DNA from: an uncultured Cytophagaceae bacterium
GTDB lineage: Bacteria > Bacteroidota > Bacteroidia > Cytophagales > Spirosomataceae
Length of the DNA: 52,636 nucleotides
NCBI GenBank assembly: GCA_903907745.1
Contig: CAIVPF010000019.1
Span: 1 to 52,636, forward strand
Direction of reading: 5' to 3'
Positions 1 to 52,636 of this stretch are shown one piece after another (positions within the stretch are counted from its first letter, which is position 1; each line of letters begins with the position of its first letter). Both the position numbers and the translations under genes were made by a program. The notes beneath the pieces are model-generated. The model was not told the origin of the DNA and did not search any database. It saw nothing but the letters and a program-made list of their open reading frames with translations.

Positions 1-2954
1 GAGAAAATTTCGGCATTGGAATAACTTCCCTCGTTGCACAGCGCAATCGATGGTTTGGTCCACGCCGCATAAACTAAACGCTCACCGATCGGGTAATAAT
101 CCCGGAACTTCAATTTGTCCTTTTCTAAATTCTCACTCGCACCCCTCGGAATCGTATAGGCATGTTGTTTGTAATTTAAAATCGTCATCAAATAATCCGT
201 CGTGCTACCTCCACCATTGTACCTCACATCGATGATCATGCCTTCTTTTCCATAACCAGCGGCCGTAAATTCGCGTTCAACTGTCTCAAAGCTAGGGAAG
301 TCCATGCCTCGGATGTGCAAATATCCCAATCGGCCTTTGGAAACTTCATCCACCATCTGTTTCCGATTGTCCACCCATTCTTCATATAATTCGTCGGCCA
401 GATTATTCGTTAAACGAATCGCCACATCACGTGACTTTCCATCTTTTCCAATCACCTGAATAGAAATTTTTTCATTCACCAGACCTGTCAATAATTGATA
501 AAAATTTTGGTCCTTGTTAATCGTTTCACCATTCACTGCACCAATGAGTTCCCCCACGGCTAATTTACTCGCTACTTTATCCGCTGGCGTTCCAGGAATC
601 ACCCGAAGTATACGCATCCCCTGATCTTCCGGACTTAATTCCACCCCTAAATAAGCGGTGTTTTCTTTTTGTGTTTTTAAGCGTTCAGGCGTCGTAAAGC
701 CCATGTGGGAAGAGTTTAATTCGCCCAACATTAAATTGAACATATCCCTAAAATCCGTACTTGTACTTGCATAAATACAACGCTCCTTGTATTTGTCATG
801 CAACGCTTTCCAATCACGCCCATGGAATTTCGGATCATAAAATCCATCCCGAATAGTCCGCCATGCCTCTTCGAACAATTGCGTGCGCTCCTCCAAATAA
901 TTTATTTTTAATTTCGCAACATAAGGGAAATTTTCCGGCATCGTGGTTTTTACATCGATTCGCGCGATTCCACCTCCCATACGGCTGTAATACAAATATT
1001 TACCATCCTTGTCGATCGCGATATTGCTTGGATTCGAGCCGCCTTTAGTGATTTCCTTTAAATCTGAACCGTCCCATTTGATGCTATATAAATCCCGACC
1101 TTTCGACGTGCTGCTGTTTGTCGTATAATAAAAGGTATCTCCATCTTTCGAAATGGCTAATTCACGCTCATCACCCGGGAACGTCGTCACACGAACTACG
1201 CGTTCGTGGATCTTATCTAGGTCGATTTGAATGTCTTTGACTACCTTTTTAGCCGCATCTGGTTTGGCAGCACCGGCCGCAGCGGCAGGCGTTTCAGGTT
1301 TTGCTTTGTCTTTTTCTAACCAGTCTTGTTTCTCTTTTTCTGCATCTTCTTTTTTCAACCACACAAAAACAATGTCCGCACTTTTCTCCACACTACGTTC
1401 TGAAATAAAGCCTAATTTTGATCCATCTGGGCTCCAAACTGGGTTTCGGTCGGTCCGAGGGTGCATCGAAACATTCACCGGCTTGAATTCTTTTTCGGTA
1501 GATGCGATGAACACTTCTTGGTTGAAATACAAATCCGTCGCCGCATAAGCTACCCATTTGTTATCCGGACTCCAAGCCAAATCACTCGGTGGATTCCAGC
1601 CATTGGATAGGATACGTTCCTTCGTGATTTTTCCTTTGGGATCGATATCGGCGATAATAAAAGTTCCTTTTCCGCGGACAAAGGTTATTTTTTTACCATC
1701 TGGCGAAATGGAGACATTGGATTCATCCTCCATCGTATTCGTTAAGGCGATTAATTCATGCTTCAAGCTTTTGAAAATATTCGTTTCGGTCGTATCAGCA
1801 CTTCTATATAAGTAAAGATCATAATTACCATTTTTACGATCGCTTAAGAATAGTAAGGCCTTGTCGGAAAGCCAGGTTGGCTGAATATCCCGAAAAGCAC
1901 TGCTTGACGCATTGATGCTGCGCGGGTTTTCTTTGTCCACCGACTTCACAAAAATCTCGCCGCGAATGTTTAATGCCAAAAATTCACCTGAAGGAGAAAC
2001 GGAAAACTGATTCGCCTCCGAGGTATAGGTTTTTTCTTCGCTCGCATCCAAGCGTTCATCCGTGCTGATGTCTACGTTTACGACTTGCGGATTTCCTTTC
2101 GCCGTTTTCATCGTATAGATATGCGTATCTTTCTCAAAAACGATGCTTTGACCATCCGCCGACAGGCTAAAATGGCGAATGGATTCATTTTTAAAGGATG
2201 TCAGTTTTTCTGGATTCCCCATTTGTTTGCCGTTCGCATCCAAGGCTACTCGATATACGTTATAAGCGCCATCTTGACTACTTAGAAAATAGAGTTGGTG
2301 ATTCGGTCCCCATTGCGGCTGAATGTCATTCGTTTTGAAAGCATTGATTTTCGAAAAGCTTTTTGTTTGCGTATTAAAAATCCAAATATCTCGGTTCGAG
2401 TTCCCATCATACGCTTCACGAGCCACCGGATTGATATCACCTCGGACAAAAGCCATTAATTTTCCATCGGGCGATAAAGAAGGTTCATAGCCTAAGGCAT
2501 CCAAAACCCGCTTTTCTGTGCCACCATTGGCAGAAATGCTATAGATTTCTTGAGGTCTTTCGATTTGTTTGTATTCCCGATTGGTCGTGAAAAACAATTG
2601 GCCATTCGCATGCCAAGACGAAAGATTATCAGCTACCGAATGAAAGGTCAAACGCTTCGATGCGCCTCCATCAGTCGGGATACTAAATAAGTCATTTTCG
2701 CCAAATCGCTGGCCATTAAAGGCGATTTGCTTGCCATCCGCGCTGAATATAGGATTACTTTCATAGGCCTCATGGATGGTTAATCGGGTCGCTTTGCCAC
2801 CTAGAGCAGGAACGGTCCAGATGTCTCCTTGGAACGAGAATGCGATTTTAGTTCCATCGGGATTGATGGCAGGTTGTCGTAAAATAAGCGGATTTTGCGC
2901 CTGAACCATGCCAAAACAAGCACTCAGGGCGAGTGTGGTAAGAATTTTTTTCAT
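1..2954 (-). CDS. Tricorn-like S41 peptidase, exported (3' end outside window)
   Basis: About 984 residues are visible, starting at an ATG at 2954. They begin with a signal peptide (MKKILTTLALSACFGMVQAQ). A long beta-propeller region follows, built from repeats of the PDGTKIAF / SADGKQIAF kind, as in tricorn-type proteases. Near the window edge come a PDZ-like stretch and the start of the S41 protease core, including RYNGGGSTTDYLMTIL and NEGSYSNAEIF, which carries the presumed catalytic Ser of the family. The frame is open to base 1, so only the last part of the catalytic domain is missing. Tricorn-like proteins degrade peptides; the signal peptide places this one in the periplasm or outside. 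Substrate unknown. It is divergent from the porin gene at 3276. Confidence 0.88.
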   Translation of the reverse strand, partial: MKKILTTLALSACFGMVQAQNPLILRQPAINPDGTKIAFSFQGDIWTVPALGGKATRLTIHEAYESNPIFSADGKQIAFNGQRFGENDLFSIPTDGGASKRLTFHSVADNLSSWHANGQLFFTTNREYKQIERPQEIYSISANGGTEKRVLDALGYEPSLSPDGKLMAFVRGDINPVAREAYDGNSNRDIWIFNTQTKSFSKINAFKTNDIQPQWGPNHQLYFLSSQDGAYNVYRVALDANGKQMGNPEKLTSFKNESIRHFSLSADGQSIVFEKDTHIYTMKTAKGNPQVVNVDISTDERLDASEEKTYTSEANQFSVSPSGEFLALNIRGEIFVKSVDKENPRSINASSSAFRDIQPTWLSDKALLFLSDRKNGNYDLYLYRSADTTETNIFKSLKHELIALTNTMEDESNVSISPDGKKITFVRGKGTFIIADIDPKGKITKERILSNGWNPPSDLAWSPDNKWVAYAATDLYFNQEVFIASTEKEFKPVNVSMHPRTDRNPVWSPDGSKLGFISERSVEKSADIVFVWLKKEDAEKEKQDWLEKDKAKPETPAAAAGAAKPDAAKKVVKDIQIDLDKIHERVVRVTTFPGDERELAISKDGDTFYYTTNSSTSKGRDLYSIKWDGSDLKEITKGGSNPSNIAIDKDGKYLYYSRMGGGIARIDVKTTMPENFPYVAKLKINYLEERTQLFEEAWRTIRDGFYDPKFHGRDWKALHDKYKERCIYASTSTDFRDMFNLMLGELNSSHMGFTTPERLKTQKENTAYLGVELSPEDQGMRILRVIPGTPADKVASKLAVGELIGAVNGETINKDQNFYQLLTGLVNEKISIQVIGKDGKSRDVAIRLTNNLADELYEEWVDNRKQMVDEVSKGRLGYLHIRGMDFPSFETVEREFTAAGYGKEGMIIDVRYNGGGSTTDYLMTILNYKQHAYTIPRGASENLEKDKLKFRDYYPIGERLVYAAWTKPSIALCNEGSYSNAEIF

Positions 2955-3275
2955 TTGTTGATGAATTAATTTACATGTTATTTTAAAATTTTCCTTTTTA
3001 CGGAGGCCTAGAAATGTTGCCTTCATTGATATAAGGGCTCAAATTAATGCCCTATATCCGTTAAATAGTTTGATGAATTTCGGGAATTTTTATGGGATTT
3101 TCAAAGGGCTTATGGTGTCTTTAAGCTTGCGGATTAAATTTTATTTGATTTGTTTCAAAAGAAAGGGCAGGATTCCCTTGTATAATCCAATTTTCTCGGA
3201 TCTTTATTTCATTGACAGCCCCATACAGGATAATGTGATTCCAACAGGATTAAATCCCAAATTAATTTTCCTAAT
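2955..3275. other. Intergenic region with an imperfect hairpin
   Basis: This 321 bp gap separates two divergent genes. I see no credible gene. It holds an imperfect inverted repeat at 3028-3058: GATATAAGGGC and GCCCTATATC, pairing over 10 bp with one bulged A and a 10 nt loop. It could be an operator or the leader hairpin of a transcript. No full TTG/TAnnTTTG promoter is evident for either flanking gene. Confidence 0.4.
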
Positions 3276-4676
3276 TTGCCTTTTCAATTTTTGAATGTGC
3301 CTATATTGTCTGCTAAAATATTTCGTTTTGTCTTTTTGGGAATGCTTTTTCCCACCCAAATGCTCGCGCAACACATTGCGCGCATACGCTTTGATGATGA
3401 TTTTAACTATTTAAAACATGATTCCTTAAAAAAGAATTGGGACGAAAAACTGAAAATGATTTCACTAGGCGGGGCTGTTAAATTAAGTGTAGGTGGCGAA
3501 TGGCGGGAACAATATCAATCCTATACGAATTTGAATTTCGGCGAGGTTCCGTCCAATTTTGAGACAGATAGTCCGCATCAATTAATGCATCGCATCATGC
3601 TGCATGCCAATCTTCAATGGGCACAAAAATTCAGAATATTTGCCCAATTAAATAATACGATGCGGTTTTGGAACCCGAATCCGTTTAATTCACAATTGGA
3701 TCAAAATGAATTATCGGTACATCAATTATTCGCCGAAGCAAGCGTCGCGCCACATACGATCATTCGGCTAGGCCGACAAGAATATTCCTGGGGCCTCGAG
3801 CGATTTGTTGCCACAAAAGAGGGACCTAATACGCGTCAACCCTTTTATGGGGCCACGTTGAAATATCAATTTCAAAAAAATAAATTCGAGGCTTTTTTAT
3901 CGAATCCCATCAAAATGAATGTTGGTGCCTGGGATGACGTGCGTTCTTCGGAAATTTTGGGAGGGGCTTATTATTCGCATGCCTTTAAACCCAAGCGAGC
4001 AAATCTCGATCTGTATTATTTCTTTTTTGAGAGTACTTTGCGGGAATACATGTTCAAAAAAGGCCTGGAAAAGCGTCATACGATCGGATTCAGATTGTAT
4101 TCTGATTTAGGACCGATCAATTATGATGTCGAATTAGCCCATCAAAGTGGCTCTTTTGAACAATTAGATATCAATGCTTTTATGGGCGTTTGGGATTTTA
4201 ATTTTTCGCCAGTTCGTTATGGCTATTTGGGTTTCAGTGGGAATTATGTGCCAGGGGATGTTTCTGATAAGGATGGGGAGTTAAATACGTTTAATACCTT
4301 ATTTGCCCGACCGCCTTTTGGTCAAACCGTCGCATTAAATATTACCAATACGCTAAATTTGAGTCCTTATATTCGGTATCAGCGCACCAATAAATGGCTG
4401 GTTACCCTGCGCGGATCGTTCGTTGATCGAACTCAAATTGCCGATGGGATTTTCACCCCTAACATGACGCCGATGCGGCCAGTTTTAGGAAAAAAAATCG
4501 ATAGTAGGGAAAAGGAAGTATGTCAAATTTATGCCTTAGAGGCTAATGTTTTTCCAACTAGAAATTTAGCTATTCAATTGGAAATGGGTTATTGCGCCGC
4601 CGGATCTTATTTAAAGGATTCAGGCGTGGGCAAAGATGTGGTTTATTTTGCTTTACGAAATGCCTTTAAGTTTTAA
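3276..4676 (+). CDS. Alginate-export-family outer-membrane porin
   Basis: A protein of up to 466 residues. The stretch RLGRQEYSWGLERFVATKEG followed by PNTRQPFYGATL is the hallmark of the alginate_exp beta-barrel family (GRQ...G.R...EGPN.R..F.G). The rest alternates short polar and aromatic strands and ends in FALRNAFKF, as outer-membrane barrels do. The N-terminus (KIFRFVFLGMLFPTQMLAQ) is a signal peptide. No ATG precedes it: the in-frame stop is at 3231, and the options are TTG 3276, TTG 3291 or GTG 3297, while ATG 3342 would remove most of the signal peptide. The start is therefore non-ATG and uncertain. The dehydrogenase at 4680 follows after 3 bp. The family name does not prove alginate as substrate; it is likely a pore for an anionic or sugar-like solute. 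Confidence 0.8.
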   Translation: MPFQFLNVPILSAKIFRFVFLGMLFPTQMLAQHIARIRFDDDFNYLKHDSLKKNWDEKLKMISLGGAVKLSVGGEWREQYQSYTNLNFGEVPSNFETDSPHQLMHRIMLHANLQWAQKFRIFAQLNNTMRFWNPNPFNSQLDQNELSVHQLFAEASVAPHTIIRLGRQEYSWGLERFVATKEGPNTRQPFYGATLKYQFQKNKFEAFLSNPIKMNVGAWDDVRSSEILGGAYYSHAFKPKRANLDLYYFFFESTLREYMFKKGLEKRHTIGFRLYSDLGPINYDVELAHQSGSFEQLDINAFMGVWDFNFSPVRYGYLGFSGNYVPGDVSDKDGELNTFNTLFARPPFGQTVALNITNTLNLSPYIRYQRTNKWLVTLRGSFVDRTQIADGIFTPNMTPMRPVLGKKIDSREKEVCQIYALEANVFPTRNLAIQLEMGYCAAGSYLKDSGVGKDVVYFALRNAFKF

Positions 4677-4679
4677 GAA

Positions 4680-5696
4680 ATGAAACAATTAATTTGTTTG
4701 GAACCGGGTTCATGGGAATTTCAGGAAATTAATTTTCCGAAATTAAAGCCCGGTTTTGCCATTTTAAAAATCCGACGGATCGGGATTTGTGGGACCGACT
4801 TACATGCTTTTGAAGGAACACAGCCCTTTTTTTCCTATCCCCGTGTCCTAGGTCATGAATTGGCCGGTGAAATTGTGGATATCGAGGCGCATTCAGCATT
4901 TCAAAAGGGAGATTTAGTGACGATTGTGCCTTATTATTCTTGTGGGACTTGTCGGGCATGTGAAACAGGTAAAACAAATTGTTGTACACATTTACAAGTA
5001 GCCGGCGTGCATGTCGACGGTGGCATGGCGGAATATTTCCAAGTACCTATCCGCAATCTCATGAAGGATTCGGCCCTATCCTTGGATGAATTGGCGCTCG
5101 TGGAGCCCTTGTCCATCGGTGCCCATGGAATCCGAAGGTCTCATATGAAATCAGGTGACCGAGTTTTGGTCGTTGGGGCCGGACCCATTGGCTTAGGGGC
5201 CGCTAAAATGGCTCAAATTGCCGGGGCGGATGTTATTTTGATGGATGTGAATGATCACCGACTGTCTCATGTTCACGATAAATGGGGAATTTCTCTCGTA
5301 ATGAATCCCTTAAAAGAAGATGCTTTGGCCACTTTGAAAGCCTATACGAATGACCAAATGCCAGAGGTGGTGATCGATGCGACTGGGAGTGCCAAAGCCA
5401 TTGAAAATAGTTTTCCCTATATGTCTCATGGGGGTATTTTTGTCTTAATTGGACTTCAATTACAAGCTATTTCTTTTTCACATCCCGAATTTCATAAGCG
5501 GGAAGGGACCTTGATGAGTAGTCGGAACGCGACGAAGGAAGATTTCCAATGGGTAATGAATTCCATGAAATCAGGTCAAATTCAAGCTTCAGATTTTATT
5601 AGCCATCGCTTAGCCTTTGACCAAGTACCCGCCGAATTTTCTGGGCTTCTAGATCCTCAAAACAGGGTTATTAAGGCGATGATTTCGATGGATTAA
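4680..5696 (+). CDS. Zinc-dependent medium-chain alcohol/sugar-acid dehydrogenase
   Basis: A complete 338-residue MDR-superfamily dehydrogenase. The GroES-like N-domain has catalytic zinc ligands Cys37 (GICGTD) and His59-Glu60 (GHE). The structural zinc site is Cys88, Cys91, Cys94 and Cys102. A Rossmann domain follows with GAGPIG near residue 165. The pattern resembles sorbitol, threonine and L-galactonate-type dehydrogenases that oxidise a sugar or sugar-acid hydroxyl with NAD(P)+. The start is 3 bp after the porin stop, so the two are probably co-transcribed, suggesting import and oxidation of one compound. Its 3' end overlaps the convergent gene at 5693 by 4 bp. The exact substrate cannot be told. 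Confidence 0.87.
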   Translation: MKQLICLEPGSWEFQEINFPKLKPGFAILKIRRIGICGTDLHAFEGTQPFFSYPRVLGHELAGEIVDIEAHSAFQKGDLVTIVPYYSCGTCRACETGKTNCCTHLQVAGVHVDGGMAEYFQVPIRNLMKDSALSLDELALVEPLSIGAHGIRRSHMKSGDRVLVVGAGPIGLGAAKMAQIAGADVILMDVNDHRLSHVHDKWGISLVMNPLKEDALATLKAYTNDQMPEVVIDATGSAKAIENSFPYMSHGGIFVLIGLQLQAISFSHPEFHKREGTLMSSRNATKEDFQWVMNSMKSGQIQASDFISHRLAFDQVPAEFSGLLDPQNRVIKAMISMD

Positions 5697-6433
5697 AAGG
5701 GCAAATTGAGTCCTAAATTCCAATTAAATGGAGAATTTGGACTTGAATACAGCGGATGAACCGTTTGAAAACTTAGATTTAAAGGGAATTTTGCGGGGTA
5801 AAATGTGGTGATTTGCGAGATAAAATAAGCGGTAAACGGGGCAGTATTATCGATCACAAAAGCACTAGGGCGGAAACTAATTCTTCCCAATTTACCCGTA
5901 TAAGCATCATTGATTTGTGCTACGAGCATCACGAAGAGACCATGTTTAATACCTAAATCGTCTAAACTTTGGGATTTCCAATACATCAGGCGCAAGCTTC
6001 TTTTACTAGTCAATTGAAAACCCGCATTAAATTCAAATGCTTGATAGCGTTGTAACTGAAATTCTTCGTTCCGAGGATTGGGTAGGTTTCTTTTGAAAAA
6101 AAGCGAAAAATTATTGCCTAAAATAAAGTCGAATCGACCGCGTTGGATGAGCTTGTATTTCACCCAGGTATTCACCGACCATGGCTTCGCCTCCAAATCG
6201 AAATTGAATTCTGGATTAAACGAAAAACGCCCTTTGCTGACGATTAAGGTGGTTAACAAGGCCGGTTTACCAAGAGAAAAGGAGGGTACGGGAGAAATGC
6301 CATTATTGGTCAACTGTAGGTTTCCATGGATGATGATGGGGGACTTTGTCGTATCAATTTCAGCATAAGTAAAGAAGGAAAGACATAGGAGAAATAGAAT
6401 TTTTGTCAAAGTAAATGGCTTAAATGGTAACAC
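5693..6433 (-). CDS. Unknown exported protein, probably a small outer-membrane barrel
   Basis: Not recognised. The 246-residue product starts with a hydrophobic signal peptide ending near TYA. It then consists of alternating short beta-like segments rich in Phe, Tyr, Asn and Leu, such as FDFILGNNFSLFF and RSLRLMYWKS, and ends in NWNLGLNLPF with a terminal Phe. This is the look of a Bacteroidota outer-membrane beta-barrel. No enzyme motif is visible. It is convergent with the dehydrogenase (4 bp overlap) and divergent from the phosphatase fusion at 6490. Confidence 0.6.
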   Translation of the reverse strand: MLPFKPFTLTKILFLLCLSFFTYAEIDTTKSPIIIHGNLQLTNNGISPVPSFSLGKPALLTTLIVSKGRFSFNPEFNFDLEAKPWSVNTWVKYKLIQRGRFDFILGNNFSLFFKRNLPNPRNEEFQLQRYQAFEFNAGFQLTSKRSLRLMYWKSQSLDDLGIKHGLFVMLVAQINDAYTGKLGRISFRPSAFVIDNTAPFTAYFISQITTFYPAKFPLNLSFQTVHPLYSSPNSPFNWNLGLNLPF

Positions 6434-6489
6434 AAAGGTAAAATGAATAAAACATTATATTCCTTAACTTCACGGAAAATTCTATAGCT

Positions 6490-9165
6490 ATGAAATTATT
6501 TTACGGTTTTCTTTTGGTCGTGATGGCTTTTTGTCAAGGTAAAGCCCAACAAATCCTTGAAGTTCCAGGTACCCGTCAATTTGCCCAAATTGACACCCAA
6601 GGAATCTCTGTCCTACCTAGTGGTCGCTATGTGAAACCGGCTGGGAAAACCTTGCGCATCACTAGTGATCCTTTTGGTATGGCGATTAGTCCCGATGGAA
6701 AATGGGCTGTGACGCTTCATAATGGAACTTTCACGCGGATCGATCTGCAAACACAAACGAAAAAGCGCTTTCCGAAATTTGGCACACCCTCGAAATTATC
6801 TCCTTATGGAAAGAGTTCGTTTTTGGGGCTTGTTTTTTCAAGCGATAGCCGCCATGTTTACCTCAGTGGGGGAGATGCGGGGACGGTTTTGGAGGTAGCG
6901 ATTGAAAGCGGAGCGGTTTTACGTAGTTTTTCTTTAAATGGGAAGATTGGAAAATTTTCATTTGATGATAGTTTTACTTCGGATTTGGCCTTGTTGGCTA
7001 GTAAAAATCAACTTTTAGTCTTGGATCGTGCGAATTACCGCATGGTTCGTATCGATATTAGTTCAGGAAAATTAATGGCTAGCGTTCCTACGGGCCGCTT
7101 GCCTTTTGGGATTCAAATCAGTCCCGATCAAAAATATGCGTTTGAAGCGAATGTGGGGATGTATGCCTATCCCTTGGTCGAGGGAACCCAAGTGAAAAAT
7201 TTACAATCCCAATACATACCTTATCATCCCTATGGAAATGACACGAAAGAATCTCGGGAAGGAACGGAAATCGAGGGTAAAAAAATTCCAGGTTTAGGGG
7301 ATCCGCGCTCAGATGAGGCGATGAGTGTATTTCAAATCGATTTAACGCGAAATCAAATCGTTAAAAAGTTCAAACCAGGTTTTCAATTAGGCGAGATGGT
7401 GGAAGAAATGGAAGTGGTGGGTGGTTCGAGTCCTAATTCGCTGGCTGTGGGTTCGCAATTTGCCTATGTGACAAATGCCACGAATGATAACATCGCCGTT
7501 ATCGATATCAAAACCCGTAAAATCAATTCCCATATTCCGATTCGATTTTCTCCTTTATTGGACAAGCGAAGAGGCTATTTACCCTTTGGGATTAAGCTAA
7601 GTAATGATGAAAAAACGCTTTATGTGACCTGTTTAGGCTTAAATGCGGTGGCGGTGATTGATGTAAAAAGCCAACAAACCAAAGGCTTTATTCCAACGGG
7701 TTGGGGCCCCACGCGCGTCGCCTTGTCTGCCGATGAAAAAACACTTTATGTCACATCCAGTCGGGGGTATGGCGCAGGTCCCAATGGCGGAAAAGGATTT
7801 AAATCACCAGAACAAGGAACCTATGTAGGGGATATTCAATTAGGCACATTTCAAATTATCCCAATGCCCTCGATGGACCAATTAGCTTCATTTACGCAAG
7901 AGGTAAAAAATAATACATTTCGGGTGAATCAGGTGGCTAATCGTGGCAATAAAACCTTTTCATTAGGCTCGAATAGCGCATCTCCGATCAAACACATCGT
8001 CTACATTACGAAGGAAAATCGGACCTATGATGAGATTTTTGGTCAATTTAAAGGTGCGAATGGCGATTCTACCATGGCGCGCTATGGCTTAAATCAAACC
8101 GTAAAAAATTCCTTGTATAATTATGAGCATGTCGATGTCATGCCGAATCACCACCGGATTGCGAAGGCATTTTCGATGAGTGATAATTTTTATTGTGACA
8201 GTGATGCTTCCATTCATGGGCATCATTGGATGATGGGTGTGATTCCAAACGAGTGGGTTGAGGCTAATTCGAAGGTTTCAAAAACGGCCAAAATATTTTC
8301 CGAGGCGCCGGGCAGACGATTCCCGGGATCCACGGGTAGTATGGATCCGGAAGATTATGCGGAAGTAGGCGGAATTTGGGAGGCTTTGGAGCGTCAGAAT
8401 GTCTCCTTTTATAATTTTGGTGAGGCCAATGAGACAGCCCATGTGCGGGAAGAATGGTTTGATACCTTAACAGGAGCGGGGCATGTCGTGATGGTTCCGA
8501 TGCAAAAAGCCTTGTATCCAAACACGAGCCATAATTATGCTGGTTTTAATATGAGTATTCCAGATCAGTTTCGGGTGGCACAGTTTGAATCGGAATTTAC
8601 AAGCAAGTGGTTAACTGGCAAAGGGAAGATGCCATCTTTGGTGACGATACAGTTGCCGAATGACCATGGGGCAGATACATCGACCGTGAATGGGTTTCCA
8701 TTCCGTCAATCTTATATGGAGGATAATGATTTGGCATTGGGAAGAATGTTGCAATTTTTATCGCATACGCCTTATTGGAAGAATATGTTGGTCATTGTGA
8801 CGGAGGATGATCCACAGGGGGGAGCGGATCATGTGGATGCGCACCGGAGTGTGTTGATGATGGTGGGGCCTTATGTGAAAAAGGATTATGTGTCTCACAC
8901 GCATGCGAATTTTGGTTCGATTTTACGTGTAATTTATGGGCTTTTGGGGATTCCGCCGGTGAATCATTATGATCAGACGGCCAGTGTGTTAGATGATTTT
9001 TTTACGGAGAAGCCTGATTTTAAGCCGTATAATTTGGTCGTTCCTGATAAGCGCGTATTTGATCCTGATAAGACTTTATTGAAATACAACAAAACAATCG
9101 ATTGGCGAAAAATCAAGAAAACGATTGAAATGGATGATGTGGAAGAGGTGAAAAAGAATTTTTAA
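6490..9165 (+). CDS. Bifunctional YncE-like beta-propeller / alkaline phosphatase-type phosphoesterase
   Basis: An 891-residue exported protein with a signal peptide cleaved near GKAQ. Residues about 40-450 form a YVTN/YncE-type propeller, with repeats such as PDGKWAVTL, SADEKTLYVTS and TNDNIAVIDI. Residues about 500-830 match the phosphoesterase (phospholipase C/acid phosphatase) family: KENRTYDEIFG, CDSDASIHGHHWM, LPNDHGAD, and EDDPQGGADHVDAHR near the end, which supply metal-binding Asp, His and Asn residues. Such fusions are common in Bacteroidota. It probably cleaves a phosphate ester in the periplasm or at the surface; the substrate is unknown. Its GC-skewed 3' half is G-rich, but the frame is intact. 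Confidence 0.87.
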   Translation: MKLFYGFLLVVMAFCQGKAQQILEVPGTRQFAQIDTQGISVLPSGRYVKPAGKTLRITSDPFGMAISPDGKWAVTLHNGTFTRIDLQTQTKKRFPKFGTPSKLSPYGKSSFLGLVFSSDSRHVYLSGGDAGTVLEVAIESGAVLRSFSLNGKIGKFSFDDSFTSDLALLASKNQLLVLDRANYRMVRIDISSGKLMASVPTGRLPFGIQISPDQKYAFEANVGMYAYPLVEGTQVKNLQSQYIPYHPYGNDTKESREGTEIEGKKIPGLGDPRSDEAMSVFQIDLTRNQIVKKFKPGFQLGEMVEEMEVVGGSSPNSLAVGSQFAYVTNATNDNIAVIDIKTRKINSHIPIRFSPLLDKRRGYLPFGIKLSNDEKTLYVTCLGLNAVAVIDVKSQQTKGFIPTGWGPTRVALSADEKTLYVTSSRGYGAGPNGGKGFKSPEQGTYVGDIQLGTFQIIPMPSMDQLASFTQEVKNNTFRVNQVANRGNKTFSLGSNSASPIKHIVYITKENRTYDEIFGQFKGANGDSTMARYGLNQTVKNSLYNYEHVDVMPNHHRIAKAFSMSDNFYCDSDASIHGHHWMMGVIPNEWVEANSKVSKTAKIFSEAPGRRFPGSTGSMDPEDYAEVGGIWEALERQNVSFYNFGEANETAHVREEWFDTLTGAGHVVMVPMQKALYPNTSHNYAGFNMSIPDQFRVAQFESEFTSKWLTGKGKMPSLVTIQLPNDHGADTSTVNGFPFRQSYMEDNDLALGRMLQFLSHTPYWKNMLVIVTEDDPQGGADHVDAHRSVLMMVGPYVKKDYVSHTHANFGSILRVIYGLLGIPPVNHYDQTASVLDDFFTEKPDFKPYNLVVPDKRVFDPDKTLLKYNKTIDWRKIKKTIEMDDVEEVKKNF

Positions 9166-9197
9166 TGTCGACGAGATGATCAATTAGGTCTTAAAAT

Positions 9198-9229
9198 TTG
9201 TATTATTCCGTTCTGATTCGTTAAATTTA
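9198..9229 (+). promoter_or_regulatory. Candidate Bacteroidota-type promoter for yceI
   Basis: A TTG at 9198-9200 is followed after 21 bp by TAAATTTA at 9222-9229, one base off TAnnTTTG. The predicted start of transcription lies near 9233, giving a leader of about 24 nt before the ATG at 9257. Confidence 0.4.
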
Positions 9230-9256
9230 AAAGTTAAACAATAAAATAAAATACTC

Positions 9257-9820
9257 ATGAAAAAAATGGTAATGCTTTTGGCTCTTTCGGCCTTTGTTTT
9301 TTCTGCGCAAGCACAAAAATTCTCGGTGGATAAAGCCCACTCTAAAGTAGGTTTCAGTGTTGTCCACTTAACCATTTCCGATGTGGAAGGTGCGTTTAAG
9401 ATTTCTGATGCTACATTGACAGCAACAAAAGATGATTTTTCAGATGCAACGTTTGAATTAGTAGCCGATGTAAATACTGTGTTTACAGATAATGACCGTC
9501 GGGATACGCACTTGAAATCACCAGATTTCTTTGATGCAGCTAAATTCCCAACGATTTCTTTCGTTTCTAAGTCTTTCAAGAAAGTTGCAGATCGTAAGTA
9601 CAAATTAGTGGGTGATTTAACGATGCACGGGGTGACTAAATCAGTTACTTTGGATGGTACCTTGAACGGAACGACCATGAACAAAGCTGGCAAAAAAGTA
9701 GCTGGTTTTAAATTCACAGGTACATTAAACCGTTCTGCTTTTGGCGTAGGTTCTATGCCGGTGGCCGTTGTCGGTGAAGAAATTGAATTAAAAGCAAACG
9801 GCGAGTTTATTCAAAACTAA
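9257..9820 (+). CDS. YceI family periplasmic lipid-binding protein
   Basis: A 187-residue product with a clear signal peptide (MKKMVMLLALSAFVFSAQAQ). The mature part shows the YceI lipocalin-like barrel: KFSVDKAHSKVGFSVVHLTI at the start, DNDRRDTHLKSPDFFDAAKFP in the middle and LTMHGVTKSVTLDG after it. The family binds isoprenoid-type lipids; some members serve respiration or stress. Length is normal. It has its own candidate promoter and ends at a hairpin terminator shared with the convergent symporter gene. Confidence 0.92.
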   Translation: MKKMVMLLALSAFVFSAQAQKFSVDKAHSKVGFSVVHLTISDVEGAFKISDATLTATKDDFSDATFELVADVNTVFTDNDRRDTHLKSPDFFDAAKFPTISFVSKSFKKVADRKYKLVGDLTMHGVTKSVTLDGTLNGTTMNKAGKKVAGFKFTGTLNRSAFGVGSMPVAVVGEEIELKANGEFIQN

Positions 9821-9840
9821 GCCATTTCGATTTTAGATTT

Positions 9841-9870
9841 AAAAAAGGCGACTTATTGGTCGTCTTTTTT
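9841..9870. terminator. Bidirectional terminator between yceI and the symporter
   Basis: AAAAAAGGCGAC, a 6 nt loop, then GTCGTCTTTTTT form a hairpin with one G:T pair and A/T tracts on both sides, so it can end transcripts from either strand. The symporter stop codon (9853-9855) lies in the loop. Confidence 0.85.
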
Positions 9871-11295
9871 GCGTATTAGCCATAGGAGACTAAAACAGAT
9901 AAATCCATTTAAGATCAATTTGGCGAATCCAAATCCTCCAAACCAAGCCTGAGATTGGCTTTCTAATACAAATGTAATGATGGGGGAGGCCACACACACC
10001 GCAGGAACTAAATTGTCCTTTATCGCCTTTTTCGTGAATAAACCGAATGAAAATAAGCCCAATAAAGGACCATAGGTATAGCCCGCCAAATTAAATACCG
10101 CCGCGATTAATTCCTGATTGTTAAATAGGTGAAAAAGCCCAATGACAATGAAAAATAGGAATGAAAAGCCTAGATGTACCCGGTGTTTGATTTTGGTGCG
10201 TTTCTCCTCTTTGAATTTTTCGATGCGTAAAAAGTCGATGCAAAAGGAAGTCGTCAAGGCCGTGAGGGCAGAATCCGAACTCGCATAGGATGCAGCGATG
10301 ATCCCTAATAAGAAGGTAACAGCAGCCAAAGTGCCAAATTGACCCCCTAAAGCCAAAAGGGGATATAGTTCATCCGTTTTCGTAGGAATGGCGATTTGGT
10401 TCGCTTGGGCATACATATAGAGAAGTGCACCGAGGGATAAAAACAGGAGGTTGATCAATAAAAGCACCCAATAAAACCAGAACATGTTTTTTTGTGCTTC
10501 CCCGATCGACTTACAAGTCAAGTTTTTTTGCATCAAATCCTGATCTAATCCGGTCATCACGATGGCGATAAATACCCCAGCTAAAAAGTCCTTGCCGAAG
10601 AAATGCGGGTTTCGCCAATCCCATTCGAACATCTTGGAATAGGGGCTATTGGAAATGGTATGAACCATGTCGCTGAAACCTATGTTCATTCGTTGGCCCA
10701 CTAAGAAAATCGTAATAAACAGCGCGACTAAGAGAAATAGGGTCTGTAATGTATCCGTCCATATAATCGTTTTCACGCCCCCGCGATGCGTATAGAGCCA
10801 AATTAAAAAGATCGAAATAAAGACGGTGACCGCAAATGGTACGCCGATGGGCGCGAAAATGGCGATTTGTAATACATTTACCGCTAAATACAAACGAGCG
10901 GCGGAACCGATGGTTCGGGAAAGTAAAAAGAAGGCAGAACCCGTTTTATAGGACCAAAAACCAAATCGCTTTTCCAAATAGCCATAAATGGAAATCAGGT
11001 TCATCCGATAGTACAAGGGCATGAGGACGAGCGCAATCGTTAAATAACCCAAGGAATGTCCTAATATGACCTGGTAATAGGTGAAGGACGTTTTCCCAAC
11101 GGCCCCCGGAACGGATATGAATGTAAGACCCGAAATGGAGGTTCCAATCATCCCAAAGGCCACCAACCACCAGGGCGATTGCCGATTGGCCGTAAAAAAT
11201 GCATGCGTATCCGCGCCTTTTGATGTAAAATAGGAGATCACTAAAAGTAAGGCAAAATAGATGGCAAGAATTCCACCGGCTAATTGAACAGACAT
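9853..11295 (-). CDS. Sodium:solute symporter (SSS family)
   Basis: A 480-residue inner-membrane transporter of about 13 hydrophobic helices. SSS-family features include the first helix, FFTANRQSPWWLVAFGMIGT in the loop and second helix, SGLTFISVPG, and a central conserved region with AVTFLLGIIAASYASSDSAL. The Ser/Ala-rich stretch in that region corresponds to a sodium-binding helix of the family. It imports a solute with Na+; the substrate (sugar, amino acid, acetate or other) cannot be read. ATG at 11295; it is divergent from clpS and ends inside the shared terminator. Confidence 0.88.
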   Translation of the reverse strand: MSVQLAGGILAIYFALLLVISYFTSKGADTHAFFTANRQSPWWLVAFGMIGTSISGLTFISVPGAVGKTSFTYYQVILGHSLGYLTIALVLMPLYYRMNLISIYGYLEKRFGFWSYKTGSAFFLLSRTIGSAARLYLAVNVLQIAIFAPIGVPFAVTVFISIFLIWLYTHRGGVKTIIWTDTLQTLFLLVALFITIFLVGQRMNIGFSDMVHTISNSPYSKMFEWDWRNPHFFGKDFLAGVFIAIVMTGLDQDLMQKNLTCKSIGEAQKNMFWFYWVLLLINLLFLSLGALLYMYAQANQIAIPTKTDELYPLLALGGQFGTLAAVTFLLGIIAASYASSDSALTALTTSFCIDFLRIEKFKEEKRTKIKHRVHLGFSFLFFIVIGLFHLFNNQELIAAVFNLAGYTYGPLLGLFSFGLFTKKAIKDNLVPAVCVASPIITFVLESQSQAWFGGFGFAKLILNGFICFSLLWLIRKKDDQ

Positions 11296-11318
11296 AGAGG
11301 TTTAACTGGATTTTTTTT

Positions 11319-11326
11319 TAAATTTG
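11319..11326 (+). promoter_or_regulatory. Candidate -7 box for the clpS-recR operon
   Basis: TAAATTTG matches the Bacteroidota -7 consensus TAnnTTTG exactly and sits 31 bp before the clpS ATG. No TTG lies at the expected upstream distance, so support is partial. Confidence 0.35.
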
Positions 11327-11356
11327 TCTTAGGTCTTTACACACGCAATCAAAAAT

Positions 11357-11692
11357 ATGGAATTCTCCGTAGATAACGATTCTCGATTTGATATTTCTTT
11401 TGCAGAGCAAGAGAAATGGCAGGTGGAAGTGGAAGTATTGGAGGAGACGCTAACGGTTCCTGCTCATCAATTAGTCGTATATAACGACGAAGTTAATTCC
11501 TTCGAATACGTGATTTTAACCTTAATAGAGGTATGTGAACATAGCCCAGAACAGGCGGAACAATGTACCTTGCAAATTCATTTCAAAGGAAAATGTGGCG
11601 TAAAATCCGGGGAATTTGATGAATTGGTGAGTATGCGGAATGAAATTTGTCGTCGAGGCATTTCCGCCGAAATCGAATCTTTTGAATCCTAA
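11357..11692 (+). CDS. clpS: ClpS, adaptor of the ClpAP/ClpCP protease
   Basis: A 111-residue protein whose core VVYNDEVNSFEYVILTLIEV is the ClpS signature for the N-degron binding pocket, followed by helices with HSPEQAEQC and the C-terminal strand ISAEIE. ClpS delivers proteins bearing destabilising N-terminal residues to a Clp ATPase; no clpA/clpC lies in this window. It is the first gene of a run with recR (3 bp gap), sodA-like, an oxygenase and chrA, all on one strand. Confidence 0.92.
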   Translation: MEFSVDNDSRFDISFAEQEKWQVEVEVLEETLTVPAHQLVVYNDEVNSFEYVILTLIEVCEHSPEQAEQCTLQIHFKGKCGVKSGEFDELVSMRNEICRRGISAEIESFES

Positions 11693-11695
11693 GCT

Positions 11696-12304
11696 ATGAT
11701 GCATACCTATCCTTCTCGAATTATTGAACAGGCGGTGGAAGAAATTTCCAAATTGCCCGGGATAGGTAAAAAATCAGCTCTTCGCTTGGCCTTGCATTTA
11801 TTAAAGCGACCTGAATCTCAATCGCTTCAATTAGCCCATGCAGTCGTTCAATTACGCACCGAAACTCGCTATTGTCCCAAATGTCACATGATTTCCGATG
11901 GGGATTTATGCGGTATTTGTGCCAGTACGAAGCGGGATGAAAGTATATTAATGGTGGTGGAGGATTTACGGGATGTGTTGGCCATCGAAAATACGGGGCA
12001 ATATACCGGCCTATACCATGTCTTAGGGGGTATTATTTCTCCTTTATCAGGGATTTCACCGAGTGATTTGACGATCGAATCCTTGGTCCAACGTGTGGCC
12101 GCTGGCGATATCAAAGAAGTGATTTTAGGCTTAAGTCCCACCATGGAAGGGGATACCACCGCCTTTTATTTGACCAAAAAATTAGCAGACCATGCCGTCA
12201 AATTATCCACCATCGCCCGCGGGATACCGATTGGTGGGGATTTGGAATATACAGATGAAATTACGCTGGGCCGCAGCATCGTGGGCCGAGTTGTGTATGA
12301 ATAA
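11696..12304 (+). CDS. recR: Recombination protein RecR
   Basis: A 202-residue protein of standard length. The N-terminal helix-hairpin-helix region has KLPGIGKKSALRLALHLL. The zinc finger has Cys60, Cys63, Cys72 and Cys75. A Toprim domain follows, starting at ILMVVEDLRDVLAIE. RecR works with RecO/RecF to load RecA at gapped DNA. Two adjacent ATGs (11696, 11699) make the first residue uncertain by one. It begins 3 bp after clpS. Confidence 0.96.
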   Translation: MMHTYPSRIIEQAVEEISKLPGIGKKSALRLALHLLKRPESQSLQLAHAVVQLRTETRYCPKCHMISDGDLCGICASTKRDESILMVVEDLRDVLAIENTGQYTGLYHVLGGIISPLSGISPSDLTIESLVQRVAAGDIKEVILGLSPTMEGDTTAFYLTKKLADHAVKLSTIARGIPIGGDLEYTDEITLGRSIVGRVVYE

Positions 12305-12320
12305 TTAAAAAATATAAATC

Positions 12321-13034
12321 ATGAAACGAATTGATTTTTTACAAAGAGCCTCGGCTTTTTTAGGGGCTGGATTTATGATGTCTAGCTTTTCTAAAGTGCA
12401 TCAACCTTCTTCAGATATGGAGAATGCTCCGTTTGTCTTACCGGCTTTAGGCTATGCCTTTACTGCTTTGGAACCGCACATTGATGCGATGACCATGGAA
12501 ATTCACCACGATCGCCACCATAAGGCCTATGTAGATAATTTGAACAAGGCTTTAGCGGGAACGGCCGCTGCTGGTTTATCGTTAGAAGAATTAATGGGTC
12601 AAATTTCTAAACAACCTGTCGCCGTACGGAATAACGGGGGAGGCCATTGGAACCACAGCTTTTTTTGGCAATTGTTGGGACCTGCCAAAGGATCTCAGCC
12701 CAGTGCGAAATTAGCTGCGCAGATCCAAAAGGATTTAGGCGGCATGGATGCGATGAAGGTGGAGTTTGCAAAGGCAGCGACCGGCCGATTCGGTTCTGGC
12801 TGGGCTTGGATCATTTGGAAAGATGGAAAATTACAAATTACATCTACGGCGAATCAAGATAATCCTTTGATGGATGCGGTAGAAACCAAAGGAGTTCCGG
12901 TAATGGCCATCGATGTATGGGAGCATGCCTATTATTTGAAGTATCAAAACAAACGTGCGGATTATATTCAGGCGTTTTGGAATGTGGTTAATTGGGATTT
13001 TGTGTCTCAAAAATTCGATAAAATCAACTCATAA
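12321..13034 (+). CDS. Exported superoxide dismutase, Mn-type signature
   Basis: A 237-residue Fe/Mn superoxide dismutase with an N-terminal extension of about 36 residues. The metal ligands are all present: His62 (EIHHDRHH), His112 (NHSFFW), Asp198 and His202 (DVWEHAYYLKYQNKR). GGGHWNH and TANQDNPL carry the Gly and Gln typical of manganese enzymes. The extension MKRIDFLQRASAFLGAGFMM looks like a Tat-like signal with one Arg of the pair replaced by Lys, so export is likely but the route is uncertain. It would remove superoxide outside the cytoplasm. It sits 16 bp after recR and 1 bp before the oxygenase ATG. Confidence 0.93.
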   Translation: MKRIDFLQRASAFLGAGFMMSSFSKVHQPSSDMENAPFVLPALGYAFTALEPHIDAMTMEIHHDRHHKAYVDNLNKALAGTAAAGLSLEELMGQISKQPVAVRNNGGGHWNHSFFWQLLGPAKGSQPSAKLAAQIQKDLGGMDAMKVEFAKAATGRFGSGWAWIIWKDGKLQITSTANQDNPLMDAVETKGVPVMAIDVWEHAYYLKYQNKRADYIQAFWNVVNWDFVSQKFDKINS

Positions 13035-13035
13035 C

Positions 13036-14004
13036 ATGTTATTAGACGAAATTCCTTCTTTAGATTTAAGCGATTTCACATCCGGCGATGATCAAAAAAA
13101 AGCCCGATTTGTCCAAGATTTAGGTGCTGCATTTAATACGATCGGCTTTGTGGCCATTAAAGGACACGGATTAGCTGAGCAGTTTACGAAGGACCTGTAT
13201 CAAGAAGTTGAAAATTTCTTTCAATCGCCGGATGCCTTCAAACAGGCCTATGAGATTGAGGGAATTGCAGGCCAACGAGGTTACGTGGGCAAAGGAAAAG
13301 AAACGGCAAAGGGCTTTAAAGTGCCCGATTTAAAAGAGTTCTACCATGTAGGTCAGGTGCATCAGTCCGACGGGGATTCGGTTTGGGAGGAATATCCTGA
13401 AAATGTTTTTCCAGCTGAATTACCAGGTTTTGAACGTCAAACCGTTCAGGCCTATCAAACGTTGGAAGCTGCTGGAAAGTCCTTATTGCAAGCGATAGCG
13501 CTTTACTTAGGATTGCCAGAAAATTATTTTGAGGCCAAAGTTTTACATGGAAATTCGATTTTGCGTGCGATACATTATTTCCCGATTTTAAATCCGGATG
13601 CTTTGCCTGAAGGGGCTGTTCGAGCCGCTGCGCATGGGGATATCAATTTGATTACCTTATTAATGGGCGCTTCGGCAGAAGGCCTTGAAGTACTTCGCAT
13701 GGACGGGAAATGGATTCCGATTACGGCTTTGCCGGATCAAGTGGTGGTGAATGTGGGGGATATGTTGGATCGTTTAACGAATCACAAATTAAAATCTACC
13801 ATTCACCGGGTGGTGAACCCGCCTCGGGAAAAAATGGCTTCCTCCCGGTATTCCATTCCTTTTTTTATGCATCCGCGGTCGGAAATGGATTTAAGTTGCT
13901 TGCCTTCCTGTGTCAGTCCTGAATATCCTAAATTATATGTGGACATGAGTGCCGGAGAATTTTTAACGGAACGCTTGATCGAATTAGGTTTATTAAAAAA
14001 ATAA
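13036..14004 (+). CDS. Isopenicillin N synthase-like 2OG-Fe(II) oxygenase
   Basis: A 322-residue member of the non-haem iron oxygenase family. The N-terminal DIOX_N part has IPSLDLSDF and FNTIGFVAIKGHGL. The jelly-roll core has AAHGDINLITLL, giving the iron ligands His and Asp of HxD, then LKSTIHRVVNPP, giving the distal His and the downstream Arg, and SRYSIPFFMHP. Real isopenicillin N synthase activity is not implied; family members oxidise many small molecules. The ATG at 13036, 1 bp after the dismutase stop, fits the family start; an upstream in-frame ATG at 12955 lies inside the dismutase gene and adds unrelated residues. Confidence 0.88.
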   Translation: MLLDEIPSLDLSDFTSGDDQKKARFVQDLGAAFNTIGFVAIKGHGLAEQFTKDLYQEVENFFQSPDAFKQAYEIEGIAGQRGYVGKGKETAKGFKVPDLKEFYHVGQVHQSDGDSVWEEYPENVFPAELPGFERQTVQAYQTLEAAGKSLLQAIALYLGLPENYFEAKVLHGNSILRAIHYFPILNPDALPEGAVRAAAHGDINLITLLMGASAEGLEVLRMDGKWIPITALPDQVVVNVGDMLDRLTNHKLKSTIHRVVNPPREKMASSRYSIPFFMHPRSEMDLSCLPSCVSPEYPKLYVDMSAGEFLTERLIELGLLKK

Positions 14005-14008
14005 ATCA

Positions 14009-15181
14009 ATGTGGAAAGGATACAAACATCTTGAGTTTTTATGGGATGTATTGGTTCTGGCCTCTACCTCTTTTGGTGGTCCACAAGTGCATATGGCGCT
14101 TTTTTTAAAGCGTTTAGTCCAGGAAAAAAAGTACATAGATGAGCATGAATTATTTGAAATTCATGCCTTGTGTTCCGTGTTGCCGGGGCCTACATCGACC
14201 CAAGTGCTTACGGCCATCGGCTATAAAAGGGGAGGAGCGGGTTTAGCTTATTTGACTACGATCATTTGGATCAGTCCGGCGGTTTTTGTCATGACTTTGG
14301 CGGCATTCGGGATGACTTTTTTGAGAAATCGAGAAATCATTCATTATGTGTTGCCGGTGGGGGTCGGATTAATCCTGCAAGCCGGCTGGTTTATGGCTCA
14401 AAAAGTCATTTCGGGACCCTTATACGTGATGATATTTTTAGTCACCTTGCTCATTGGCATCGGTTTCCCGAATCCCTTTATTTTTCCATTGGTCTTATTG
14501 CTTGGTGGAACAATTTCCTCCTTGAATTACAAGAAATTTCCCCGACAGAATAAACACAAAATGGTCATTCCCTGGGCGAATTTTCATTTATTCTGGGGAT
14601 TTTTAGTGTTTTTGGCACTCTTAGGACATTTTACAGATTATTTTCCTATCCGGATCTTTGAGAATTTTTACCGAAATGGGAGCCTTGTTTTTGGGGGAGG
14701 TCAAGTATTGGCGCCGGTATTATTTACTGAATTTGTCGAATTTAAAAAGCTGCTTTCTGCCGATGATTTCTTAACGGGTATGGCCTTGTCCCAATCCTTA
14801 CCAGGTCCCGTTTTTGCGTTGACGTCCTATTTAGGCGTATTATTGATGAAGGATTATGGGGTGTGGGGAGAATTAATGGGCAGTGCGATAGGCGCTTTGG
14901 GCGTGTTTTTGCCGGGCACTTTTATGATCTTTTTTGTCTATCGCATTTGGGGTCAACTGAAACAATATCGCTTCATTCGTGCCTCATTAGCAGGAATTCA
15001 GGCTACTTCAGTCGGTCTGACGATGGTGGCGGTGTATACCTTTGTGAATCCGATGATTGTGAAAGGTGATTTTGTGGATGTAGGCGTCCTAGCAATAACT
15101 TTTGTGTTGGCACAATACACCCAAATCCCTTCCATTATCCTTTTTAGCCTTGCCCTATTGGCGGGCATTATTCTATTTTAG
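14009..15181 (+). CDS. chrA: Chromate transporter family protein, two-domain ChrA type
   Basis: A 390-residue membrane protein with two repeated Chromate_transp domains. The first has [14 protein letters not shown] and [20 protein letters not shown]; the second repeats the pattern with [15 protein letters not shown] and [18 protein letters not shown]. This is the full-length (two-domain) form, which exports chromate or acts as a related anion carrier. It starts 4 bp after the oxygenase and its 3' end overlaps the convergent rfbA gene by 9 bp. Confidence 0.9.
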
Positions 15182-16033
15182 AATATTTAACAAATATTCG
15201 CCATATCCACTTTTTACCAATGGTTTCGCGATGGCTTCCAATTGTTTGGCATCAATATAGCCCATGCGATAGGCTACCTCTTCGATACAACCGATTTTCA
15301 TTCCTTGGCGCTCCTCGATTACCTGGACAAATTGTCCCGCCTGCATTAAGGAAGCAAAGGTTCCTGTGTCTAGCCAGGCCGTTCCCCGATTCAAAATACC
15401 CACCGATAACTTGCCGCGTTTCAAATATTCCTTATTCACATCTGTGATTTCATATTCCCCGCGTGGCGAAGGAGCGATGTTTTTGGCGATTTCAACTACC
15501 TCGTTATCATAAAAATAGAGGCCTGGGACGGCATAATTGGATTTTGGTTGGGCCGGTTTCTCCTCGATCGAAATCACCTTTTTTGTTGAGTCAAATTCCA
15601 CTACACCATAGCGTTCAGGGTCATTTACTGAATAGGCATAGACCACGCCACCTTCTGGATCGTTATTTGCTTGCAATAATTTACTCAGACCTGAGCCATA
15701 AAAAATGTTATCACCTAAGACAAGCGCTACCTTTTCTTTGCCAATGAATTTTTCGCCGATGACGAAAGCTTGCGCTAGGCCATTCGGTTCTTGTTGAACT
15801 GCATATTCGAAGTGACAACCGATATTCGACCCATCGCCTAATAATTTCTCAAAATTCGGTAAATCATGTGGCGTGGAAATAATTAAGATTTCGCGGATTC
15901 CAGCCAGCATTAAGATGGACAATGGATAATAAATCATGGGTTTGTCGTACACAGGCATTAATTGCTTGCTAACGGCAAGGGTCAATGGGTGCAAACGCGT
16001 GCCAGATCCTCCGGCTAATATGATTCCTTTCAT
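15173..16033 (-). CDS. rfbA: Glucose-1-phosphate thymidylyltransferase RfbA
   Basis: A 286-residue nucleotidyltransferase that makes dTDP-glucose from dTTP and glucose-1-phosphate. It begins [18 protein letters not shown], the nucleotide-binding signature, followed by [27 protein letters not shown] and GEYEITDVN. The ATG at 16033 is chosen because it gives the family N-terminus; a longer frame runs into rfbB. It follows rfbB by 2 bp and is last in galE-rfbB-rfbA. rfbC and rfbD are not in the window. Confidence 0.96.
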
Positions 16034-16035
16034 GC

Positions 16036-17091
16036 TTATCGTCCTTGGTACATGTTTGTGTAATATTTTTGATAATCGCCCGATGTGACATCGTTCAACC
16101 ATTTTTCATTCGATAAATACCAATCCACCGTTTTTTCAAGACCCTCGGCAAATTGCAAACTCGGTTTCCAACCCAATTCTTTCATAATCTTATTGGCATC
16201 AATCGCATAGCGCAAATCATGGCCTGCCCGGTCTGTTACGTAATGGATTAATTCGGTGGAACTTCCCGCTGGACGGCCTAATTTTTCATCCATGATTTGG
16301 CATAACAAATGTACCAAATCAATATTTTTCCATTCGTTAAAGCCTCCAATATTATAAGTTTCGCCAATTTTCCCATCGTGGAATACCACATCAATGGCCC
16401 GCGCATGGTCGATTACGTACAACCAATCTCGCACATTTTCGCCTTTTCCGTACACAGGAAGAGGTTTTTTGTGGATGATATTATGAATCATCAAGGGAAT
16501 TAATTTTTCAGGGAAATGGTTGGGTCCATAATTATTGGAACAATTCGTGATGACCGTCGGCAAGCCATAGGTCTCGTGAAATGCGCGAACAAAATGATCC
16601 GAAGATGCCTTGGATGCCGAATAGGGCGAACGTGGATCGTATGGGGTCGTTTCTAAAAAGAATTCTTCTGGATTGTGCAATTCCCCGTATACTTCGTCGG
16701 TGGAAATGTGGTAAAAACGTTTGCCTTCCATTTGGCCCTTCCAGTATTTTTTGGCGGCTTGTAATAGATTCACGGTTCCGATGACATTCGTTTTTACGAA
16801 GGCCAAAGGGTCCTCAATCGACCGATCCACATGGGATTCTGCTGCTAGATGCAATACGCCATCGAATTGATGTTCGGCAAAAAGTGCATCGATATGGGCG
16901 GCATCGGTGATGTCGGCTTTGATGAAACGATAATTTGGAGATTGGGCGATATCCTCGTTATTGGCCAAATTTCCTGCATAGGTTAATGCATCTAGGTTAA
17001 AAATCTGGTATTCCGGGTATTTCTGCACGAATAAACGAACCACATGGGATCCAATAAATCCGGCGCCTCCGGTGATGACAATTTTTTTCAT
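16036..17091 (-). CDS. rfbB: dTDP-glucose 4,6-dehydratase RfbB
   Basis: A 351-residue extended short-chain dehydrogenase. NAD-binding GGAGFIGSH opens the protein, the catalytic STDEVYGEL carries the Thr-Asp-Glu triad of dehydratases, and YSASK carries the catalytic Tyr and Lys. NCSNNYGP and [13 protein letters not shown] complete the family pattern. It converts dTDP-glucose to dTDP-4-keto-6-deoxyglucose, the substrate for rhamnose and other deoxysugars of surface glycans. The ATG at 17091 lies 2 bp after the galE stop. Confidence 0.96.
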
Positions 17092-17093
17092 AT

Positions 17094-18104
17094 CTATGTA
17101 AGGGCCTCTTGCCAAGCCCATGCGTCTTTTAATGATTCTTCTAGATTTCGCGTAGTTTTCCAACCTAATACCTCCCAGGATTTTCCTGTAGCCGCATATA
17201 CGGAGGTGATGTCTCCGGTCCGACGAGGCTGTGTCACATAGTCCACTTTCTTTCCTGTCGCTTTTTCAAAGGCCTGAATGACTTGCAAAACAGAACTTCC
17301 TTCACCCGTTCCAATATTGAAAAAGTCGTAATAGGATTCCTGTTTTTTGCTTACTAAATGACTGAGTGCTTTTACATGGGCCTCGGCCAAATCACATACA
17401 TGGATATAGTCACGAATGGCCGTGCCATCGGGCGTTGGATAATCCGTTCCATAAATATTCAAAGGTCCACGTAATCCGGCGACAGACTGGGTAAGGAAAG
17501 GGATTAAATTGGCCGGAGTCCCGAGCGGTAATTCGCCGATTAAAGCGCTTGGATGTGCCCCAACGGGATTGAAATAGCGTAAAGAAATAGCTTTAAAGTC
17601 CTTTGAGGCCGCTACAGTATCTGAAATAATTTCTTCGCAAATTTGTTTCGTATTGCCATAGGGTGACATGGCTTTTTGAACGGGTGAATTTTCGGTCACG
17701 GGCAACTGTTCTGGTTGGCCATACACCGTACAGGACGACGAAAATACCAAATTATTGATTTGATATTCCTTCATTTTTTCCAGGAGTAAAACGGTCGCAG
17801 CGACATTGTTCCTGTAATATTTTAAGGGATTTTCTACGGATTCACCCACGGCTTTGGAAGCCGCAAAATGAATAACTCCATCGATTTTATATTGGTTGAA
17901 AAGCGAATCGTAGGTGGCAGGGTCATTCACATTTGCCTGTAAATAAAGGACTTCACCTGGACAAATTTTGGCTAATTGGCCAATGACAGACTCTGATGAA
18001 TTTGAAAAATCGTCCACGATAATCGGCGTATATCCATGTTCCTTGAGTACCACGTAGGTATGAGAACCAATAAAACCTGCGCCGCCAGTGATTAAAATAT
18101 TCAT
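17094..18104 (-). CDS. galE: UDP-glucose 4-epimerase GalE
   Basis: A 336-residue epimerase interconverting UDP-glucose and UDP-galactose. It starts [15 protein letters not shown], contains FSSSCTVYG and [12 protein letters not shown] (catalytic Ser, Tyr and Lys), and [11 protein letters not shown] typical of GalE. It is the first gene of galE-rfbB-rfbA, all nucleotide-sugar enzymes for glycan synthesis. A perfect -7 box just 6 bp before the ATG suggests a very short leader. Confidence 0.96.
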
Positions 18105-18109
18105 AGCTA

Positions 18110-18117
18110 CAAATTTA
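18110..18117 (-). promoter_or_regulatory. Candidate -7 box for galE
   Basis: On the minus strand TAAATTTG matches TAnnTTTG exactly and ends 5 bases before the galE ATG, so the transcript would be nearly leaderless. The -33 position has TTT rather than TTG, so support is moderate. Confidence 0.35.
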
Positions 18118-18187
18118 GGTCGATTTTTACCTGAAAAAAAATTATGCGTTAAAACATTTATTGTATGGTACTATCCTTTTTAGGTTT

Positions 18188-18217
18188 TTGATTTAAGAGG
18201 AATAGTCTATATTTTTG
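18188..18217 (+). promoter_or_regulatory. Bacteroidota-type promoter for the SirB1-like gene
   Basis: TTG at 18188-18190, a 19 bp spacer, then TATTTTTG at 18210-18217, a perfect TAnnTTTG. Transcription would start about 15-18 nt before the ATG at 18239. Confidence 0.6.
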
Positions 18218-18238
18218 AATTAAAATTTTCTGACCCGC

Positions 18239-19072
18239 ATGAAGGAACCTGCAATTAAGGCCATGATTCAATTAATGGATGACTCTGATCAGGAGGTTGT
18301 TCAAATGGTTGAAACCCAAATGCGTTCGTTAGGGCCTTCCATCATACCTATTTTAGAATCGGAATGGGAGAATTTAAGCTTAAATCCGGTCTTGCAAAGT
18401 AAAATTGAAAATTTGATTCATGAATTTCAAATGGAATCCATGAAGACCAAATTGATGCATTGGAAACAAAGTGGGGCGATGGATTTGTTGGAAGGCATGT
18501 GGATTTTAGCCACGTATCGTTTTCCTGAATATTCCTTTTCTACGTTGAAAAAGGATATGGACCAGCTCTATTATGATGTTTGGCCCCAAATGCGGGATAA
18601 TTTACATCCGATTGACCAGATTAAAGTATTGAATGGCGTGATGTTTGACCAATTGAAATTTGGTGCCAATACCAAAAATTTTCATGCGGCAAATAATTCA
18701 TTTATCAATGTCGTTTTAGAATCAAAAAAAGGGAATCCAATCAGTTTGTGTGTGATTTACTTGTGGATTGCTCAAAAATTAGGCCTTCCGGTCTATGGAG
18801 TTAATTTGCCTAATCTTTTTGTCCTCACCTTTAAGCAAGAACAAACCCAGTTTTACATCAATGTGTTTAATAAAGGTTTGATTTTCAACAAGGTAGATAT
18901 CGATAATTATTTAGCGCAATTGAATTTAACACCTTTGGATATTTATTATCAGCCCTGTTCGAATTTAGAAATTATACGTCGGGTTTTACGGAATCTAATC
19001 ATGGCCTATGAAAAATCGGGGCATGATGATTATCGCACAGAACTAACGGATATCATTGATTCCTTAGACTAA
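18239..19072 (+). CDS. SirB1/transglutaminase-like family protein
   Basis: A 277-residue protein. Residues 1-60 resemble a HEAT-like helical segment (AIKAMIQLMDDSDQEVVQMV). Residues about 85-230 match the SirB1/transglutaminase-like family: ANNSFINVVLESKKGNPISL then IYLWIAQKLGLPVYGVNLP. A Cys is present in NPISLCVIY, but the usual His of the GHF motif is replaced (LPNLFVLTF), so enzyme activity is doubtful. The function of the family is unclear. Its 3' end overlaps the convergent PPTase gene by 4 bp. Confidence 0.75.
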   Translation: MKEPAIKAMIQLMDDSDQEVVQMVETQMRSLGPSIIPILESEWENLSLNPVLQSKIENLIHEFQMESMKTKLMHWKQSGAMDLLEGMWILATYRFPEYSFSTLKKDMDQLYYDVWPQMRDNLHPIDQIKVLNGVMFDQLKFGANTKNFHAANNSFINVVLESKKGNPISLCVIYLWIAQKLGLPVYGVNLPNLFVLTFKQEQTQFYINVFNKGLIFNKVDIDNYLAQLNLTPLDIYYQPCSNLEIIRRVLRNLIMAYEKSGHDDYRTELTDIIDSLD

Positions 19073-19686
19073 ATCTGGCCGGCGACTGTTAGGACAAATT
19101 CCTCAAAATCTTCCCAATACAGCTCTAAATCACGTTCTTGGATTTGACAAAGCATTGGATTTTGGTCAAAGTCGGGAAGAATAATTTCTTCTTGAAAGGA
19201 AAGTCCGGGTTTCGCCATCATCTTGTAAATCGACTCTTTGGCGGACCAAGCGCGTGTGATCGCCATTTCATCGCCTTGCCATCGTTCGAGTTCTTCACTG
19301 GCAAGAAAGCGAGGCGCAATGGGCATAATGTTTCGTCCTTTTTTTTCCACATCGATGCCCACGGGCTGGTGTTTTCGAAGTGTTGCCGCAGCATAGGGAA
19401 ATGCGTGTGTCAGGGAAATATGCCAATCTGAATCGGTTAAAAAGGGTCTATTTCGGTCGTCTTGCTGGAATTCAGGATGATCGATTCCATTTTCCTGGCA
19501 TAATTTCCATAGGCAAAACCGTGCGGCACATGATTCTAAGAATTTTTGTGGGTGTGTTGGGGATTGCTTGGTGGACCAAGATTCGGGAAAGGATTGAAAA
19601 AAAGAAAGGTCTTCTTGAATATGCCAAACCCGTATATGCCATTCATGGGGCAAGGTAAACCTGGGATATAATAAAATTTGGGGCAT
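19069..19686 (-). CDS. 4'-phosphopantetheinyl transferase family protein
   Basis: A 205-residue protein with the Sfp/AcpT-type motifs: WHISLTHAFPYAAA, PVGIDVEKK with Mg-binding Asp112 and Glu114, and WSAKESIYKMM with Lys150 and Glu151. It transfers the phosphopantetheine arm of CoA to a carrier protein. Its short length with two half-domains agrees with the Sfp-like type. No polyketide or peptide synthetase lies nearby, so its target carrier protein is unknown. Divergent from the WD40 gene. Confidence 0.87.
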   Translation of the reverse strand: MPQILLYPRFTLPHEWHIRVWHIQEDLSFFQSFPESWSTKQSPTHPQKFLESCAARFCLWKLCQENGIDHPEFQQDDRNRPFLTDSDWHISLTHAFPYAAATLRKHQPVGIDVEKKGRNIMPIAPRFLASEELERWQGDEMAITRAWSAKESIYKMMAKPGLSFQEEIILPDFDQNPMLCQIQERDLELYWEDFEEFVLTVAGQI

Positions 19687-19740
19687 GATTCATAAATTTG
19701 CTTGTAAAATTACCATTTTTGTAGCTAAAATCGGAATTAC

Positions 19741-20649
19741 GTGCAAATCGAACGAATGGATACGTTTTCGGGCCATCGAGGTTCTATTTATTCCTTGGAA
19801 CAGGGAATGGATAGTTCCATGTTTTATTCGGCGGGTTCGGATGGCTGGGTTGTGCAATGGAACCTGGAAAAACCGGATGTGGGGAAAGTGATTGCGCAAA
19901 TGGAAGGATCTGTGTACGCGATGCGATTAGATTCGGCAGAAGGCATCCTGTGGGTAGGGCAGAACTATGAGGGGATTCATGGCGTTAATGTGGCCCAGCA
20001 GGAACGTGTATTTTCTATCCCTATGCCCAAACAAGCCATTTATTCGATTTATTTTTGGGGTTCACAAGTTTGGGTAGGACACGATGCGGGCTTGATAACG
20101 GTCTTGGATCGAGAAACGAAGCAGGTATTGCGACATATTAAAGCGGGTCAAAAAAGTGCACGTACGATTTGTTTATTGAATACTGGGAAAATTGCTGTTG
20201 GGTATAGTGATGGTTGGATTCGGGTTTTTGATGCAGAATTCCAATTGCTCGAATCATGGCAGGCTCATCAGAATTCGGTTTTTTCGATGATTTATCGGGA
20301 ATCAGATCAGTTGATTATTTCAGTTAGTCGGGATGCGCATATCAAATCGTATTCTTTTCGAGACAAGCGGGAAATCAATTCTATACCCGGACATATTTAT
20401 GCGATTAATGATGTGGTTTTCAGTCCGGATGGTTTACATATAGCCACGGGGAGTATGGATAAGACCATTAAAATTTGGGAAAGTGAGACGATGCAATTGA
20501 AAAAAGTGATTGATTATGCGCGTTATGGATCTCATCAAAATTCGGTGAATCGCTTAATTTGGAGTCCTTTTGAGGATCTTTTGGTCTCCTGTTCAGATGA
20601 TAAAAATATTTCAGTTTGGAAAATACATGAAAGAAATTTATTAATTTAG
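19741..20649 (+). CDS. WD40 repeat protein
   Basis: A 302-residue cytoplasmic beta-propeller of about seven WD40 repeats without signal peptide. Repeats such as MDTFSGHRGSIYSLEQ, SAGSDGWVVQWNLE, FSPDGLHIATGSMDKTIKIW and VSCSDDKNISVWKI are clear. WD40 propellers are binding platforms; no catalytic motif is seen. The start is GTG 19741 or ATG 19756; both keep the first repeat. The DivIVA-like gene follows after 6 bp and folB after another 3 bp, so they form one operon. Confidence 0.85.
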   Translation: MQIERMDTFSGHRGSIYSLEQGMDSSMFYSAGSDGWVVQWNLEKPDVGKVIAQMEGSVYAMRLDSAEGILWVGQNYEGIHGVNVAQQERVFSIPMPKQAIYSIYFWGSQVWVGHDAGLITVLDRETKQVLRHIKAGQKSARTICLLNTGKIAVGYSDGWIRVFDAEFQLLESWQAHQNSVFSMIYRESDQLIISVSRDAHIKSYSFRDKREINSIPGHIYAINDVVFSPDGLHIATGSMDKTIKIWESETMQLKKVIDYARYGSHQNSVNRLIWSPFEDLLVSCSDDKNISVWKIHERNLLI

Positions 20650-20655
20650 TGTCTT

Positions 20656-21468
20656 ATGAGTGAGCAATTTCAATTTCCTGAAGTCGGTTTTTCCAAGTCC
20701 TTTCGGGGCTATCAAGTGGATGAAGTAGAATCCTACGTGGATGAATTACGTCGTGAATTTGGTCGTTTGGTGAACAAATTAAGTGAATTCGATAAAGAAA
20801 TTTCGCGGATGCGGGAATTGGAAAGTTCCTTATTGCGGGCTATGCAAATGGCTGAAGAAGCGCAAAAATCGTGGCAAATGAAAGTTGAGGCAGAAGCCAA
20901 AGCCGTGCACGAAAAGGCTGTTCAAGATGCAAAAGGTCTTGTGGAGGATGCGAAAAAACAAGCAGAAAAAATTACGTTTTTGGCGGAATCTGAACGGAAA
21001 AATTTATTGGCTGCGGCTAATCAGGAATTGAAGGAGCAGGAAAGGGGATTGATTAGTTTACAGGAGGCTCAGAAAGAAATTGCGAATCAATTGGCACAAA
21101 TCGCCCAAAGTACCTTAACGCGCATTCAAACTTGGAATACATCAGCGCCGATCGCTGAGCCTACGCCAAGGTCTATTTCAAAACCAGCCGAAACAAAAAC
21201 GAAAGCAATCACAAAAACCAAAGCTGCACCTAAGGCGAAAGCTTTGACGAAAGCTAAATCAGCCAAGCCTTCAAAATCGGCTCCCAATCCCCTCAAACCT
21301 AACTCGAAATTAAAGCCTGCTGGCCAGGTAAAAACGCCTAGAGGTGTAAAAAAGACTGTTTCGAAAGAAATGGACATACAAGATGATGGCTTGCCAACCT
21401 TGAACAAGGTTTTGGAAGCCTATGCTAAATCAACGGGTCCTCGAGGAAAAATAGGGGATATCAATTAA
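20656..21468 (+). CDS. DivIVA-domain protein with basic tail
   Basis: A 270-residue protein. Residues 8-32 (PEVGFSKSFRGYQVDEVESY) are a DivIVA-type N-terminal lipid-binding segment with FxxxxxGYxxxEV. Residues about 30-160 are a long coiled coil rich in Glu, Lys, Ala and Gln. Residues about 170-240 are a Lys/Ala/Pro/Ser-rich, disordered, histone-H1-like tail with repeats such as KAKALTKAKSAK. DivIVA proteins sense curved membrane at poles and septa; the tail could bind nucleic acid or acidic partners, which is inference. It lies between WD40 and folB in one operon. Confidence 0.8.
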   Translation: MSEQFQFPEVGFSKSFRGYQVDEVESYVDELRREFGRLVNKLSEFDKEISRMRELESSLLRAMQMAEEAQKSWQMKVEAEAKAVHEKAVQDAKGLVEDAKKQAEKITFLAESERKNLLAAANQELKEQERGLISLQEAQKEIANQLAQIAQSTLTRIQTWNTSAPIAEPTPRSISKPAETKTKAITKTKAAPKAKALTKAKSAKPSKSAPNPLKPNSKLKPAGQVKTPRGVKKTVSKEMDIQDDGLPTLNKVLEAYAKSTGPRGKIGDIN

Positions 21469-21471
21469 TTC

Positions 21472-21834
21472 ATGGAGATTTATCAAGTAAATCTAGAGGA
21501 TTTATCTTTTTTTTCCTTTCATGGATTGTATCCAGAAGAACGAATTTTAGGGAATTCCTATCGCTTGTCGGTGTCCGTTTCTAAACAGGTAACTCATGAA
21601 ATCATGGATGATATTAGTCAAACCATGGATTATGGTTCCATCTACACCATCTGCGAACAGGTGATGAGCGAACCGGTGGATTTGTTAGAAACTGTTTGTC
21701 AGCGGATAGGAGAGCAGTTGAGATCGCAATTTCCTGATTTTCAATTGATTGAAATTGTTTTATCGAAAGAGCATCCCCCCTTAAAAATGGCTGGAGGGAG
21801 ATCAAAGGTTCGTTGGACCCTCCGCAACGAATAG
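21472..21834 (+). CDS. folB: Dihydroneopterin aldolase FolB
   Basis: A 120-residue protein of normal length for FolB. FFSFHGLYPEERILGNSYRL carries the active-site Glu, YGSIYTICEQVM follows, and VLSKEHPPLKMAGG holds the conserved Lys and Pro pair. It cleaves dihydroneopterin to the pterin precursor of folate. It begins 3 bp after the DivIVA-like gene. folC, the last folate step, is elsewhere in this window at 36309-37601. Confidence 0.92.
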   Translation: MEIYQVNLEDLSFFSFHGLYPEERILGNSYRLSVSVSKQVTHEIMDDISQTMDYGSIYTICEQVMSEPVDLLETVCQRIGEQLRSQFPDFQLIEIVLSKEHPPLKMAGGRSKVRWTLRNE

Positions 21835-21880
21835 CTGAATTATCAAAAAAAGAGTGTAAATTCGAGCGAAATAAAGACCC

Positions 21881-22906
21881 ATGCGCCATCAAGTTACCAT
21901 TAAGGACATTGCGAAGCAGTTGAATGTTTCGGTTGCCACGGTTTCACGAGCCTTGCGGGATTTGCCTGATATTCATCCGGACACGAAAAAGGCAGTCTTG
22001 GATTTAGCGGCTGAGTGGGATTATCAACCAAATGTATTGGCCACCAGTTTGGTGAAAAGTAAAACGAAGACCTTGGGTGTGATCGTGCCGGATTTGGGCT
22101 ATTATTTCTTTTCTACGGTGGTTAAGGCGATCGAAGAGGCGGCCATAGCAGCAGGATACAGTTTATTGATCACGCAAACCCAAGAATCCTACGAGCGGGA
22201 ATTGACAAATATCCAAAATTTAGCGAGGGGCCAAGTGGAAGGTATTATCATTTCGCTTTCAAGAGAAACCATGAATTTGGATCATTTAACTCGCTTGCAG
22301 CGTAGAGGAATTCCTTTGGTCTTTTTCGATCGGGATAGTGATGAAATTGTAGCCTCGAAAGTGATGGTAGACAATGAGCAATCGGCCTATGAGGCTGTGA
22401 AGCATCTCTTGGAAGCCGGTTGTCAGCGCATTGCTTTTTTGGCAGGTCCCAAAAGTGTATCGGTAAGTAATCAGCGACGTTTGGGGTATTTGAGAGCTTT
22501 GTCGGAGGCAGGAATCAAAGAAGATCCAGCTTTAATTATACATTCGGATTATTTTCAAGAAACAGCGACCCAACAAACCTATGCTTTGATGCAATTAAAA
22601 AATCAACCAGATGGCATTTTGGTGGTTTCGGATCGCTTGGCTTTAGGTGTTTTAGTTGCGCTAAGGGAATTAAAGATTTCAGTGCCAGAGCAGATTAAAA
22701 TGGTGAGTTTTAATAATGAGCCGATCTGTTCAGTTGTGTCACCAACGATCTCATCGGTCGCGCAGCCATTGGAGGAAATAGGCCGATTGGCCATTGAATT
22801 ATTGCTCGAACAAATCCAACATAAAGGTGAACAAATCCCATCTCGAGTCGAGGTTTTAAAAACCAAATTAATCGTCCGCGAATCTTCCTCTAAAAAGAGC
22901 CAATAG
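21881..22906 (+). CDS. LacI-family transcriptional regulator
   Basis: A 341-residue regulator. The LacI helix-turn-helix is at residues 3-23 (TIKDIAKQLNVSVATVSRAL). A hinge helix (NVLATSLV) and a periplasmic-binding-like effector domain (TKTLGVIVPDLGYYF to residue 335) follow. It probably controls a sugar-use locus, but no sugar operon adjoins it. Its last 17 bp overlap the convergent phosphatase gene. Confidence 0.92.
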   Translation: MRHQVTIKDIAKQLNVSVATVSRALRDLPDIHPDTKKAVLDLAAEWDYQPNVLATSLVKSKTKTLGVIVPDLGYYFFSTVVKAIEEAAIAAGYSLLITQTQESYERELTNIQNLARGQVEGIIISLSRETMNLDHLTRLQRRGIPLVFFDRDSDEIVASKVMVDNEQSAYEAVKHLLEAGCQRIAFLAGPKSVSVSNQRRLGYLRALSEAGIKEDPALIIHSDYFQETATQQTYALMQLKNQPDGILVVSDRLALGVLVALRELKISVPEQIKMVSFNNEPICSVVSPTISSVAQPLEEIGRLAIELLLEQIQHKGEQIPSRVEVLKTKLIVRESSSKKSQ

Positions 22907-24644
22907 CTATTTTTAAAACTCGCTGAATTCCATCTTTTTCGATTAAAAACAAATAAAGGCCAGGATTTAGCTCTTGGGTTATCCGTTTTGAAATATGTCC
23001 TTTTTCGGGGAATTCTTTGATTTTTTGGCCTAGCATATTGTAAATCAGGAGCGAATCAAAGGCATCATTTATTTCTTCCTTGACCTGATGAATCGATAGG
23101 GGAGCATTGACATTAATTTCAAATTTTTCCTGAAAACAACCTTGAGGGTCGGAAACGGTGAAAATGCTTTTTTCGGTAGGCCCGACTTTTAGGCTAGCTA
23201 CTTTATCTCCGGTGGACCATACGTAATCTCCTTGCCAGGAGGCAGCGATTTCGATTTTATCTAGGTAATTAATCGTTTGAGAAATGGGATCTCGGGGTTT
23301 GAAATCCTTCATGATGGTAAATTGATCCTGGACTTGCCCGTCTTCGTCGATGAACTTGGCATCTAGGCGTTTATTTTCTATTTCAAAATAAAAGGAACCT
23401 CCTTTTCCGGCCAGGCTGTATTCCATGGCAGGATGCGGAAAACCTGCTCTAGGACTTCCTGTAGCACCTCCTACGCCATTCACAACGTAGAGGACTCCAT
23501 TTTTTTCCTTCGGGTTGGTTTGAAATATAAAGGGACATGAATTGTCGGATTTATCGTATTTTCCGGAACTATTTTGGGTCCAATTATTCTTTTTACTGAA
23601 TTCGGCGGATGGACCAATTAATCCCTTTAGCGGTCGGCTGCGCTCGAAAACGTGGCTATGGCCGGATATGACCATGTCTACATTAAATTCATCGAAAACC
23701 GGCGTTAGGATCTCCCTTAATTTTGTTAATTCAGGGACGATATCGGAATCGTAGGTTCCTTTCGTATAAGGAGGATAATGAAAATATACGATGGTCCACG
23801 GGTGTTTATTCGCTTTCAAATCGTTTTTAAGCCAGGCTAATTGTTCGGAAGGGCCATCGAAAATACGCATATTGTCTTTTCCCCAGGCGTATGAATCGAG
23901 GCAAATGAAATGGGTATTGGCGTAGTCGAAGGAATAATAGGCTTCAGAATTTGAGGCAAGGCCTCCTGATTGGCCATTTTTAGGGAGGCTAAAATTTTGA
24001 AAATAGGCCATGTCTGGATTATCCTGATTTTTTTGATAGGCATCATAATCATGGTTTCCGATGGAGGTAAATAGCGGGCTTTGTTTTAATAAAGGTCCGT
24101 TTTCGTAGACCTTAAAGAAATTCGCCTGAAAATCGTCATCGGTACCACCGCCGTATACATTGTCGCCAACGGTCAAAAATAAATTGGTGTATTTATTTTT
24201 ATTAAATTTTTTAAAACCCTCATAGACATTCAGTTGGGTCGTTCCAGGGTACATGTCGCCAATGCACCACACGGAAAATTTATCTTTAGAACCTGGGTTA
24301 GGGGCGGTTTTGAAGAAATAAGTGGAATCACCTAGGGTGGTCGTTGGACTGGCGACAATCTTGTAATAATAGGTTCTATTGGGTTCAAGCGAGTCTATTT
24401 TAATGATATGCTCGGTTTGATTTCCACTATTTGTATTTTTTGCTAGCTTAAAAGTTGTAGGGTTAAGGCTGTATTGGATTTGGCTGGGCGTTGGAAGATC
24501 AGTCCGGTATCGGATGGTGATGGATTTTGGGGTAACTTCTTGTAAATAAGGATTTCGAGTAATTTTTTGACCAAAAATTGGCCCAAATCCAATCGCAAAA
24601 AAGCACAAAAAAACAAGAAAGAGCTGGTTAAATCGCTGGTTCAC
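22890..24644 (-). CDS. Secreted purple-acid-phosphatase-like metallophosphoesterase with T9SS signal
   Basis: A 584-residue protein with a signal peptide. An N-terminal Fn3-like purple-acid-phosphatase domain (RNPYLQEVTPKSITIRYRTD) is followed by a metallophosphatase core with GDMYPGT, VGDNVYGG, GNHDYDAY, YFHYPPYTKG and SGHSHVFERS as metal-binding motifs. The last about 75 residues (NMLGQKIKEFP then LNPGLYLFLIEKDG) are a type A T9SS sorting domain, so it is exported across the outer membrane. It should release phosphate from esters. The start is GTG at 24644; no ATG precedes it in frame before a stop. It overlaps lacI by 17 bp. Confidence 0.9.
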   Translation of the reverse strand: MNQRFNQLFLVFLCFFAIGFGPIFGQKITRNPYLQEVTPKSITIRYRTDLPTPSQIQYSLNPTTFKLAKNTNSGNQTEHIIKIDSLEPNRTYYYKIVASPTTTLGDSTYFFKTAPNPGSKDKFSVWCIGDMYPGTTQLNVYEGFKKFNKNKYTNLFLTVGDNVYGGGTDDDFQANFFKVYENGPLLKQSPLFTSIGNHDYDAYQKNQDNPDMAYFQNFSLPKNGQSGGLASNSEAYYSFDYANTHFICLDSYAWGKDNMRIFDGPSEQLAWLKNDLKANKHPWTIVYFHYPPYTKGTYDSDIVPELTKLREILTPVFDEFNVDMVISGHSHVFERSRPLKGLIGPSAEFSKKNNWTQNSSGKYDKSDNSCPFIFQTNPKEKNGVLYVVNGVGGATGSPRAGFPHPAMEYSLAGKGGSFYFEIENKRLDAKFIDEDGQVQDQFTIMKDFKPRDPISQTINYLDKIEIAASWQGDYVWSTGDKVASLKVGPTEKSIFTVSDPQGCFQEKFEINVNAPLSIHQVKEEINDAFDSLLIYNMLGQKIKEFPEKGHISKRITQELNPGLYLFLIEKDGIQRVLKIAIGSF

Positions 24645-24680
24645 GAAAGTATGTTCATGATGAGTATGATGTAAATTTTA

Positions 24681-24688
24681 CAAAGCTA
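24681..24688 (-). promoter_or_regulatory. Candidate -7 box for the secreted phosphatase
   Basis: The minus strand reads TAGCTTTG, a perfect TAnnTTTG, 36 bp before the GTG start. No TTG lies at -33, so the evidence is partial. Confidence 0.3.
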
Positions 24689-24717
24689 TAAAAAGCATTG
24701 AAAAGGTGAATTATTTC

Positions 24718-24748
24718 TTGGAAAAATAGGCGGAATTTTTGATATTTG
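24718..24748 (+). promoter_or_regulatory. Candidate promoter for gyrA
   Basis: TTG at 24718-24720, a 20 bp spacer, then GATATTTG at 24741-24748, one base off TAnnTTTG. The leader of about 75 nt could fold two small hairpins: ATTGGA/TCCAAT at 24754-24768 and AATCC/GGATT at 24772-24789. Confidence 0.4.
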
Positions 24749-24827
24749 TATCTATTGGAAAATCCAATTAAAATCCTGTTTAGAGGATTGGAGTCTTTGG
24801 GTTATTCATAGAATCAAACCATTATTT

Positions 24828-27431
24828 ATGTCTTTACATTCAAATATTATCCCGATCAACATCGAAGATGAAATGAAAGGGGCATACATCGATTATTCGA
24901 TGTCTGTAATTGTTTCCAGAGCTTTGCCGGATGTTCGTGATGGGCTTAAGCCTGTACATCGGAGGGTGTTGTACGGAATGGAGGAGTTGGGGGTTAGTTA
25001 TAATAAGTCTTATAAGAAATCAGCTCGTATTGTCGGTGAGGTATTAGGTAAATACCACCCGCATGGTGATTCGTCGGTCTATGACACGATGGTTCGTATG
25101 GCTCAAGATTGGTCATTGCGTTATCCATTGGTGGATGGCCAGGGAAACTTTGGTTCTGTGGATGGGGATTCTCCGGCAGCGATGCGGTATACGGAGGCGC
25201 GCTTGAAGCGGATTGCGGATGAGATGCTTTCGGATTTAAACAAGGAGACGGTTGATTTTCAGCCGAACTTTGATGATTCCTTAGAAGAGCCTACGGTATT
25301 GCCGGCAAAAATCCCTAATTTATTATTAAATGGTACTTCGGGAATTGCGGTGGGGATGGCTACGAATATGGCGCCTCATAATTTAACGGAGGTCGTGGAT
25401 GGTATTTCTGCTTATATTGATAATCGGGATATTACGATTCCGGAATTGATGCAATATATTAAGGCGCCGGATTTCCCAACGGGCGGTACGATTTATGGTA
25501 TTCAGGGCATTAAAAATGCGTTTGAAACCGGTCGTGGGCGGATTGTGGTGCGTGGTAATGCAACTTTTGATACGTCTAAAACGGGAAAAGAGCAGATTAT
25601 TATTTCGGAGATTCCGTACATGGTGAACAAGGCGAACTTGATCAAGCAATGTGCGGATTTGGTGAATGATAAACGGATTGATGGGATTTCGGAGATTCGG
25701 GATGAGTCTGATCGCCAAGGAATGCGGATTGTGTTTGATTTAAAGCGCGATGCGGTGGCGAATGTGGTATTGAATAATCTATACAAACATTCGGCTTTAC
25801 AATCCTCTTTTAGTGTGAACAACGTGGCTTTGGTGAAGGGTCGCCCGATGATGTTGAATCTAAAAGATTTGATTCATCATTTTGTGGAGCACCGGAATGA
25901 GGTGATTGTTCGTCGGACGCAATATGATCTACGCGAAGCTAGAAAGCGCGCGCATATTTTGGAAGGCTTTATAATAGCTTTAGATAATTTGGATGCGGTG
26001 ATTAAGTTGATCCGCGAATCTAAAGATCCAAATTCGGCTCAAGAGGGCTTGATGGCCAAATTTAATTTATCTGATATTCAATCGAAAGCGATTCTGGAGA
26101 TGCGTTTACAACGCTTAACTGGGATGGAGCGTGAGAAGATCATGAATGAATATGCGGAAATCATGAAATTGATTGATGATTTGGAAGATATTTTGGCAAA
26201 GCCAGAGCGTCAATTGCAAATCATTAAGGATGAGTTGATTGATATTAAAACTCGGTACGGGGATGAGCGTAGAACGCAGATTAACATGACCGATGAAGAA
26301 TTCTCCGTAGAAGATATGATTGCGGATGATGAGATGTTGATCACGGTTTCGGCCCAAGGATACATTAAGCGAACAGCCATCACGGAATATCGTTCTCAAA
26401 CTAGAGGAGGAGTAGGTTCTCGTGCCGTAGCGACGAAAGATGATGATTATACGGAGCATTTGTTTTCGGCAACGATGCATAATTGGTTATTATTCTTCAC
26501 GGAGCGTGGAAAATGTTTCTGGTTACGTGTGTACGCGGTACCGGAGGGATCTAAGATTTCGAAAGGCCGGCCGATTCAAAACCTGATGAACATCGAGAAT
26601 GGAGATACCATTCGGGCAGTGATTAATGTGAAGTCGATTACAGATCCGGATTACATCGATAATAATTTCATCGTGATGTGTACGGAAGATGGAACGATTA
26701 AAAAGACATCTTTAGAGGCTTATTCTCGTCCTCGGCAAAATGGTATTAATGCCATTACGATTCGTGAAGGAGATCGTTTATTAGATGTGGCCTTGACAAA
26801 TGGGAATAACCAAATTGTCATTGCGACCAATACGGGTCGTTCGGTGCGTTTTGAGGAGACTCGGGTGCGTCCGATGGGCCGTACGGCGGCAGGGGTGAAA
26901 GGAATCTGGATAGATGCTAAAATCCCGACGGAGAAGGTGATTGGTATGGTTTGCGTGTCGGATCCTGAGGTGCAACAATTATTGGTTGTTTCCGAAAAAG
27001 GATTCGGAAAGCGTTCGGAGGTAGATGATTACCGATTGACCAATCGTGGAGGAAAAGGGGTTAAGGCCTTGAATATCACGGAGAAAACGGGTGCTTTGGT
27101 AGCGATAAAAGAAGTGGATGACAATAACGATTTGATGATTATCACCAAAGCGGGTATTTTGATTCGAATCAGTGTGGCAGTTTTACGTGTCATGGGACGA
27201 AATACGCAGGGTGTGAAATTGATTCGTTTGAAGAATGAAGCAGATGAAATCTCGTCGGTAACGAAGATCGAAAAGGATCCAGAGCCGGAAGAAGTGGAAA
27301 TGGTGGAAGGAATGGAGATCGCGGAAGGTGCCGTTTTAGATGCGCCGGCGGTTGAGGAAGAAGGACCAGTTTCAGAAGGAGGGGAGTCGGCGGAAGCAGA
27401 TGATCAAGTAGTAGATTCAACAGAAGAATAA
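24828..27431 (+). CDS. gyrA: DNA gyrase subunit A
   Basis: A complete 867-residue type II topoisomerase subunit. The catalytic Tyr121 is in [10 protein letters not shown]. The quinolone region has Ser82 and Asp86 ([10 protein letters not shown]), matching E. coli Ser83 and Asp87, the sensitive state. The C-terminal beta-pinwheel includes a GyrA-box-like [11 protein letters not shown] with the leading Gln-Arg changed to Thr-Asn. The last about 50 residues are strongly acidic, resembling the tail that tunes gyrase in other species. GyrA acts with GyrB to introduce negative supercoils. A strong terminator follows. Confidence 0.97.
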
Positions 27432-27439
27432 TTTTTATC

Positions 27440-27472
27440 AGCCCGAATGTAATGTTCGGGCTATTTTTTTTT
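27440..27472 (+). terminator. Intrinsic terminator after gyrA
   Basis: AGCCCGAA, loop TGTAATG, TTCGGGCT, then A and a run of nine T. The perfect 8 bp stem starts 8 bp after the gyrA stop. The ATG of the next gene is only 15 nt after the T run. Confidence 0.92.
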
Positions 27473-27487
27473 AAACAAACATATACA

Positions 27488-28933
27488 ATGAAAAAAATAG
27501 TTTTTACCCTGATTACTGTGGTTTTGGCTGCAGGCTCAACATTCGCTCAAGTGGATAAGGCTTTGGTCGAAGCACAAAAGAAGGCCATTTTAGAGGCTGT
27601 AAAAAAGTCGGATGACGAAGTGAAAAAGTCTCCTGCCAAAGCGCGTCCTTGGTTGAACCGTGCGGTGGCTTATTTAGATTTGGCTTCATTTCCAGATTCA
27701 ACGATCGCGTTAAAAGATGCGGATGCGTCCTTTAAGGCAATTGAATTTATTACCGAGGCGGTCAAATTAGATACGAAAGACGGGAAAAAGGGGGCAGTCG
27801 CGAAGGAAGCGGAAGTTCTTTTAACAGGTCGTGATAAAGCCTATGGCGCTTTAATGAATATGGGAGTCATTAAGTACCAAGGAAAAGATTACAATTCTTC
27901 CTTAAAATATATGAGCAAAGCATCTGAAATCTCTCCGAAGGATACTTCAGCTGCCATGTATACGGGCGTAGTAGCCCAATTATGTCAAAAAGATGCTGAG
28001 GCAAGAAAAGCTTACGAGCATTATTTGTCGATCGGAGGAAAGGACATGGCTATACTCTATGGTTTGTCTCAAATTTACAAATCAGCGAAAGAGGAAGATA
28101 AAGCCTTGGCTTTGATTGATCAAGGAATTGCAATTTATCCGGGTAACAAGGATTTGAAAAATGAGAAATTCAATATGTTGATTTCATTTAATCGGATCGA
28201 CCAAGCGATCACGCAATTAAGATTAACTTTGGTGGCGGATCCCAAAGATGCGATGTCCTGGTTAAATTTAGGATTGTTATTCGAAAATAAGATGAGTGGG
28301 GTGTTAGATGAGGTTCGTAAAATCCAAGATAAATCCATCAAATTATCGGAAGCCAAGCGGAAAATAGCCGCTCAAAAAGATCAAGTGGATGTATATAATG
28401 ATGAGGTAAAACGGACGAAAGCGAAGTTGAAAACAACCCCTCCAGCAAAGCAAGGGCCAATTAAAGCACAAATTGCTAAATTAGAATCAACGGTAGCCGA
28501 ACAAACAAAGACCTTAGATGGCCTTAAAGTCGATTTAACGAAGGCTGAAGGTGAAGTAGGGGATGAGGCAGCCAATAAGGCTAAAATCGAAGAATTAAGC
28601 GCAAAAGTGGCTGAATTCCGCAAGGATTTACCAGGTTATTATACAAAGGCTTTAGAAATCGATGGTAATTATTACGATGCCTTGTATCAATTAGGTGCGT
28701 ATTATTTCAACGAGGCCGTTGAGATCAAGAAAAAGGTTGATAATATGGACATGGATACCTATAAAAAAGAAGGTAAAGTTGTAGAAGCAGCTGTAACAGC
28801 AAAATATGAGCAGGCATTGCCATATTTTGAAAAAGGCTACAAATCGAAAAAAGAAGAAGATTTGAAAGAAGTATTGAAGCAAATCTACCGTGCCTTGAAA
28901 ATGGACGCGAAGTTAGCTGAGTTAGATAAATAA
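27488..28933 (+). CDS. Exported TPR protein with coiled coil
   Basis: A 481-residue periplasmic protein with signal peptide ending TFAQ. TPR-type helices lie at about residues 60-260 (LMNMGVIKYQGKDYNSSLKY, ALALIDQGIAIYPGNKDLKN). A charged coiled coil of about 100 residues follows (residues 285-385, rich in Lys, Glu and Ala), then a final TPR pair. Function unknown; such proteins act as scaffolds. I start it at ATG 27488, since an in-frame ATG at 27452 lies in the loop of the gyrA terminator. It has its own terminator at 28939-28968. Confidence 0.85.
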   Translation: MKKIVFTLITVVLAAGSTFAQVDKALVEAQKKAILEAVKKSDDEVKKSPAKARPWLNRAVAYLDLASFPDSTIALKDADASFKAIEFITEAVKLDTKDGKKGAVAKEAEVLLTGRDKAYGALMNMGVIKYQGKDYNSSLKYMSKASEISPKDTSAAMYTGVVAQLCQKDAEARKAYEHYLSIGGKDMAILYGLSQIYKSAKEEDKALALIDQGIAIYPGNKDLKNEKFNMLISFNRIDQAITQLRLTLVADPKDAMSWLNLGLLFENKMSGVLDEVRKIQDKSIKLSEAKRKIAAQKDQVDVYNDEVKRTKAKLKTTPPAKQGPIKAQIAKLESTVAEQTKTLDGLKVDLTKAEGEVGDEAANKAKIEELSAKVAEFRKDLPGYYTKALEIDGNYYDALYQLGAYYFNEAVEIKKKVDNMDMDTYKKEGKVVEAAVTAKYEQALPYFEKGYKSKKEEDLKEVLKQIYRALKMDAKLAELDK

Positions 28934-28938
28934 TTTGT

Positions 28939-28968
28939 AAAAAGGCCGCCTGTAGGGATGGCCTTTTT
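28939..28968 (+). terminator. Intrinsic terminator after the TPR gene
   Basis: AAAAAGGCC and GGCCTTTTT form a 9 bp stem with a 12 nt loop, 6 bp after the stop codon, ending in a T tract. The following 116 bp to 29084 are AT-rich and hold no gene I can see. Confidence 0.88.
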
Positions 28969-29084
28969 ATTTGCTCAATAATCTATTTAACATAATATAA
29001 ATTATATAACAAATGATATATGTGTTTGAAATGGCTCAATTTGGGCTTTTCCCGTAGGATTCATATTTGCTTGGCTGAAAAGGA

Positions 29085-30452
29085 TTAAACCATTGGAAAA
29101 CGAATGGTAAATTCGGTGATGCCGTTTAATTCTGATTGTACAAATATTTGTCCGTTGTGTAAAAGGACAATTCGTTCGACGAGGGATAATCCGATACCAT
29201 AGCCTTTGGAGGAAGCTGTATTTTCTGCGCGGAAAAATGGCTGGAAAATGTATGGAATATCCGCTTCAGGAATGCCTTTGCCTTCATTTTTTATTTTGAT
29301 GACAATGAATTTATCTTCGGTTTGAATACTGGCTTTGGCGAGTTTATTGCTCGAAAATTTACAAGCATTTTCCAATAAGTTTTTTATGGCCGTTAGCACC
29401 AGTTTTTCATCACCTTTGATGTGAAGTAATTCCTCATCGTCGGGCATAAATTGGGTGTCTATCTGTACCTTATAAGCGCTATTTAACTTTAATGTCAAGC
29501 TCCTTGATTCCCATAGAATTTCATCCACGCGGATGGTTTGAAAACTAGCTTGGTAATCGGAAATACTGATTTTATTGAGCTCTAACAAGGATTCTGTAAT
29601 GGCGGCCAAATCTTGGGTATCCTCTAAAACGGATGCGATGGTCTTTTTGTATTCATCCGTTTTGCGTTCATTGAGTAAGCTGACTTCCAATTGGGATGAT
29701 ATTTTCGTCAAAGGGTTCTTTAATTCATGGGAGACATTCGCAATAAACGTTTTTTGTAGTTTAAAGGCATTTTCAATGCGTTCTAATAGCCGATTTATCG
29801 TTGCCACCATCTTCCCTATTTCATCCTCTGAGGTGGTGTTTTCTAGGCGTTGTTCGAGGCGTTTGGGTGATAATAAGTCGACCTGTTTAATGACTTCCGA
29901 AATAGGATTCACGGCTCTTCCCGCAAAAAACCAACCCGAAATCACCACAATAAAGACAAATAGTAAAAATAAGGCGATTAATATATTTTTTAGATCCTTG
30001 GCATTTTCAGCTGAATATTGGTCCACGGCTCCGGCAAAAACAACGATTCGGCCTTCTGGAGTCACAAAAACGGTACCTACTACTTCTAAATCGTCTACCC
30101 CAAAGCGTACTTCCTTGCTTTTCAAAACTTCCTTTACTCGATTGACATCAATATGAAAATTGATCGTATCATTCGACCGATAAATACGCTCATAACAAGT
30201 GTCATAGGCCATGATATTTTCCCGGTATAATATATCTCGATTTGCTCGGTCGATGATGCGTAGTAATTTACTATCGACTTGGTTGACGTTGACTAATAAT
30301 TCTGCGGCTGTATTTGCCTTTTGGCGCAATCGGCTGTAAAATTTATCTTCGTAATTTTGTTGGGTAAATACATAAATAATAAGATATGAAACGAAGAGAA
30401 TCGCCGAAACCAGGTAGGTAAATTGGTAGGTTAATCTCGATCGGATCTGCAT
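29085..30452 (-). CDS. Two-component sensor histidine kinase
   Basis: A 455-residue inner-membrane kinase. Two membrane helices (about residues 10-30 and 155-178) flank a periplasmic sensor region of about 125 residues. HAMP follows (about 175-230), then HisKA with phospho-acceptor His242 (NVSHELKNPLTK), then HATPase with NLLENACKFS (N box), NEGKGIP and GYGIGLSLV (G boxes). It phosphorylates the response regulator encoded 1 bp upstream. The signal sensed is unknown. Confidence 0.95.
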   Translation of the reverse strand: MQIRSRLTYQFTYLVSAILFVSYLIIYVFTQQNYEDKFYSRLRQKANTAAELLVNVNQVDSKLLRIIDRANRDILYRENIMAYDTCYERIYRSNDTINFHIDVNRVKEVLKSKEVRFGVDDLEVVGTVFVTPEGRIVVFAGAVDQYSAENAKDLKNILIALFLLFVFIVVISGWFFAGRAVNPISEVIKQVDLLSPKRLEQRLENTTSEDEIGKMVATINRLLERIENAFKLQKTFIANVSHELKNPLTKISSQLEVSLLNERKTDEYKKTIASVLEDTQDLAAITESLLELNKISISDYQASFQTIRVDEILWESRSLTLKLNSAYKVQIDTQFMPDDEELLHIKGDEKLVLTAIKNLLENACKFSSNKLAKASIQTEDKFIVIKIKNEGKGIPEADIPYIFQPFFRAENTASSKGYGIGLSLVERIVLLHNGQIFVQSELNGITEFTIRFPMV

Positions 30453-30453
30453 C

Positions 30454-31137
30454 TTATTGTTCTTGTCTTAAAATATAACCCATACCAAATTGCGTGTGGA
30501 TTAATTTACTTGAAAAGCCTTTATCGACCTTTTTGCGTAAATAATTCACATACACTTCGATGAGATTCGAACTATTTTCATCTTCCACTTCCCAAATATT
30601 TTCGGCGATTTCAGCCTTTGAAAGCACTTTTTCTTGGTTTCTGAGGAAGTATTCGAGCAATTGAAATTCTTTGGACGTCAGGTTAATCATTTGGCCAGAC
30701 CGACTCACCAAATGACTAGTTAAATCCATTTCTAAATCCCCAAATCGAAGCGTTTGGGCTTCTAAAATCGTTTGATTTGAGCGTTTGATCAACGCCTTTA
30801 CGCGGGCTAAAAATTCCTTAAAATCGAAGGGTTTAGCTAAATAATCATCCGCTCCAGCTTCGAACCCGATTAATTTATCATCGGTCGTGCTTAAGGCCGT
30901 TAACATGAGAATGGGCGTTTGAATACCCAAAGAACGTAATTCTCGGCATAATTCGATGCCATTGATGCCAGGAATGATGATGTCTGATATGATTAATTGA
31001 TAGGTATTCCGCGTGGCTAATTGCCTGGCCAAAATACCATCATAGGCAACCTCCACCGTGTAATGATTTTCTTCCAAACCCTGTTTCAGAGATTGAACGG
31101 TTTTAGGCTCATCTTCGATCAATAAAATTTTCATCAT
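30454..31137 (-). CDS. OmpR-family response regulator
   Basis: A 227-residue regulator: receiver domain with Asp9/Glu10 acidic pocket, phospho-acceptor Asp52 (SDIIIPG), Thr80 and Lys102 (AKPF), and a winged-helix DNA-binding domain at residues about 130-225 (LTSKEFQLLEYFL, VYVNYLRKKVDKG). It pairs with the kinase downstream. Its start (ATG 31137 or 31134) overlaps the end of the MazG-like gene by 4 bp, so the three genes are co-transcribed. Confidence 0.95.
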   Translation of the reverse strand: MMKILLIEDEPKTVQSLKQGLEENHYTVEVAYDGILARQLATRNTYQLIISDIIIPGINGIELCRELRSLGIQTPILMLTALSTTDDKLIGFEAGADDYLAKPFDFKEFLARVKALIKRSNQTILEAQTLRFGDLEMDLTSHLVSRSGQMINLTSKEFQLLEYFLRNQEKVLSKAEIAENIWEVEDENSSNLIEVYVNYLRKKVDKGFSSKLIHTQFGMGYILRQEQ

Positions 31138-31601
31138 CTTAATAGACTTACTAAATCCGCCGGCGAATAATTAATTGATTTTAATACTTTATTATCTGAT
31201 TTCCGGTACACTTTCCAAATGCCATGTTCTTCCTTGATTTCAGCTTCAGTACCGTCTTTGTCCTGGTAAAATTGAACAGTTTGTTCGGCTTCTAGAAGAC
31301 TTTGGCATGCTTTTGACATGTTCGAGCGTTGTACCTCATTAAATAAATCAACAAATTTTTCTCCTAAGCCAAACTCCAAAACGGCCCCAGAAAGTACATA
31401 TTGTAAATCACAGAGTGCATCCGCTACTTCGATTAAATCTCCTGCAGCAATGGCTTCCCGTAATTCGTCTAATTCTTCCGCTAATAGGCTGACACGTAAA
31501 GAAGAACGTTCAGGAGATGGAATCGTCGGCACGTCCAAGATCGGCGCACCAAAGGTCTGATGAAATAAGGCCACCTGGTTTAAGGAATCAATTTTTTGCA
31601 T
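31134..31601 (-). CDS. MazG-like nucleoside triphosphate pyrophosphohydrolase
   Basis: A 155-residue all-alpha NTP pyrophosphatase. The metal motif EExxE...ExxD is present as Glu42, Glu43, Glu46, Glu58 and Asp61, followed by Asp65. A short C-terminal domain (GIWKVYRKSDNKVLKS) is typical of this subfamily. Such enzymes hydrolyse (d)NTPs to monophosphates and may cleanse the nucleotide pool. It is the first gene before the two-component system and the DnaA-box cluster lies directly upstream. Confidence 0.85.
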   Translation of the reverse strand: MQKIDSLNQVALFHQTFGAPILDVPTIPSPERSSLRVSLLAEELDELREAIAAGDLIEVADALCDLQYVLSGAVLEFGLGEKFVDLFNEVQRSNMSKACQSLLEAEQTVQFYQDKDGTEAEIKEEHGIWKVYRKSDNKVLKSINYSPADLVSLLR

Positions 31602-31619
31602 AAAATAAGGTATATATCT

Positions 31620-31650
31620 TAAAATTAAGCAATTATCACGGCTATGTCAA
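31620..31650 (-). promoter_or_regulatory. Promoter of the MazG-like/two-component operon
   Basis: On the minus strand TTG (31650-31648, in TTGACA) is followed after 20 bp by TAATTTTA (31627-31620), one base off TAnnTTTG. The leader would be about 15 nt. The DnaA-box cluster begins about 20 bp upstream of the -33 element. Confidence 0.5.
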
Positions 31651-31670
31651 GGGAATTTCAGCCTCCGTAC

Positions 31671-31803
31671 TCATCCACACGGCTTGTATGCCTAGGAATA
31701 ATCATTCATTTGTAAACATATCCACTACTTATCCACATTAAATTGTGGATAAGTGTAGAGTCAAAATAACAAATGTGCACAATTGTGGATAAAATGGGGA
31801 TAA
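31671..31803. promoter_or_regulatory. DnaA-box cluster, candidate replication origin or DnaA-regulated region
   Basis: Three exact 9-mer DnaA boxes lie here: TTATCCACA at 31729-31737 and its complement TGTGGATAA at 31744-31752 and 31784-31792. One-mismatch copies are at 31671-31679 (TCATCCACA) and 31795-31803 (TGGGGATAA), and a two-mismatch copy at 31718-31726. The first two exact boxes form an inverted repeat with 11 bp arms and a 6 bp spacer (31727-31754). An AT-rich stretch, 31602-31640, lies to the left. Chance occurrence is very unlikely; whether it is oriC, a DnaA sink or a DnaA-controlled promoter is open. Confidence 0.7.
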
Positions 31804-31814
31804 GTATCTAATCC

Positions 31815-32309
31815 CTAGTTCAAGGGTTTACTTTCAGAAAAAGAACCATCGGAATAAAAAATGATGACCCGTTCGATGGACTTTGTCAAATGTGGCGCAT
31901 GTCCAGGAGTGATGCTTGGATTTTCAGGAGAAGAATTCGTGTTTTTAAGCTCCTCTCGGTTCCGCCTGAGATTCGAGCGTACGATCGTAGGCTCAGGTAA
32001 AATATTTTTAGGCGATTCTGAAGGGCTTGGAATTGGCGCATCAAAAAGGGATTGCAAAGGTAAAGTTTCAGATTGTTGGGATTTCGATTCAGTAAGCAAT
32101 ACCAAACCCCGATCTTCAAAAAGTAATTCCTCTGCGCTAATTTCAGGAAAAGCAGATAAGATCTTTTGAACGACGTCTAAACTCGGTTTATTGCGCCCAG
32201 ATAGGATATGCGAAATACTACTCCTCGGAATTCCCAATATATCCGCAAATTGAGAAGAACTCAATTGTTTACGCTTAATAAGTAGCTCAATTTTCTCAGT
32301 TAAATTCAT
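31815..32309 (-). CDS. XRE-family helix-turn-helix regulator
   Basis: A 164-residue protein. Residues 1-62 are a Cro/CI-type HTH (SSQFADILGIPRSSISHILS, then GRNKPSLDVVQKILSAFP). Residues about 75-140 are a low-complexity linker rich in Ser, Pro and Asn. The C-terminal ERVIIFYSDGSFSES is a short motif also seen at the end of similar small Bacteroidota HTH proteins, from memory. The target is unknown, but a perfect palindrome covers its own promoter, suggesting self-repression. Confidence 0.82.
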   Translation of the reverse strand: MNLTEKIELLIKRKQLSSSQFADILGIPRSSISHILSGRNKPSLDVVQKILSAFPEISAEELLFEDRGLVLLTESKSQQSETLPLQSLFDAPIPSPSESPKNILPEPTIVRSNLRRNREELKNTNSSPENPSITPGHAPHLTKSIERVIIFYSDGSFSESKPLN

Positions 32310-32322
32310 AAAATAGTACAGA

Positions 32323-32354
32323 TTACTTTTGTGACATATTATTTACAAAAGTAA
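32323..32354. promoter_or_regulatory. Palindromic operator over the XRE promoter
   Basis: TTACTTTTGT at 32323-32332 and its perfect complement ACAAAAGTAA at 32345-32354 are separated by 12 bp. The right arm contains the -7 box of the XRE gene, so a protein bound here would block transcription. The 11-mer TTTACAAAAGT recurs at 32400-32410 and TTACTTTTGT at 32441-32450 inside the 3' end of cvfB. Confidence 0.6.
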
Positions 32355-32375
32355 CTCGATAAAATTAAAATACAA
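32346..32375 (-). promoter_or_regulatory. Promoter of the XRE regulator
   Basis: On the minus strand TTG (32375-32373), a 19 bp spacer and TACTTTTG (32353-32346) match the Bacteroidota consensus exactly. The leader would be about 33 nt and includes the left palindrome arm. Confidence 0.65.
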
Positions 32376-32400
32376 ATTCTAAAAAGAAGAAATTTTTTGT

Positions 32401-33243
32401 TTACAAAAGTGAAATACAATCTGAATGAATCGCCAATTGTTTACTTTTGTATAAACCACCTACCGCTTTTTTAAAGTCCTTTTTCGACATACCTAATTGA
32501 TCATAAATAAGCTCTGCCGGGCTCTTGTCATGCAAATGAAGTACGCCATGATTTAACTTCAAAGCCTCTAATAGCTTCGTCATTTGACCATCCATACGTA
32601 CTAAACCCACTGGTTCCAAACGTAAATCTAATTTGTCATCAGGGCGGATGTTCGAAACGTAAACAGACATCGGTTCGCCCATTGTTACATTTGTAAACAC
32701 TTGATTTTTGAATAACAAACCTATTTTACAATTGTTAACTAAACATTTAATTCCGAGATCGGTGTGTTCAAATGGAATTGCGTCCACTTTGTTTCCAATT
32801 GTAAATTCCTCATTTATATCTGTTACAGGCAGAAAATTTTCTATTCGGGCGGAAGCGACGATCCGATCGGTTTGTAGGTCTAAATAGACATAAACGAGGT
32901 AGGAACGACCAACAGTCATTTTTTGAAATTGTTGGCTAAATGGCACAAATAGGTGTTTTGCTAGGCCCCACTCGAGAAATACACCTAATGGAGTTACAGA
33001 ATTGACTTCTAAATAAGCAAATTCATTGATGGTGGCCTTTGGGCGCAAAGTGGTGGAGATGATTCGATCCTCTGAATCCCGGTAAATGAATACTTCGATA
33101 ACATCATCTATTTGATAGGTTTCCGGTACGTATTGGAGTGGTAATAGGATTTCATCCTCATAGCCATCTAAGTATAATCCGAATGGTACTTCTTTAATGA
33201 TCCGTAGGCGGTTATATTCGCCGATTTTCAATTTATTTTCCAT
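32401..33243 (-). CDS. cvfB: CvfB-like S1 RNA-binding protein
   Basis: A 280-residue protein of the CvfB/YitL family. It has tandem S1-like domains (EYNRLRIIKEVPFGLYLDGY; EVNSVTPLGVFLEWGLAKHL; a third near 150-215) and a winged-helix C-terminus (SPAELIYDQLGMSKKDFKKA, then VGGLYKSKQL). Family members bind RNA and affect virulence or translation; the exact role here is unknown. The ATG at 33243 follows directly after the T tract of the dapD terminator, and no later ATG gives the family N-terminus. Confidence 0.85.
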   Translation of the reverse strand: MENKLKIGEYNRLRIIKEVPFGLYLDGYEDEILLPLQYVPETYQIDDVIEVFIYRDSEDRIISTTLRPKATINEFAYLEVNSVTPLGVFLEWGLAKHLFVPFSQQFQKMTVGRSYLVYVYLDLQTDRIVASARIENFLPVTDINEEFTIGNKVDAIPFEHTDLGIKCLVNNCKIGLLFKNQVFTNVTMGEPMSVYVSNIRPDDKLDLRLEPVGLVRMDGQMTKLLEALKLNHGVLHLHDKSPAELIYDQLGMSKKDFKKAVGGLYKSKQLAIHSDCISLL

Positions 33244-33271
33244 AAAAAAACCCGGTTGTTTAAGAACCGGG
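33244..33271 (-). terminator. Terminator-like hairpin between dapD and cvfB
   Basis: On the minus strand CCCGGTT, a 7 nt loop and AACCGGG are followed by seven T. The cvfB ATG is the next base. It can end the dapD transcript or act as a leader hairpin of cvfB. Confidence 0.85.
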
Positions 33272-33296
33272 TGTAAAGGTAAGGATTGATTTCGGT

Positions 33297-34115
33297 TTAG
33301 ACTACCACATTATTATCGCGCAGTGCTTGATTTAACGAGGTTTTCAAATCCGTACTTTCTTTTCGTTTTCCAATGATCAATGCGCAGGGGACACCATAGG
33401 TTCCTGCTGCAAAACTTTTTTGAATACTTCCTGGGATAACTACTGAATTCTCAGGAACATATCCGATGTATTCAATCGGTTCAGGACCTGAAACATCTAT
33501 GATTTTTGAAGATCCTGTAATCGTAACTCCAGCCCCTAATACGGCTTTTTTACCAATATGAGCACCTTCCACCACGATACAACGTGATCCAATAAAGGCA
33601 CCATCTTCAATAATTACCGGAGCTGCTTGAGGGGGTTCCAATACTCCACCAATACCCACTCCACCACTTAAATGAACATGTTTGCCTATTTGAGCACAAC
33701 TACCAACCGTCGCCCAGGTATCCACCATCGTTCCCTCATCCACATAAGCGCCTATATTGACATAAGAAGGCATTAAAATAGTTCCTTTGGCTAAAAAAGC
33801 ACCATATCGTGCCACGGCTGGGGGAACAACCCGAACACCTAATTCCTTATAATTACTTTTTAATTTCATTTTATCATGAAATTCGAAAATGCCCACTTCA
33901 CTGACTGACATTTGACGAATAGGGAAATACATCACTATGGCCTTTTTTACCCATTCATTTACTTGCCAACTCCCATCTGCTAATGGTTCCGCCGTCCTCA
34001 ATTCCCCTTTATCCACTTTTTCTACCACAGCTTCGATCGCCTGGATACTCTCAGGCCTTTGACGTAATTCCGGCTGGTCCCATGCCGCTACAATTAGTTC
34101 TTCTAAATGATTCAT
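33297..34115 (-). CDS. dapD: Tetrahydrodipicolinate N-succinyltransferase DapD
   Basis: A 272-residue left-handed beta-helix transferase of normal length. The hexapeptide-repeat core has MPSYVNIGAYVDEGTMVDTW, GSCAQIGKHVHLSGGVGIGG and GAFIGSRCIVVEGAHIGKKA. It makes N-succinyl-2-amino-6-oxopimelate in the lysine/diaminopimelate pathway, feeding peptidoglycan. ATG at 34115. Confidence 0.95.
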   Translation of the reverse strand: MNHLEELIVAAWDQPELRQRPESIQAIEAVVEKVDKGELRTAEPLADGSWQVNEWVKKAIVMYFPIRQMSVSEVGIFEFHDKMKLKSNYKELGVRVVPPAVARYGAFLAKGTILMPSYVNIGAYVDEGTMVDTWATVGSCAQIGKHVHLSGGVGIGGVLEPPQAAPVIIEDGAFIGSRCIVVEGAHIGKKAVLGAGVTITGSSKIIDVSGPEPIEYIGYVPENSVVIPGSIQKSFAAGTYGVPCALIIGKRKESTDLKTSLNQALRDNNVVV

Positions 34116-35614
<1,499 letters not shown>

Positions 35615-35639
35615 TCCTCCAATAAAATATATTTCAAAG

Positions 35640-35661
35640 AAGAGGCTTAGGCCTCTTTTTT
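35640..35661. terminator. Terminator after gap, reading also from trmB
   Basis: AAGAGGC, TTAG, GCCTCTT followed by T residues forms a 7 bp hairpin with a 4 nt loop. The trmB stop codon (35647-35649) lies in the loop, as in the yceI/symporter case. A short A-rich run on the left makes it weaker in the minus direction. Confidence 0.85.
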
Positions 35662-36312
35662 GTTTTCAGCCCTTAGGTAATGGATGGAAAATCCTTTCTT
35701 GTGAAAAATTGTTTCAAATCGAGTTTTTATTCCAAAATGATCCCCGTTCCATTCCGATTTATATAAATCAGGTGTCGACACCAAAATGGGCCAGTCTTGC
35801 ATGGTCAACATCTCCTTTGAAAAATCAAAAAATGCAGATGCATCTGTTTTAAGATGTAAAATTCCACCAGGTTTTAAAATTTTCCGATATTTTGCTAAGA
35901 AAGTTGGATTCGTCAAGCGTTTCTTTTCGTCCCGATCTTTCGGGCGTGGATCCGGAAAAGTAATCCAAATTTCATCAACTTCATTTTCTCCAAAATGATC
36001 ATCTATGAATTGCATCATGATTCGAAGAAAAGCCACATGTTTTAAATCTTCTTGATGGGCTACCAATGCCCCCGCGGCCAAGCGATCCCCTTTGATATCA
36101 ATTCCGATGAAATTTTTATCTGGAAATACGCGCGCGAGTCCATTCGAATATTCACCCCTACCGCAGCCTAGTTCAAGGACAATCGGATTTGAGTTTTTGA
36201 AATGCTGAGTCGCCCAGCAACCCTTATACGCTTCAAAATTTTCCTTTGTGCTTTGTATGACATTGTCGAGCATTTCCGCTCGGTCGTATTTATAGGTTTT
36301 TCTTCTACTCAC
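35647..36312 (-). CDS. trmB: tRNA (guanosine(46)-N7)-methyltransferase TrmB
   Basis: A 221-residue SAM-dependent methyltransferase. VLELGCGRGE is the SAM site, NFIGIDIKGDR follows, and EIWITFPDPRPKDR with KKRLTNPTFL is the TrmB signature. It methylates G46 in the tRNA variable loop. The start overlaps the end of folC by 4 bp; it is the last gene of the envelope/folate run. Confidence 0.95.
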   Translation of the reverse strand: MSRRKTYKYDRAEMLDNVIQSTKENFEAYKGCWATQHFKNSNPIVLELGCGRGEYSNGLARVFPDKNFIGIDIKGDRLAAGALVAHQEDLKHVAFLRIMMQFIDDHFGENEVDEIWITFPDPRPKDRDEKKRLTNPTFLAKYRKILKPGGILHLKTDASAFFDFSKEMLTMQDWPILVSTPDLYKSEWNGDHFGIKTRFETIFHKKGFSIHYLRAENKKEA

Positions 36313-37601
36313 AATTGTTCAATTTCTGCCACCATATAGGTACTACCAGTCACTAATATGACATCATTTTCATTAGCTTCCAATTTTGCCATCCGAATCG
36401 CCTCATTGACTTCCTTCACGCAAATGCCTATTAATTCATTATTTTTAGCTTTTTCCTGTAATCCTTCCGCCGAAAGACTTCTTGGATTACCTGATTGGCA
36501 AAAGAAATATTTCGCTTGTTTGGGTAAAACTTGTAATGCGCGTTGAATATCTTTATCGGCCACCATGCCTAAAATGATAAAGAGTCGGCCGGTGGACATA
36601 CCTTCAATTTGTTGGATAAGCAAACGAAGCCCATGTTCATTATGCGCTGTGTCTGCAATAAGCCACGGTTTTTGATCTAATATTTCAAATCGCCCCTTTA
36701 ATCCCGTATTTTTTGCAACTCTTTCAATGCCTCTTTCCCAGGCCTTTTGATTCAAAGGAATAATTCCAGCCTCCGTCATTTGCAAGGACCACGCTAAAAC
36801 GCCAATAATATTTTGGATTTGGTACATGCCTACGTACGGGCTTTTTACGTGTATATTTTCCCACTCATGGTATTGAGAAACTTTAAAAGTCAAATATTCA
36901 CCCATGTCGATTGATTCTGCCTTAATTTCTTTGCTCGCAAAAATAAGCGCCGACTGGCAGGCCTGTGCCTGTTGTTCAAATACCGCATAGGTTTCCTCTT
37001 GATATTCACTTATGGTAACCGGAACGCCTTTTTTGATGATGCCTGCCTTTTCAGAAGCAATTTCAGGTAGGCTTTCTCCCAAAATATCTTGATGGTCATA
37101 GCCGATGTTCGTTATCAAACATGCCAATGGGGAAATGATGTTCGTCGAATCTAAGCGTCCGCCTAAACCTGTCTCAATGATGGCATAATCTATTTGTTGT
37201 TCAGCAAAATACGTAAAGGCCATGGCGACAGTCCACTCGAAAAAGGAAGGTCGAATTTCCTGAATATGGGATTGGTGGATATTGACAAAATGACTTACCC
37301 AATTTTCTGGTATTTCCTGGCCATTGATTTTGATTCGCTCCGTGAAACGCTTTAAATGAGGAGAAGTGTATAGACCAACTTTATAGCCATGTTCCTGGAG
37401 AATCGAGGACATAAAATGCGAGGAACTGCCTTTTCCATTTGTGCCAGCGATATGCAGACTTTTAAACTGATGCTGAGGATTATCTAATCGATCACAAAGG
37501 GCCAACACATTCGTTAACCCGGGTTTGTATGCTTTTTTACCCACCTTGTGAAAAACAGGCAATTGAGCATATAAGAACTGTATTGCTTCCTGGTAATTCA
37601 T
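36309..37601 (-). CDS. folC: Folylpolyglutamate synthase / dihydrofolate synthase FolC
   Basis: A 430-residue ATP-dependent ligase. P-loop GTNGKGSSS at residues 53-61, TERIKINGQEIP, ETGLGGRLDSTN and LIADTAHNEHG are clear family motifs. It adds glutamate to dihydropteroate and folates. It starts 14 bp after the TonB-like gene and overlaps trmB by 4 bp, so both housekeeping genes depend at least partly on the upstream envelope operon promoter. Confidence 0.95.
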   Translation of the reverse strand: MNYQEAIQFLYAQLPVFHKVGKKAYKPGLTNVLALCDRLDNPQHQFKSLHIAGTNGKGSSSHFMSSILQEHGYKVGLYTSPHLKRFTERIKINGQEIPENWVSHFVNIHQSHIQEIRPSFFEWTVAMAFTYFAEQQIDYAIIETGLGGRLDSTNIISPLACLITNIGYDHQDILGESLPEIASEKAGIIKKGVPVTISEYQEETYAVFEQQAQACQSALIFASKEIKAESIDMGEYLTFKVSQYHEWENIHVKSPYVGMYQIQNIIGVLAWSLQMTEAGIIPLNQKAWERGIERVAKNTGLKGRFEILDQKPWLIADTAHNEHGLRLLIQQIEGMSTGRLFIILGMVADKDIQRALQVLPKQAKYFFCQSGNPRSLSAEGLQEKAKNNELIGICVKEVNEAIRMAKLEANENDVILVTGSTYMVAEIEQL

Positions 37602-37615
37602 GAAATCAGATGAAA

Positions 37616-38395
37616 TTAGTTCGTCGGAACGATACGAATGGTTTTTAAGCCACTGGCTCCTTCCCTTTTTCCATCATCTTTAGGTGTAAATCGAGCCCCT
37701 TTAATCGCTTTTTTATATTTTTCTGCGAGGGATAACTTGACATTCGTTTTCTCGATTCGAATTTCAGTCACACTGCCTTTCTCATTCACACGAATAAAAA
37801 AAGTAATTTCCCCAGTTTCAGAACCATTGTCGATCGCACTAATGACAGAGGTCGGAAAGGTCCAATTTTGGGCAATAGGTTTTTCACTAGATCCTCCGCT
37901 TCCATTTCCTTTTCCGCCAGATCCTCCCCCGTTTCCATTTGGACCGGTTAATCCATTGCCACCCGTTCCACTCGTTCCAATTCCATTTCCTGCGCCACCA
38001 GGCTTAGGACTACGTTTTCCTAAAGTAAGGTTTAAATCCACGATGGGCTCTTCAGGAACTTCCACTTTGGGTGTTGGAGGAGCCGGTTTGATGGTTACAG
38101 GACTTTCCACTTGACTCGTTAAAGGTGGGACCGTGTTGGGTGTCACCGAAGCCTCAGATTTTGAAGGTAATTCTTGTTTTTTCGCGGGTCCTGGGTTAAT
38201 GACTTCCTGCTCAAAAGTAATTTCCGCCTTCGTCCCTTCAGGTTCCTGAATGATGGTTGGGTTAGGATTTTCATTCCAAATTTTCACCTGCCAAATCAAT
38301 AAAAACAATAAGCCATTCAGAATAAGGGTAATGACCAATGCTTGCGCCTGGTTTTTACGTTCTAATTCCTTCTGCTCCTGATAACTAACGTTCAT
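37616..38395 (-). CDS. TonB-like energy transducer with Gly-rich linker
   Basis: A 259-residue inner-membrane protein. A single membrane helix at about 20-40 (ALVITLILNGLLFLLIW) is preceded by a charged cytoplasmic tail. A Pro/Glu-rich stretch (about 55-125) and a Gly/Asn/Ser-rich linker (about 135-172) span the periplasm. The C-terminus (EITFFIRVNEKGSVTEIRIE to the end) resembles a TonB C-terminal domain. It may pass proton-motive-force energy to the barrel encoded two genes upstream. ExbB/ExbD are not in the window. It overlaps the HU-SPOR gene by 11 bp. Confidence 0.82.
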   Translation of the reverse strand: MNVSYQEQKELERKNQAQALVITLILNGLLFLLIWQVKIWNENPNPTIIQEPEGTKAEITFEQEVINPGPAKKQELPSKSEASVTPNTVPPLTSQVESPVTIKPAPPTPKVEVPEEPIVDLNLTLGKRSPKPGGAGNGIGTSGTGGNGLTGPNGNGGGSGGKGNGSGGSSEKPIAQNWTFPTSVISAIDNGSETGEITFFIRVNEKGSVTEIRIEKTNVKLSLAEKYKKAIKGARFTPKDDGKREGASGLKTIRIVPTN

Positions 38396-39404
38396 AATGA
38401 TTGATTTGATAAACCCAAATATCTAATTTCTTTGTTTTTTTCAGTTCCGCAGCCTTTTGATAAGCCTCATCCATCGTATTTGATGTCCCTATGCTTACTC
38501 GAAAAAAATGTTCTCCTTCTTTTTTAGGTAATATTTTGACCAAATCAAATCCCTTCGAAACAAATTCTGCCACACAATTTGCAGCTTTCTCTTGGGTTTG
38601 GAAACTACCCACTACTAAACATATGCCGGATATACTTTCTGCTTTTGGAGCAGGTGGAACATCTGGCAACTTTGCTGCTGGCTCAGCTACAACCGGTAAT
38701 GTCTCCGCTTTCACCATCCCTTTAGGCTGAAGGCTAGGAAGCTCTTTGGCCATTTTGAATTTTAAGGACAAGGGCGAAAATGAACCATTAACAAATTTAG
38801 AATTTGGTTCTGTTAAAATATATGCACCCAATCCACCAATAATAAAGGCCGTCAACACATACGCATAAAACCGCGAACCAAATGCTTTTTGCGTAATTTC
38901 CTCTTCATAGTCTTCTTGACTGATGGCCGGCTGATCTTCCACCGATTGTGGAATCGGGTTTTCGATTAATGTCGGTTTAAATTTACCTTCTGTACCAACC
39001 TCATAAAGCCCAAATTGGGTTAAATCAAAATTCAATTGGCTATTTGGTGAAAAGCTTATTTTTTGCTCATTCGTTAAACTAAATACGCCTAAATTTCCGA
39101 AATCTAAAGTACCTTGCCCTTGAAGCAATGCCTTCATTTCAGCACTACATGCGATTACCTGTTCAAATGCCTTTTTTTGTGATAAGCTAAATTCTTTGGC
39201 GATATGCATGGCTAAAATGCCATCATCTGAATTCAATCGTTCATTAAAGGCTACCCATCTTTTTTTAGGATGAATTTTTGCTTGTTGGGCATCATAGGTA
39301 TAGCCTTGTTGGTTCACCACAAATCCCCCAAATTGTGGTATAATCACGCAATCATGCGTGAAAAGCAATTGTTCTATGGATTGAATGAAAGTAGAAAATG
39401 TCAT
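38385..39404 (-). CDS. HU-CCDC81-like / SPOR domain membrane protein
   Basis: A 339-residue protein. Residues 1-120 match the bacterial CCDC81-type HU domains (QLLFTHDCVIIPQFGGFVV; VAFNERLNSDDGILA; LDFGNLGVFSL). A membrane helix lies at about 179-197. A linker follows, and residues about 262-339 form a SPOR domain (GICLVVGSFQTQEKAANCV; HFFRVSIG), which binds septal peptidoglycan stripped of stem peptides. The HU part would face the cytoplasm and the SPOR part the periplasm. The ATG at 39404 is 1 bp after the barrel stop; an earlier in-frame ATG lies in that gene. Confidence 0.87.
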   Translation of the reverse strand: MTFSTFIQSIEQLLFTHDCVIIPQFGGFVVNQQGYTYDAQQAKIHPKKRWVAFNERLNSDDGILAMHIAKEFSLSQKKAFEQVIACSAEMKALLQGQGTLDFGNLGVFSLTNEQKISFSPNSQLNFDLTQFGLYEVGTEGKFKPTLIENPIPQSVEDQPAISQEDYEEEITQKAFGSRFYAYVLTAFIIGGLGAYILTEPNSKFVNGSFSPLSLKFKMAKELPSLQPKGMVKAETLPVVAEPAAKLPDVPPAPKAESISGICLVVGSFQTQEKAANCVAEFVSKGFDLVKILPKKEGEHFFRVSIGTSNTMDEAYQKAAELKKTKKLDIWVYQINHYER

Positions 39405-39405
39405 A

Positions 39406-41106
39406 TTAAAATGAATAAGCAATTCCAACGGTGTAATTTAAACTTTGTTGGGGATAAAATAAATACCTTTGATTCATTTTCCCTAAAATATTATTTGCAC
39501 TTACCGAAGCATTGAATTTTTTCGTGATCAAATAATTGACTTTAAAATTTAAATCGACAATATCTGGCATTTTTACGGATTTCTGTTGACTCGGATTAAA
39601 TCCATATAATCCCCCCAAATAAAACACATCAGGGGAAATGATGATTCGGTCTTTGAAGGTAATCGAGTTCGTAAATGATAAATTAATAGCCGGTCGATGG
39701 TAGGGTTTTTCTAATTCCCCCAAATTTTCATAACTATTGTAATCATATTTTAGGATCGATAAAACCTCATTGAGTATTTGATAATTAATTTGGCCTGAAA
39801 TATTCACCACCTGAACTTTTTTATCCCCTCCTGCATAGCTCACATTGTAGCGCGAGGAATCCCCTTGAACCGATGTGAAAAAACTTAAATTGCTATATTC
39901 AGAATAGCCAAATTTCATCTCAAAATCAAAATTACGTTCATTAGACCCTTTTATACCTCCATATACATGGGTACTTTGAACTGTATTTTTTAGGTTGACA
40001 TCATTCCCAAGCCAATTATTCTCAGAAACAAACTGATTCATCGAATTAAAATAGGTATCTCCCCCTATCCCAGCAAATACATGTAAAAATTCAGTCGGTT
40101 TTACGTCTAATTTCAACATCGGAAATATTCGTGTCTGATTTAAATTGGCCAATTTATCTTTTTCATTCGCGATGTTAATTCCTGCCGTTATCGAAGTACG
40201 CCCATTTTTATAAAGGAAACTAGGTTTGATGCGATATAATTCCCGACGGTTATTTTGACTATTCGTAATTTCAGATAATAACATATCCCCATTTAAATAA
40301 GCCGAAATCTGGTCATTCACATGCATCACCGAATTAATCTTGCTTTCCCAAATCCACTCTCGGTTCGAATTGCTAGTTGATAAATAGGTCAAACCCGATG
40401 AAGCAATGTAGTCGTATTTCGCATCTTTTTTCGCATTCCCTATACTTCCTATGTAATTGAATTTATTATAAACGATTCCCATTTTATTTAATTGGGTCTC
40501 AAATTTGTCTTCATCCCGACCATAATAATTCGCCTCCGTTCGCTTATACCCAATCGATCCGTCCAATAAATAATTACCCGTAAAGGTCTTGCTATATAAT
40601 TTCACCTCATTTTCATTCCTAGCCCCGTATACGCCTCCTATCGGTCCCCTGCGATTTGCATCGTGGTTTATATAAATCCCTTGAAATTGGTTTTCCTTCG
40701 CAAAGCCAAAATGCCCGTTCACTAAGGTATGGCCATAATTTCCAGCCCCAAGCTTAATCATGTTTTTGTATTTTTGCCCAAAAGAGGAGACTAATTCATC
40801 GCCTTCCCGAGGACCAATCACCGAGGTACTGAGCACCGCCGTATTTTTTGCATCCCATTTCCGCTCTAAAAATTCGTATTTCATTTTGCGGCCCTTATTC
40901 TGATTTTCGATTTCATCCAATGGCTCAAAATTGCGTGATATTTCAGGTTTCAATTCGATTTTACGCTCTTTCTCAAGGATGATGTCATCGGTTTGAATAC
41001 TTCCTTCCTTTTTTTGTTGGCCGTACCCCACATGTCCCATTCCTACCAGAATAAGCACACTACACAAGGTTATTGGTTTCGCTATCATCGGAAAATTCAT
41101 GTTCAT
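39406..41106 (-). CDS. Plugless TonB-receptor-like outer-membrane barrel
   Basis: A 566-residue exported protein with signal peptide ending HVGYGQ. The region after about residue 100 is made of alternating beta strands and ends in SLNYTVGIAYSF with a terminal Phe, as TonB-receptor barrels do. No plug domain or carboxypeptidase-like repeat is visible. Its place between the TPR gene (no gap) and the HU-SPOR gene suggests a structural or secretion role rather than nutrient uptake, which is inference. The first Met could be 41106 or 41100. Confidence 0.75.
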   Translation of the reverse strand: MNMNFPMIAKPITLCSVLILVGMGHVGYGQQKKEGSIQTDDIILEKERKIELKPEISRNFEPLDEIENQNKGRKMKYEFLERKWDAKNTAVLSTSVIGPREGDELVSSFGQKYKNMIKLGAGNYGHTLVNGHFGFAKENQFQGIYINHDANRRGPIGGVYGARNENEVKLYSKTFTGNYLLDGSIGYKRTEANYYGRDEDKFETQLNKMGIVYNKFNYIGSIGNAKKDAKYDYIASSGLTYLSTSNSNREWIWESKINSVMHVNDQISAYLNGDMLLSEITNSQNNRRELYRIKPSFLYKNGRTSITAGINIANEKDKLANLNQTRIFPMLKLDVKPTEFLHVFAGIGGDTYFNSMNQFVSENNWLGNDVNLKNTVQSTHVYGGIKGSNERNFDFEMKFGYSEYSNLSFFTSVQGDSSRYNVSYAGGDKKVQVVNISGQINYQILNEVLSILKYDYNSYENLGELEKPYHRPAINLSFTNSITFKDRIIISPDVFYLGGLYGFNPSQQKSVKMPDIVDLNFKVNYLITKKFNASVSANNILGKMNQRYLFYPQQSLNYTVGIAYSF

Positions 41107-44100
41107 TTATTTTATGGGTAAGCTTTTTAATTTGGTTTTTGCCAATTCAATCACTTTTGAATCACTCGAATTATCTATGACAGATTTCAAAATGGCTTTG
41201 GCCTGAGGTAAATTCTTTAAGGATACAAAATTCTCCGCTAATAGTACATAGGCTTTTCCAATTACCGCATCGGAGGCATCCGCAAATTCATTCTTGAATT
41301 TCGTACTAATCATATCATTTGATTCCTTGAATTTTCCCTCTTTGGAAAGTAATAAAGCTAATTCATATTGCGCATCCGCCCCGATTTCATTTTTATCAAA
41401 GGCAATCGTTTGTTCCAACCACTTTCTCTTTTGAACAATCTGAAGACTATCGCTTGCATATGAATCGGCTAATTGCCGACTGAATTTTGCTTTTTCCTCC
41501 TTAGCGAATAATTCCAATGGACTTATTTCCAAAATCACATTCCCCAATGAATCTAAATCATTCGCCTTGGTGAATATTTGGATGATTTTAGAATAAGAAG
41601 ATAATTGATATTCTGGCTCAGGATTCTTTGCCTTAAATAATCGATGATATTCCACCGCTTCCACATAATTTTTTTGACCAGCCAATAAATCCGCCAAACG
41701 TAAGATCACCTTATTCACCTGCGGATGCTCATTTTTTTCAACGACCTTTTTGAAATATGGAATAGCCGTCAACGTATCCTGCATCTGATCCGCTGCATCT
41801 GCAATTAAATAATGAGCTTCGACCACATTCTCATTACTCGGGTATTTCTGCACAAAGTCCTTCAACGCAATCACAGCCTTATCGAATTTCTTCCCTTCAT
41901 AGATACCACGAGCCGCCCCATATTTTAAATCAATCGCCTCATTATCCGATTCTGATTTATTTGTCGCTTGGTAGGTATCCAATACCTGCCCAAATTCCTC
42001 TGGCCGGCCTACTTTAATCAGATTCTCTTGTAAACCGACTAAGGCATCTTTTGCAATTTTCTCACTCGAAAATTCATTAATAATGCGCTTATAATCTACA
42101 ATCGCCAAATCCATTTGCTCATTATTCGTATAGGATTGCGCACGTTTAAATAAGGCGGGCGCTAAAGTCTCCCCCGTTTTTTTGCTCGTGATGATTTCAG
42201 AAAAGCCTACAATCGCTTCCGCATATTTACCCGCATTAAATAAAATCAAGTTTTCCTGGAAATAAGCATCTTCCGCATATTTCGATTCTGGAAAAGAAAT
42301 CCGAACCTGCTTCATCGCTGCCCGAGCCTCATTAGCCCTATTTAAATACACCAAGGTCATCCCTTTTTGAAATAAAGCATAATCTTTCTCCGTCTTGGCC
42401 ATATCCGCAGCCTGACTATAATAGGTCAATGCATCTTCATATTTCCTAGAAACTAAATACGTATCAGCCAAACGCAACAAGATCGTCGGATTGTTCTTCG
42501 CATTCGTCGTCGACTTCAAGCGATCCAAATAAGTCTTGAACAATGAATTCGCCTTACTAAATTCCTTTGTATTAAAATAGGCAAAGGCTAATCCAATACG
42601 AACCTTTTGAATGAATTCTTCCGCTTGACCTCCCTTGCTCATCAATGGAACGTAAAGTTCAATCGCTTCCCCAAATTTCTTTTGCACCGATAAAGCTTCC
42701 GCTTTTCCCAAGGTAGCTTTTAAGGTATATGCCTCTTTTTCAGGCGTTTTTAAGGATTCATCGAAATACGTAATCGCTTCCTCAATTTTATTATCGTTAT
42801 AGGCTCTTACCCCCAAATTATACGATAAGGTCTGGTAAGCGGTTTTTAATTTGGCACTCCGATTCGTAATGCCTTTTAAATAGTTCATCGCAACTTCCAA
42901 GTTATTCGAACTAATAAAGGCCTCAGCCACTAATTCGGTCGCTTCTTCTGAAAATTTACTGCTCGGATATAATTCATTAAATTTCTTAATTTCATCGATG
43001 GTCTCCGCTCCCCGACCTAGATCCAATTGAACCTTCGCATGATTAAAATACGCCTCTTCTTGAATCGTCTTATTGAAAGACAATGTCCGCGCCACGTCGA
43101 AAGCATCCAAGGAGGCAATTAAATTCCCTGAACTTAATTGGCCTAAAGCGATGGTATAGGCGGCATATTGGCTTAATGTGTCTTTTTTGGCTAATAAGGG
43201 TTTTAATTGACTTGCCGACTCATTAAATTTCTTTGTCTTAAAAAACGAATAACCTAAACGGTATTGTGATAAAGGACTGTATTGCATGCCCGTTAACTTC
43301 CCCAAAATCTCATAGGATTTGATGGCTTTTTCAAAAGAATTCAGTTGGAATTGTACATCAGCCACCAATAAAGCTAATTCATCTAAGCGATAGCCCGTAT
43401 TTTTCTTCGCGATAATCGGTTCTGCATAGGTTAAAAGCTCCGTTAATTTACCCTGGTTATAGTAACTTAATCCAATCCAGTTCGGAATTTCTTTCCGGTA
43501 TTTACTTCCTCCCTCTGCCTTTTGGAAATCGACCACAGCTTCAGCGTAGCGCTTTTCCCTAAAATTAATTACCCCCGCATAATAGGAAGCAGGAAATGCA
43601 TATTCCTCTTCATTTTCTACTTTGATTTCATTAAATACCGTCAGCGCCTCCAAATATTTTTTTAACTCATAATAGGAAACCCCTAATTTGTACCTAGCCT
43701 CCAAATTGGTATCCGAGGATTTACTCAAATATTTAATTGCCTTCGTATAGTCCCCGTTTTCATAGAAAAAAGTTCCGATTCCGCGGATTAATTTAACAGC
43801 TTGGGGATGTTCAGGATTATTCGCCACAAATCGCTCTGCTAAAATTTCAGATTCCGGCCTACTCATGTACAAAGAACACATGGTCATGTAATATTCCGCC
43901 AACACCCTTTGGCCATTTTGCTCATTGCTTAATGGCTCTAAACTTCCTAAATAAGCGGAAAATTCCTCTTGCGCTGCCACATAATTTTTGGCATCAAAAT
44001 ATTCTTTCGCTTGTCGGAAATGTAGTGTATGGTCGTTAAAGCTTAATGTTTGTTGACCGAAAACCCCTGTTGCAAACAAGAAAAATAGTAATCCAGGCAG

Positions 44101-44130
44101 CCAGCCTATTAAGGTCTTTTTAGATATCAT
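41107..44130 (-). CDS. Large exported TPR-repeat protein
   Basis: A 1007-residue periplasmic protein with signal peptide ending GVFGQ. Nearly the whole chain is TPR helices, with repeats such as AKEYFDAKNYVAAQEEFSAY, YTKAIKYLSKSSDTNLEARY and YEDALTYYSQAADMAKTEKD, about 20 or more units. It is a binding scaffold; no catalytic domain is seen. It is the first gene of the tight minus-strand run to trmB; the barrel gene starts at the base after its stop. 44131-44278 is the divergent promoter region with the M61 gene. Confidence 0.88.
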   Translation of the reverse strand: MISKKTLIGWLPGLLFFLFATGVFGQQTLSFNDHTLHFRQAKEYFDAKNYVAAQEEFSAYLGSLEPLSNEQNGQRVLAEYYMTMCSLYMSRPESEILAERFVANNPEHPQAVKLIRGIGTFFYENGDYTKAIKYLSKSSDTNLEARYKLGVSYYELKKYLEALTVFNEIKVENEEEYAFPASYYAGVINFREKRYAEAVVDFQKAEGGSKYRKEIPNWIGLSYYNQGKLTELLTYAEPIIAKKNTGYRLDELALLVADVQFQLNSFEKAIKSYEILGKLTGMQYSPLSQYRLGYSFFKTKKFNESASQLKPLLAKKDTLSQYAAYTIALGQLSSGNLIASLDAFDVARTLSFNKTIQEEAYFNHAKVQLDLGRGAETIDEIKKFNELYPSSKFSEEATELVAEAFISSNNLEVAMNYLKGITNRSAKLKTAYQTLSYNLGVRAYNDNKIEEAITYFDESLKTPEKEAYTLKATLGKAEALSVQKKFGEAIELYVPLMSKGGQAEEFIQKVRIGLAFAYFNTKEFSKANSLFKTYLDRLKSTTNAKNNPTILLRLADTYLVSRKYEDALTYYSQAADMAKTEKDYALFQKGMTLVYLNRANEARAAMKQVRISFPESKYAEDAYFQENLILFNAGKYAEAIVGFSEIITSKKTGETLAPALFKRAQSYTNNEQMDLAIVDYKRIINEFSSEKIAKDALVGLQENLIKVGRPEEFGQVLDTYQATNKSESDNEAIDLKYGAARGIYEGKKFDKAVIALKDFVQKYPSNENVVEAHYLIADAADQMQDTLTAIPYFKKVVEKNEHPQVNKVILRLADLLAGQKNYVEAVEYHRLFKAKNPEPEYQLSSYSKIIQIFTKANDLDSLGNVILEISPLELFAKEEKAKFSRQLADSYASDSLQIVQKRKWLEQTIAFDKNEIGADAQYELALLLSKEGKFKESNDMISTKFKNEFADASDAVIGKAYVLLAENFVSLKNLPQAKAILKSVIDNSSDSKVIELAKTKLKSLPIK

Positions 44131-44278
44131 TTGAAAATAGTTTCAACTTTCACAATTACTACAATAATACGATTTTTTCAGTTAAAAATTGTCCGCCTTT
44201 TTATATAAATATCGAATTGATAAAAGAACTCAATGATTTTTATAATTTTACGAAAATTCAAATTTTCAACGAACATCT

Positions 44279-46069
44279 ATGAACAAGCAATCAGTCCCCA
44301 GCCTTTTAAGTTTTCTATTTCTCCTCATTTTTTCCAACTTAATTTTCGCCGCCCCCATTCGCCACAAGCTTCGCATGGACGCTCCGCATACACATTATTT
44401 TGATGTGACCACGGAAGTGGATATATCGGCCGAGGCACAAAAAAAGAAATATGTAGATTTTAAAATGGCCGCTTGGACGCCCGGGTCCTATTTGATTCGG
44501 GAATTTGCCAAAAACATCGAACGCGTACAAGCCACTGTGGACGGTAAAAAATCCACCATCACTAAAATCAATAAAAATACCTGGCGTGTTCCCGTTAGCG
44601 CCGGCCAATCCCAAATCTCGGTTTCCTATTCTGTCTATGCTTTTGAATTATCGGTCCGTACCTCTTTTTTAGATGATTCGCATGGCTACATTAATCCAGC
44701 TAGTGTCTTTTTGTATGTTTCCGAGTATGCCAAATCCGCACAGGAACTAACCGTCATCCCTTTCAAAGATTTCAAGAAGGTCTCCAGCGCCATGAAGGAA
44801 ATCAAAAAATTCACCTTTCAGGCAAAAAACTTGGATGAGTACATCGATTCTCCCATCGAAATCGGAAATCATAAGGTGTGGGAATTTATGGTGAACCAAG
44901 TTCCTCATCAAATCGCCTTTTATGGACTTGCCAAAGTCGATTCTGTGGCTTTTTTAGCCGATGTCAAGAAAATGTGTGAAGAAGCCCAACGAGTTGTGGG
45001 GGATCATCCTTGCGATCATTATTTATTCATTATTCATAATTTATTTCGTGGAGGGGGTGGATTGGAGCATTTATACTCGACCACCTGTCAGGTTTCACGC
45101 GCTAATTATGAAAATCCAAATGGATACCGCGGAATTTTAAATTTATTGGCTCATGAATATTTCCATTTATGGAATGTGAAACGCATTCGCCCGCAAGCCT
45201 TAGGGCCTTTCGATTACGAAAATGAAAATTATACACATAATTTGTGGGTTTCCGAAGGAATTACGAGCTATTATGCGGATGTGATTTTACAAAGAACCGG
45301 CCAGTCAAGCACTGATGAGTATTTAAAGGGATTGGCTCAGGAGATTTCCATGGTTGAAAATACCCCAGGCAATCTAACCGAATCGGCTGCATCAGCGAGT
45401 TGGGATGCTTGGATTAAGTATTATCGGCCGAATGAGAACTCGCGTAATTCCACCATTTCCTATTATGACAAGGGCTCGGTCCTTGGTGGTGTGCTAAACA
45501 TGTGGATTATCAAAAATACCCAAGGCCAAAAATGCTTGGACGATGTATTTAAATTATTGTATACTACCTATTATCAAAAATTAGGTCGTGGATTTACCGA
45601 TGCGGAATTGGAAAATGCATTTAGCCAAGTAGCGGGAGTTTCCGCTAAATCCATCTTTGAATCTCAAATTTATGGGACACAAACTCCGGCCTATGCTGAT
45701 TTATTTCAAGCCTTGGGCTACGAATGGTCGGATACAAATGCTGGGAAAATTATACCTTATATCGGCTTTACAGCCATGGGTGGACGTATCACGACTGTCT
45801 CACGTATAGGCTCAGCCTATCATGCAGGCCTGAACGTAGGGGACGAAATTCTGAAGGTGAATCAAGCGAATTTTGAAGGGATGGAAAAATTAGTCGCGGA
45901 TAAAAAACCTGGCGATACGATCAATTTTGTCATCCGACGCGATGGAATTGAACGCTTTTTTGTGGTACCTGTCATTCAAAGTCCGATGCATTCATTTTCC
46001 TTAACAGAAATTAAATCGGCCACCGAGGCACAAAAGAAATTGCGCCTAAAATGGATCGGAAATCGTTAA
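44279..46069 (+). CDS. M61 family glycyl aminopeptidase-like metalloprotease with PDZ domain
   Basis: A 596-residue exported protease. Signal peptide, N-terminal beta domain, then GGGLEHLYST and HEYFHLWNVKRIRP with zinc ligands His292 and His296 and catalytic Glu293; the third ligand is probably the Glu in SEGITSYYADV. A PDZ domain sits at about 490-575 (GGRITTVSRIGSAYHAGLNV). The family removes N-terminal Gly or Ala residues. The 3' end overlaps the convergent 79-residue gene by 4 bp. Confidence 0.92.
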   Translation: MNKQSVPSLLSFLFLLIFSNLIFAAPIRHKLRMDAPHTHYFDVTTEVDISAEAQKKKYVDFKMAAWTPGSYLIREFAKNIERVQATVDGKKSTITKINKNTWRVPVSAGQSQISVSYSVYAFELSVRTSFLDDSHGYINPASVFLYVSEYAKSAQELTVIPFKDFKKVSSAMKEIKKFTFQAKNLDEYIDSPIEIGNHKVWEFMVNQVPHQIAFYGLAKVDSVAFLADVKKMCEEAQRVVGDHPCDHYLFIIHNLFRGGGGLEHLYSTTCQVSRANYENPNGYRGILNLLAHEYFHLWNVKRIRPQALGPFDYENENYTHNLWVSEGITSYYADVILQRTGQSSTDEYLKGLAQEISMVENTPGNLTESAASASWDAWIKYYRPNENSRNSTISYYDKGSVLGGVLNMWIIKNTQGQKCLDDVFKLLYTTYYQKLGRGFTDAELENAFSQVAGVSAKSIFESQIYGTQTPAYADLFQALGYEWSDTNAGKIIPYIGFTAMGGRITTVSRIGSAYHAGLNVGDEILKVNQANFEGMEKLVADKKPGDTINFVIRRDGIERFFVVPVIQSPMHSFSLTEIKSATEAQKKLRLKWIGNR

Positions 46070-46305
46070 GGATTGAGTTGATTCGCCATTTCGGCGTACA
46101 TGCTTTGAAATGTATTTTCGACAAATTTTTGAAAAGAGGAGCTTGATGCAAGCTCCTCTATTTCGTTTTGATCAGCAAAATCCAGCACGGAGAATTTAAA
46201 ACTTTGTTCTAAATCAGGCGTTTCAAATTTCAGAATGTATTTTGAATTCCATTCGAAAAGCGAAATTCGCATGCTTGCTGATGGGATTTCTTTGATAAAA
46301 TGCAT
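46066..46305 (-). CDS. Small protein of unknown function, coupled to cyclophilin
   Basis: Not recognised. The 79-residue product has no signal peptide and looks like a small alpha/beta protein: beta strands (ISLFEWNSKYILKFETPD), then helices (DQNEIEELASSSSFQKFVEN). Its ATG shares one base with the stop of the cyclophilin gene (TAATG), so translation is probably coupled. Coding potential is supported by this junction. Confidence 0.6.
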   Translation of the reverse strand: MHFIKEIPSASMRISLFEWNSKYILKFETPDLEQSFKFSVLDFADQNEIEELASSSSFQKFVENTFQSMYAEMANQLNP

Positions 46306-46742
46306 TATTCCGCTACGATATCGATACTAATGATTTTATCGCCTTGACGAATCTGGTCTATGATATCTTGCCCCTCAATCACTTTTCCGAAACAAGTATG
46401 TTTGCGATCTAAATGTGAAGTGTTATTGCGTGAATGGCAAATAAAGAATTGAGAACCCCCGGTATTCGGACCCCGATGTGCCATGGAAAGTACACCACGG
46501 TCATGGTATTGATTGTTTCCAGTTAATTCACAAGGAATGCTATAGCCTGGACCACCACCACCCGTTCCGTCCGGATCTCCACCCTGTACGACGAAATCTG
46601 GAATCACGCGGTGAAACGTAAGTCCATTGTAAAATCCTTTTTCAGAGAGATCGATGAAGTTTTTCACGTGAATCGGTGCATCTTCCGAATAAAATTCAAT
46701 TTTCATTAACCCTTTATCGGTTAACATGTTTGCATATGCCAT
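46305..46742 (-). CDS. Cyclophilin-type peptidyl-prolyl isomerase
   Basis: A 145-residue cytoplasmic cyclophilin. [19 protein letters not shown] carries the catalytic Arg and Gln, GSQFFI follows, and [12 protein letters not shown] ends the active site. No signal peptide is present. It speeds cis-trans isomerisation at prolines. It is divergent from the TPR lipoprotein gene at 46835. Confidence 0.94.
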
Positions 46743-46834
46743 GGGAATAAAATTAGGTAATTAATTAGGGTACAAAGATGCGAATGAATTTTGAATTATT
46801 TAAATTGAAGGCTCAATCAGCCAAAGATTCATCT

Positions 46835-47578
46835 ATGCGTTCCATTTTACTCCTGTTTCTTGCCTCCTTCCTTTTATTCAGCGCCTGTGATTCTGAAGCT
46901 GATAAAAAAGAGGCCACGCAATTTTTCTTACGAGGCAATCAAAAGGTAAAAGAAAAGGAACAATATGAGGCCATTAAATGGTACAACGAGGCTATTTTAA
47001 AACAGCCGGAATTTTCAGATGCCTATTATAACCGAGGACTTGTCTACCTATCCTTAGAAAAAAACGAGGAGGCGATGGCTGATTTTGTCAAAGCCTTTGA
47101 ACTCGATCCGAAATTCTCATCCGCACTTTTTAAACAAGTGGAATTGTTACAAAACGAACAAAAATATCCTGAAGCTGCCGCTCAAGCCAAAAAATTGGTG
47201 ACCAGTTTTCCTGATTCTTCTGCCTTTTGGTCGCTGCAGGGGGATATTTTACTCCAACAAAGTGAATTCAACCAAGCCCTCTCCTCGTATGACCGCGCAC
47301 TTTTCCTGAATCCGAAGGCGGTGGAAACGCTGATTAACAAAGGAGTCGTGTATCAAGAATTAAATCAAATCGATTTGGCCGAAGCTGCCTTCCAAAAAGC
47401 GTTGGCCTCCGGGAAATACCAAGATTTGATTTATAATAATTTAGGCTATTTGGAAATTCAGCGCCAACAATGGGCGCGCGCAGAAGCTTGGGTCAAAAAA
47501 GCCCTGGCAATCGACCCGAAAAATCCTTTGTATCTGAAAAATATGGAGAAAATTGCCAAGAAATCAAGCCTTAAATAA
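46835..47578 (+). CDS. TPR lipoprotein
   Basis: A 247-residue protein. MRSILLLFLASFLLFSACDS is a lipoprotein signal with the lipid-bearing Cys in FSAC. The rest is six or so TPR repeats (AIKWYNEAILKQPEFSDAYY, ALSSYDRALFLNPKAVETLI). The ATG 46835 gives the lipobox near the N-terminus; an in-frame ATG at 46778 adds 19 unlikely residues. It probably sits on an envelope membrane as a binding scaffold. Its 3' end overlaps menD by 15 bp. Confidence 0.87.
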   Translation: MRSILLLFLASFLLFSACDSEADKKEATQFFLRGNQKVKEKEQYEAIKWYNEAILKQPEFSDAYYNRGLVYLSLEKNEEAMADFVKAFELDPKFSSALFKQVELLQNEQKYPEAAAQAKKLVTSFPDSSAFWSLQGDILLQQSEFNQALSSYDRALFLNPKAVETLINKGVVYQELNQIDLAEAAFQKALASGKYQDLIYNNLGYLEIQRQQWARAEAWVKKALAIDPKNPLYLKNMEKIAKKSSLK

Positions 47579-49261
47579 AGACATATAGGCTTTTAAGGTT
47601 TCGGCATTTTGCAGGGAATCCGTTTCAATTTCAAGCAATTGGGCCGTGTGACTTTTCTCGAAAAATGTCACCAAAATTTCTTCTAATTCAATTTCATTTT
47701 TTGCATTAAAATAGGCAATTCCAGCGTCTAAGGAAGTATTTTTTGCCGTAAAACGCTGCTCGGTTTCCATATAAGTTTCCAATTCCGGCAGGTCTTTGGC
47801 TCCTTCTAAATTTCTGAAAATTCCGCCCCCTTGATTATTTAAAACAAGGATGCGCAAATTAGCTGGTAAGTAATTATTCCAAAGCGCATTGCGATCATAT
47901 TGGAAAGCCACGTCACCGATGAGGGAAATGACAAGCTCGTCTGTCCCTTGTGCCGCACCTACCGCGGTGCTCAGGCAACCGTCAATTCCACTCGTTCCCC
48001 GATTCGCGAAAATTCGCAGATGAGACAGGGATTCTGCGGTCCAATTAATGTACCTCACCGCCAAAGAATTAGCCACATGTAAATCCCCTGAATAGGCTTT
48101 TAATCGCTTAAAAAGGCCATTTAGGATGTGTATTTCAGTCCAATTGCCTTCTTCAAAGAACGTTTTTTGACTATTTTTCACACGCTTATGGGCATCAATC
48201 CATTGATTAGAATAGGCGGTTGAAATAGGCATATGCTTCGCCTCTTGAATCCATGCGCGTAAAAAATCAGCGGTTTGGATTTGTAAAAGGTGACTAAGAT
48301 TTTGAAAGGGATCCTTGATGGATTGAGCATGGCTTGAGTTGATCCACCATTGTTGGGACGCAGGAAAGCGTCTGATAAACTGCTTAATGCGTTTTGAAAC
48401 AAAAGATTTCCCGATGTGAATAATGACATCGGCTTCTAAATCCCGCCAAATATGCTCATTGGCTAAAATCAAATCATGGTTCACTTGGACCGACTTTGGT
48501 AAATTCGCCGTGGCATCTCCAACGATGCAAATCCCTAATCGATTCATTTGAATAAGTAAATCCTGAATCTCAGGATCCGGATCCAATTGGCCTACGGTCA
48601 AAATCACATGCGGATTTTGAGAAAGGCTTTGCTGGATTAACGCTTTAATTTCCTTGGTGACAGCAGGCTTTGATTCAAGGCTCTGCATGATTTTCGTATT
48701 TTCGGCAATGGGCAATTCCTCCTCTTTTCCAGGATAAAAAGGTTCGGAGATGGGAATATTGATATGCACAGGGCCTTTAGGAGCTTTTTGGGAGATGATG
48801 GTGGCTTCGTTGGCGATTCGATTTTGATACCAAGCGAAATCTTTTTCAAGATTCATCTGGGTAGGAAATTCGAAGTACTTTTTGACGTGCGCGCCAAATA
48901 GATTGGCTTGAAAAATCGTTTGTCCATCCCATTGTTCGATCCATTCTTTGGGTCGATCGGCGGTTAGAACAATCAAAGGAATCTCTTGAAAATAAGCTTC
49001 TGCAATGGCCGGGGCCATATTTAATCCGGCCGAACCGGAGGTGCAACATAACACCACGGGTTTTTTCGATTGTAGTGTTAAGCCTAATCCGAAAAAGGCA
49101 GCCGAACGTTCGTCTGAAATGGAATAGCAAGTAAAATGTTTATTCCGAGTCAGTGCCAGCATGATCGGGGCATTTCGCGAACCGGGACAAATAACGGCTT
49201 GATTTATGCCGTGGAGGGCAAAAATTTCAACTAAATCCGTAAGTCCGTGTGGGAATGCCAT
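47564..49261 (-). CDS. menD: MenD, SEPHCHC synthase of menaquinone biosynthesis
   Basis: A 565-residue thiamine diphosphate enzyme. ICPGSRNAPIMLALTRN, SDERSAAFFGLGLT, CCTSGSAGLNMAPAIAEAYF and LTADRPKEW are family hallmarks, and the C-terminal TPP domain has GTSGIDGCLSTAVGAA and NNQGGGIFRNL. It joins isochorismate and 2-oxoglutarate on the route to menaquinone. The ATG at 49261 lies 4 nt after the T run of the rpoD terminator. Other men genes are outside the window. Confidence 0.95.
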   Translation of the reverse strand: MAFPHGLTDLVEIFALHGINQAVICPGSRNAPIMLALTRNKHFTCYSISDERSAAFFGLGLTLQSKKPVVLCCTSGSAGLNMAPAIAEAYFQEIPLIVLTADRPKEWIEQWDGQTIFQANLFGAHVKKYFEFPTQMNLEKDFAWYQNRIANEATIISQKAPKGPVHINIPISEPFYPGKEEELPIAENTKIMQSLESKPAVTKEIKALIQQSLSQNPHVILTVGQLDPDPEIQDLLIQMNRLGICIVGDATANLPKSVQVNHDLILANEHIWRDLEADVIIHIGKSFVSKRIKQFIRRFPASQQWWINSSHAQSIKDPFQNLSHLLQIQTADFLRAWIQEAKHMPISTAYSNQWIDAHKRVKNSQKTFFEEGNWTEIHILNGLFKRLKAYSGDLHVANSLAVRYINWTAESLSHLRIFANRGTSGIDGCLSTAVGAAQGTDELVISLIGDVAFQYDRNALWNNYLPANLRILVLNNQGGGIFRNLEGAKDLPELETYMETEQRFTAKNTSLDAGIAYFNAKNEIELEEILVTFFEKSHTAQLLEIETDSLQNAETLKAYMSLFKA

Positions 49262-49265
49262 AGGT

Positions 49266-49291
49266 AAAAAAAAGCCTCAATTGAGGCTTTT
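49266..49291 (-). terminator. Terminator after rpoD, in front of menD
   Basis: AAAAGCCTCAA and TTGAGGCTTTT form a perfect palindrome (11 bp arms, no loop bases beyond the AATT centre), followed on the minus strand by eight T. The menD ATG is 4 nt further. Confidence 0.88.
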
Positions 49292-49295
49292 CGTT

Positions 49296-50159
49296 TTATC
49301 CAAGATATGTTTTGAGTGCTTTGCTCCGTGAGGTATGGCGTAAACGACGAATCGCTTTTTCTTTGATTTGCCGAACACGCTCACGTGTCAAATTAAATTT
49401 CTCACCGATTTCTTCCAAGGTCATCGCATGTTCACCATTTAAACCGAAGTATAAGGTTACGACGTCAGCCTCCCGTTGGGTTAAGGTAGACAAGGCACGC
49501 TGCACTTCCCGACGAAGGGAATCGTTGATCAATCCCGAATCAGGCTTATCCTCTGAATCGTTTTCTAATACGTCCAATAAGGAATTTTCTTCACCTTGTA
49601 CAAAGGGCGCATCCATCGATACGTGACGACCTGAAATTTTCAAGGTATCCACGACCTCGCCTGTCGAGATTTCTAACACCTCAGCCAGTTCTTCTGGAGA
49701 TGGCTCACGTTCGAATTTTTGCTCTAATTCTGAAAAGGTTTTTGATATTTTATTTAAAGAACCTACGCGGTTTAATGGCAAACGAACGATCCGAGATTGT
49801 TCGGCCAAAGCCTGAAGGATCGATTGACGAATCCACCATACGGCATAGGAAATGAATTTAAAACCACGGGTTTCATCAAAACGTTGGGCTGCTTTGATCA
49901 AACCTAAATTACCTTCGTTAATTAAATCTCCCAAACTTAGTCCTTGGTTTTGGTATTGTTTAGCTACCGAAACCACAAAACGTAAATTTGCTTTTGTGAG
50001 ACGTTCAAGAGACAATTGATCCCCTTCTCGAATCTTTTGAGCGAGGATTACCTCCTCATCGGGCGTCAATAAGTCTACTTTACCGATTTCCTGCAGGTAT
50101 TTGTCAAGGGATTGACTTTCCCTGTTGGTAATTTGTTTGCTAATTTTTAGCTGTCTCAT
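49296..50159 (-). CDS. rpoD: Primary sigma factor RpoD/SigA
   Basis: A 287-residue sigma-70 factor. It lacks region 1.1 and has region 1.2 ([14 protein letters not shown]), region 2 ([30 protein letters not shown]), region 3 and region 4 ([20 protein letters not shown]). The short form is normal for Bacteroidota, whose promoters are TTG/TAnnTTTG, as seen in this window. A 12 bp hairpin with a GAAA loop lies 20 nt before the ATG. Confidence 0.95.
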
Positions 50160-50179
50160 AGTATGTTAAAACAGATTAC

Positions 50180-50207
50180 ATGGCCCAAAAGTTTCCCTTT
50201 GAGCCAT
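50180..50207 (-). other. Leader hairpin with GAAA tetraloop between pnp and rpoD
   Basis: On the minus strand ATGGCTCAAAGG, GAAA, CTTTTGGGCCAT pair over 12 bp with two G:U pairs. No strong T tract follows, so it is a poor terminator. It may be an RNA processing or translation-control element of rpoD. Confidence 0.6.
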
Positions 50208-50220
50208 CTATTTTTTATTT

Positions 50221-52362
50221 TTATTCAGATTGCTCTGAACTTGCTGGTTTTGGCATTAAAGCTTTCGCAGATAGACGGAATTTACCAGTCTTTTTATCTA
50301 CTTCCACTAATTTCACCTTCACCTTGTCTCCTTCTTTAAACACACCGTCCATGGTTTCGATGCGATCCCATGAAATTTCTGAAATGTGTAATAATCCGTC
50401 TTTACCCGGTAAAAACTCAACAAATGCACCGAAAGCTTGAATATTCTTCACTTTTCCATCGTAGATCTCGCCTACTTCTGGAACCGTCACAATACTCTTC
50501 ACCATACGAACAGCCATATCCATCGCAGATCCATTCGCAGAGAAAATACTTACGTATCCTCCGTCCTCTTTTTCTTCGATCGTTACCGTAGCACCTGATT
50601 GTTTTTGGATATCTTGAACCACTTTTCCACCTGGTCCGATCACCGAACCGATTTGGTCTTTCATGATTTTGATGACCGTTGCACGAGGCGTTTGTGGTTT
50701 GAAATCATCACGAATGGATGGAATCGCCTTTTTCATTTCATTCAAAATGTGTAAACGACCTTCTTTCGCTTGTGATAAAGCTTCCACTAACACTTCGTAG
50801 GATAATCCTTGTACTTTAATATCCATTTGGCAAGCGGTAATTCCGTTTTCCGTTCCGGTTACTTTAAAGTCCATATCACCTAAATGATCTTCATCACCTA
50901 GAATATCAGATAAAACCGCATATTTACCCGTTTTTGGATCCGAAATTAAACCCATGGCAATGCCTGATACTGGCGCCTTGATTTTCACACCCGCATCCAT
51001 TAAGGCTAAAGTTCCCGCACAAACAGTCGCCATGGATGACGAACCATTCGATTCTAAAATATCAGAAACAATACGTAAGGTGTAAGGAAATTCTTCCATT
51101 TTAGGCAATACCTTGCGAATTGCACGCATCGCCAAATTTCCGTGACCCACTTCCCTACGTCCTACTCCTCTATTTGGCTTTACTTCGCCCGTTGAGAATC
51201 CAGGAAAATTATAGTGCAACATAAACTTGTTATATCCCTGCGTCATCGCTTGATCGATGATTTGCTCATCCATCTTCGTTCCTAAGGTTACAGTAGTCAA
51301 TGATTGTGTTTCACCACGAGTAAACACCGCCGAACCATGTGGAGTTGGTAAATAATCAACTTCACAGGTGATTTGACGAATTTCATTCAATTTACGACCG
51401 TCTAAACGATATCTTTCTTGAAGTACCAATTGACGCGCCGCCTCTTTCTCGATATCATGCAAATAGATCTTCGCTAAGGAAAGATTCACCGTATGATCTT
51501 CATTTAAAGATGCGATGAATTCGTCCACAATGGCCTTGAAACCTGCTTTACGATCTTCTTTCTTTGGATTAGCTAATTTAGCTACTGCCAAATACTTGTC
51601 GAAATATGTATCCCATAATTCCGCACGAAGGGCTTCATCATGGTTTTCATGGCTATATGAACGTTTTTCGGTTTTGCCTACGGCTACCGTTAACTCGTTT
51701 AATGCCTTGCATTGTAATTTAATCGCATCGTGTGCGACTTTCAATGCCTCAATCATTTCAATTTCTGACACTTCATCGCCTTCGCCTTCGACCATTAAGA
51801 TATCATTCTCATTGGCCGCTACGATTAATTCAAGGGAAGCACCCACTAATTCGCTTACACTAGGATTTACTTTATATACTCCATTGATTTTGGCAACACG
51901 TACTTCGGAAATAGGTCCGTTGAACGGAATATCCGACACCGCCAATGCCGCTGCAGCCGCTAGGCCAACAAAAGCATCCGGTAAAACCTCCGCATCTGCT
52001 GAGATTAAATTGATCATAACCTGCACATCGGCATGGTAATCATCTGGAAAAGTAGGACGCAAAGCGCGGTCTACTAACCGTGAAATTAAAATTTCATAAT
52101 CCGAAAGGCGCGCCTCTCTTTTAAGAAAACTACCCGGAATACGCCCGTTTGACGCAAATTTCTCTTGGTAATCGACAGATAATGGAAGAAAATCGACTCC
52201 CTCTTTGGCCTCTTTGTTAGCTACCACCGTGGCTAACAACATCATATTTCCTGATTTCACGACCACAGATCCGTCCGCTTGCTTGGCTAATTTGCCAGTC
52301 TCAATTTGGACTTCTTTGCCATCGGGCATCGAAATATTTTTTTGAATAATGTTAAATGACAT
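50221..52362 (-). CDS. pnp: Polyribonucleotide nucleotidyltransferase (PNPase)
   Basis: A 713-residue exoribonuclease. Two RNase PH domains ([50 protein letters not shown]) flank a helical linker; a KH domain ([19 protein letters not shown]) and an S1 domain ([20 protein letters not shown]) end the protein. It degrades RNA 3' to 5' with phosphate. It lies downstream of rpsO, as in many bacteria. A perfect hairpin lies 17 nt before its ATG. Confidence 0.97.
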
Positions 52363-52379
52363 ACGTTTCTGAATAAAAT

Positions 52380-52399
52380 TTTACGCAACCTTGCGTAAA
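52380..52399 (-). other. Perfect hairpin in the pnp leader
   Basis: TTTACGCAA and TTGCGTAAA pair over 9 bp around a central GG (about 8 bp with a 4 nt loop in practice). An ATTTTATT tail follows on the minus strand. It may end rpsO read-through, or be the site by which PNPase controls its own mRNA. Confidence 0.6.
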
Positions 52400-52424
52400 G
52401 AAAAGCGTTGTTTGTTGATTCAAA

Positions 52425-52432
52425 CAAATGTA
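52425..52432 (-). promoter_or_regulatory. Candidate -7 box for pnp
   Basis: The minus strand reads TACATTTG, a perfect TAnnTTTG, between the rpsO terminator and the leader hairpin. No TTG is at the expected -33 position. Confidence 0.4.
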
Positions 52433-52442
52433 AAGGTGAATA

Positions 52443-52470
52443 AAACAGGGTTTCCCTTCCAGAAAACCCT
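52443..52470 (-). terminator. Terminator after rpsO
   Basis: On the minus strand AGGGTTT, a 10 nt loop and AAACCCT lie 7 bp after the rpsO stop, followed by GTTTTATT. The stem is 7 bp and the T tract short, so termination may be partial. Confidence 0.6.
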
Positions 52471-52477
52471 ATTCATA

Positions 52478-52636
52478 TTATTTACGAATACCTAATTCTA
52501 AAATGATCGCACGATATCTAGAGATATCCGTACGAGTTAAGTAATCAAGTAAACGACGACGCTTACCTACTAATTTTAAAAGTCCTAAGCGTGTGCTATG
52601 GTCTTTTTTGTTCTTTTTAAGGTGCTCAGTCAGATA
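52478..52636 (-). CDS. rpsO: 30S ribosomal protein S15, C-terminal part
   Basis: The last 52 residues of S15: [20 protein letters not shown] continues into [20 protein letters not shown] and ends ELGIRK. The start lies outside the window. S15 binds 16S rRNA early in assembly. The rpsO-pnp order is the widely conserved one. Confidence 0.95.

What the first reader, a model, noticed from the sequence alone, without database searches (positions are those of the whole stretch)
31602..31814. Dense DnaA-box cluster away from dnaA: replication origin or DnaA-controlled promoter
Three exact TTATCCACA boxes and three near matches fall in 133 bp, two of them as an inverted repeat with 11 bp arms, beside an AT-rich stretch. 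This is origin-like. Against an origin, gyrA to the left and rpoD, pnp and rpsO to the right all point toward the cluster, whereas essential genes usually point away from an origin. The alternative is DnaA control of the MazG-like/two-component operon, whose promoter lies 20 bp away, or a DnaA-titrating site.
Basis: partly seen in the sequence, partly recalled or inferred. Interest (0 to 1): 0.75.

Follow-up and report, generated by a model that had tools for sequence, protein, structure and literature searches.

The report
DnaA-box cluster at dUTPase-like promoter
A tight cluster of binding sites for the protein that starts DNA replication sits not at the replication origin but just upstream of a gene that probably cleans uracil nucleotides out of the DNA building blocks, and it is kept across a genus of freshwater bacteria, suggesting that replication start and nucleotide clean-up are wired together.

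Summary
The cluster is real: 3 exact TTATCCACA boxes, 2 with one mismatch and 2 with two lie in a 213-bp gap; none of 5000 shuffles gave two exact boxes. It is not oriC. The genome (genus Aquirufa) has a denser cluster on another contig; its counterpart in relatives lies near mnmG and parS sites and, in G019, at a local GC-skew switch.

The window cluster is a second conserved site. In 22 of 22 Aquirufa loci with upstream sequence, a 'double DnaA box' (2-bp spacing) followed by TTGTG[AC]ACA or TCGTGCACA precedes a mazG-like gene. A convergent pair TTATCCACA-N6-TGTGGATAA occurs once in each of 15 of 25 Aquirufa genomes, always there. The protein resembles DR2231, a MazG-like enzyme solved with dUTP analogues. 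Classical dUTPase was found in none of the 25 genomes of the family in a 192-genome sample; all 25 have mazG.

Best explanation: DnaA regulates a dUTP-cleansing operon, as E. coli DnaA does nrdA. Titration is the main rival. DnaA binding is inferred, not shown.

The parts
31784..31803 (-). Double DnaA box, 2-bp spacing: TTATCCCCA-tt-TTATCCACA (read on the - strand, toward mazG)
   Evidence: a double box with 2-bp spacing in 22 of 22 Aquirufa loci with upstream sequence and in the sister-genus genome G191; 0 in 760 kb of sampled G007 and 0 elsewhere in the window. The oriC loci of G007, G019 and G013 also hold such double boxes; those of G000 and G010 do not.
31774..31782 (-). TTGTGCACA, directly after the double box with 1-bp spacing; either a third, weaker DnaA site (7/9 match) or an unknown regulator's palindrome
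   Evidence: TTGTG[AC]ACA or TCGTGCACA in the same position in all 22 Aquirufa loci; TTGTGCACA in G191.
31744..31752 (-). DnaA box, exact; right half of the convergent pair TTATCCACA-N6-TGTGGATAA
   Evidence: the pair occurs once per genome in 15 of 25 Aquirufa genomes, always upstream of mazG; nowhere else in the 39 genomes searched; backward control 0.
31729..31737 (+). DnaA box, exact; left half of the convergent pair
31718..31726 (+). ATATCCACT (2 mismatches), 2 bp before the exact box 31729-31737: a second double box, on the + strand
   Evidence: this second double box was listed for the window only.
31671..31679 (+). TCATCCACA (1 mismatch), an outlying weak box; not shared by the five clade relatives aligned with it
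31602..31640 (-). Candidate core promoter of mazG: block ATTGCTTAATTTTAA (31619-31633) just before the start codon (inferred)
   Evidence: TAATTTTA within 60 nt of the start codon in 22 of 22 Aquirufa loci (alignments). The Bacteroidota promoter pattern is recalled, not from a call.
31134..31601 (-). MazG-like (DR2231-type) NTP pyrophosphohydrolase, 155 aa; probable dUTPase
   Evidence: Pfam PRA-PH; DR2231 by sequence, E 7.3e-10 over profile positions 10-99 of 154; AlphaFold2 pLDDT 94.8, best fold matches all DR2231.
30454..31137 (-). OmpR-type response regulator, start overlapping the mazG stop
   Evidence: follows mazG in 13 of 13 Aquirufa loci of the named collection, including the one cut upstream.
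29085..30452 (-). Sensor histidine kinase, same operon by position
   Evidence: 13 of 13 Aquirufa loci of the named collection.
31815..32309 (-). HTH_3 (XRE/RstR-like) DNA-binding protein, 164 aa, immediately upstream
   Evidence: upstream of mazG in 12 of 12 Aquirufa loci of the named collection not cut upstream.

Best explanation
The cluster is a DnaA-binding regulatory element upstream of the mazG-response regulator-histidine kinase operon, not a replication origin. DnaA most likely binds the tandem double box cooperatively as a dimer, extends onto the adjacent TTGTGCACA, and forms a second complex on the convergent pair. By analogy with E. coli nrdA and purH, this would tie expression of the MazG-like enzyme to the DnaA cycle. 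The enzyme is most likely the organism's dUTP pyrophosphatase, so uracil nucleotides would be removed and dUMP supplied for dTTP synthesis in step with replication. Shown here: box anatomy, conservation, location of the origin elsewhere by synteny, the family and predicted fold of the protein, and no match to classical dUTPase. Inferred: DnaA binding, the direction of regulation, and dUTPase activity.
For: Not origin: a denser cluster on C34 (7 exact boxes in 213 bp) is orthologous to G007 1,241,620-1,242,044 (10 exact) and G019 C2 376,495-376,907 (9 exact), near mnmG and parS palindromes 4-6 kb away. 4-fold-site skew turns from -0.21 to +0.06 between neighbouring stretches there in G019; no turn at the mazG cluster in G020. 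Conservation: mazG in 23 of 25 Aquirufa genomes; at least 3 exact boxes upstream in 21 of 22 loci with upstream sequence, the other having 2; double box in 22 of 22; convergent pair in 15 of 25 genomes, only there. The double box is the arrangement bound by E. coli DnaA, including upstream of nucleotide-synthesis genes (PMC11317965, section 5 read). Enzyme: DR2231-like. Of 192 Cytophagales genomes: mazG only 48, dut only 120, both 20, neither 4; own family 25 of 25 mazG, 0 of 25 dut. The genome's own DnaA holds GGRDHSTVIHA, recalled as the box-reading motif.
Against: No binding or expression data. In the window the conserved boxes lie about 90-160 bp upstream of the presumed core promoter; over 22 loci the nearest exact box lies 75 to 170 bp before the start codon, so spacing is not fixed. 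Of 20 other genomes of the family examined, 19 lack exact boxes in the 1 kb upstream of mazG although none of the family has dut, so DnaA control is not a general need of mazG. 20 genomes have both mazG and dut, so mazG may do more than dUTP removal. In A. rosea the origin locus itself holds only 2 exact boxes (8 with one mismatch) against 3 upstream of mazG, so box density alone does not mark the origin. G007's whole-chromosome skew is irregular and marks neither cluster clearly.
Confidence: 0.6

Rival explanations
1. DnaA-titrating or DnaA-state-controlling site (works like E. coli datA/DARS or the DnaA-box clusters of Gram-positives); its place upstream of mazG is incidental to transcription.
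For: It is the only extra-origin place with three or more exact boxes within 500 bp in the box lists of G000, G007, G019 and G010. Box arrangement varies between clades while boxes stay. E. coli datA and DARS also carry double boxes (PMC11317965), and DnaA-box clusters near oriC in B. subtilis and Streptomyces can repress untimely initiation (PMC4585315, passages).
Against: The cluster stays upstream of mazG in every Aquirufa locus that could be examined and in the sister genus G191, and four Arcicella-like loci with other flanks also have boxes upstream of mazG, which a free-standing sink would not need. It has 2-4 exact boxes, fewer than the origin locus in 5 of the 6 Aquirufa genomes compared, more than in A. 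rosea. In G007 it lies 0.89 Mb from the origin.
Confidence: 0.25
2. Second or ancestral replication origin.
For: Inverted and tandem boxes, AT-rich surroundings. Sister genera carry a parS-like element and, in some, boxes upstream of mazG. In A. rosea the mazG site has more exact boxes than the origin locus.
Against: Origin landmarks are at another locus in Aquirufa, and Arcicella keeps the same mnmG-parS order at that other locus. No skew turn at the mazG cluster in G020. gyrA, rpoD and pnp point toward the cluster.
Confidence: 0.03
3. The conserved sites belong mainly to another regulator (the XRE-like protein or the response regulator) reading TTGTGNACAA, with DnaA boxes secondary.
For: TTGTG[AC]ACA/TCGTGCACA next to the double box is present in all 22 loci; an XRE-like gene adjoins it in 12 of 12 uncut named-collection loci.
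Against: TTATCCACA is the canonical DnaA box and is clustered at this genus's origin locus too. Four Arcicella-like loci have boxes without an adjacent same-strand XRE gene.
Confidence: 0.1

Closest known systems
E. coli nrdA and purH promoters (DnaA-bound nucleotide-synthesis genes)
   Same: Double DnaA box upstream of a nucleotide-metabolism gene (PMC11317965, section 5 read; PMC8203912, passages).
   Different: Target is a MazG-like probable dUTPase with a two-component pair; an extra convergent pair and an adjacent TTGTGCACA; the phylum is Bacteroidota; binding not shown.
E. coli datA / DARS1 / DARS2
   Same: Small non-origin groups of DnaA boxes in a non-coding stretch (PMC4585315, passages).
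   Different: Sits upstream of one gene across the genus; IHF/Fis sites not tested; effect on DnaA unknown.
DR2231 MazG-like nucleoside triphosphate pyrophosphohydrolase of Deinococcus radiodurans
   Same: Sequence (E 7.3e-10) and predicted fold (TM-score about 0.5-0.75).
   Different: About 28% identity in most fold matches; sequence match ends at position 99 of 154 in the main stretch; activity not tested.
Bacterial oriC
   Same: Clustered canonical boxes, AT-rich.
   Different: The parS and mnmG landmarks and the skew switch lie at another locus of this genus.

Membership tests
Bacterial chromosome origin (oriC) | Densest DnaA-box cluster of the replicon | tested here: not met
   C34 has 7 exact boxes in 213 bp, this cluster 3; G007 10 against 3 and G019 9 against 3. 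Exception: in A. rosea the origin locus has 2 exact and 8 one-mismatch boxes against 3 exact at mazG.
Bacterial chromosome origin (oriC) | GC-skew switch at the site | tested here: not met
   No sign change around the mazG cluster in G020; local change at the other cluster in G019. G007 irregular. The window's own genome was not tested (fragmented).
Bacterial chromosome origin (oriC) | parS / mnmG neighbourhood | tested here: not met
   Palindromic parS and mnmG lie at the other locus. The window holds one non-palindromic TTTCACGTGAA at 46662, 15 kb away.
DnaA-regulated promoter, double-box type | Two tandem DnaA boxes 2-3 bp apart upstream of the gene | tested here: met
   22 of 22 Aquirufa loci; definition from PMC11317965.
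DnaA-regulated promoter, double-box type | DnaA binds in vivo and changes transcription | not testable with these tools
   Needs ChIP and reporter or RNA assays.
datA/DARS-type DnaA control site | Changes DnaA-ATP/ADP state; IHF or Fis dependence | not testable with these tools
   No biochemical data; IHF/Fis sites not searched.
DR2231-type dUTP pyrophosphatase | MazG-like fold with acidic metal-binding residues | tested here: met
   Fold matches; E42, E43, E46, D61, D65 invariant and E58 at least 90% in 36 sequences. That these form the metal-binding motif is recalled.
DR2231-type dUTP pyrophosphatase | dUTP hydrolysis | not testable with these tools
   Indirect only: complementary distribution with dut.

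The most novel reading that the evidence does not exclude
In Aquirufa and its closest sister genus, the replication initiator DnaA directly controls the cell's main dUTP-cleansing enzyme through a composite double-box element (with a convergent pair in most clades), with a two-component system in the same operon. This would be a replication-coupled uracil-avoidance circuit in a family that lacks classical dUTPase.
Probability: 0.4. Interest if true: 0.68.

Novelty: new member of a known kind. Interest (0 to 1): 0.52.

Why it matters
DnaA's activity as a transcription factor has been characterised in only a few species, as a 2021 review says (PMC8203912, passages); the string 'bacteroid' does not occur in its text, nor the word 'Cytophaga'. 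A conserved, single-copy element upstream of one gene gives a clear target for testing DnaA regulation in Bacteroidota. It would also link initiation with removal of dUTP in organisms without classical dUTPase, a puzzle raised by 'Life without dUTPase' (PMC5122711, passages), which reported 26 of 96 Bacteroidetes species lacking dUTPase genes and already suggested that MazG-like enzymes might help. My searches found no report of DnaA control of a dUTPase: DnaA + dUTPase + DnaA box gave 2 papers (listing only); three or more of DnaA, Bacteroidota, DnaA regulon, DnaA-binding gave 2, both on E. coli.

Tried and rejected
Origin reading: rejected on box density in the window's genome, parS/mnmG synteny in relatives and skew. 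Results the other way: A. rosea's origin locus has fewer exact boxes than its mazG site, and skew in G007 and at the Arcicella origin locus was uninformative.

Ancestral-origin idea: sister genera (Arcicella, Flectobacillus and others) carry a conserved TGTTYCACGTGRATA element upstream of mazG (8 of 80 loci, plus one variant), and some share a CTGA..CACTTA block resembling one in the origin loci of G007 and G019. Dropped because Arcicella keeps mnmG and parS-like palindromes at the locus matching Aquirufa's origin.

TTGTGNACAATT as a genome-wide regulon motif: 27 matches in 8 genomes against 20 for the backward control; 4 of the 8 genomes have it at mazG, the others there have a variant.

Dimeric dUTPase (PF08761) as an alternative enzyme: weak matches in 12 of 192 genomes (best E 3.5e-6), all but one partial and that one with stops inside; two are Aquirufa (G018, G024), none in the window's genome. 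I did not search bifunctional dCTP deaminase-dUTPase or ung.

Sigma-70 promoter and terminator scan: uninformative.

Caveats on counts: conservation is biased because box columns were chosen for holding exact boxes in at least half the rows. The Fisher test treats related genomes as independent, and its lists were copied by hand (their lengths, 140 and 68, match the tallies); three of the 'both' genomes (G033, G047, G059) have only partial mazG matches. That the family has 25 genomes in the sample rests on the listed rows; the lists of genomes without a match are cut. Notebook slips: entry 2 gives '13/13' (correct 12 of 12), entry 1 '23/24' (correct 23 of 25 with the own genome).

Full report
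Observation. There are three exact TTATCCACA boxes (31729+, 31744-, 31784-), two with one mismatch (31671+, 31795-) and two with two mismatches (31718+, 31774-). Two exact boxes form an inverted repeat with 11-bp arms. In 5000 dinucleotide shuffles of the 213-bp gap, 27 had one exact box and none had more; at the background rate about 2.6e-5 such triples are expected in the genome. On the - strand, reading toward mazG, the layout is TTATCCCCA-tt-TTATCCACA-a-TTGTGCACA, then the convergent pair TTATCCACA-N6-TGTGGATAA.

Surroundings. The gap separates an HTH_3/XRE-like gene from a mazG-like gene, followed by a response regulator and a histidine kinase, all on the - strand. A genome of the same genus, G005, holds its mazG on a contig of the same length and position as Aquirufa rosea CAR-16, and A. 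nivalisilvae and A. beregesia match G020 and G024 likewise, so the genus is Aquirufa. In the Aquirufa loci of the named collection XRE is upstream in 12 of 12 uncut ones, CvfB before it in 12 of 12, dapD in 11 of 12 (the last at a contig end), and RR and HK downstream in 13 of 13.

Not the origin. The window's genome has 58 exact boxes; the densest set is on contig C34, 7 exact in 2626-2838. Neighbouring genes make this orthologous to clusters in G007 (1,241,620-1,242,044; 10 exact) and G019 (C2 376,495-376,907; 9 exact). In G007 and G019 parS palindromes lie 4-6 kb away with mnmG in between. In the window's genome contig C54 carries parS and mnmG and ends inside a gene that apparently continues on C34. 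The origin locus of G013 has 9 exact boxes between the two flanking genes and that of G010 has 6; that of A. rosea has only 2 exact but 8 with one mismatch, so density alone is not decisive. In G019, 4-fold-site skew is negative in 9 of 14 stretches up to 371 kb, positive in 3 of the next 4, then negative again; the turn at the origin locus is from -0.21 to +0.06. Around the mazG cluster of G020 it is negative in all 7 stretches from 600 to 860 kb, positive at 560 kb. G007's overall skew is irregular and was no help. Arcicella keeps parS-like palindromes and mnmG in the same order at the corresponding locus, with no clear skew turn.

A second conserved site. mazG was found in 23 of 25 Aquirufa genomes; the two without are 73% and 80% complete. 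One locus is cut 18 bp upstream of the gene. Of the other 22, 21 have at least three exact boxes upstream and one has two. All 22 have a double box with 2-bp spacing followed by TTGTG[AC]ACA or TCGTGCACA; the double-box search found none in 760 kb of sampled G007 DNA without the mazG and origin stretches, and none in the rest of the window. The convergent pair occurs once in each of 15 of 25 Aquirufa genomes, always just upstream of mazG, and nowhere else in 39 genomes (positions compared). One whole clade (six loci) lacks the pair but keeps the double box. Within four clade alignments box columns are 96-100% invariant against 24-48% elsewhere, a comparison biased by how the columns were chosen.

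Distribution. Of 80 loci from the named collection, which overlap the genomes above, 12 uncut Aquirufa loci all have at least three exact boxes; one more is cut; of the other 67, 4 (Arcicella aurantiaca, an Arcicella MAG and two Cytophagales MAGs) have any within 600 bp and 63 have none. Of 20 other genomes of the family (20 of the 21 in the sample), only G191, of another genus, has exact boxes; it also has the double box and TTGTGCACA. So the element is a trait of Aquirufa and near kin, perhaps with a looser form in the Arcicella group.

The enzyme. By profile the protein matches DR2231 of Deinococcus (E 7.3e-10). The AlphaFold2 model (pLDDT 94.8) matches DR2231 structures first, including dUMP and dUMPNPP complexes; all 37 matches with E below 0.001 are DR2231. 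Classical dUTPase (PF00692) was not found in 16 of 16 Aquirufa genomes in one search, while 7 of 8 genomes of other families had it, nor in the 25 genomes of the family in a larger sample, all 25 having mazG. Over 192 Cytophagales genomes (sampled at 90% completeness or more): mazG only 48, dut only 120, both 20, neither 4. Genomes are not independent, but outside the own family 23 of 27 dut-lacking genomes still have mazG, in five families. The dimeric dUTPase model gave weak hits in 12 of 192, two of them Aquirufa, none in the window's genome.

Mechanism. In E. coli, ChIP-seq shows DnaA binding mainly to double boxes 2-3 bp apart, found at 15 of 16 bound regions, including those upstream of nrdA, nrdD, purH and polA and at datA and DARS (PMC11317965, section 5 read). 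The Aquirufa element has this arrangement, and the genome's DnaA has an intact GGRDHSTVIHA motif (role recalled). I therefore infer that DnaA binds here and regulates the mazG operon, coupling dUTP removal and dUMP supply to initiation. The direction of regulation is unknown. Titration of DnaA is the main rival and could coexist. The absence of exact boxes upstream of mazG in 19 of 20 other family genomes shows that such control is optional.

Novelty. DnaA control of nucleotide genes is known; this would be a new member of that kind with a new target and a composite layout in Bacteroidota. My literature searches found no report of it in the listings; I read passages of PMC5122711, PMC8203912, PMC4585315 and PMC11317965, section 5 of the last, and the abstract and outline of PMC12371093.

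Noticed in passing
L084, L088, L089, L090, L093, L095, L096, L099 (variant in L097), 120-235 bp upstream of mazG: A conserved parS-like element TGTTYCACGTGRATA lies upstream of mazG in Arcicella, Flectobacillus and related genomes, in several followed by a CTGA..CACTTA block and a DnaA box. Function unknown; not seen upstream of mazG in the Aquirufa loci of the same 80.
   Followed up: partly
G007 (L033-L072): The single-contig relative G007 has an irregular GC skew in 40 sampled stretches: negative from about 2.44 Mb through 0.21 Mb, mostly positive or weak elsewhere, not centred on the origin locus. Possible rearrangement or assembly fault.
   Followed up: no
L001 (G000 C52, dnaA at about 40.1-41.5 kb): The nearest exact DnaA box on the dnaA contig lies about 15 kb from dnaA, unlike autoregulated dnaA promoters described in E. 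coli. Near matches were not scanned.
   Followed up: no
192 Cytophagales genomes: Classical dUTPase and the MazG-like protein are strongly complementary (48 mazG only, 120 dut only, 20 both, 4 neither), suggesting repeated replacement of one by the other.
   Followed up: partly
G039 = A. rosea, L181:877-2772: The origin locus of A. rosea holds only 2 exact but 8 one-mismatch DnaA boxes, against 6-9 exact in four relatives measured the same way and 7 in the window's genome.
   Followed up: no
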